33,208 nucleotides of DNA from contig JAFIGC010000050.1 in NCBI GenBank assembly GCA_020831635.1, positions 1-33,208 on the forward strand. Reading direction: 5' to 3'. The position numbers were made by a program, and so were the translations under genes. The notes under the pieces are model-generated. The model worked only from the letters and a program-made list of their open reading frames with translations, made no database searches and had not been told where the DNA came from. The first letter of the stretch is position 1. The number at the start of each line of letters is the position of its first letter. Positions 1-33,208 of this stretch are shown in pieces. Source of the stretch: Verrucomicrobiota bacterium (GTDB lineage Bacteria; Verrucomicrobiota; Kiritimatiellia; SS1-B-03-39; UBA6053).

Positions 1-1
1 T

Positions 2-433
2 CGCCGGGCGGCGGAAATCCTTCACAAGATTTTTGAGGGAACGCTTGCGCCCGACCACGCGGAGGCCTTTCCGCCCTGCGGAGTGGTCACCGATCTTTCC
101 ACCGACACCCTGGCCACCGAAGACGAGGGGCTGGCCAAGGCACTGCGCTTTATTCGCGAAAAGGCGTTTGAGAAGATTCAGGTGGAGGATGTGGCCCGTA
201 ACGCCGGGGTGGGCCGCAGATCACTGGAGCGTAAATTCAAGGATCTCGTCGGCAAAAGTATCGATCAGTCCATCCGTCACACCCGGCTGGAGCGGGCCCG
301 CATCCTTCTGCGCGAAAGCAAGCTGACCCTGGACGACATCGCGGAGCGCTGCGGGTTCAGCAGCACCGATTATTTCTCGAAAGTCTTCAAGGCCCACACC
401 GGCCAGACACCGTCGGTTTTTCGGAGGAAATAA
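2..433 (+). CDS. XylR/AraC-family transcriptional regulator, C-terminal part
   Basis: The reading frame is already open at base 2, so the gene starts outside the window. The visible C-terminal part is a two-helix-turn-helix AraC domain: first HTH around VEDVARNAGVGRRSLERKF, second around LDDIAERCGFSSTDYFSKVF, ending in the usual P-x-x-FR-x-K tail. The first helix pair 'GVGRRSLERKF' is the form typical of XylR-like regulators that carry a LacI-type ligand domain at the N-terminus, so the missing part is probably a sugar-binding domain (inference). A GTG at 83 exists but is not the real start, because the residues before it are in frame and protein-like. The gene ends 1 bp before the convergent PIN toxin gene. 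Its ligand and targets cannot be seen here. Confidence 0.85.
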   Translation, partial: RRAAEILHKIFEGTLAPDHAEAFPPCGVVTDLSTDTLATEDEGLAKALRFIREKAFEKIQVEDVARNAGVGRRSLERKFKDLVGKSIDQSIRHTRLERARILLRESKLTLDDIAERCGFSSTDYFSKVFKAHTGQTPSVFRRK

Positions 434-434
434 G

Positions 435-860
435 TTACCAACCGGGATCATGAAAAATGGTCTGCAAGGAACGCTCCGGCGAAAGGGCGGGAATCGGTGA
501 TTTTTTGAAATCATCCTCATTCCGGGTAATGATCCAATCGGCTTTCGCCGCCACTCCCGCCGCCACCTGCAACGCGTCTTCAAAATCGGCCATCGGCAGT
601 TCCAGGGCAGACACGGCAATCCTCCCATGGGCTGGACATACCTCAAAGCTTCTGACAATTCGCCACATGACCGCGCGGGTTTGTTCTTCCCCGACGATTT
701 TTCGGCCGATATAATACAGGTTGGACAGCGTGTGCCATGCGATCCAACCCACGCCTGGATTCTGTTCGAGACGATTCAACACATCCCGGCTGGTATCGAC
801 CCATTCCTCCCGATTCAGCAAAACGTCCAAGAAGATGTTCGTATCCACCAGAACACGCAT
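435..860 (-). CDS. PIN-domain ribonuclease toxin (VapC-like)
   Basis: A 141-residue protein with a PIN domain, the Mg-dependent RNase fold of VapC-type toxins. The N-terminal acidic site is in MRVLVDTN (D6), the central acidic cluster is ADFEDALQ (D92, E94, D95), and the C-terminal part has the TRNEDDF motif (around residues 112-118) seen in many PIN toxins. The gene lies directly behind a small antitoxin gene: the antitoxin ends at 861 and the toxin starts at 860 with no gap, so translation is probably coupled. The likely substrate is RNA (tRNA or mRNA in the family); the real target is unknown. It is convergent with the truncated regulator that ends at 433. Confidence 0.87.
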   Translation of the reverse strand: MRVLVDTNIFLDVLLNREEWVDTSRDVLNRLEQNPGVGWIAWHTLSNLYYIGRKIVGEEQTRAVMWRIVRSFEVCPAHGRIAVSALELPMADFEDALQVAAGVAAKADWIITRNEDDFKKSPIPALSPERSLQTIFHDPGW

Positions 861-1106
861 CTATTTCCCGTGTTTCTCCAGCAGATACTCCATGCGGGCA
901 TCCTCCTCGTACTGATCTTTCGTGATCGTCCATTTTCCCAGCAACTCATCCCCGAGGCCGCGAAAATTTCCCGCGGACTCCTCCGCCAAAACCCGTGTTC
1001 CCCAATCTTCAAAAAGGGACGAAACGGTGGTGTTCCGTTCCCGGGCCACCCTCTTCACACGGAGTATGACCTCTGGTTGAATTGAAAGCGTAAGTTTTTG
1101 CTTCAT
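861..1106 (-). CDS. Ribbon-helix-helix-type antitoxin (DUF6364-like) of the PIN pair
   Basis: An 81-residue protein. The first ~45 residues (MKQKLTLSI..., then two helices ending ..LFEDWGTRVLAEE) look like the ribbon-helix-helix DNA-binding fold of DUF6364-type antitoxins: a beta strand KLTLSI, then helices around EVILRVKRVARERN and VSSLFEDWGT. The C-terminal half, with a Tyr/Glu-rich stretch (DQYEEDARMEYLLEKHGK), would be the part that blocks the PIN toxin. It precedes the toxin without a gap. A 9-bp inverted repeat lies 1 bp upstream of its start codon inside a good sigma-70 promoter, consistent with autorepression. There is no Shine-Dalgarno sequence in front of the ATG. Confidence 0.8.
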   Translation of the reverse strand: MKQKLTLSIQPEVILRVKRVARERNTTVSSLFEDWGTRVLAEESAGNFRGLGDELLGKWTITKDQYEEDARMEYLLEKHGK

Positions 1107-1107
1107 G

Positions 1108-1133
1108 TACGTATGATATACTTTTCATACGTA
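1108..1133. promoter_or_regulatory. Operator palindrome of the PIN toxin-antitoxin pair
   Basis: A perfect inverted repeat TACGTATGA (1108-1116) / TCATACGTA (1125-1133) with an 8-bp spacer. It lies 1 bp upstream of the antitoxin start codon and covers the -10 box and the spacer of the promoter, the usual place for autorepression by a ribbon-helix-helix antitoxin. Confidence 0.75.
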
Positions 1134-1140
1134 TTGTCAA
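1113..1140 (-). promoter_or_regulatory. Sigma-70 promoter of the PIN toxin-antitoxin pair
   Basis: On the minus strand there is TTGACA (1140-1135), a 16-bp spacer and TATCAT (1118-1113). Six bases separate the -10 box from the antitoxin ATG at 1106, so transcription would begin at or next to the A of the start codon. That predicts a leaderless mRNA. Confidence 0.65.
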
Positions 1141-1193
1141 GCGGGCATATTCTTCAGACGTTAGGGGTTTGAAAAGCATATACAGCCCCCTAT

Positions 1194-1352
1194 TCACCCA
1201 CTTTTTTCCCCGCACCACTCCCAGAGTCGTTGCAGGTAATGGCGGTAGGTGGCGAGGGTGATGCCGCCGGGAATGGTGGCTCGCCCCACGCAGGGACGGG
1301 TGTGAATGGCGAGATCCTCGTGGCGGGTCCATTTCCTGGGGGCGGCGCTCAT
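1194..1352 (-). CDS. Possible small protein downstream of the PhyH gene
   Basis: A 52-residue reading frame (MSAAPRKWTRHEDLAI..., ending WEWCGEKSG) that starts 4 bp after the stop codon of the dioxygenase on the same strand. The composition is protein-like (Trp, Tyr, Arg, His) and the spacing fits an operon, but I recognise no family and see no clear ribosome binding site. It may be a fragment of a longer gene or not a gene at all. Confidence 0.25.
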   Translation of the reverse strand: MSAAPRKWTRHEDLAIHTRPCVGRATIPGGITLATYRHYLQRLWEWCGEKSG

Positions 1353-1356
1353 GGGG

Positions 1357-2196
1357 TCAGATTCCCTGTTGGCGCGCGGCTTCGCAGGAGGCCGGGGTGC
1401 CGTCCGCTTCCGCGTAGAGCCGATCATAGTCCTTTGTGGGGATCCGCACGGCGGTGGCGGCATGGTAGTGGAACTGCAAGGCGCGGCGGCGGTCGGGTGA
1501 CCGATTGGGCGGGGTCTGGTGCGGCAACATGCCATAGAAAAGCAAGGCGCCGCCGGGAGGGAGTTCCACCGCCACGGCGTGGGACGGGTCCAAACGTCCC
1601 TCCATGATCTCGCAATCCTTGTCGTGGTGGTGACGCAAGGCCCCCATCCGGTGTCCGCCCGGAATCACATGCATGCACCCATTCGCCACCGTGGCCGCGT
1701 CCAAGGCGATCCAGACGCCCACCACCGCGTCCAGCGGGGTGACGTTGAAATAGGCGTTGTCCTGGTGCCAGGGTTTTTCGCTGCCGATGTGCGGCGGCTT
1801 GATCAGCGCCATGGACTGGAACAGCACCGGATCGGGACCCAGCAAGGCTTCCAGCGCGGGACCCAGACGGGGGTGTCCGTGGGCAATGGACGAAAACGCG
1901 GCGTGCTCCCGGTCAAAATTCATCAGCTTGCGCACCTTGAATTCCAAGGTCTCCGATGGCTCTTGGCCGGGATCCACCCCCGGCTCCAGTTGAAAGAAAA
2001 AATCACTGGACGCCGAGTGAAGGGTCACCGGTTCTTTCCCCCCGCCCTGGCGTTTGCCGGGATGGGCGGCCGTGCGGGCCACACAGCTTTGGATGGCTTC
2101 GCGGGCCTCCGTCACCTCGTCTGGGGTTAGCAGGCTTTCCAGCACCACATAGCCATTGGTTTCAAATTCATGCTTTAGGGATTGAACTTCATTCAT
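1357..2196 (-). CDS. Phytanoyl-CoA dioxygenase (PhyH) family protein
   Basis: A 279-residue protein of the Fe(II)/2-oxoglutarate-dependent PhyH family, which hydroxylates small organic substrates in the cytoplasm. The iron ligands are visible: H144 and D146 in KPWHQDNAYF and the distal H226 in MLPHQTPPNRS, followed by R232, which would bind 2-oxoglutarate. The N-terminal stretch FETNGYVVLESLLTPDEV is the standard start of the family, and the length is normal. GAGGA lies 6 bases before the ATG at 2196, supporting this start. The gene is divergent from a cupin-AraC regulator at 2313-3071, an arrangement common in Verrucomicrobiota and suggesting regulation by that neighbour. The substrate is not predictable; many bacterial PhyH proteins act on compounds other than phytanoyl-CoA. 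Confidence 0.9.
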   Translation of the reverse strand: MNEVQSLKHEFETNGYVVLESLLTPDEVTEAREAIQSCVARTAAHPGKRQGGGKEPVTLHSASSDFFFQLEPGVDPGQEPSETLEFKVRKLMNFDREHAAFSSIAHGHPRLGPALEALLGPDPVLFQSMALIKPPHIGSEKPWHQDNAYFNVTPLDAVVGVWIALDAATVANGCMHVIPGGHRMGALRHHHDKDCEIMEGRLDPSHAVAVELPPGGALLFYGMLPHQTPPNRSPDRRRALQFHYHAATAVRIPTKDYDRLYAEADGTPASCEAARQQGI

Positions 2197-2262
2197 GATC
2201 GGTCCTCATTCAGGTGGGTTGCGTGATGTTCGAATCCTATCCCATCCAAATTAAAAACACCA

Positions 2263-2291
2263 TGGACACATCGAACAATTTTTTGTATAAA
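2263..2291 (+). promoter_or_regulatory. Sigma-70 promoter of the cupin-AraC regulator
   Basis: TGGACA (2263-2268), a 17-bp spacer and TATAAA (2286-2291), each box matching the consensus at five of six positions. Transcription would begin near 2298, which rules out the longer in-frame starts at 2214 and 2262 for the following gene. Confidence 0.6.
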
Positions 2292-2312
2292 TCTGATACG
2301 ATGACAGGCCCT

Positions 2313-3071
2313 ATGATTTCACTCAACACGGATCCACGCCTTTATGAGTGCGAAACGGGTTGGTCTTGGTCCCCTCCCCTTTTGAAGGATTATGACTATT
2401 GGCTGGTGCTGTCGGGTCGGGGCGTTCTGGTGAGGAACCAGCTGGCGCACGACCTCAAGGGCGGGGTCTGCTTTGTGCTGCGCCCCGGGGACCGGATCGA
2501 GGCCCGGCACGATCCCGCGCGGTGTTTGCGGGTGTTCTCGTTTCATTTTTCCGCCACCCGCCCGCCACTTCCACCCGCGGAAAAACTCCCCGTTTTTCGC
2601 CGCCTTGAGGACATGGCGCTGCTGGAGGTTCTGACCCGGGAGGCGGAATGGCCTTTGTCGGTCCATGGCGGACAGGCGTGCCGGGCCATGTTGGCCGCTG
2701 GCATGTTGCTGTCGCTGCAGGCCGATCCGGCGGCGGAAAGCACGGATGGGACGGACCGGATCGAAGCCTGCGCCCGGAGACTCCGCAACAGCCCGGGGCG
2801 GTCGGTGGGCATCGCCGAACTCGCCCGGGAATGCGGCATGTCCGAGGGTCACTTCAGTCGAAGGTTCAAAGAACTCATCGGTCTCTCCCCCTCCCGGTTC
2901 CGAACCCTCGCCCGCATCGACCGTGCCCGCCATCTCCTCCGCGAAAGCCCCCTCCCGCTCGCCGCCATTGCCGAAGCGACCGGCTTTCACGATGAAATGC
3001 ACTTCTCCCGCGTCTTCAAAGCGGAAACCGGCATGCCACCCGGACGTTTTCGGCGAAAACGACTTTCATGA
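2313..3071 (+). CDS. AraC-family transcriptional regulator with cupin-type N-terminal domain
   Basis: The N-terminal half is an arabinose-binding-like cupin region (WLVLSGRGVLVRN, then CFVLRPGDRIEARHD). The C-terminal ~100 residues are an AraC domain with two HTH units (IAELARECGMSEGHFSRRFK and LAAIAEATGFHDEMHFSRVF) and the terminal PPGRFRRKR. The frame is open back to 2214, but a good promoter at 2263-2291 would start transcription near 2298. I therefore choose ATG 2313 (252 residues), with ATG 2301 as the alternative; AGG lies a few bases before 2313. The gene is divergent from the PhyH gene and probably controls it in response to a small ligand (inference from the arrangement). Its 3' end overlaps the convergent regulator by 6 bp. 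Confidence 0.88.
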   Translation: MISLNTDPRLYECETGWSWSPPLLKDYDYWLVLSGRGVLVRNQLAHDLKGGVCFVLRPGDRIEARHDPARCLRVFSFHFSATRPPLPPAEKLPVFRRLEDMALLEVLTREAEWPLSVHGGQACRAMLAAGMLLSLQADPAAESTDGTDRIEACARRLRNSPGRSVGIAELARECGMSEGHFSRRFKELIGLSPSRFRTLARIDRARHLLRESPLPLAAIAEATGFHDEMHFSRVFKAETGMPPGRFRRKRLS

Positions 3072-4265
3072 ACCGAAGGCCACGAAGGAAGTGAGGGCTT
3101 GGGATTTGGGGCGAAATCCACCGATTGACAATTGATGACGTTGTCGTTCCCGCCAGTTTCGGGGACTGAGGCCGTTGGCTTTTTTAAAGGCGGCGGAGAA
3201 ATAGTAGCTGTCTTGAAATCCGGAATCCTCCGCGATTTCCTGCACGGATTTATTGGTGGTCATCAGTAAGAACCTGGCTCGCTCCATACGGATGTTGCGC
3301 ATTTCCGCCTCCGGGGTACGGCCCAGTTCCCGATGGAAACGAAGCTCGAACATGCGGCGCCCCAGTCCAACCCGTCGACAGATTTCCTCCACTTTGAGTC
3401 CGGCACAGGCTTCCTCCCGCATCATCCGCGCCGCCGCCGCCACCTTATCGTCATCGGTGGCCAAATGATCCGTGGAAGCTCGCAAAACCACTCCGACGGG
3501 GGGTATCCAGAGGACTTGTTTCCGGTGTGGTTTCCCGTCCATCAGATCCCTTAGCATCTCGCCTGCCCGCAAGCCGACTTCCTCGGACGCCGGGTCGATG
3601 CTGGAAAAGGGGACCGGGGAAGTGAGGCACACCAGATTGTCGTTGTCCACCCCCAGCACGGCCCGCTCTCCGGGAATCCGCAATCCCAATTCCTCGCAGA
3701 GATTACAGAGTTCCAGGGCCGTGGGGTCGCTCGCGGCGAGCATGCCGGTGTGGCGAGGCAGGGACTGAAGCCATTCCCCCAAGTCCTGGCCCACCGCATT
3801 TCTGGGGTGGGCCAAATCAAACCCATGGAAAGTTTCGGAGGGGGTCAACACCTCACGTACCCCCCGCAATCGTTGTTGGGAATAGGGATGACTGAAATTC
3901 CCCACAAAGGCGAAATTCCGGAACAGCCGCTCCCGATAATGCCCGACGGCCATCTCCCCGATGGCGTGATGATCCGGCAGGACCGCAGGGAATTCCCCGA
4001 TCACGTCCGACGTGCCCACTTGCACCGCGGGTATTCCAATGGCTTTGATTTGTTCACTCAAGGACCGGAGTGGCTTGGAGAAGATGATGCCGGTGTAGAC
4101 ATCGCGATGCAAATCATTCAACGGAATTTCGATTCCCCAACTCACCCGCCATGAGGGCGTTTGCCCATGGGCGAAAGTGGACAGGGACTCGATGATGCGA
4201 CGACCATGCGCGGAGTCGGGAAAACTCTGGATGTAAATCGATTTTTCCGCCTTCTGATGTGCCAT
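3066..4265 (-). CDS. XylR-type regulator (LacI-like sensor plus AraC DNA-binding domain)
   Basis: A 399-residue regulator. The N-terminal ~270 residues form a periplasmic-binding-protein-like sensor as in LacI/XylR: KSIYIQSFPDSAHGRRIIE at the start, GHYRERLFRNFAFVGN in the middle and VLGVDNDNLVCLTSPVPFSSI near the end, the last being the XylR signature around the effector site. The C-terminal part is an AraC domain (LKVEEICRRVGLGRRMFELRF and VQEIAEDSGFQDSYYFSAAF). About 25 residues beyond the usual AraC end are unexplained. It is divergent from the PEP-CTERM gene at 4410. The shared 62-64 bp elements upstream of 4410 and 5734 suggest that it controls both genes, probably in response to a sugar. 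Its 3' end overlaps the neighbouring AraC gene by 6 bp. Confidence 0.9.
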   Translation of the reverse strand: MAHQKAEKSIYIQSFPDSAHGRRIIESLSTFAHGQTPSWRVSWGIEIPLNDLHRDVYTGIIFSKPLRSLSEQIKAIGIPAVQVGTSDVIGEFPAVLPDHHAIGEMAVGHYRERLFRNFAFVGNFSHPYSQQRLRGVREVLTPSETFHGFDLAHPRNAVGQDLGEWLQSLPRHTGMLAASDPTALELCNLCEELGLRIPGERAVLGVDNDNLVCLTSPVPFSSIDPASEEVGLRAGEMLRDLMDGKPHRKQVLWIPPVGVVLRASTDHLATDDDKVAAAARMMREEACAGLKVEEICRRVGLGRRMFELRFHRELGRTPEAEMRNIRMERARFLLMTTNKSVQEIAEDSGFQDSYYFSAAFKKANGLSPRNWRERQRHQLSIGGFRPKSQALTSFVAFGS

Positions 4266-4291
4266 ACAGGACCATTACCCCCAAAAGGCTT

Positions 4292-4355
4292 TGCGCGCAA
4301 TCACATTTTATTTATGCTTGATCACATTTTCTTTTTCACGGGTTTATGAAAAGGT
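4292..4355 (+). promoter_or_regulatory. Conserved regulatory element upstream of the first PEP-CTERM gene
   Basis: A 64-bp element nearly identical to 5621-5682. It begins TGCGCGCA and contains two direct repeats ATCACATTTT at 4300-4309 and 4321-4330, exactly 21 bp apart (two helical turns, the spacing expected for AraC-type activators on tandem half-sites). It ends CACG..TTT.TGA.AAGGTC. It lies between the divergent XylR-type regulator and the PEP-CTERM gene, so it is the probable operator for that regulator. Confidence 0.65.
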
Positions 4356-4409
4356 CATCCCCGAAATACAACGAAGACCAATCCATACCCCAAAAAGATG
4401 AGGAGTCCC

Positions 4410-5195
4410 ATGATCAACATGACGAACACAAGCAAATTCGCAGCCATTGCCACGACACTCGCCGCTCTCGCGACGTTCTCCCTCCACGCCGCCATCATCC
4501 CCGCGTCCTGGGATTTTGGGATAGGCGACGACAAGGATAATTTGTCCGATTTTACGACAACGGGAACCACTTCCTTGCAACCCGATGCCGCCCGGTTGTC
4601 TATTTCGTCTCACCCGGATTTTGTAAATTCCTTAGCACAGACGCAAATCACGGATTTGGGAAACGGCCAGAATAAAAATTTTGAAATCAATCTGACCTTC
4701 ACCCCGGTACAAAACGTTTTCTCCGCGGATTTCGAACGTATCGGAATCCTGGCCTTGTCGGAATCGGCAACATCCGTTACCAGCGGGATTGCCGCGCTTT
4801 TTCATCGTGGAGGCAGTAATACTTCCTATCAACTAAGGTTTCGACACGGGCTCGATACCTCTACTACTCTAGCCACCCAAACATGGACGGGTTTGACCAG
4901 TATGGGATCTGTCTTTGATGCAACATTGAAGGCCACCTATTCCGGTGCGAATGTGACTTTTGATTTCACACTTACGGATGCCAATAATCACTCCCAGACC
5001 TTAACCGAGACGTTTGTGGCCGCATCCTATGATGGGCAGTTCTTTGGTTATGGAATGCGAGGGAATGCTACGGGGGGTACAATGATAGCGGATTTTGACA
5101 CCTTCGCGGTCATTCCCGAGCCCGGCACCCTCGTGCTGGTGGGTTTGTCGGGCTTGGCGCTGGCGTTTTCCGGCCTTCGGAAACGCCGCAAGTAA
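4410..5195 (+). CDS. PEP-CTERM sorting-domain protein 1
   Basis: A 261-residue exported protein of unknown role. The start MINMTNTSKF at 4410 has GAGGAG just before it; the in-frame ATG at 4398 has no such site. An N-terminal signal peptide (hydrophobic FAAIATTLAALATFSLHA, cleavage near HAA-II) is followed by a Thr/Asn/Ser-rich beta-type domain resembling a concanavalin-like fold. The tail has the sorting signal: VIPEPGTL, a hydrophobic helix (VLVGLSGLALAFSGL) and a basic end RKRRK. In the family such tails are recognised by an exosortase, usually with exopolysaccharide export; no exosortase is in this window. It is divergent from the XylR-type regulator and followed by a terminator at 5226-5257. 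Confidence 0.88.
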   Translation: MINMTNTSKFAAIATTLAALATFSLHAAIIPASWDFGIGDDKDNLSDFTTTGTTSLQPDAARLSISSHPDFVNSLAQTQITDLGNGQNKNFEINLTFTPVQNVFSADFERIGILALSESATSVTSGIAALFHRGGSNTSYQLRFRHGLDTSTTLATQTWTGLTSMGSVFDATLKATYSGANVTFDFTLTDANNHSQTLTETFVAASYDGQFFGYGMRGNATGGTMIADFDTFAVIPEPGTLVLVGLSGLALAFSGLRKRRK

Positions 5196-5216
5196 GTTTT
5201 CCGAACATCGGAAAAC
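5196..5216 (+). repeat. Short hairpin directly after the stop codon
   Basis: GTTTTCCGA (5196-5204) and TCGGAAAAC (5208-5216) form a perfect 9-bp stem with a 3-base loop. It begins at the base following the TAA stop. No T-run follows, so it is more likely an mRNA 3'-end protecting structure than a terminator. Confidence 0.5.
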
Positions 5217-5225
5217 CCGCAACAG

Positions 5226-5257
5226 ACGGCTTGCCATCCAGCGAGCCGTTTGTTTTT
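5226..5257 (+). terminator. Rho-independent terminator of PEP-CTERM gene 1
   Basis: ACGGCTTGC (5226-5234) pairs with GCGAGCCGT (5241-5249, one T-G wobble) around a 6-base loop, followed by TTGTTTTT. It lies 30 bp after the stop codon. Confidence 0.7.
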
Positions 5258-5280
5258 CATATATTGCCTCTCCCCCCGAA

Positions 5281-5379
5281 ATGCCCCGCACGCACGCATC
5301 CCCGCTGAAACTGATTGTTCTCGACGACGATCCGACCTGATCGCAAACCGCCCGCGATTGCCTGCTCCTGACTCGGTGG
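5281..5379 (+). pseudogene. N-terminal remnant of a four-carbon acid sugar kinase (DUF1537)-like gene
   Basis: The frame reads MPRTHASPLKLIVLDDDPT, then a TGA at 5338-5340, then SQTARDCLLLTRW. If the TGA was once GGA, the sequence is LDDDPTGSQT...CLLLTRW, the conserved N-terminus of the nucleotide/sugar-acid kinase family DUF1537 (OtnK-like). Similarity stops at 5379; the next base begins the tandem repeat at 5380. The rest of the kinase (several hundred residues) is missing. This is a short match, so the family call rests on the DDDPTGSQT motif and on the continuous similarity on both sides of the stop. Confidence 0.5.
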
Positions 5380-5428
5380 TATCTAAAATACCTATCTAAA
5401 ATACCTGTTGTATCTAAAATACCTGTTG
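5380..5428. repeat. Tandem repeat TATCTAAAATACC(TGTTG) at a junction of two gene remnants
   Basis: Three consecutive units: a 13-bp TATCTAAAATACC (5380-5392) and two 18-bp TATCTAAAATACCTGTTG (5393-5410 and 5411-5428). The core TAAAATACCTGTTG occurs again at 7093-7106 and 9713-9726, at the ends of larger palindromic repeats. The tandem array lies exactly between a kinase remnant (plus strand) and a regulator remnant (minus strand), suggesting that it marks a deletion or insertion scar. Confidence 0.75.
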
Positions 5429-5594
5429 GATTCCGCAATTCCTCCAAGGGGATGATCGATCCCCACCTCAAGCTCCAAGGCGGGGTTTGACCGTGGCCGA
5501 AGGTCTCCAGGGCCTCGAGCATGCGGCGGTTGTGCGCGGAGTCGGCGCCGCACTGCATGTAAATCGTTTTTTTTTTGTTTGCGGGTGTCAGCAT
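5429..5594 (-). pseudogene. N-terminal remnant of a XylR-type regulator
   Basis: On the minus strand from the ATG at 5594 the frame reads MLTPANKKKTIYMQ, then CGADSAHNRRMLEALETFGH, then GQTPPWSLRWGSIIPLEELR. This aligns along its length with the first ~55 residues of the regulator at 3066-4265 (SIYIQSFPDSAHGRRIIE..., AHGQTPSWRVSWGIEIPLNDL). Similarity stops where the tandem repeat at 5380-5428 begins; the rest of the sensor and the whole AraC domain are missing. It sits divergently upstream of PEP-CTERM gene 2, as the intact regulators do upstream of genes 1 and 3, so it is the decayed partner of that gene. Confidence 0.8.
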
Positions 5595-5620
5595 GTGTGC
5601 TGTATATTGGATATCGAAAC

Positions 5621-5682
5621 TGCGCGCAATCACATTTTTATTAAGCTTTATCACATTTTTTCCACGAATTTGTGAGAAGGTC
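5621..5682 (+). promoter_or_regulatory. Conserved regulatory element upstream of the second PEP-CTERM gene
   Basis: A 62-bp copy of the element at 4292-4355. It has the same TGCGCGCA start, direct repeats ATCACATTTT at 5629-5638 and 5650-5659 (again 21 bp apart) and the same ending GAGAAGGTC. It remains well conserved although the adjacent regulator has decayed, which suggests continued use by the intact regulator at 3066-4265. Confidence 0.65.
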
Positions 5683-5733
5683 GCGAAAATTGACGTTGCC
5701 GTCCGCATCCCGTCCAAAGAAGGAGAATCGAAC

Positions 5734-6561
5734 ATGCGTCATTTGAAAACCTATAGAAGTCTTGTTGCCACCCTGTTGCTGCTGGGGGCCACCGCCGCCC
5801 ACGGCACGCTTATCTTTTCTGAAGATTTCGAAAACCGCAACCTCGGCGATCTGGATGGCCAGGCCGGTTTCGAGGCCATGGACGAGGCTCAGGTCGTCTC
5901 CGGAGGATTATCTTATTCCAGTGGGAATGTGAGCGTACCCCAGGGAACGCGGAACTTCTTTGTCGATGGCCCGCCCGCCGCCAACAACTGGGTCTATTCC
6001 AACACCTTCAGCGCCCAGACCGGTGCCGTTTATTTCTCGGTGTTGATGGAATGGACCAACCAAACCCAGGACGCCTTTCTTTTCTTCGCCCTGTCAGACG
6101 GAGTGAATCAAGACTCCCCGCTCGCCAACAGTGGTGGATTCTATGTCAATCAACAGGGGACCTTTTTCGGTCGAATTCGTGACGACTCCTTTGCCAATAC
6201 AACCAATGAATCAACCGATATCTCGGGCGGACAAAATACGAGCACCACCCAGATGGCAGTGGGCCGCTTGAGCAAGGACGGAACGACCAATTACAATACC
6301 TTGGATTTGTGGATCAATCCCGACTCCCTCAGCGAAGGAACTCCGGATGCGACCGTCTCCCGCGACATGGGGATCTCGGAATTAACCACCTTTTATTTTT
6401 TCTCCGGAGCAAGCAACCAGAATAACCAAACCGTGTCCATGGACAATATCATGATCGGGTCCAGTTATGATTCCGTGGTCATTCCCGAACCCGGTACCTT
6501 GGTGCTGTTGGGCATTGCGCTGTCGGCCGTAGCGCTTTTCGGGCGTCGCCGTTCCCGATGA
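5734..6561 (+). CDS. PEP-CTERM sorting-domain protein 2
   Basis: A 275-residue exported protein. The start MRHLKTYRSL at 5734 is chosen because AAGGAG lies 9-14 bases upstream; longer frames back to 5575 run through the regulatory element. A signal peptide (LVATLLLLGATAAHG) is followed by TLIFSEDFENRNLGDLDGQ, a start typical of concanavalin/LamG-like secreted domains, with WINPDSLSEGTPD and MDNIMIGSSYDSV further on. The C-terminus is VVIPEPGTLVLLGI, a hydrophobic helix and GRRRSR. Protein 3 (8580-9536) has the same layout, including LWLNPVPGAPQGTPD and VDELRFGTSYDAV, so the two are paralogues. A small membrane-protein gene follows 45 bp downstream and is probably co-transcribed. The function is unknown. 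Confidence 0.88.
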   Translation: MRHLKTYRSLVATLLLLGATAAHGTLIFSEDFENRNLGDLDGQAGFEAMDEAQVVSGGLSYSSGNVSVPQGTRNFFVDGPPAANNWVYSNTFSAQTGAVYFSVLMEWTNQTQDAFLFFALSDGVNQDSPLANSGGFYVNQQGTFFGRIRDDSFANTTNESTDISGGQNTSTTQMAVGRLSKDGTTNYNTLDLWINPDSLSEGTPDATVSRDMGISELTTFYFFSGASNQNNQTVSMDNIMIGSSYDSVVIPEPGTLVLLGIALSAVALFGRRRSR

Positions 6562-6606
6562 CACCACCCCGCTCGCACGCGCAGCCATATTTTACAAGGA
6601 ACGCAT

Positions 6607-6816
6607 ATGGGTATCGGATCCGGACTGATCATGCTGGGGGTGTTGGGCACCACCTTGATTTGGAAGGGGGTGACCGGAGATGTCATGATCACCCCAATGG
6701 GAAGCAAAATCATCCCGGGCTGGATGTATGTGCTCGCCGGGATCGTTTTGCTGTGTTTGCCCTTGCTGTATATTTTCATCCGAACCGAAGCCGGGAAATC
6801 ATTTTTTGGGATGTAG
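6607..6816 (+). CDS. Small two-segment membrane protein
   Basis: A 69-residue protein with two hydrophobic segments (about residues 4-19, GSGLIMLGVLGTTLIW, and 39-60, WMYVLAGIVLLCLPLLYIFI) and a short charged tail RTEAGKSFFGM. AAGGA lies 7 bases before the ATG. It is 45 bp downstream of PEP-CTERM gene 2 on the same strand and so probably shares its transcript. I recognise no family; a role near the envelope is only inferred from the membrane segments and the neighbour. Confidence 0.6.
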   Translation: MGIGSGLIMLGVLGTTLIWKGVTGDVMITPMGSKIIPGWMYVLAGIVLLCLPLLYIFIRTEAGKSFFGM

Positions 6817-6866
6817 TGACTTACGGTGCCGGACACCCCAAATTTAATCGGATTCTCAAAAAAGCA

Positions 6867-7106
6867 CAGGCCCAACGGGCCGTCATTCCAAAGCGAAGCC
6901 ATTCCGCGAAGCGGAAGGGCTGGAATGAGGCCCCCCAAAAAATGCATAGGCCTGAAGGGCCGACACAATGCGGAGAACGGGGTGTCGGCCTTACAGGCCT
7001 ATCGGTAGTTTTTGACTTTTGTACAAGGCCTTCGGCCTTCGCTTTGGAATGTCGGCCCGTTGGGCCTGAACCGTAGGGGGCTTACCCTCGCTTAAAATAC
7101 CTGTTG
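6867..7106. repeat. Palindromic extragenic repeat element, copy 1
   Basis: This non-coding stretch is bounded by a 32-bp inverted repeat (6867-6898 and 7037-7068, 31 of 32 positions pairing; arms contain GGCCCAACGGGCC and its complement). Inside are a hairpin ATTCC..GGAAT and a 19-bp inverted repeat (6948-6966 / 6982-7000, two mismatches) around AATGCGGAGAACGGG. It ends with TAAAATACCTGTTG at 7093-7106. The right part, 6948-7106, is repeated at 9558-9726. The two copies lie behind the second and third PEP-CTERM modules. It could be a MITE-like or REP-like element; no transposase is nearby. Confidence 0.75.
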
Positions 7107-7238
7107 AAATATTGCCGTTCACTCCGCATTCCGCACTCGCCACTCCGCACTCGTATCACTCCGCACTCGAAAGCGGTAGCTTCGCGGGGCTCGCTACACG
7201 CACTCCAAAGCGGCTTCGCCGCGCTCAACCTCCGCACT
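7107..7238. other. Low-complexity and palindromic intergenic stretch
   Basis: Between the repeat element and the end of the next regulator lie several degenerate copies of CACTCCGCACTCG (about 7121-7170) and two short palindromes (GTAGCTTCGCGGGGCTCGCTAC near 7178-7199, given here as arms GTAGC/GCTAC, and GCGGCTTCGCCGC near 7211-7223). I see no gene here. Confidence 0.5.
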
Positions 7239-8441
7239 TCAAACCTGCCGAAAGCGTTCCCGGTATTCCCCGGGTTTCATGTCCAGATGCTTGCGGAAAG
7301 CGTTGGCGAGGTCGGAGGCGCTTTGAAACCCACTGTCCAAGGCCACTTCCAGGATGCTTTTGCGGGTTTCGCTGAGCAATCGGCAGGCGCTTTCCAAGCG
7401 CTGACGGCGGATTTCACTGTACACCGTTCGTCCAAGGGCCAGATGAAAGCGACGCTCCAGGGTGCGTCGCGAGGTCCCCGTCCTGCGGGCGACCTCATCG
7501 ACGTGCAGACCGGAAGCGGTCTCGGCGGCAATCAGCTCCAAAGCTTTTTGCACCAGCGGATCTTCCACCGCGAAAGCGGCGGTGGAAGCGCGGCGGCGAA
7601 TGCCATCCGGCGGCACCCGCCACACGGGATAGCCCGAGGGACTGGTCTCGACCAAAATGTCCGCGTCCGGCGCGGGCAGCGCCTCGCCCCGCCGACTCAT
7701 ATAATGGTGAAGCATTTCGGCGACTACCCGCCCCCGGCGACGTCCGTCGGGCGATACGCTGGACAGGCTGGGATTGCTCAACAGACACAGCGACAATGAA
7801 TTGTCCACCCCGATCACCGCAACCTCATCGGGAACGGTAATCCCGGACGAATGACACGCCTCCAACACTCTGTGGGCGAGTTCGTCGAAAATGCAAAACA
7901 CCCCCAGCGGACGCGGCAACCCCGACAACCATTGACTGATTACGGAGACCTGCTCCGTCCAGGTTTTGCCATTGATGGCGCTGGCATCGAGGCTTTCATG
8001 AACCACGCCTCCCCACGATTCGGCTTCCCGCTTGAATCCCTCCGTGCGAACTTCACCGTAATGCAGGGTCGCGGCCTTTAGGCATGCAAAATGGCGGAAC
8101 CCCTGTTCGAGAAAATGCTTGGCCGCCACTTTGCCAAACAAGGCGTCATTGCCAATCACCGAGGGCAGGCACGCATCCACCAAGGTTCCGGCGGCATTGA
8201 CCACGGGCACCGGAAACCGCTCCGCCTGGGCGCGGATCTCCGGGTTCATGGCCGTGGTGATCAGCCCATCTCCGCTCCAGCCTTCCAGGGTCAATTGCGG
8301 ATTGTCGGGATTCAATGGATTCAGGAACACGCACCAATCTTCCCGGGTTTGCACAAAATCGGAGATGCCCCGCAACACCCCCGTGGCCCAGTCGTTCAAT
8401 GAATGCACACAAAGCGCCACTTGATAGATTTTTTGACTCAT
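7239..8441 (-). CDS. XylR-type regulator (LacI-like sensor plus AraC DNA-binding domain)
   Basis: A 400-residue regulator counted from MSQKIYQVAL at 8441, with GGGG just upstream; an in-frame ATG at 8468 would add nine residues and run into the divergent control region. The sensor half begins KIYQVALCVHSLNDWATGVL, typical of XylR-like proteins, and has GVFCIFDELAHRVLEAC and VAVIGVDNSLSLCLLSNPSL, the effector-pocket signature. The DNA-binding half is AraC type: VDEVARRTGTSRRTLERRF and ILEVALDSGFQSASDLANAF. It is divergent from PEP-CTERM gene 3, and a palindrome at 8481-8496 between them is the likely binding site. The sequence is clearly different from the regulator at 3066-4265, and so is its operator. 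Confidence 0.9.
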   Translation of the reverse strand: MSQKIYQVALCVHSLNDWATGVLRGISDFVQTREDWCVFLNPLNPDNPQLTLEGWSGDGLITTAMNPEIRAQAERFPVPVVNAAGTLVDACLPSVIGNDALFGKVAAKHFLEQGFRHFACLKAATLHYGEVRTEGFKREAESWGGVVHESLDASAINGKTWTEQVSVISQWLSGLPRPLGVFCIFDELAHRVLEACHSSGITVPDEVAVIGVDNSLSLCLLSNPSLSSVSPDGRRRGRVVAEMLHHYMSRRGEALPAPDADILVETSPSGYPVWRVPPDGIRRRASTAAFAVEDPLVQKALELIAAETASGLHVDEVARRTGTSRRTLERRFHLALGRTVYSEIRRQRLESACRLLSETRKSILEVALDSGFQSASDLANAFRKHLDMKPGEYRERFRQV

Positions 8442-8480
8442 GCCCCAAAAAAGCGCAGTTTGACGCATTTATCAAGCAAA

Positions 8481-8496
8481 TTGTCGTTTGCGACAA
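8481..8496. promoter_or_regulatory. Palindromic operator between the regulator and PEP-CTERM gene 3
   Basis: TTGTCGTTTGCGACAA: arms TTGTCG and CGACAA around TTTG. A possible -10 box TAAGAT for the PEP-CTERM gene lies at 8520-8525 without a recognisable -35 box, so the palindrome would be centred about 43 bp before transcription start, a position fitting an activator. Confidence 0.5.
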
Positions 8497-8579
8497 AGAC
8501 AGGGGGTGCCTGAATGAGGTAAGATGGCACCGTTCAATCGAAAAAATTTCGTCGCAACTCAACCTCCAAGGAGACCCGC

Positions 8580-9536
8580 ATGAAGACAACCCCACAAAAT
8601 GTACACTTCCCGAAAACGATCCTGGTCCTCTGTGCCATGTGTGCAATGGCCTTCGCCCCCCTCGCATCGGCAACACTGATTGGCTATGAGTCCTTTGACG
8701 GGGTTTCCAACGGCCTATTGGCAGGACAAGCTACACAATCCACCATTGGATTTGCTGGAACCGAAACGTGGACAGGCCCAAGTGGAAACGCATCCGCCCA
8801 ACAAGCCCGAAGTTTCAGCGCCTCGACCTCAGGGTTGACTTTTCCAGGTTTGGTCACGTCCGGGGGCAATGCCGAAGCGTACCGCACCACAACCTTTAAT
8901 GACAATACCACCACTCCCCACAGAGCGGAACTTTCATCTTCCACCCCGACCACCAATACACCGGACGAGGTGTTTTTCTCCGCCCTGATCAACGCCGATG
9001 GATATACCGCAAGGGAAGGTGACACCAGTTTGCATGGCGTGGAACTGAGGTTTTTGCATGAATCGGGTGGGCGGTCCCTTGGTTTTGGATTTGGGGGTGC
9101 CAGCGGTGGAGATGAAACCGCAGCCAAAACCCTTTTTGTGAGGGGATTTGATGGCAACCCGTCCACCAGTGTCCGCCTCGAAAGTGACTTGGTGTTGGCT
9201 TCCGGAACGAATCTCGTGGTGTTGAGTATCGCCCGTCCGGGAGGTTCGGGGGACAACACTTACAGTCTATGGCTAAATCCTGTTCCGGGTGCTCCACAGG
9301 GAACGCCGGACTGGCAGGGCACCTTGAATTGGGGAATTGTGGTCGACGGGGGTAGCCAAGGGTTTTACGGATTCGACATGACCCAAAGTTTCAATGGCAT
9401 CCAGTCGGTGCTCGTCGATGAATTGCGTTTTGGAACCAGCTACGATGCAGTGAGCCCTATCCCCGAACCCGGCACCCTGGTGTTGTTTGGCGTGCTTCTG
9501 GGGACGTTGGCGGTCTTCCGCCGCCGCCCCCGCTGA
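8580..9536 (+). CDS. PEP-CTERM sorting-domain protein 3
   Basis: A 318-residue exported protein with AAGGAG well placed before the ATG. Its signal peptide is long (hydrophobic TILVLCAMCAMAFAPLASA, cleavage after ASA), followed by TLIGYESFDGVSNGLLAGQ. The beta-rich central part shares LWLNPVPGAPQGTPD and VDELRFGTSYDAV with protein 2, so they are paralogues. The C-terminus has PIPEPGTLVLFGV, a hydrophobic helix and RRRPR, the PEP-CTERM sorting tail. The protein is Thr/Ser/Asn-rich and probably secreted or envelope-attached. It is divergent from the regulator at 7239-8441, which probably controls it. The function is unknown. Confidence 0.88.
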   Translation: MKTTPQNVHFPKTILVLCAMCAMAFAPLASATLIGYESFDGVSNGLLAGQATQSTIGFAGTETWTGPSGNASAQQARSFSASTSGLTFPGLVTSGGNAEAYRTTTFNDNTTTPHRAELSSSTPTTNTPDEVFFSALINADGYTAREGDTSLHGVELRFLHESGGRSLGFGFGGASGGDETAAKTLFVRGFDGNPSTSVRLESDLVLASGTNLVVLSIARPGGSGDNTYSLWLNPVPGAPQGTPDWQGTLNWGIVVDGGSQGFYGFDMTQSFNGIQSVLVDELRFGTSYDAVSPIPEPGTLVLFGVLLGTLAVFRRRPR

Positions 9537-9557
9537 CGTTCCGATCTCACTCCTTTT

Positions 9558-9726
9558 AGGCCTGAAGGGCCGACACAATGCGGAGAGCGGGGTGTCGGCC
9601 CTTCAGGCCTATCGGTTGTTATTGACTTTTGTACCAGGCCTTCGGCCTTCGCTTTGGAATGTCGGCCCGTTGGGCCTGAACCGCTAGGGCTTGGCCCTCC
9701 CCGCTTCCCGCTTAAAATACCTGTTG
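9558..9726. repeat. Palindromic extragenic repeat element, copy 2
   Basis: This copy is ~21 bp downstream of the PEP-CTERM gene 3 stop. It has a perfect 19-bp inverted repeat (9558-9576 AGGCCTGAAGGGCCGACAC; 9592-9610 its complement) around a 15-base loop. The following 100 bp match copy 1 closely (GCCTTCGGCCTTCGCTTTGG, then GGCCCGTTGGGCCTGAACCG) and end in TAAAATACCTGTTG (9713-9726). It lacks the left 32-bp arm of copy 1. The hairpin may also act as a transcript end for the upstream gene. Confidence 0.75.
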
Positions 9727-9749
9727 CAATATTCCCTATTGCAATATTC
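9724..9749. repeat. Direct repeat TTGCAATATTC
   Basis: Two copies of TTGCAATATTC (9724-9734 and 9739-9749), the first overlapping the end of the TAAAATACCTGTTG motif. The next ~130 bp to the GH16-like gene contain only CAAC/CAGCAAC-rich sequence and no gene that I can see. Confidence 0.5.
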
Positions 9750-9883
9750 TACGCTCTGCGAGCTTCTGCGGGCAGGCGGCCCAACATCGAACGTTGAAAT
9801 GTGTGTCTTTTGCCGATAACGATCCACATCAAACCGTCAACAGACAACCAGCAACCAGCAACTTTCAACCATCAACTGCTCCC

Positions 9884-10600
9884 ATGAACCCCACAAGCCC
9901 CCATCCCGCCTTGCCCGCCTCCCACAGACTGGTCTGGGAGGACGACTTCCGTTCCCCCAGTGTCAATCCGGACAACTGGGTGTACCGCACCGACAGCAAA
10001 CTCTGGAGCACCCAGACCGCCGACAACGTGGACATTTCCGACGGGCAGCTTCGGCTGCAGTACCGCAAGGAGCGTAAAAACGGCATGGATTACACTGGTG
10101 GCGGTCTCATCAGCCGCCGCGCTTTTGGCTACGGATTCTTCGAGGCCCGACTGCGCATGCCCGCCGGCATGGGCTGGCACACCTCCTTCTGGCTGATGAC
10201 CCACGACGGCTCCGGCAGCACCAACACCGACACAACCGCCATGGAGATCGACATCTGCGAACAGGATTCCATCCTCCCGGAGTCCTATTACGTCAGTGTC
10301 CACCGCTGGAAAGGCGAACACCTCTGCAAGTCCGAGCGAATTCACACTGAAAACCTCAGTCTGGCTTTCCACCGCTTCGCCTGTCTCCACGAACCGGGTC
10401 GGGTGGTGTTTTATGCGGATGAACGGGTGATGCACGAGGTCGACACCACCGACATGTTTTCCGAGGTAGCCCACATGCACATCTGGCTCACCGGCATCGC
10501 CTGCAATTTGAGCGACACGCCCCGGGTGGACGATAACGCCCTGCCTTCCGAGGCGCGATTCGACTGGGTGCGGGTGTATCAGCCCAAAATGTCTACTTGA
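9884..10600 (+). CDS. Glycoside hydrolase family 16-like protein
   Basis: A 238-residue protein with the concanavalin-like fold of GH16 (beta-1,3/1,4-glucanases, agarases and others). It has the typical N-terminal LVWEDDFRSPSVNPDNWVYR, the middle GGGLISRRAFGYGFFEARLRM, and the catalytic motif EIDICE (residues 121-126; E121 nucleophile and E126 acid/base by family rule). The end ARFDWVRVYQ is also typical. ATG 9884 is chosen; the in-frame ATG at 9794 would add 30 residues of repeat-like, low-complexity sequence. There is no signal peptide with either start, which is unusual because GH16 enzymes are normally exported. Its 3' end overlaps the convergent deacetylase by 8 bp. The polysaccharide substrate is unknown. 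Confidence 0.85.
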   Translation: MNPTSPHPALPASHRLVWEDDFRSPSVNPDNWVYRTDSKLWSTQTADNVDISDGQLRLQYRKERKNGMDYTGGGLISRRAFGYGFFEARLRMPAGMGWHTSFWLMTHDGSGSTNTDTTAMEIDICEQDSILPESYYVSVHRWKGEHLCKSERIHTENLSLAFHRFACLHEPGRVVFYADERVMHEVDTTDMFSEVAHMHIWLTGIACNLSDTPRVDDNALPSEARFDWVRVYQPKMST

Positions 10601-11666
10601 TGTACCAATAACATTTGCGCGTGCGGCCAGGCAGGCAGGGGATGTAGATGTGGTCGAGGCGCATGATGCGGCGGGGGTTTTGTCCGGGGACGCAGGCGCG
10701 GAAGCCGCCGAGCTTGTCGGCGACCGCGGTTTCGTAGCCGCATTCGTGCAGGAGCGATTCGGCAATGCCGCCGCAGATGCCCCGGGGACAGCGAATTTGG
10801 GTGACGGGTTTGCCGAGTTTGTCTTCCAGTTCGCCTTTAGATTGCTCCAACTCAAAGCGGATGGCTTTTTCCCGATCTTCTTCGGTTTCGATTTGTAAAA
10901 AATACTGGCGAAACAAATAGGGGGCGGCGTTGGGATCGTCGTGAATGCGCCGCACCACGGAGGGGTCCACGTCGTGTTTGAGGGCATTGCTCAGGCGGGT
11001 GCGGGTGGGGAGCAGGGGATGAAAGACGTTGGAGGGGCCGAGGCGCTTGAGCGGTTCGCCGGGATCGCTGATGACGGGCCACTCCAGGAGCGGCATGTCG
11101 GTTTCGGGCAGGATCAGTCGCTGAAACTGGTCGCTGCAAAAAATTTGCGCGTGTGACCATGAATGGGATTGCACGTCCACGCGGCCTTCGTCGGCGAGGG
11201 CGCGGAGTTCCTCCCAGGTGCAAAAGGGATTTTGGGTGTGGTCGATGGCCGGATCGTGGCCGGGTTGGCGCCAGGTGGGGCGCGGTTTTTCGCCATGTTG
11301 GATGCGTCCGGGAATGGCGAAGGTGACGGCGCGCATGTTGTAGCGTCGCAGCAGGGGGGCGACCACGGTCCAAACACTGGCCCAGGCGCCGTCAAATTGC
11401 AGCACCACGGAAGGGGCGTCGATCTTTCGCTTGCCGAGAACGATGTCCTGCAGTTCCGGGGTTTGCAGGGTTTGATAGCCGTTTTCCATCAGGTAGACCA
11501 AATACGGCTCCAGATAGGGGAGGGTGACCTTTTCGAAAGAAAACACGGGCAAAAAACTCCCGAGCTTGGCGCCGTATAAAAAGGTTGGATACCGTCCGGT
11601 GCAGATATCCAGCGGTTTGCGGAGTTTGGTGTTTCTTTCGCCGAAGGGGACGGGATTTCGCGGCAT
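10593..11666 (-). CDS. Polysaccharide deacetylase family protein (CE4/NodB-like)
   Basis: A 357-residue protein. The NodB fold is indicated by VVLQFDGAWASVW, corresponding to the usual TFDDG strand (only one Asp in this motif here), RAVTFAIPG, and the metal motif SHSWSH (H-x3-H). The C-terminal part has IRCPRGICGGIAESLLHECGY, matching the R-P-x-G...G strand of the family. The second half contains an insertion (about residues 170-270) not seen in small NodB enzymes. There is no signal peptide, so the enzyme would be cytoplasmic or exported by another route. Its ATG directly follows the pyrD stop codon (0 bp gap), so it is the last gene of a four-gene operon. Which acetylated sugar it acts on is unknown, and the changed first motif makes activity less certain. 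Confidence 0.82.
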   Translation of the reverse strand: MPRNPVPFGERNTKLRKPLDICTGRYPTFLYGAKLGSFLPVFSFEKVTLPYLEPYLVYLMENGYQTLQTPELQDIVLGKRKIDAPSVVLQFDGAWASVWTVVAPLLRRYNMRAVTFAIPGRIQHGEKPRPTWRQPGHDPAIDHTQNPFCTWEELRALADEGRVDVQSHSWSHAQIFCSDQFQRLILPETDMPLLEWPVISDPGEPLKRLGPSNVFHPLLPTRTRLSNALKHDVDPSVVRRIHDDPNAAPYLFRQYFLQIETEEDREKAIRFELEQSKGELEDKLGKPVTQIRCPRGICGGIAESLLHECGYETAVADKLGGFRACVPGQNPRRIMRLDHIYIPCLPGRTRKCYWYIK

Positions 11667-12677
11667 TCAAATTCCCCTGACGATCTCGGAAACCAAGCGG
11701 GGACCGCGATAAATGAGTCCGCTGTAAATTTGCACCAGGGAGGCGCCGGCATCGAGTTTTTCCCGGGCGTCGGCGGCGCTGAAGATGCCGCCCACCCCGA
11801 TGATGGGCAGTTGGCCGTCGAGCCGTTTCGCCAGGCCCCGGATCACTTCGGTGGAGCGTTGTCGCACCGGGGCGCCGCTGAGTCCGCCCGCCTCTTTGGC
11901 GAGGGGATGGTCGGCGACGGCGCTGCGGTCGAGGGTGGTGTTGGTGGCGATGACGGCATCCACCTTGTAGCGCAGAAGGGTTTCGGCGATAAAATCCAGT
12001 TGGGTTTCGTCCATGTCGGGGGCGATTTTCACGGCCAGGGGCGTTTTTTTGCCTTCGGTTTGTTCCAGTTTGGCGGAGGCGTCGGTGATGGTGCGCAACA
12101 ATCCGGTGAAGGCATCGCCTTTTTGCAGTTCCCGCAGGTTGGTGGTGTTGGGGGAGGAGATGTTGATGGCGATGTAATCGGCGTGGCTGTAGACGGCTTT
12201 CAGGCAGGTGACATAATCCTCGGCGGCCCGCTCGATGGGGGTGTCGAAGTTTTTGCCGATGTTCACGCCGATGACGCCGCCCCAAGTGGATTGGTTGATT
12301 TTGGCCAGCAGGGCTTCGACCCCGTCGTTGTTGAAGCCCATGCGGTTGAGGATCCCCTCGTGTTCCGGGAGTCGGAAGAGGCGGGGCTTGGGGTTTCCGG
12401 GTTGCGGACGGGGGGTGACGGTGCCGAGTTCGAGGAATCCAAAGCCGAGGGAACCGAAGCCTTCGATGCAGGCGCCGTTTTTATCCATGCCCGCGGCCAG
12501 TCCCACCGGATTTGGAAAGCGGATTCCCATGACCTCGACGGGCTTTTCGGGCACGGGTCCGGCGAGAAAATGGGGCTTTCCCTCGCAGGCGGTGCGTTGC
12601 AGGAGGTTCAGGGTTCTTTCGTGAACCTTTTCGGGGTCCATGCAAAAGGCGATGCGTTTGAAAAGTGGATAGATCAT
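11667..12677 (-). CDS. pyrD: Dihydroorotate dehydrogenase (quinone), class 2
   Basis: A 336-residue enzyme of pyrimidine synthesis that oxidises dihydroorotate to orotate with FMN and passes electrons to quinone at the membrane. The N-terminal helix IYPLFKRIAFCMDPEKVHE is the class 2 membrane/quinone extension. FMN and substrate motifs are visible: FPNPVGLAAGMDKNG, LGTVTPRPQPGNPKPRLFRL, NRMGFNN, and NISSPNTTNLR with the catalytic serine. The C-terminus has IIGVGGIFSAADAREKL and GASLVQIYSGLIYRGP. Length is normal. AGGG lies a few bases before the ATG. It lies in an operon after the SAM hydroxide adenosyltransferase gene (37 bp gap) and abuts the deacetylase gene. Confidence 0.97.
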   Translation of the reverse strand: MIYPLFKRIAFCMDPEKVHERTLNLLQRTACEGKPHFLAGPVPEKPVEVMGIRFPNPVGLAAGMDKNGACIEGFGSLGFGFLELGTVTPRPQPGNPKPRLFRLPEHEGILNRMGFNNDGVEALLAKINQSTWGGVIGVNIGKNFDTPIERAAEDYVTCLKAVYSHADYIAINISSPNTTNLRELQKGDAFTGLLRTITDASAKLEQTEGKKTPLAVKIAPDMDETQLDFIAETLLRYKVDAVIATNTTLDRSAVADHPLAKEAGGLSGAPVRQRSTEVIRGLAKRLDGQLPIIGVGGIFSAADAREKLDAGASLVQIYSGLIYRGPRLVSEIVRGI

Positions 12678-12714
12678 ACGTCCCTATGGATACAGGCGGT
12701 GAAAAAGTGAAACC

Positions 12715-13509
12715 TTATGAGAGATGCGCTTCGACGGGATCGCCGGTTTCCACGCCCAGTTTTCTGGCGGCGGAACCTTGGCGAATGGCGATTTCCAAAA
12801 ATTCGTGGGAGCCCGTCAAGGCCAGGCATTCGCCTTCGTCCACATCGCCGTAGGTGCGGTGCAGGCCTTTGAGGTGCACGTCTTGGCGGGGGAGAATGAC
12901 GGACCAGCTCTCGGTGTCCGCGCCGTCGGGGAGACGGATGTTGGTGATGACGTTGCCGAAGTGATCGACATGCACCACTTCGCCCGGTTCGGGGGCGGTT
13001 AAGGCGATGGCCCAGGATTCCAGAATGGGGTCGATGCGCTCCCCGCAAACGGCCATGACCTCGCCTTCCTGCACCATGAGGGCGGCGGCGTGGGCGAAGA
13101 GATCCCGTCCGTGAAAGGTGTTGGAGACTTGATCGGGACGCCAGGAACGGTCGGAAAGCCGCCAGGCGCGCACATCGCGGGATTCGGTGAACACCCAGGA
13201 GAACAGGCCGTTGTCGGGGCCGATGAAAAATTGGCCGTCCGCCACGGCCACCAAGGCGTTGCGGGAGGTGCCGACCCCGGGGTCGATCACGGCCACGTGG
13301 ACGGTGCCGCGCGGATAAAAGCGGGCCGCGGTTCGCAGGGCCCAGGCCCCGGCGCGAATATCGCCGGGGGGAATGTCGTGGGTGATGTCCTCCACCAGGG
13401 CCAGGGGCGCGGTTTGGCGAATCACGCCTTTCATGGCGCCCGCATATCCGTCCCGGGTGCTGAAGTCCGTGGTGAGGGTGATCAGGCGTTCGGGTGCGGC
13501 GATGTGCAT
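12715..13509 (-). CDS. SAM hydroxide adenosyltransferase (DUF62 family)
   Basis: A 264-residue protein of the DUF62/SAM hydrolase family, which splits S-adenosylmethionine with water to adenosine and methionine and is related to fluorinase and chlorinase. Visible signature parts: ITLTTDFSTRDGYAGAMKGV at the start, VAVIDPGVGTSRNALV, FIGPDNGLFSW, NTFHGRDLFAHAAA, and HVDHFGNVITNI in the C-terminal domain. The Asp and His residues of the conserved D-x-x-H-x-x-R set cannot be assigned with certainty from sequence alone. Length is typical for the family. It is the second gene of the minus-strand operon, 23 bp after the UVR-motif gene and 37 bp before pyrD. The biological role in most bacteria, including this one, is unclear. 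Confidence 0.92.
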   Translation of the reverse strand: MHIAAPERLITLTTDFSTRDGYAGAMKGVIRQTAPLALVEDITHDIPPGDIRAGAWALRTAARFYPRGTVHVAVIDPGVGTSRNALVAVADGQFFIGPDNGLFSWVFTESRDVRAWRLSDRSWRPDQVSNTFHGRDLFAHAAALMVQEGEVMAVCGERIDPILESWAIALTAPEPGEVVHVDHFGNVITNIRLPDGADTESWSVILPRQDVHLKGLHRTYGDVDEGECLALTGSHEFLEIAIRQGSAARKLGVETGDPVEAHLS

Positions 13510-13532
13510 GACCGGGGCAGGGGCGCGTGGAT

Positions 13533-14333
13533 TCAGGATTGGTACGCGGAACAGGTGATTTTCGTATCCTCCGCGGGAGTTTCCATGGCGCGGATCTTGT
13601 CCCGGAGCCGGGCCGCTTCCTCGAAATTCTCCATGTGGATGGCGTACTGGAGCTTGTGCTTGAGCTTCAACACCGGATTTTCGGTGTCGTTGTCCTCGGT
13701 GCGTTCACGCAAATCCTGAATGAGTTCCAGGAGAATGCCGAGTTCCATGCATTCCTCTCCCGGAAACTCGTCATCGTCCATTTCATCGAGAAATTCCCGA
13801 ATCAGGCCCATGGCGATTTCCACTTGGTCCACGGCCTCGTCGATCCGCCCTTCGGCGGCGAGTTTTTCGGCGTGGGCCCGGGCGTTCATCATGTGCACGT
13901 AGGGCTTGAATTGGATGAATTCCCAAACGAGGTCGTCGGATTCCGCGAATTTTTCCACCAGTTGGAAGATGGAAAGGCTGTGACGGGTATCGCGGATGAC
14001 GCGGTCATAATCCTTGAGGACCATGAGGGCGAGATAGCGGTAATAAAACTGCACGCACTCCTGTTGGAGTTCGGCGCAGGCATCCCCGTCCAGGCTGGGA
14101 CCGGCCCGGCGGTCGGTGATCATTTTGCGGCGATAATAGTCAAAAGCGGAATCCTGATCGTGGGGGCGGGCGCCGTCGGGACGTCCGTCGAGCTTCATTT
14201 GCAAGATCCCCAAATCAAGCCGCAGCTGTACTTCTTCTTGCTGTTCGTGGGTTTCCACCAGCCGTGCGGTGACGGAGGTGGGATCGAACGGCCATGCTTG
14301 CATCATTGCGGACAGATCATTTTTTCGTTTCAT
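13533..14333 (-). CDS. UvrB/UvrC-motif (UVR) domain protein
   Basis: A 266-residue, mainly helical cytoplasmic protein. The C-terminal ~30 residues (LKHKLQYAIHMENFEEAARL, then RDKIRAME) match the UVR motif, the coiled-coil hairpin used by UvrB, UvrC, ClpC and McsA for protein contacts. The N-terminal 200 residues are tetratricopeptide-like in appearance (many Leu/Ala/Glu helices, with EKLAAEGRIDEAVDQVEIAM) but I do not recognise a named domain. The start MKRKNDLSAM at 14333 has AAGGA 6 bases upstream; a longer TTG start at 14354 is unlikely. It is the first gene of the four-gene minus-strand operon and is divergent from the HAD phosphatase at 14429. It is probably an adapter rather than an enzyme. 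Confidence 0.82.
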   Translation of the reverse strand: MKRKNDLSAMMQAWPFDPTSVTARLVETHEQQEEVQLRLDLGILQMKLDGRPDGARPHDQDSAFDYYRRKMITDRRAGPSLDGDACAELQQECVQFYYRYLALMVLKDYDRVIRDTRHSLSIFQLVEKFAESDDLVWEFIQFKPYVHMMNARAHAEKLAAEGRIDEAVDQVEIAMGLIREFLDEMDDDEFPGEECMELGILLELIQDLRERTEDNDTENPVLKLKHKLQYAIHMENFEEAARLRDKIRAMETPAEDTKITCSAYQS

Positions 14334-14428
14334 ATGGATTCCTTTCATTCGCAATCATAGAGCCGACAAACTGAATTGCAATCCCCGACCCCATTTGATT
14401 TTTCAGATAATCGGTGCATGGGAAGGGT

Positions 14429-15139
14429 ATGAAAAGCCTGATTTCCGAGAAACGCCCGATTTGGTTCGATATCGACGGGACCCTTTTGCACACCAAAGCC
14501 GGACATGGCGCCTTCCAATTGGCGCTGGAGGAGGTGTATGGCTGGCGGGATACGCTGGCGGAAGTGCGCTTCGCGGGCAATACGGATTTGCGGGTGCTGC
14601 TCGACTTGGCCGACAAGCACGGGGGCTGTCCCCATGAAACCCGATCCAAACAGGAACGGTTTTTCACAAACATGGCCGGGCATTTGGACCGGGGATTGCA
14701 TGTGGAGGGTCCCGAATTGGTGCCGGGGGCCATGGAATTGGTCTTGAACCTCCGCGCCCGCGAGGATGTTTGCCTGGGGTTGCTGACCGGCAACGCGCGT
14801 TTGTGCGCCATGATCAAGCTGCGGCATGTCGGGCTCGACGGCCATTTTCCCGATGGCGCCTTTGGGGATCAACATCACGACCGCAATCACCTCGCGCGCT
14901 TGGCCGTCGATGTGATGAAAGGGGAGGCGGGAGGAAATGGCGGCGCCGTCGGACGGAAAGGCCTGGTGATTGGCGACACCACCCGAGACGTGCGCGCGGC
15001 CAAGGAAATTGGTGCCCGCTGTTTGGCCGTGGCCACGGGGTCGGACGGGCCGGAGGAACTCATGGCCGCCGGCGCCGACCGGGTGGTGACGGATTTGCAT
15101 CCGACCCCGGTGCTGCTGGACTGGATTTTGGGGGAATGA
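14429..15139 (+). CDS. HAD-superfamily phosphatase (phosphoglycolate phosphatase-like)
   Basis: A 236-residue hydrolase. Motif I is IWFDIDGTLLHT with the nucleophile Asp and the second Asp, motif II is LGLLTGNA (Thr), and motif IV is LVIGDTTRDVRAAKEIG with the acidic pair. A cap of the C1 type (about residues 20-85) lies between motifs I and II. The enzyme would remove phosphate from a small metabolite such as phosphoglycolate; the exact substrate is not predictable. ATG 14429 is chosen because GGAAGG precedes it closely; a GTG at 14414 is possible. It is divergent from the UVR-motif operon. Nothing in the neighbourhood narrows its role. Confidence 0.9.
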   Translation: MKSLISEKRPIWFDIDGTLLHTKAGHGAFQLALEEVYGWRDTLAEVRFAGNTDLRVLLDLADKHGGCPHETRSKQERFFTNMAGHLDRGLHVEGPELVPGAMELVLNLRAREDVCLGLLTGNARLCAMIKLRHVGLDGHFPDGAFGDQHHDRNHLARLAVDVMKGEAGGNGGAVGRKGLVIGDTTRDVRAAKEIGARCLAVATGSDGPEELMAAGADRVVTDLHPTPVLLDWILGE

Positions 15140-15156
15140 GGCGGTTTGGGGAAATG

Positions 15157-15366
15157 AACCACTGATTACACTGATTTCCACTGATCTTGGGTTCTGGCTT
15201 GGCCATTGCAGGCTTTCGCGCCCTTGAAAGGTCAAGGGGAACCGGCTGAAGGGCCTGTCGATTAATTCAACCACTGATGGACACCGATGGACACTGATGT
15301 ATTATTTTGAATTCTGATTAACTTAAATAGATTAAATATCAGTGTGAATCAGTGTTATCAGTGGTT
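15157..15366. repeat. Extragenic repeat with CACTGAT units and a 20-bp inverted repeat
   Basis: This covers most of the 298-bp gap between the HAD and YyaL-like genes. AACCACTGATTACACTGATT (15157-15176) pairs with 15347-15366 at 19 of 20 positions. Inside are further units ACCACTGATGGACACCGATG, ACACTGATG and ATCAGTGTGAATCAGTG. It resembles a dispersed family of CACTGAT-rich repeats. I see no coding sequence. Confidence 0.7.
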
Positions 15367-15437
15367 AATTCTTATTCGTGCTGGAATAAATCAACAGACC
15401 CTTTATCCGGTTCCAACGGGGGCTTTAGCCCCTGTTT

Positions 15438-17642
15438 TCACTGCGCTCCGTTGGAAAAACGCCCGGCGAGCAATTCTTTGGCTTTTTCCAGATCGTTGAC
15501 AGGCAATTGGCAGACGAAATCTTCGCAGAGAAAGAGGGTGGCCCGGTTTTCCATGGGGGACAATGCCCGGAAAAATTCGCTGTGTTCGGAGAGAAAGGTC
15601 TGACCGGGTCCGCCGTCGGCGAGGAGAACGACCTGATAAGGCGCGGCGTTTTGGTTTGCGAGGCGCAGCATTGCCCGGGTGTCGTCCGCATTGGGTTTTC
15701 CGGCGATGACCACTTGGCGGGGCTTTGCGTAGTAGGCGTCCAAGGCCACCAGCATTTTCGGCGCGGAGGTGGGCAGGCGTTTTAGGTTTTCGGAAAAGGC
15801 CTGGAAAAGTTTGGCGGCTTGTTCGCGGCGTTCGGGTTGATCCAGCATGTCCGCCAAGCGCACCAAATTGAGGGCGGCGGTGGAGTTGGGGCTGGGTTCG
15901 GCACCGTCGAATCCGTCTTTTTGACGCAGCAGCACCGAAGGGTCTTCGCCGGTGGTGTCGAAATATCCGCCGTGGGTGGTGTCGAGGAACAACGCGTCCA
16001 TCTTGTTTTGCAGGCGGTCGGCCCATTGCAACCAGCGGATGTCGAAGCCGGCTTCGTAGAGGTTGAGGAGACCTTCGATGACATAGGCGTAATCGGAGGC
16101 AAAACCGTCGATGCCGGCGGGTCCGTCGCGATAACTGCGCAGGAGCACGCCACGTTCTTGGTCATAGAGACGTGCGAAGAGAAATTGGGCGGCGGCTTCG
16201 GCGGCCCGGAGGTAGGCGGGGTCGTCCAGATCGCGGGAGGCGATGGCAAAGGCGGAGATCATCAACCCGTTCCAGCCGGAGAGGACCTTGTCGTCCAAGT
16301 GTGGGTGGGGGCGTTTGTTGCGGACTTCGCGCAGACGGGCCAGGTCCGGGGCGAATTCAGGGTCGGCCTCGGACTGCAAATACAGGGTATTGGTGCCCGC
16401 GAGTTCGCCGTGCGGGTCGGTGCCGGGCGGGGCGTTTCCGTCCGGTTTGATCCCAAAAACCTCTTTGAAGCGCGGGGCGCGGTCCCCGAGGATTTCGTCG
16501 ATTTCATCCGCAGTCCAGATGTAGAACGCGCCTTCGGTTTTGTGGGGGGCGTCGGGTGTGGCCAGGCTGTCCGCGTCTTCGGCGGAATAAAACCCGCCGT
16601 TCGGGTGGGTCATGTCGCGCAGGACGTAGGCAAGGGTGTCGCGGGCGGTGCGGGCGAATTCGTCTTCGTCGGTGAGGCGGTACGCGCCGAGAAAGGCGGT
16701 GACCAGTTGGGCCTGGTCGTAAAGCATTTTTTCGTAGTGGGGGATGCGCCATTCGCGGTCCACCGCGTAACGATGGAAACCGCCGCCGACATGGTCGTGG
16801 ATGCCGCCGCGGGAAACGGCGCGCAGGGTATTGATGCTCATGACGAGGGCTTCGTCCGCCAGGGGCGGGTCGGTGCGGCGGGCCTTGAGCTGGAGAAAAT
16901 CGTGCACCGAGGGGGTGGGGAATTTGGGGGCGTCCCCGAAACCGCCGAACTGGGCGTCGAACCGTTGGCGGAAAGTTTGCAGGGCTTCGCGGGCGAGTTC
17001 GGCTTCAGGCAAATCTCCGCCGTGTCCGGCTTCGCTCAGCCGACGCAATTGGGTGATGGCCTGCTGGGAGGCCTCGCGGATGCCGGTGGCGTCATTTTCC
17101 CAGGCTTCGGCGATTTGTTCGAGGATGCTCGGAAATCCGGGGCGACCGTAGGCGTCGCGGGGCGGAAAATAGGTGCCGCCGAAAAACGGCTTCAGTTCCG
17201 GGGTCAGCCACACGCTCATGGGCCATCCGCCGGAGCCGGTGGTGGCCTGCACATAGGTCATGTAGACTTGATCCACGTCCGGACGTTCTTCGCGGTCGAC
17301 CTTGATGTTGATGAAGTGTTCGTTCATGATCGCGGCCGTGTCCGGATTGGAAAACGATTCCCGGGCCATGACATGACACCAGTGGCAGGTGGAATAACCT
17401 ACCGAGAGAAAGATCGGCTTGTTTTGCTCGCGGGCTGCGGCGAAGGCCTCCTCGCCCCAGGGATACCAATCCACCGGGTTGGTTTTGTGTTGTTGCAGAT
17501 AGGGGGAGGTGGCGTTGGCAAGGCGGTTCATGGCTTCCTTGGAGGACGTGGAGGGGGACGCGGGTTCGGATTCGGACGGTTTTCCGCAGCCTGTGAACAG
17601 GAGCAAAAGCGGGGGAATCAGGGAAAGGGTGGAAAATCTCAT
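15438..17642 (-). CDS. YyaL/DUF255-type thioredoxin-domain protein, probable lipoprotein
   Basis: A 734-residue protein of the YyaL/spermatogenesis-associated-protein-20 family. The N-terminus is a lipoprotein signal ([13 protein letters not shown], lipid attachment predicted at C19). Then comes the family start [20 protein letters not shown], the thioredoxin-like active site STCHWCHVM (CxxC), and [20 protein letters not shown]. The C-terminal two thirds are an alpha/alpha six-hairpin barrel ([31 protein letters not shown]). The family's biochemical function is poorly known; thiol redox chemistry and sugar-like substrates have been discussed. Length is normal. Export as a lipoprotein is notable because many homologues are cytoplasmic. 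The gene stands alone; the next gene is divergent. Confidence 0.92.
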
Positions 17643-17981
17643 GAAATGACCCTATCCGTTTCCCGAAAAAGTGCAAGCGGGGGGGGCATCTGAAGGCGGT
17701 CGGCAATCAGGGAGCGCCGTGAAAAAGTAATCTGGTCGGCATAGCATCCGAAACGTGCGAAAGAGGGAACGGCGGATGATGCTGAATACGTAAGTACGGA
17801 ATTATTGAAGCATTGACGGACAATACTTTCATCCTGAATGGGATGATTCGACGTGTTCACTCCAATTGCCAAAAAAATTTTAAGATGTTGGTTATAAACG
17901 TACTATGGCTTTTGGAAAATATATTTATTAAGTAAATATTATTAATCTTTCCTTTCAATTTCCCCGGTCTATTTTTAAGAA
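17643..17981. other. Intergenic region between divergent genes, no gene seen
   Basis: A 339-bp gap between the YyaL-like gene and the tyrosine kinase gene. The last ~110 bp are strongly AT-rich (TATATTTATTAAGTAAATAT region around 17920-17945), in contrast to the GC-rich genes, and presumably hold the kinase promoter. I could not identify convincing -35/-10 boxes, and no reading frame in the gap looks real. Confidence 0.5.
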
Positions 17982-20474
17982 ATGACCCATACCCCAGATC
18001 CCGCACATCCCGATAAAAGCCGCCGTCATTTTTACAGTTCATGGACCGATGAAGAAGGTCCCCCTGAATATCTTCGGGGAATGGAGCAGGCCGGGTACCG
18101 GGAAAATTTCCCGGCATCTGAAAATCGCGCTGGTCCCGTTTCGGAATTACCGCATGGCGTTTCCGCGTCCGCCCCGTCGTATCCGGGGGAAAGGCAAAGG
18201 GGCGCTCCGAGCTATGCCCCGGGGAGTCGAGGATATTATGAGGGCGGGTATAACGCCTATCCCTACGCCGGCGATTATGGGGGATACACCCCGGCCAATG
18301 CGGCCGCCGAACTGATCAGTCCGAGGCGTTTGCTGAAAATTTTGCGCCAGTATTGGTTTTTGATGGTGGTCTTGATGTTGTTGGGTGCGGCCGCATCTTA
18401 CTTAATGTATGTCCAGAGTCCCCCGGTATACGAGGCCTCGGCCATAATCGAAATGAACATCCGCCCGGCGCGGGTGCTTGCCGATGTGGTTCGCGTGGAT
18501 ACGGGTCGCACCGAAGAAGTGTTCAATACCCGCCTGGGGCGGTTGCGGGGCGTGCGTTTTTCCATGCAAGTGGATGAACGTTTTGTCGGCATGTGGGACC
18601 GCCACGCCCATCCCACCCCTGATGGCGAACGCCCCCGTCCTTCTTCCCTCAGCTACAACCTCATGCGGCAGTCTCGGCTGATCCGCATCCAGACGCGGAC
18701 GGACAACCCCATGCGGGCGGCCCTCAGCGTGAACGCCGCCGCCGAAGCCGCCGAACAATTTTTTCAGGAAGAAAACCAATCGATTTCCGACGCCGCCGTG
18801 CAGTGGTTGTACCAGCAGGCCGAAAATCAAAAGCAGAGCCTGAACCGTGCCGATGACATTTTGTTGGCCTTCAAAATCGAGCACAACCTGGACGTGGAAC
18901 TCGCCAACCAAGAGGCCCTGCAAAGCTCCTTGTCGTCTTTCAGCAACAAGCTGATTCAATTGAATTCCGAGTATATTCTGGTAAAAGACGTACTCGCCAC
19001 CCTGGAAAATCTTGACGCATCCTCCGGCGTGGATTCTGAACTGCCCCTGGCCTTGCCGAATCGGGAATTGATTGTGGGACTTGTCCGGGAGCTTCACGAG
19101 ACGAAAAACACGCGGACCCTCCTGCTGGAACGCTATACCGAGCAGCATCCCCAGATTCAGCAAGTCGATTTCACGATACAGAAACACGTGGCCGGCATCC
19201 AGCGTGAGATCGCATCGGCACAGAGCACCTTTCAACAGGAGTTCGAGCTTCTGAAATCCAAGCAAGCCTCCGTATCCAATGAGTTGATGCAGGTTCGGGA
19301 GCTGTTCACGCAACGCAACCGGGAATTGATGCGCGTCCAGTCGCGCTTGAACAACCTGGAACGCGAGCGGAATGCCGCCGAGCAAATGTACGGCAACGTA
19401 CTCAACCGCATTGAGGAAGCCCGGCTGGCCGCCGACGAGGACGCAACCATGATAAAGATCGTGGAACGGGCCTCCGCGCCCACGAACACCACGCATCCCA
19501 AACTGCAACTCTTCCTGCCGATCGGCCTCATGGGTGGCCTCGCCCTGGGCTTTCTCCTCGCCCTGGCCGCGGAGGCTGTTGAGGACAGAATTTTTTCGAT
19601 CGCGGAGTTGGAAGGCGGAATTTCAAGCCGCATCATCGGCATCGTGCCCCACACCCCCAACGTCCTCCGAAAAGAACTGGGACTGTTGAGCCTCAACAGC
19701 AAGTCCAGCCAGGCCGGGGAGGCGTTCAATGCCATCCGCGTGCTTCTGGATCACCACCGCATGGTGCGCGACAAGGTCCATCACCTCGACAAAAACCACA
19801 AGCCCGAAGCCCATGTGATTATGTTCTCTTCCGGCTTGCCCTCAGAAGGCAAAACCGTCTGCGCCGTGAACCTGGCCATCACCTCCGCACGGGCCGGACA
19901 AAAAACCCTGTTGATTGACGCGGACATGCGTCGTCCCAAGGTCTCCCATATTTTTGAAGAGATCCTCCAGGGGCAATTCCAAGACCCCAAGGACTGCTCC
20001 CTGATGCACCATCTGGCCGAAAAAGGCCACGCCAACATCAACGAAATCATCCTGCACGGACCCGTTGCCAACTTGGATGTGATCACCTCCCATCACGACG
20101 CGGAGATGAATCCCTCGGATGTCATCGGGGCGGACAGCTTTAAAAAATTGCTCGCCTGGGCCCGACTGAAATACGACCGGGTGATTATCGACAGCCCGCC
20201 GCTCGGCATTGTCTCCGACGGGCTCCACATCGCCTCCCTCTGCGATGGCGTCGTGGTGGTGTGCCGGGCCGGGCAGACCCGGCACCGCACCCTCCGACAG
20301 ATCATCCTGCAGCTCAGAGGCGTGGAGGTCCCCCTGCTTGGATTTATCTTGAACGATTATCAACTGAACCGCGCATATACCGGCGAGGACAGACTCTACA
20401 AAAACCTGTCCAGCCATTACCCCTACTCAAAACCCGACCCATTCGTCGATGAGGCGAAACTCGCCCACACCTAA
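17982..20474 (+). CDS. Wzc-like polysaccharide biosynthesis tyrosine autokinase
   Basis: An 830-residue inner-membrane protein controlling chain length or export of an exopolysaccharide. About 110 residues at the N-terminus are disordered and rich in Gly, Tyr and Pro. TM1 lies about 122-142 (FLMVVLMLLGAAASYLMYV), a long coiled-coil Wzz region spans about 200-490, and TM2 about 510-530 (FLPIGLMGGLALGFLLALAA). The cytoplasmic kinase has Walker A SSGLPSEGKT (about residues 615-624), Walker A' LLIDADMRRP (about 643-652) and Walker B VIIDSPPLG. The tail has several tyrosines (NDYQLNRAYTGEDRLYK and SSHYPYSK) as expected for the autophosphorylated cluster. No other polysaccharide gene is in the window. 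A gene with a variant PEP-CTERM tail follows 21 bp downstream, matching the known link between exosortase systems and exopolysaccharide. Confidence 0.93.
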   Translation: MTHTPDPAHPDKSRRHFYSSWTDEEGPPEYLRGMEQAGYRENFPASENRAGPVSELPHGVSASAPSYPGERQRGAPSYAPGSRGYYEGGYNAYPYAGDYGGYTPANAAAELISPRRLLKILRQYWFLMVVLMLLGAAASYLMYVQSPPVYEASAIIEMNIRPARVLADVVRVDTGRTEEVFNTRLGRLRGVRFSMQVDERFVGMWDRHAHPTPDGERPRPSSLSYNLMRQSRLIRIQTRTDNPMRAALSVNAAAEAAEQFFQEENQSISDAAVQWLYQQAENQKQSLNRADDILLAFKIEHNLDVELANQEALQSSLSSFSNKLIQLNSEYILVKDVLATLENLDASSGVDSELPLALPNRELIVGLVRELHETKNTRTLLLERYTEQHPQIQQVDFTIQKHVAGIQREIASAQSTFQQEFELLKSKQASVSNELMQVRELFTQRNRELMRVQSRLNNLERERNAAEQMYGNVLNRIEEARLAADEDATMIKIVERASAPTNTTHPKLQLFLPIGLMGGLALGFLLALAAEAVEDRIFSIAELEGGISSRIIGIVPHTPNVLRKELGLLSLNSKSSQAGEAFNAIRVLLDHHRMVRDKVHHLDKNHKPEAHVIMFSSGLPSEGKTVCAVNLAITSARAGQKTLLIDADMRRPKVSHIFEEILQGQFQDPKDCSLMHHLAEKGHANINEIILHGPVANLDVITSHHDAEMNPSDVIGADSFKKLLAWARLKYDRVIIDSPPLGIVSDGLHIASLCDGVVVVCRAGQTRHRTLRQIILQLRGVEVPLLGFILNDYQLNRAYTGEDRLYKNLSSHYPYSKPDPFVDEAKLAHT

Positions 20475-20495
20475 AAAGTCGATCACAAGTGCCCC

Positions 20496-21344
20496 ATGAA
20501 AACCACACATCTGAATCAAAAAATTGCGCTTATGACACTCCAGTTCCATGCCCAACCCCTGGCCCTGTGCCTTTGTCTGACCTTCTTCGCGCCCCACGCC
20601 CTGGGGCAGACCAGCGTCAACATGATCACCAACATCACAACCACCACCTACAATGGACAGCAATACCAAAGCATCAAGCAGTCCGGAACCGGCACCTCCA
20701 GCAGCGCCACCGCCATTTCTTTCGGCTTTCAGAAACTGGACAGCGTGGCCAACGGCACTTTTGCGGGAAAGGAATTGGTCGCGGTGCGGGTAACCCATCG
20801 ATACGTTAGCAGTGAGGATATCACCATCTCCGTGACCAATACCGGCACCGAGACACACACTTTTGGAGTCAACGATTTCATTCGGGTGAATTTGACTGCT
20901 CCCACATGGAATTGGCAGCTTGGGGGCAACTCCTTGATCGAAGGAATTGTATTTCCATCTGTAAATTACATTGTGCAGCAAAATGATTTTTCAAAACTTC
21001 ATGGTCTGACCCTCGCTCCGATAGCCCCCAGCCAGACCCTGTCGGAAACTTTCACGGTGGGGGTGGAAAAATCAGGTGAGGTCTTCCATGACGCCACATA
21101 TGATTTCAAAAACTTATATGAAGGCCAAGGCTTGTGGGATTTTGTGGTCAGGACAGAGACCGCCTACACGACCAACGTCACCGGATCGAATTTGGACGTG
21201 CAATACAACTTGCCGGGCGGGACCTACTTCACCGAAGTGGAATACATCGTCATTCCCGAATTGAGCAGTCTCGTGCTCATGGCCATTGCCGGGATCAGCG
21301 TCGGATTTTTCGTGTGGAAGCGGAAGATCTTCGGGGTCTTGTAA
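20496..21344 (+). CDS. Exported protein with PEP-CTERM-like variant tail
   Basis: A 282-residue protein 21 bp after the tyrosine kinase, probably in the same transcript. The signal peptide is long (hydrophobic LALCLCLTFFAPHALG, with the region before it unusually extended; ATG 20532 is an alternative start). The mature part is Thr/Asn/Ser-rich with beta-type sequence. The C-terminus is VIPELSSLVLMAIAG, a hydrophobic helix GISVGFFVW, and KRKIFGVL. This has the layout of a PEP-CTERM signal, but the motif reads PEL instead of PEP, and the basic cluster is followed by further hydrophobic residues. It may be a degenerate sorting signal or a simple membrane anchor. No homologous family is recognised. 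Confidence 0.75.
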   Translation: MKTTHLNQKIALMTLQFHAQPLALCLCLTFFAPHALGQTSVNMITNITTTTYNGQQYQSIKQSGTGTSSSATAISFGFQKLDSVANGTFAGKELVAVRVTHRYVSSEDITISVTNTGTETHTFGVNDFIRVNLTAPTWNWQLGGNSLIEGIVFPSVNYIVQQNDFSKLHGLTLAPIAPSQTLSETFTVGVEKSGEVFHDATYDFKNLYEGQGLWDFVVRTETAYTTNVTGSNLDVQYNLPGGTYFTEVEYIVIPELSSLVLMAIAGISVGFFVWKRKIFGVL

Positions 21345-21383
21345 GGGGACGGAATTCCGAATTCCCGGCCATCGCCGCCAAAA

Positions 21384-21418
21384 CCAAAAGCCCGCACTTG
21401 ACCCCTGCGGGCTTTTGG
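21384..21418. terminator. Strong hairpin between the variant PEP-CTERM gene and hsdM
   Basis: CCAAAAGCCCGCA (21384-21396) pairs perfectly with TGCGGGCTTTTGG (21406-21418) around a 9-base loop: a 13-bp stem. It lies 40 bp after the stop codon at 21344 and has the T-run inside its right arm, giving a terminator that could work in both directions. The hsdM frame begins 7 bp later. Confidence 0.7.
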
Positions 21419-23190
21419 CATAGCCATGTTTTCCGACATGCCGGACTTCAACGACGCCAACAAACTCGGCTCCGGCAAGGAGATGGTGGACCGGCTCACC
21501 AACCTCATCGCCATCTTTGAGCGTCCCGCCCTGGATTTTTCCTCCAACCGCGCCGACGGCGATGACATTCTTGGCGACGCCTACGAATACCTCATGCGCC
21601 ACTTCGCCACCGAAAGCGGCAAAAGCAAGGGACAGTTCTACACCCCGGCGGAGGTGAGCCGCATCATGGCGCAAATCCTCGGCATCTCCGAAGCCAAAAC
21701 CGGCGCTTCCACCACCGTGTACGACCCCACCTGCGGCTCCGGCTCGCTGCTGCTCAAGGTCGGCGACATGGCCGGCACCGCCGTGTCGCTCTATGGTCAG
21801 GAAAAAGACTCCGCCACCGCCGGACTGGCCCGCATGAACATGATTTTGCACGACTAGCCCACCGCCGAAATTGAACGCGGCAACACCCTCGCCGATCCCA
21901 AATTCCGCGAGGGGGATCAGCTCAAAACCTTCGACTTCGTGGTCGCCAATCCGCCCTTCAGCGACAAACGCTGGAGCACCGGCTTCGATCCCGAACACGA
22001 CACCTGGACCCGCTTTCAGTCCTTCGGCGTTCCGCCCGCCAAACAGGGCGACTACGCCTACCTGCTCCACATCGTGCGCTCCCTCAAACCCAAGGGCAAA
22101 GGTGCCTGCATTCTCCCGCACGGAGTCCTCTTCCGCGGCAATGCCGAAGCCGAAATCCGCAAAAACCTGCTGCGCAAAGGCTATCTCGCGGGCATCATCG
22201 GCCTGCCGCCCAACCTCTTTTACGGCACCGGCATTCCCGCCTGTATCCTCATGCTCGACAAAGAGAACGCCCCCGCCCGCAAAGGCGTGTTCATGGTCGA
22301 CGCCAGCGAGGGCTACGCCAAGGACGGCCCCAAGAACCGCCTCCGCAGCCGCGACATTCACCAGATCGTCGACACCTTCCTGCAAGGCCGCGACCTCCCC
22401 GGCTATTCCCGCTGGGTGCCGCTGGAGGAAATCGCCAAAAACGACTACAACCTCAACCTGCCCCGCTATATCGACAGCCGCAAAACCGAGGACGTGCAGG
22501 ATCTCGCCGCCCACCTCAACGGCGGCATCCCCCTGCGCGACGTGGAAAGTCTGTCGGAATACTGGCAGGTCTGCCCCGGACTGCGCAAAGCCCTCTTTGC
22601 GAACTTGCGCGAAGGCTATGTGTCCCTCACGTTGGCACCCAACGACATCCGCGCCGCGATTTTCGAGCATCCCGAGTTTTTCCGACTCTCGGAAGACCTG
22701 CGCGGACTCTTTTCCGAGTTTCGGAAAAGCACCGTACCCAAGCTGAAAGCCCTGGACGCGGGGTGTCAGCCCAAGGACGTGATCCGCGAGCTGTCGGAAT
22801 CCCTGCTGGCCCATTACCGGGACCGTCCCTTGCTCGACCCCTACGCCGTGTATCAGCACATCATGGACTACTGGGACGAAACCCTGCAGGACGACCTCTA
22901 CCAAATCGCCGCCGAAGGCTGGAAAGCCGAAACCAGCCGCATCCTTGAAACCACGAAAACCGGCAAAAGCAAAGACAAAGGCTGGATCTGCGACCTCGTG
23001 CCCAAAACCCTGGTGGTGAACCGCTACTTTGCCGAACAACAGCAGGCCCTGAACGAACTGGAAAGCGAACTCGAAACCGCCACCGCCGCCCTCACCGAAC
23101 TGGAAGAGGAAGAGGGCGGGGACGAAGGCGCCTTCGCCGAACTCGACAAGATCAACGCCGCCCAGGTGAAAGCGCGGCTCAAAGAGCTAC

Positions 23191-23243
23191 CCGCTCCGAC
23201 CGATCAGTCGGATCCGTCTGATCAGACGGATCGGTCGGAGCGG
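23191..23243. repeat. GATC-rich palindromic insertion in hsdM, copy 1
   Basis: Arms CCGCTCCGACCGATC (23191-23205) and GATCGGTCGGAGCGG (23229-23243) enclose a perfect 22-bp palindrome at 23211-23232 centred on TGATCA. It is read in frame as TDQSDPSDQTDRSERTE, a low-complexity peptide unlike the rest of HsdM. Confidence 0.7.
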
Positions 23244-23600
23244 ACCGAGCACGAGGCCCTGGATCGCTGGCTGGAGCTGAACGCGCAACAGAGCCAAGCC
23301 AAGGCGGCCATCAAAGCGGCGGAGGCCGAACTTGACAAACGCGCCTACAAGCACTACCCCAAGCTCAACCGCGACGAGGTGCAAACCCTGGTGGTGGAAG
23401 ACAAATGGATGGGGGCCCTCGAAACCGCCCTGCAATCCGAAACCGACCGCATCAGCCAAAGCCTCACCCGCCGCGTCAAAGAACTCGCCGACCGCTACGC
23501 CGACCCGCTCCCCCGCCTCACCCAACAGGTGGCCGACCTCGAAACCCGCGTCGCCCGACACCTCACCCGCATGGGCATTCCCGCGCCGAACACCACGGCT

Positions 23601-23640
23601 GATCGGTCGGATCAGTCTGATCCGACGGATCGGACGGAGC
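23601..23640. repeat. GATC-rich repeat insertion in hsdM, copy 2
   Basis: A second stretch of GATCxGTC-type units (GATCGGTCGGATCAGTCTGA and on), read in frame as DRSDQSDPTDRTEPT, shortly before the hsdM stop. It is clearly the same repeat family as 23191-23243. Confidence 0.65.
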
Positions 23641-23756
23641 CGACGACTCCCGCCTCCACCTTCCGGAGGGCCACCCAAGAGCTTGCAAGATGAACCAGAC
23701 ACATGTAGGGTTCTATTTGCATCGACATTTCTTGCAACCCTTGGCATAAATGCATC

Positions 23757-24743
23757 ATGGCAACCGCAACACAGATTAAAGAACTGCTGAAAACCCACGG
23801 CGAGGGGGATGACGAACGCTTTTACGCGATCGCCATGCAGGTGGCTGCCGCCGAAGCGCGTAAAGGGCACGAACTTTTGGCGAAGGATCTTCGCCGTCTG
23901 GTTGAAAAAGCCCGTATGCGCAAAAATGAGGGCGGCATGGATGCCCGGATCGTGCATTTGGCGAGGCCCACCGGGGAAGCCGCCGAATTGTTGGAAGAGG
24001 TTGAAGACCCGCGCCGTTTGAAGGATGTGGTCATGGATGGCGCGCTGGCGGAACGGATGCAACGCATTCTCAGCGAACAAAAGCATATGGACCGGATTCG
24101 CGCGGCGGGTTTGACGCCACGGAACCGCCTGCTGTTTACCGGCCCCCCGGGGTGCGGAAAGACCTTGACCGCCAGTGCGCTTGCGAATGAAATCGGGGTG
24201 CCCCTGCTGGTGGTGCGGCTGGATTCACTGATCACAAGATACCTGGGCGAATCCCTCTCCAAACTGCGACTGATCTTCGACACCATCAACCGCACACGGG
24301 CCGTGTACCTGTTTGATGAATTCGACAGTATCGGCTACATGCGCGAGGCCACAAACGACGTGGGCGAAATGCGGCGCGTATTGAACGGCTTTCTGATGAA
24401 TATTGAAAAACTGCGAAGCGAAAGCCTGATCATCGCCGCCACGAATTTCGCGGGAAAACTGGACCGGGCCCTGTTTCGGCGTTTTGACGATGTGGTGGAG
24501 TTTGGACTGCCGGGCGAGGAAGAGGCTTGGGCCACTATTCGCCAACTGCTCTCCGGTGTGAAAACCGGCAAACTCTCCAAGGGCGAGCTTTGCGAGGCCG
24601 CCAAAGGCCTCAGTTATGGCGAGATCACCCGTGCGTGCGAGGAAACCATCAAAGAAATGATCATCACCCATACCGACAAAATTACCAACGGCATGTTGCT
24701 CAACGCCCTCACGGAGCGGCGCTTGTTCACCAGGCACTCATAA
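23757..24743 (+). CDS. ietA: AAA+ ATPase of an IetAS-type defence pair
   Basis: A 328-residue AAA+ ATPase. The helical N-terminus (~110 residues) is followed by Walker A GPPGCGKT (residues 129-136), VVRLDSLITRYLGESLSKLR (pore-loop region and following helix), Walker B AVYLFDEFD (D187, E188), sensor-1 IIAATNF, and Arg finger RALFRRFDDVVEF. It is followed 15 bp later by a subtilisin-like protease. An AAA+ ATPase directly before an S8 protease is the gene order of IetAS, reported as an antiphage system (established knowledge; the assignment here rests on gene order and domains). The ATPase probably controls or feeds the protease. It lies between hsdM and hsdS, which is unusual. The start ATG 23757 has no strong ribosome binding site. 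Confidence 0.85.
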   Translation: MATATQIKELLKTHGEGDDERFYAIAMQVAAAEARKGHELLAKDLRRLVEKARMRKNEGGMDARIVHLARPTGEAAELLEEVEDPRRLKDVVMDGALAERMQRILSEQKHMDRIRAAGLTPRNRLLFTGPPGCGKTLTASALANEIGVPLLVVRLDSLITRYLGESLSKLRLIFDTINRTRAVYLFDEFDSIGYMREATNDVGEMRRVLNGFLMNIEKLRSESLIIAATNFAGKLDRALFRRFDDVVEFGLPGEEEAWATIRQLLSGVKTGKLSKGELCEAAKGLSYGEITRACEETIKEMIITHTDKITNGMLLNALTERRLFTRHS

Positions 24744-24758
24744 AGAAGGGCGGGAAGT

Positions 24759-27299
24759 TTGGCGGAATATCCACATCAGCACCTGAAAATCCGCCCCAAG
24801 GTCAAACGCCTGCCTTTCAGAGGGGATGGACGCGGTAATTTTAGAATTTTCCCCCGTACCCGTGAACAACACGCGGCCAGGCTGCTTCGCCAGATGGAGG
24901 ATTTGCAAAATCAATTTGAAGCGGAAAAACAGCAACGGGAGGATTTGGAGGAGGATTCACGCTTTGGACTTCTGTTGGAAGTGGAGTCTGAACCGGGCTA
25001 TTCGCTGAGCTTCACATCGTTGACGCAAGGAAAATCCAAGCAAAAAGACGGAATTTACCTGCTCAATGTCCGGAAGTGGGGCGAAGGTGCGCAAGAGGTT
25101 ACCAAGGCCACCATTCTTGTGCCGTATGGACGGTTGGATGTACTCGAAAACAAGGTGCGAGCCTTTGCCGATCCAGACAAAGACAGTGTGAGGGAGGATG
25201 GCACCCGAACCCCGAAAAACGCAAAACTGCTCTCAAATATCCGCAGCATTCGCGTCGCCGCGTTGGAGGCTTTGTGGACGGAGCCGAGTCCTTTGCCTCC
25301 GCCGGGTGAGTTGCGGAACTGGGAATTGTGGATTTCGCGGGAGCCCCGCTCGGATGAAGCGCCAAGCTTCGAGGCGCAATTCAACCGCGCCGCGTCCGGA
25401 ATCGGATTGACGGTGAATGCGCAGCGGCTGAAACTTCCCGATCACATCGTAGTGACCCTGCGGGCGAAAAGGGAAGACCTCGAGGGGTCGCTTGACCTGC
25501 TGAATACCCTGACGGAAATCCGGCTGGTTAGCCCCTGCGCCGTGGATTTGACGGATCTTGCGGGTATGGAACAACACGAATGGATTCAGGAGGCCCTGGA
25601 GCGCATTCAGGCCCCGGGACCGGATGCCCCTGCGGTTTGCCTTCTGGACACAGGCGTCAACCGGGCGCATCCTCTTTTGGCCCCTTTGCTGGATGCAAGC
25701 GACGTGCAAACCCTGCTTCCCGATACGGGCGCGGACCGAAATGGGCACGGCACCGGCATGGCGGGCCTTGCCGCATATGACGACCTCAGAGGTCTGATGC
25801 TCTCAACCGGAACCTGGATCCAGGAGCATCGCCTTGAATCCGTGAAAATGATCAACCACGGGGATGAACACGATCCACCCTCTTACGGCGCGGTGACGCA
25901 AAGTGCCGCACTCATGGCGGAAACTAACCAACCGAATCGCCAAAGGACCTTTTGCATGGCCATGACGCAACCGGGACCTTCCGACAAAGGGCAGCCCAGT
26001 TCCTGGTCGGCAGCGGTCGACAGTTTGACCGCCGGGTCGGAAGAAGAGGGCGAACCCAAACGGGTGATGCTGATTTCCGCCGGGAATATCCGGAAATTTG
26101 AAGGATACAGCTATCCGGACGGAAATCATCGACACCGCATAGAAAATCCCGCCCAGGCATGGAATGCCGTATGCGTGGGTGCCTATACCCGGCGAACCCG
26201 GATCTTGGAGGAGGACGACGAGTCCACCCATGGCCGGGCCCTTGCGGGTAAGGGACAACTTTCGCCTTTTTCCCGCACCAGCCGGGATTGGGAACCCCAC
26301 TGGCCCATCAAACCGGACTTGGTGATGGAAGGAGGGAACGTGGGCATTCACGAAGACAGCCATTTGTTTGAGCGCAACAGCCTGGAGCCTGTAACCACGG
26401 AAGCCCGCTTTCAACTCGGGCGACCACTCAGAGCGTTCAACGCCACCAGTGCCGCCACCGCATCGGCCTCCCGGCTCATGGCCATCCTGCAGGCCCGATA
26501 TCCGGATTTGCGACCGGAAACCCACAGGGGATTGTTGGTGCACAGCGCCCGTTGGACGACCGGCATGTTGGGCGGTATCCGCCCGCATGAATCGGGGCAA
26601 ACGCGATCTGTACAGAATCTGATGCGGGAAGTGGGTTTTGGCACGCCGGATATCCCCCGACTCCTCGGAAGCGGAAGCCAGGGAGTGACCATGATCCTTG
26701 AGGATGAAATCCAGCCCTATGATCCAAGCTCGGATGCGGGAAGCGCCAGGCTAGGCAATTTCAACCTGTACGATTTGCCATGGCCGAAAGAACTTATGGA
26801 TAATCATCCCGATGTGACCCTGACCCTGAGGGCGACCTTGTCTACGTATGTCCATCCCAACCCCGGGTCCAGATGCTGGGAGAAAAACCAAAAATACAAA
26901 TACGCCAGCCATTTGCTGAGATTCGAGTTCAAGCGTCACACGGAATCGGAAAGAGCCTTTGAACGGAAATTGAAAAAACTAACAGAGGATGAAGAAAACG
27001 AGGAAACGGCTCCCTCCGATCCAAAGTGGGCTGTTGGCCCAAAACTCAGGGGCAAAGCCGGTTCACTGGTTCAGGATATCTGGCAGGGAAGTGCCGCAGA
27101 CCTTCGGGAAATGGGGCAGCTCGCGGTTTTCCCTGTAAAAGGCTGGTTCGCCACCCGGAAATTTCAGGAGGACCATGAATTCCACAACTGCCATCATCGG
27201 CCCGTTCCATTCAGCTTGGTCATCAGCCTCGATGCGGAACAGGAAATCGGGCTCTACAACGCGGTTGACAATCTGATAGATGTGGAGGCAAACGCGTGA
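24759..27299 (+). CDS. ietS: Subtilisin-like (S8) serine protease of an IetAS-type defence pair
   Basis: An 846-residue protein with no signal peptide. A coiled-coil stretch (about 45-70) and an unassigned N-terminal half come first, then the S8 catalytic residues: D297 in VCLLDTGVNRAH, H330 in NGHGTGMAGLA, the oxyanion Asn in LISAGN, and S564 in NATSAATAS (GTS is changed to ATS, Ser kept). The C-terminal ~200 residues are unassigned. The start is TTG at 24759, with GAAGGG about 8 bases upstream. It follows the AAA+ ATPase gene by 15 bp, the IetAS arrangement. Its stop overlaps the hsdS start by 4 bp (GTGA), so the two are translationally coupled. The likely action is proteolysis of a host or phage protein after infection; the target is unknown. 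Confidence 0.87.
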   Translation: MAEYPHQHLKIRPKVKRLPFRGDGRGNFRIFPRTREQHAARLLRQMEDLQNQFEAEKQQREDLEEDSRFGLLLEVESEPGYSLSFTSLTQGKSKQKDGIYLLNVRKWGEGAQEVTKATILVPYGRLDVLENKVRAFADPDKDSVREDGTRTPKNAKLLSNIRSIRVAALEALWTEPSPLPPPGELRNWELWISREPRSDEAPSFEAQFNRAASGIGLTVNAQRLKLPDHIVVTLRAKREDLEGSLDLLNTLTEIRLVSPCAVDLTDLAGMEQHEWIQEALERIQAPGPDAPAVCLLDTGVNRAHPLLAPLLDASDVQTLLPDTGADRNGHGTGMAGLAAYDDLRGLMLSTGTWIQEHRLESVKMINHGDEHDPPSYGAVTQSAALMAETNQPNRQRTFCMAMTQPGPSDKGQPSSWSAAVDSLTAGSEEEGEPKRVMLISAGNIRKFEGYSYPDGNHRHRIENPAQAWNAVCVGAYTRRTRILEEDDESTHGRALAGKGQLSPFSRTSRDWEPHWPIKPDLVMEGGNVGIHEDSHLFERNSLEPVTTEARFQLGRPLRAFNATSAATASASRLMAILQARYPDLRPETHRGLLVHSARWTTGMLGGIRPHESGQTRSVQNLMREVGFGTPDIPRLLGSGSQGVTMILEDEIQPYDPSSDAGSARLGNFNLYDLPWPKELMDNHPDVTLTLRATLSTYVHPNPGSRCWEKNQKYKYASHLLRFEFKRHTESERAFERKLKKLTEDEENEETAPSDPKWAVGPKLRGKAGSLVQDIWQGSAADLREMGQLAVFPVKGWFATRKFQEDHEFHNCHHRPVPFSLVISLDAEQEIGLYNAVDNLIDVEANA

Positions 27300-28654
27300 T
27301 GATGAAAGATAACGTGCCCAACGGCTACAAACAAACCGAAGTCGGGGTGATTCCGGAGGATTGGGAGGTGACACGACTAGGGGAGGTATCCACATTTTTA
27401 TCTGGTGGAACACCTTCGAGAAGCAATGCGAGTTTTTGGGCTGGGAACATCCCTTGGATAAGTGCCACGAGCTTACGCCGGTTTTTCATTTTCACATCGG
27501 ATAGCAATGTCACGAAAGAAGCCGTTGAAAAGGGAAGTAAGATAGCACCAATTGGGTCTACATTACTTCTTGTTCGGGGAAGTGCTCTGCATAAAGAAAT
27601 TCTATCTGGACTGGTTACAGGTACAGTTTGCTTTAATCAGGATGTCAAAGCTCTCGTTCCTTGTTCAAAGATACTTCCAAAATATTTGACCTACATAACA
27701 CGAGGAAAAGCAAACGATTTGCTAAGGTTAGTGTCTTCTGCCGGTAATACAGCAGGTGTGCTTGATACAAAACTACTTAAGAAATTCAGGTTCCCCCTCC
27801 CTCCCACCAAAAACGAGCAGGAGGCGATTGCGGAGGCCTTGGGGGATGCGGATGCGTGGATTGAATCCCTGGAAAAACTCATCAACAAAAAACGCCTGAT
27901 CAAACAAGGCGCCATGCAGGAACTCCTCACCGCCAAACGCCGCCTCCCCGGGTTTGAGGAGGAGTGGGGGGAGAAGAGGTTGGGGGATTGCCTCGAACAA
28001 AATCCCAGCTATGGAATAAATGCGCCTGCTGTGCCTTATCATGGAAATCTCCCAAAATATTTACGGATCACCGACATTACAGAAGATGGCCGATTTAAGC
28101 CAGATCCTCTTGTTGCAGTTGATTCCAAGATGGCCAGTCGATATTTCCTCCAGAAAGGTGATGTTGTTTTTGCCAGAACGGGTGCAAGCGTTGGGAAATC
28201 CTACCGTTATCGACCAGAAGATGGTATGCTCGTGTTTGCAGGATTTTTGATAAGAATTCAAACCAATCAAACCATGCTGGATTCCAGCTATTTTTCACTT
28301 TGGGCTCATTCGGAAATGTATTGGAAATGGGTCAAAATTATGTCTATGCGAAGCGGTCAGCCTGGAATCAATGGAAAAGAATTTTCAGAATTAATCCTTC
28401 GTGTACCGCCAATTGAAGAACAAACCGCAATCGCCGAAGTCCTCTCCGACATGGATGCGGAGATTGAGGCCCTTGAGGCGAAGCTGGAGAAAGCGCGGCG
28501 GATCAAGGAGGGAATGATGGCGGAGTTGTTGACAGGGAAAACGCGGCTGGTATCGTCCGATCTGATCCCTTTCCGATATACGCAAGAAGAACCTGAACTT
28601 TTGATGGTGGCGGAGACTTTTGATTCAGGAGAAACCAACACATCTGGTGTTTGA
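27296..28654 (+). CDS. hsdS: Type I restriction-modification specificity subunit
   Basis: A 452-residue HsdS, which recognises a split DNA target with two target recognition domains (TRDs). TRD1 spans about residues 20-165 (VIPEDWEVTRLGEVSTFLSG at its start), followed by conserved helix 1 (PLPPTKNEQEAIAEALGDAD). TRD2 starts at about 225 (EEWGEKRLGDCLEQ), followed by conserved helix 2 (PPIEEQTAIAEVLSDMDAEI). Base composition shifts: both TRDs are AT-rich, the helices GC-rich, so TRDs have probably been exchanged by transfer. The gene overlaps ietS by 4 bp; possible starts are GTG 27296, ATG 27299 or 27302. It is separated from hsdM by ietA and ietS. About 30 residues after the second helix are unassigned. 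Confidence 0.92.
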   Translation: MMMKDNVPNGYKQTEVGVIPEDWEVTRLGEVSTFLSGGTPSRSNASFWAGNIPWISATSLRRFFIFTSDSNVTKEAVEKGSKIAPIGSTLLLVRGSALHKEILSGLVTGTVCFNQDVKALVPCSKILPKYLTYITRGKANDLLRLVSSAGNTAGVLDTKLLKKFRFPLPPTKNEQEAIAEALGDADAWIESLEKLINKKRLIKQGAMQELLTAKRRLPGFEEEWGEKRLGDCLEQNPSYGINAPAVPYHGNLPKYLRITDITEDGRFKPDPLVAVDSKMASRYFLQKGDVVFARTGASVGKSYRYRPEDGMLVFAGFLIRIQTNQTMLDSSYFSLWAHSEMYWKWVKIMSMRSGQPGINGKEFSELILRVPPIEEQTAIAEVLSDMDAEIEALEAKLEKARRIKEGMMAELLTGKTRLVSSDLIPFRYTQEEPELLMVAETFDSGETNTSGV

Positions 28655-28678
28655 AACTTAAAACCTTATGGAAAATAT

Positions 28679-30541
28679 ATGAGCACATTTGACAGTACAA
28701 AATCATCGTTGAGTTCGATTCTAAAAGAAATTTGTGAAGGAAAGGTGCAGTTGCCTGACTTTCAGCGGGGATGGGTTTGGGATGACGACCACATTCGGGA
28801 TTTGCTGGTTAGTATTGCTCGCTCTTTCCCCGTTGGTGCAGTGATGATGCTGGAAACCGGAGGAAATGTGAAATTTCAGACCCGCCCTGTTGAGGGACTC
28901 GAAAACAAAATTAACAAAGAGATGAAACCAGAGAAGCTGATCCTGGATGGGCAACAACGGCTGACTACTTTGACACAAGCGTTGGCCCTGACTACCCCAG
29001 TGAATACCCGCACCAGCAAAGGGAAGAAAATCAAACGGCATTACTATTTTGATATTCGTCAAGCATTGGCCAACCCGCACGATCTTGAAAGTGCGATTAT
29101 TGCTGTGGATGAAAATCGACAGCTACGTACAAATTTCGGTCGTGATGTGGAACTTGATTTATCAAATCGAGAGCTTGAGTGCGAAAAAATGATGTTCCCT
29201 TGTGATCAAATAATGGATTCTGACGCATGGGAGGAAACTTTACATCAAGTGGCTCCTGAAAATTTCAGTGATTATATGGGTTTTCGAAGCGGAATTCTTA
29301 AGTCGTTCCGTGAATACCAAATTCCCGTAATCCAACTTCAAAAGGAAACGAGTAAAGAGGCTGTATGTCTGGTGTTTGAGAAAGTCAATACAGGTGGAGT
29401 GCAGTTATCTGTATTCGAGTTAATCACGGCCAGTTATGCGGCAGACGGTTACAATCTACGTGACGATTGGTTTGGATCAACCATTCGAAAAGTGGACTCC
29501 CGCCAGAAGCGGCTCGCTAAAGACAATTTGTTAGCCTCGATTGAAGCCCCTGAATTTTTGCAGGCGATCACTTTGTTGCATACCCATGAAAGAAAATCTT
29601 CTGACATACAAAATGGTAAAACCGGAAAACAAATTCGACCTATCAGCGCCAAACGGGCGGATGTTTTGGAGCTACCTTTAGACTCTTGGAAAAAGTGGGC
29701 TGATCAAGTGGAGAAGGGCTTTAAATTGGCAGGTCGTTTTTTGAGAAAAGAAGCTTTCCATGCCAGGAAGGAGCTTCCATATCGTACACAGATCGTTCCT
29801 TTGGCAGCCGTTATGACTCGCATCGGAGATAAATGGCTTGAACCCAAGATTTACGAAAAACTGGCAAGATGGTTTTGGTGCGGGGTCCTCGGCGAGCTGT
29901 ATGGCGGTGCTGTTGAAACTCGCATTGCCTTGGATTATGAGCAGTTGTTATTGTGGTTCGAGAGCGATGATGAACTGCCTCGAACAATTTTTGATGCTAG
30001 TTTCCAGTCTGATCGATTCAGCACGCTGCGTTCCCGCCTTAGTGCTGCATACAAAGGTATCAATGTGCTTGTGTTACGTGAAGGCGCGCAGGACTGGTTT
30101 TGGAAAGCGGGCATCCAAGAGCTTGATCTTGATGAAGTCGCACTCGATATCCATCACATTTTTCCGAAGTCGTGGTGTGAGAGCCATGATCCGAAAATTC
30201 CCAGAGCGAAATACGACAGTATCTTAAACAAGACCCCACTCTCTTACAAAGCGAACCGGAAAATTAGCGGAGACGCTCCATCCAAGTATCTTGATCGTAT
30301 ACAGGCAGAAAAACATGTTCAGTTGAGCAATCAGGAAATGGATGAACTTTTGGAGAGTCACGCCTTAAATCCCAGCCTGCTTAGGTGCGATGACTTTGAT
30401 AGGTTTGTCCAAGACAGACGTCAGCGGTTGGCAAAATTGGTGGAAACTGCAATGGGTAAATCCGTAAGTATGGTTCCTGACTCCAATGAATATGAAGATG
30501 AGCCTGATGATACCGAAGACGAGGGTGAAACGACAATCTGA
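28679..30541 (+). CDS. DUF262 and HNH-domain protein (GmrSD-like)
   Basis: A 620-residue protein. The N-terminal DUF262 domain (ParB/Srx-like fold) has QLPDFQRGWVWDDDHIRDLL and the conserved LILDGQQRLTTL (DGQQR at 90-94), a nucleotide-binding motif. The C-terminal part has an HNH-type nuclease signature: LDIHHIFPK (H492, H493), then ILNKTPLSYKANRKISG. This is the layout of GmrSD-type modification-dependent restriction proteins in single-chain form and of related defence proteins. The tail is acidic (YEDEPDDTEDEGE). It is 24 bp after hsdS on the same strand, in the place where hsdR might be expected. Base composition is more AT-rich than the surrounding genes, a sign of transfer. Whether it works alone or with the neighbours is unknown. 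Confidence 0.88.
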   Translation: MSTFDSTKSSLSSILKEICEGKVQLPDFQRGWVWDDDHIRDLLVSIARSFPVGAVMMLETGGNVKFQTRPVEGLENKINKEMKPEKLILDGQQRLTTLTQALALTTPVNTRTSKGKKIKRHYYFDIRQALANPHDLESAIIAVDENRQLRTNFGRDVELDLSNRELECEKMMFPCDQIMDSDAWEETLHQVAPENFSDYMGFRSGILKSFREYQIPVIQLQKETSKEAVCLVFEKVNTGGVQLSVFELITASYAADGYNLRDDWFGSTIRKVDSRQKRLAKDNLLASIEAPEFLQAITLLHTHERKSSDIQNGKTGKQIRPISAKRADVLELPLDSWKKWADQVEKGFKLAGRFLRKEAFHARKELPYRTQIVPLAAVMTRIGDKWLEPKIYEKLARWFWCGVLGELYGGAVETRIALDYEQLLLWFESDDELPRTIFDASFQSDRFSTLRSRLSAAYKGINVLVLREGAQDWFWKAGIQELDLDEVALDIHHIFPKSWCESHDPKIPRAKYDSILNKTPLSYKANRKISGDAPSKYLDRIQAEKHVQLSNQEMDELLESHALNPSLLRCDDFDRFVQDRRQRLAKLVETAMGKSVSMVPDSNEYEDEPDDTEDEGETTI

Positions 30542-30550
30542 TCATTGTAG

Positions 30551-30580
30551 GGTTGCACACGCAACCTCTCCGAATTTTTT
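30551..30580 (+). terminator. Possible terminator after the DUF262/HNH gene
   Basis: GGTTGC (30551-30556) and GCAACC (30561-30566) with loop ACAC, followed after 8 bases by a run of six T. It is weak because the T-run is displaced from the stem. Confidence 0.4.
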
Positions 30581-30657
30581 CGACGGTCTTGGTATGGTCT
30601 GTTTTCTTTGATGGAGAGTCCCGCCAATTTGTCTCGCGGGTGAACGTCATTTTTCCA

Positions 30658-30823
30658 TGAGGCGCATCCTGAAGGGATGCCTCACCCCGGCGTACCGATG
30701 GCGAATGGAAGGGCTCCGGTGTGAATCACCCTTTCAGGGTGAACGAATCATGAATGGGATTTCCGTGGGCGGCGGGGCTTGATCGCCCCTTACCCACGGC
30801 TACGATGAAGATCCCCTTCGGGG
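30658..30823. repeat. Cluster of four hairpins in the non-coding region after the defence island
   Basis: Four hairpins follow each other: TGAGGCGCATCC / GGATGCCTCA (30658-30684, with a bulge), ACCCT / AGGGT (30728-30740), CCGTGGG / CCCACGG (30763-30799, with an inner GGGGC / GCCCC), and CCCC TTC GGGG (30813-30823) before a run of A. This looks like a compound extragenic palindromic element. No gene is visible over it. Confidence 0.55.
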
Positions 30824-30833
30824 AAAAAATTTG

Positions 30834-31146
30834 ATGTGTATCAAAGACAGGGCAAGCTCACGGGGCTCTTTTTGGCGGAAAGACGGGCTGGCGATCCATG
30901 ATGTGGATGATCCAGATGGCAAACGCTACGGCACCTATTTGACCCGAAAAAGGCCCATGCCTGATCCAGATCAAATAAAAAACCGACGGATATAGGTTTC
31001 ACTGGCTCGAAAGCCCGAAACACACCGCATGGAGCCGAATTTTGTCCGACGGTCTGTGGAATTTTGTAGAGTAATTCCACGCAAAAGTCAAACGGATAGC
31101 ACCAGATCAGAAATCAATCCGAGAGCTTATTTTCCAGGAAGCTATC
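30834..31146. other. Non-coding stretch, at most a small reading frame
   Basis: A plus-strand frame of 53 codons from ATG 30834 to TAG 30993 (containing AIHDVDDPDGKRYGTYLT) might be a gene fragment, but has no ribosome binding site and no recognised family. A short inverted repeat GTGGAATT / AATTCCAC lies at 31056-31080. Otherwise I see nothing in this stretch. Confidence 0.35.
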
Positions 31147-31484
31147 GCAGATTCAAATGCCTCCTTTTGTCGCGTAGCGACTGGCCCACGCGTAGCCGTG
31201 GATTTCAATCCACGGTTTCAATCCAACATTTGCCAGCCCGTCGCGTAGCGACGATTCACGGACCTGGGGATTTCAATCCCATCATCCCGAAATACCCTGC
31301 AACGCACACGCCCGTGACAACGATGGGGTTGAAACCCCCAGGTCCGTCAGGCGACGCTACGCGGCGCACGAATCCTGTTGCTCAGGGTTCCGTGGATTGA
31401 AATCCACGGCTACGCGTGGGCCTGTCGCTACGCGACACAAAAATATTGCCCCGACAAATTCTGTTGAAACGCATTTGAATCTGC
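31147..31484. repeat. Large nested inverted repeat
   Basis: Three nested pairs share one centre. The outer arms are 31147-31160 GCAGATTCAAATGC with its exact complement at 31471-31484. The main arms are 31169-31215 and 31390-31436, 47 bp each with 46 matching positions. The inner arms are 31258-31283 and 31322-31347, 26 bp with 24 matching. Parts such as GTCGCGTAGCGAC and CCGTGGATTTCAATCCACGG are themselves palindromic. No coding sequence is present. It is not a CRISPR array: there are no evenly spaced direct repeats. Confidence 0.8.
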
Positions 31485-31586
31485 GGTCCGATCTGCCATT
31501 TTGGTCGCTTAAATTGAGGTCTTGGGACCGTCGCTATACGACAAACCTCCCTTAAACTTTGAAAACTCTGCAGATTCCTCTTGACG

Positions 31587-31612
31587 TATTCGCTATTCGC
31601 GAATAACGAATA
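31587..31612. promoter_or_regulatory. Near-perfect palindrome before the HTH/nucleotidyltransferase pair
   Basis: A 26-bp palindrome with one mismatched pair, centred on TATTCGCGAATA, ending 3 bp before the ATG at 31616. A TTGACG box (31581-31586) lies just upstream, so the palindrome would cover the rest of the promoter. It is the likely operator for autoregulation by the HTH protein. Confidence 0.6.
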
Positions 31613-31615
31613 CAC

Positions 31616-32146
31616 ATGAAATTAAAGGGTCAGGACGTTTTGTTGGTGCTCAAACTACTCTCAGACGGGGGCAGGAAGGGGACCTTTGCGGCGTTGGCGG
31701 AGGCGCTGGGGATTAGTGCTTCGGAGGCGCATGCGGCTCTGGGTCGGGCCCGGGAGGCTGGTTTGGTGCATCCGCTGGAGGATCGGGCGATCAAGGCTTC
31801 GGTGGCGGAATTTTTGTTGCACGCGATCAAATATGCGTTTCCGGTGAAACCCGGCGGCGCGACCCGGGGGATGCCCACGGGCTTTGCGGCACCACCGCTG
31901 AACCACAATTTTCGTTCCGAGGTTCGCGAGGGCTTTATCTGGGTATGGCCGGATCCGGAAGGAAATCAGGGCGGGTTGGAAATCAAGCCCCTTTGTAGGT
32001 CCGTTCCGGCGGCGGCCCGGCGGGACGCGTCCCTGTATGAGTGGCTGGTGTTGGCGGATGTGCTGCGCGGTGCGGGTCGGGCGAGAGAACGGGAGCTTGC
32101 CGCCTCGGTGGTGAAAGAAAGGTTGGGCGGCCATGCGGACAGTTGA
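31616..32146 (+). CDS. HTH-domain protein, possible antitoxin partner of the nucleotidyltransferase
   Basis: A 176-residue protein. The N-terminal ~60 residues form a winged-helix-like HTH (FAALAEALGISASEAHAALG, then AREAGLVHPL). The rest (KYAFPVKPGGATRGMPTGFA; EIKPLCRSVPAAARRDASLY) is a domain I have seen next to nucleotidyltransferase genes but cannot name. The C-terminus overlaps the start of the downstream gene by 14 bp, showing tight coupling. A palindrome ends 3 bp before the ATG, so there is no room for a ribosome binding site. Together with the next gene this looks like an AbiE-type toxin-antitoxin arrangement in which the HTH protein represses its own promoter (inference). Confidence 0.7.
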   Translation: MKLKGQDVLLVLKLLSDGGRKGTFAALAEALGISASEAHAALGRAREAGLVHPLEDRAIKASVAEFLLHAIKYAFPVKPGGATRGMPTGFAAPPLNHNFRSEVREGFIWVWPDPEGNQGGLEIKPLCRSVPAAARRDASLYEWLVLADVLRGAGRARERELAASVVKERLGGHADS

Positions 32147-32819
32147 TCTGGAGGCCTTGAAAAGCGTGGCCGCCCAGTTGGACAAACTGGAACGACCCTA
32201 TGCGTTCACCGGCGGAATCGTGGTGGGGTTTCTTCTGGATCATCCTGAGGTGGTGCATCTAAGGCCCACCGATGATTTGGATGCCATCACTTCCGTGACA
32301 AGTTATGCCCAGCAGAACCTGATGGAGGAGGAATTGAGGGGACTTCTTTTCATTCACGACACATCCGAGGGGGCCCCGTCATGCCGGTTTCTTTTTGAGG
32401 GAATCAAAGTGGACGTGATGCCAGCAAAGGACGAAACCGGTCAATTTAACAATCCATGGTTTGAGTCGGCTTTGGCGTCCGCTTCTCCCAGGAGCATGAA
32501 AGATGTGACCGTGAATACGGTGGATGCGCCTCATTTCATTGCCACCAAAATCGCCGCGTTCCTGGATCGCTCCAAAGGGGACCTTTACAGCCATGACTTG
32601 GAGGATATCATCACCGTGGTGGATGGCCGCAATCATCTTGTGGAGGAGATGGCGAACGCCCCTCCTTTTCTACGGCACTTTGTTGCGGATCAAATCAGGG
32701 TGTTGATGGGCAGTGAGGCCTTTCGTGACGCATTGCCGGGTCATTTGCCCGGAGACAGGGCCAGCCAGGGCAGGCTCCCAAAATTGATGGAATCTTTGCG
32801 GAAGATCGCGGCGTTGTGA
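32133..32819 (+). CDS. Nucleotidyltransferase-fold protein (AbiEii-like)
   Basis: A 228-residue protein with the nucleotidyltransferase core: AFTGGIVVGFLLDHP (G27, G28), then the metal site LRPTDDLDAIT (D48, D50), and a third acidic residue in FEGIKVDVMPA. C-terminal helices follow (APHFIATKIAAFLDR, KGDLYSHDLEDIITVVDGRN), as in the AbiEii/AbiGii toxin family and related minimal nucleotidyltransferases. It overlaps the HTH gene by 14 bp. Family members modify tRNA or proteins with nucleotides and are toxins in type IV-like systems; the target here is unknown. A weakly matching family member with another function (for example a simple resistance or housekeeping nucleotidyltransferase) is possible. 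Confidence 0.78.
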   Translation: MRTVDLEALKSVAAQLDKLERPYAFTGGIVVGFLLDHPEVVHLRPTDDLDAITSVTSYAQQNLMEEELRGLLFIHDTSEGAPSCRFLFEGIKVDVMPAKDETGQFNNPWFESALASASPRSMKDVTVNTVDAPHFIATKIAAFLDRSKGDLYSHDLEDIITVVDGRNHLVEEMANAPPFLRHFVADQIRVLMGSEAFRDALPGHLPGDRASQGRLPKLMESLRKIAAL

Positions 32820-33208
32820 CCTTCAGGATGCGTTTGGTATGGGGGTATAAACCACGGGTGTCTCACTGCGCTCGAAACCTACGGTAATGAAACTCTGCTG
32901 GGAAGACATGATGTCGGGTCGAAGGTCCGAGCCGATACCAGCCCCGTCCGTCTGCGGGCCAAGGGTCCGCGGACGGGCGGGGTCCCGGGTATGCCAGCCA
33001 AACGCGGGCTGTAAGTTCGCGCAAATCACCCGCGTGCCACGGCTTTGGTGATCTGCGCGGACCTTCGGCCCGCGTGGGGAGGGGGGGGGAATCGTGTACC
33101 CGGCCCGAAAACGGGCGTAAAGGGCCGTTTGGGGCCGGGGGGGGTTGGGGGCGGGCCGAGGGGCCGCAGTTAAGAAAGGGACATGGCACAGACACAGGGC
33201 CCCGCGGG
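32820..33208 (+). other. GC-rich region with RNA-like hairpins at the window end
   Basis: No convincing gene. Stems on the plus strand: CCCGTCCG / CGGACGGG (32943-32950 and 32970-32977), CGCGCAAATCACC / GGTGATCTGCGCG (33018-33030 and 33047-33059, one mismatch), and GGACC TTCG GCCC near 33059-33071 with a UUCG-type tetraloop. A stretch CGGTAATGAAACTCTGCTGG (32882-32901) resembles, from memory, the 5' region of bacterial group II introns. Long G-runs occur near 33076-33090 and 33138-33150. Overlapping reading frames look like chance frames of GC-rich sequence. Confidence 0.3.

Follow-up and report, generated by a model that had tools for sequence, protein, structure and literature searches.

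The window, which is the whole of a 33.2-kb contig (C118) from a draft genome of 6.0 Mb (308 contigs), carries an ietA-ietS pair and a DUF262/GmrSD-type gene within a type I restriction-modification operon whose methylase gene is broken. The explanation that we regard as probable is that a type I operon took up IetAS and GmrSD as mobile defence cargo and subsequently lost hsdM; its hsdR is likely located on a second contig, C262. The starting operon would have been of the cargo-bearing kind with PADLOC classes PDLC03027 (HsdM) and PDLC03044 (HsdR). The IetAS module would have inserted between hsdM and hsdS, a GmrSD-type nuclease (DUF262/HNH) would occupy the cargo slot after hsdS and before hsdR, and hsdM function would later have been lost when the 5' part was deleted and a nonsense codon arose.

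A preliminary description of this DNA had reported five genes in the order hsdM-ietA-ietS-hsdS-DUF262, on one strand and with short gaps. This layout is real, and the recomputed gaps are 63, 15, -4, and 24 bp. The last four genes are all intact and on the + strand; hsdM, which had been listed as a plain gene, proved to be a pseudogene.

The broken hsdM and its relatives

The hsdM pseudogene (21429–23693, + strand) consists of two pieces, at 21426–21857 and 21939–23693, that share one frame, are separated by an in-frame TAG (21855–21857), and both match N6_Mtase. At the position of the TAG, intact relatives encode N, Q, F, or Y. Compared with eight intact relatives (L101–L106, L110, and L113), the gene is missing its first ~94–108 codons, and the HsdM_N domain (PF12161) that is present in L101, L103, and L105 is absent; tblastn with full-length HsdMs returned no hsdM match before 21429 in the window. 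The natural stop has been lost as well, as the relatives stop at ~23580 and the window frame continues about 36 codons past this point, through a 9-bp repeat. The contig has a methylase core without the N-terminal domain that would accompany it in a functional type I enzyme, and no working HsdM can be made. Nor does the genome hold a close second HsdM copy to replace it. The damage looks recent, given how well the remainder of hsdM has been preserved. In a 308-contig draft the TAG might result from a base error, whereas the 5' deletion could not. The 9-bp-period GATC repeat is dispersed and forms an in-frame insertion in hsdM (23198–23245, + strand), with a second copy between the end of hsdM homology and ietA (23601–23645, + strand). 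Read in the hsdM frame, these repeats give peptides like DRSDQSDPTDRT, and many short ORFs of C262 encode similar repeat peptides.

Relatives of this HsdM sit in type I operons arranged hsdM-hsdS-[cargo]-hsdR. The hsdM gene overlaps hsdS by 4–10 bp in six of them (L102, L105, L108, L110, L111, and L113), overlap or close spacing being the pattern in cargo-free relatives, and some others have genes between hsdM and hsdS. The hsdR gene directly follows hsdS in L105 and L111, and in the other relatives where it was found the distance from hsdS to hsdR is 1.2–6.5 kb. DUF262/GmrSD genes are the hsdS-hsdR cargo in five relatives (L103, L107, L113, and, with two genes each, L102 and L114); in L103, opposite-strand genes separate GmrSD from hsdR. 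Another type I operon of the window's own genome (L080 on contig C213, 6045–12481) has a Schlafen/AlbA gene between hsdM and hsdS, and the same interval encodes a reverse transcriptase (RVT_1, 588 aa) and a family A DNA polymerase (539 aa).

The hsdS gene (27296–28654, + strand; 452 aa) encodes an intact type I specificity subunit with two Methylase_S stretches, corresponding to two recognition domains. The 4-bp overlap between ietS and hsdS that had been described stands if hsdS starts at a GTG; the next codon is an ATG, and a start there would leave only a 1-nt overlap (TGATG). A GGAGG ribosome site lies just upstream of the hsdS start, inside the end of ietS, and the overlap leaves room for co-regulation. 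The DUF262 gene that follows (28679–30541, + strand; 620 aa) lies in the slot between hsdS and hsdR that holds cargo in the relatives. Like the GmrSD/DUF262 nucleases, its product has a GmrSD_N domain (PF03235, E = 8e-33) with a DGQQR motif and an HNH-like motif near the C-terminus, HHIFPKSW, which is readable in the sequence; it differs from them in that GmrSD_C (PF07510) is unmatched and in being encoded inside a type I operon. Judging from this domain content, the protein would act alone as a DNA-cutting enzyme. It had been described as occupying the place of hsdR, and we considered and rejected it as a stand-in for that subunit: the five relatives with such a gene in this slot keep hsdR too, so the position is normal for this HsdM family and does not imply replacement.

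The ietA-ietS module

The two genes between hsdM and hsdS encode an AAA ATPase of the antitoxin-partner type (ietA, 23757–24743, + strand; 328 aa) and a subtilisin-like protease (ietS, 24759–27299, + strand; 846 aa). IetA keeps both its Walker A (GPPGCGKT) and Walker B (LFDEFD) motifs, IetS keeps the catalytic residues D297, H330, N443, and S564, and the pair, with a 15-bp gap between its genes, is recognized by the PADLOC models for IetA (E = 2e-70) and IetS (E = 2e-28). Both genes, their order and lengths, the Walker motifs, and the catalytic triad are shared with IetAS of Agrobacterium pTiC58 and of Salmonella SGI1 (S026-S025). The window pair differs in sitting between hsdM and hsdS and in its divergent IetS, for which the best PADLOC match has E = 2e-28 and which scores far under the cut-off of the NCBIfam IteS model. 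The SGI1 S025/S026 pair acts as a toxin (the protease) and an antitoxin (the AAA ATPase) (PMC5006074), as does an IetAS-homologous pair of Mycoplasma (PMC8562856); the evidence for IetS toxicity, its neutralization by IetA, and phage protection comes from these homologues. IetAS most likely acts alone in the window, with IetA restraining IetS, and infection or the loss of IetA would be the trigger that frees the protease to cleave cellular proteins and arrest the host.

The limits of DNA homology suggest that the module brought a control region of its own. The window copy and a stand-alone IetAS share 81% identity, and the upstream region is common to both; the homology to the stand-alone locus L040 is limited to 23713–27266, beginning 44 bp ahead of ietA and running to the end of ietS. 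The region just upstream of ietA (23713–23756, + strand) is conserved with the stand-alone IetAS of Kiritimatiellota bacterium B12222, the nearest IetA relative with a named organism, and is probably the module's own control region. A sigma-70 promoter scan gave 8 sites against 6.1 expected, none of them directly upstream of ietA. Additionally, IetAS apparently does not depend on a functional type I enzyme here, because its catalytic residues have been kept while hsdM is dead. One of the two readings offered in the preliminary description, an IetAS insertion followed by decay of the type I locus, fits the broken hsdM, the placement of the window IetA among stand-alone systems, and the extent of the homology, which takes in ~44 bp ahead of ietA and goes no further than the end of ietS.

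IetAS in type I operons across the phylum

To judge how often this arrangement occurs, we can draw on a survey of 43 IetA loci of the phylum, 39 of them with an IetS found. Most of the IetAS loci sampled are stand-alone. Same-strand hsd genes flank IetA on both sides within 9 kb in 8 of the 43 loci (the window, L070, L073, L074, L077, L151, L152, and L168), and on one side only in two more (L075 and L153). If 2% or 5% of a genome is assumed to lie in such operons, this corresponds to P = 2e-6 or 1e-3, respectively, values that are only a rough guide because defence genes cluster. Several loci have IetAS between hsdS and hsdR. The order is hsdM-hsdS-..-ietA-ietS-..-hsdR in L073, L077, and L151, ietA-ietS-hsdR in L075 and L070, and hsdR-ietA-ietS-hsdM/S in L168. 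Only one second case of ietA-ietS between hsdM and hsdS was found, in L152, and there a PIN-like gene precedes hsdS (hsdM-GmrSD-hsdM2-ietA-ietS-PIN-like-hsdS). In that operon (L152, 2–4028), a GmrSD gene lies between two hsdM genes, and hsdM2 is internally deleted, making it a second damaged hsdM beside IetAS. In L074, from contig C52 of the window's own genome (5507–8286), an IetA without IetS lies between hsdS and hsdR with AbiEi/AbiEii after it, as if the toxin half had been exchanged.

The captures of IetAS by type I operons were independent of one another, as the label embedded or stand-alone needs 8 changes on the IetA tree, at least 7 of which are forced by well-supported branches. The nearest relatives of the window IetA (L040, then L067, L068, L069, L154, and L155) have no flanking hsd genes, six plasmid IetAS loci that were inspected have no annotated hsd neighbours, and no IetA relative was found in viral contigs. 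Toxins and nucleases embedded in type I operons are already known. DarTG2, in the RptR/RRDM island, lies between hsdS and hsdR of a type I operon (PMC12255303), and is likewise a toxin-antitoxin pair between type I genes; the window differs in having a protease pair, in the slot between hsdM and hsdS, and a broken hsdM. The guilt-by-embedding preprint of Payne et al. 2024, as cited in PMC12255303 and PMC12988326, concerns defence genes inside other defence operons, and the embedded pair of the window differs from those candidates, as they are represented there, in being an already known system. Our literature search, which covered open-access papers, found none describing IetAS as repeated cargo in type I operons.

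A functional precedent would be PrrC, a host-killing gene embedded in the type I operon EcoprrI and a known guard (PMC3874165, PMC12707154). Embedded IetAS might similarly watch the restriction enzyme and free IetS when a phage inhibits it, with the window as a decayed example. The embedding that this calls for is seen in the window, L073, L077, L151, and L168, the position between hsd genes recurs in 8 of 43 IetA loci, and in L073, L075, and L070 IetAS is directly beside hsdR. We nevertheless think such a role unlikely, as IetAS can also function by itself and its loci are mostly stand-alone, the embedded copies are not one lineage, and ietA and ietS are intact in the window although hsdM is dead, which argues against dependence here. 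The window encodes a protease pair and not a tRNA nuclease, and its likeness to PrrC is one of gene position. It is equally doubtful that, in the operons with intact hsd genes (L073, L077, L151, and L168), IetAS is the protease counterpart of PrrC that kills on inhibition, of which the window would be a decayed copy. The repeated independent captures provide matched pairs, embedded versus stand-alone and intact versus broken hsd genes, that allow a direct test of the guard hypothesis, and the window is in effect a natural hsd knock-out in which IetAS has been kept intact.

A class-matched hsdR on a second contig

The statement in the preliminary description that hsdR is missing holds for this 33.2-kb contig, where tblastn with collected HsdRs detected neither the gene nor a remnant (one chance hit, E = 0.046), but not for the genome, which has a class-matched orphan on C262. 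The end of C118, 2667 bp beyond the DUF262 gene, falls in dispersed repeats (32914–33208) that have 15 to 31 matches in the genome, several of them located at contig ends. Among nine HSDR_N matches in the genome, the C262 gene (L120:4028–7216; PDLC03044, 1334 bits) is the sole class-matched hsdR found. Its product is 57–67% identical to HsdR partners of this HsdM family (L102, L103, L106, and L114), and none of the other HsdRs compared from the same genome is close to that partner group, the best match of the one in L124 being L070. C262 has no hsdM match, and its hsdR, at a distance of 4 kb from the contig start, is oriented as an extension of the window operon would be. Across 21 loci, the identity of HsdM to the window and that of HsdR to C262 rise together (Spearman 0.85); for the seven closest loci the correlation is 0.71 (p = 0.07). 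The ends of C118 and C262 show no exact overlap, other contig ends carry the same repeat, and the synteny that relatives show for the outer flanks of C118 and C262 is uninformative on the join. From the class match, position, and orientation, we infer that C118 continues into C262, and the cognate hsdR most likely still exists there, just past the contig end.

The other readings of the locus differ in what they make of hsdM and hsdR. It is somewhat unlikely that hsdR was truly lost, the C262 gene being unrelated, and that IetAS and GmrSD merely survive in a dying island; the hsdM damage and the absence of hsdR from the 2.7 kb after DUF262 would agree with this, but no other class-matched hsdR was found, the C262 gene is an orphan that lies close to a contig end and points the right way, and distances of 4 to 6.5 kb from hsdS to hsdR occur in relatives. 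At the other extreme, the operon could really be intact and the hsdM damage a misassembly or base-calling error, as might arise in a 308-contig draft with dispersed repeats. This is very unlikely, as the gene has three separate lesions (start, TAG, and stop), and the remnant begins just 3' of a terminator-like hairpin that trails the upstream gene, with no obvious repeat at this junction. We give slightly less credence still to the combined system of the preliminary description, in which HsdM and HsdS would provide self-recognition and the role of HsdR as effector would fall to IetAS or the DUF262 nuclease. The operon-like order with its overlaps and the second hsdM-ietA-ietS-hsdS order in L152 would favor it; however, it is left unsupported because no working HsdM is possible in the window and no close substitute exists in the genome, hsdM2 of L152 is internally deleted, and DUF262 genes coexist with hsdR in five relatives. 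Mobile cargo in an operon that lost hsdM and continues into C262 is the reading that we retain.

The remaining features lie around the presumed junction. A 276-bp MITE-like element (31165–31440), with 51-nt inverted ends that are 96% complementary, is located between the DUF262 gene and PDC-M21A, the first of an uncharacterised two-gene candidate defence pair (PDC-M21A/PDC-M21B, 31616–32819, + strand). The candidate names follow the guilt-by-embedding series, at least as that series is cited, and the pair adjoins the operon. A short repeat of about 40 bp, present at both contig ends (window 32914–33208 and L120:1–61), matches about 30 sites in the genome, several of which are contig ends, and is probably what breaks the assembly. 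On C262 (L120:2448–7932), AbiEi/AbiEii overlaps the start of the orphan hsdR, and a YgjP-like metallopeptidase gene then follows.
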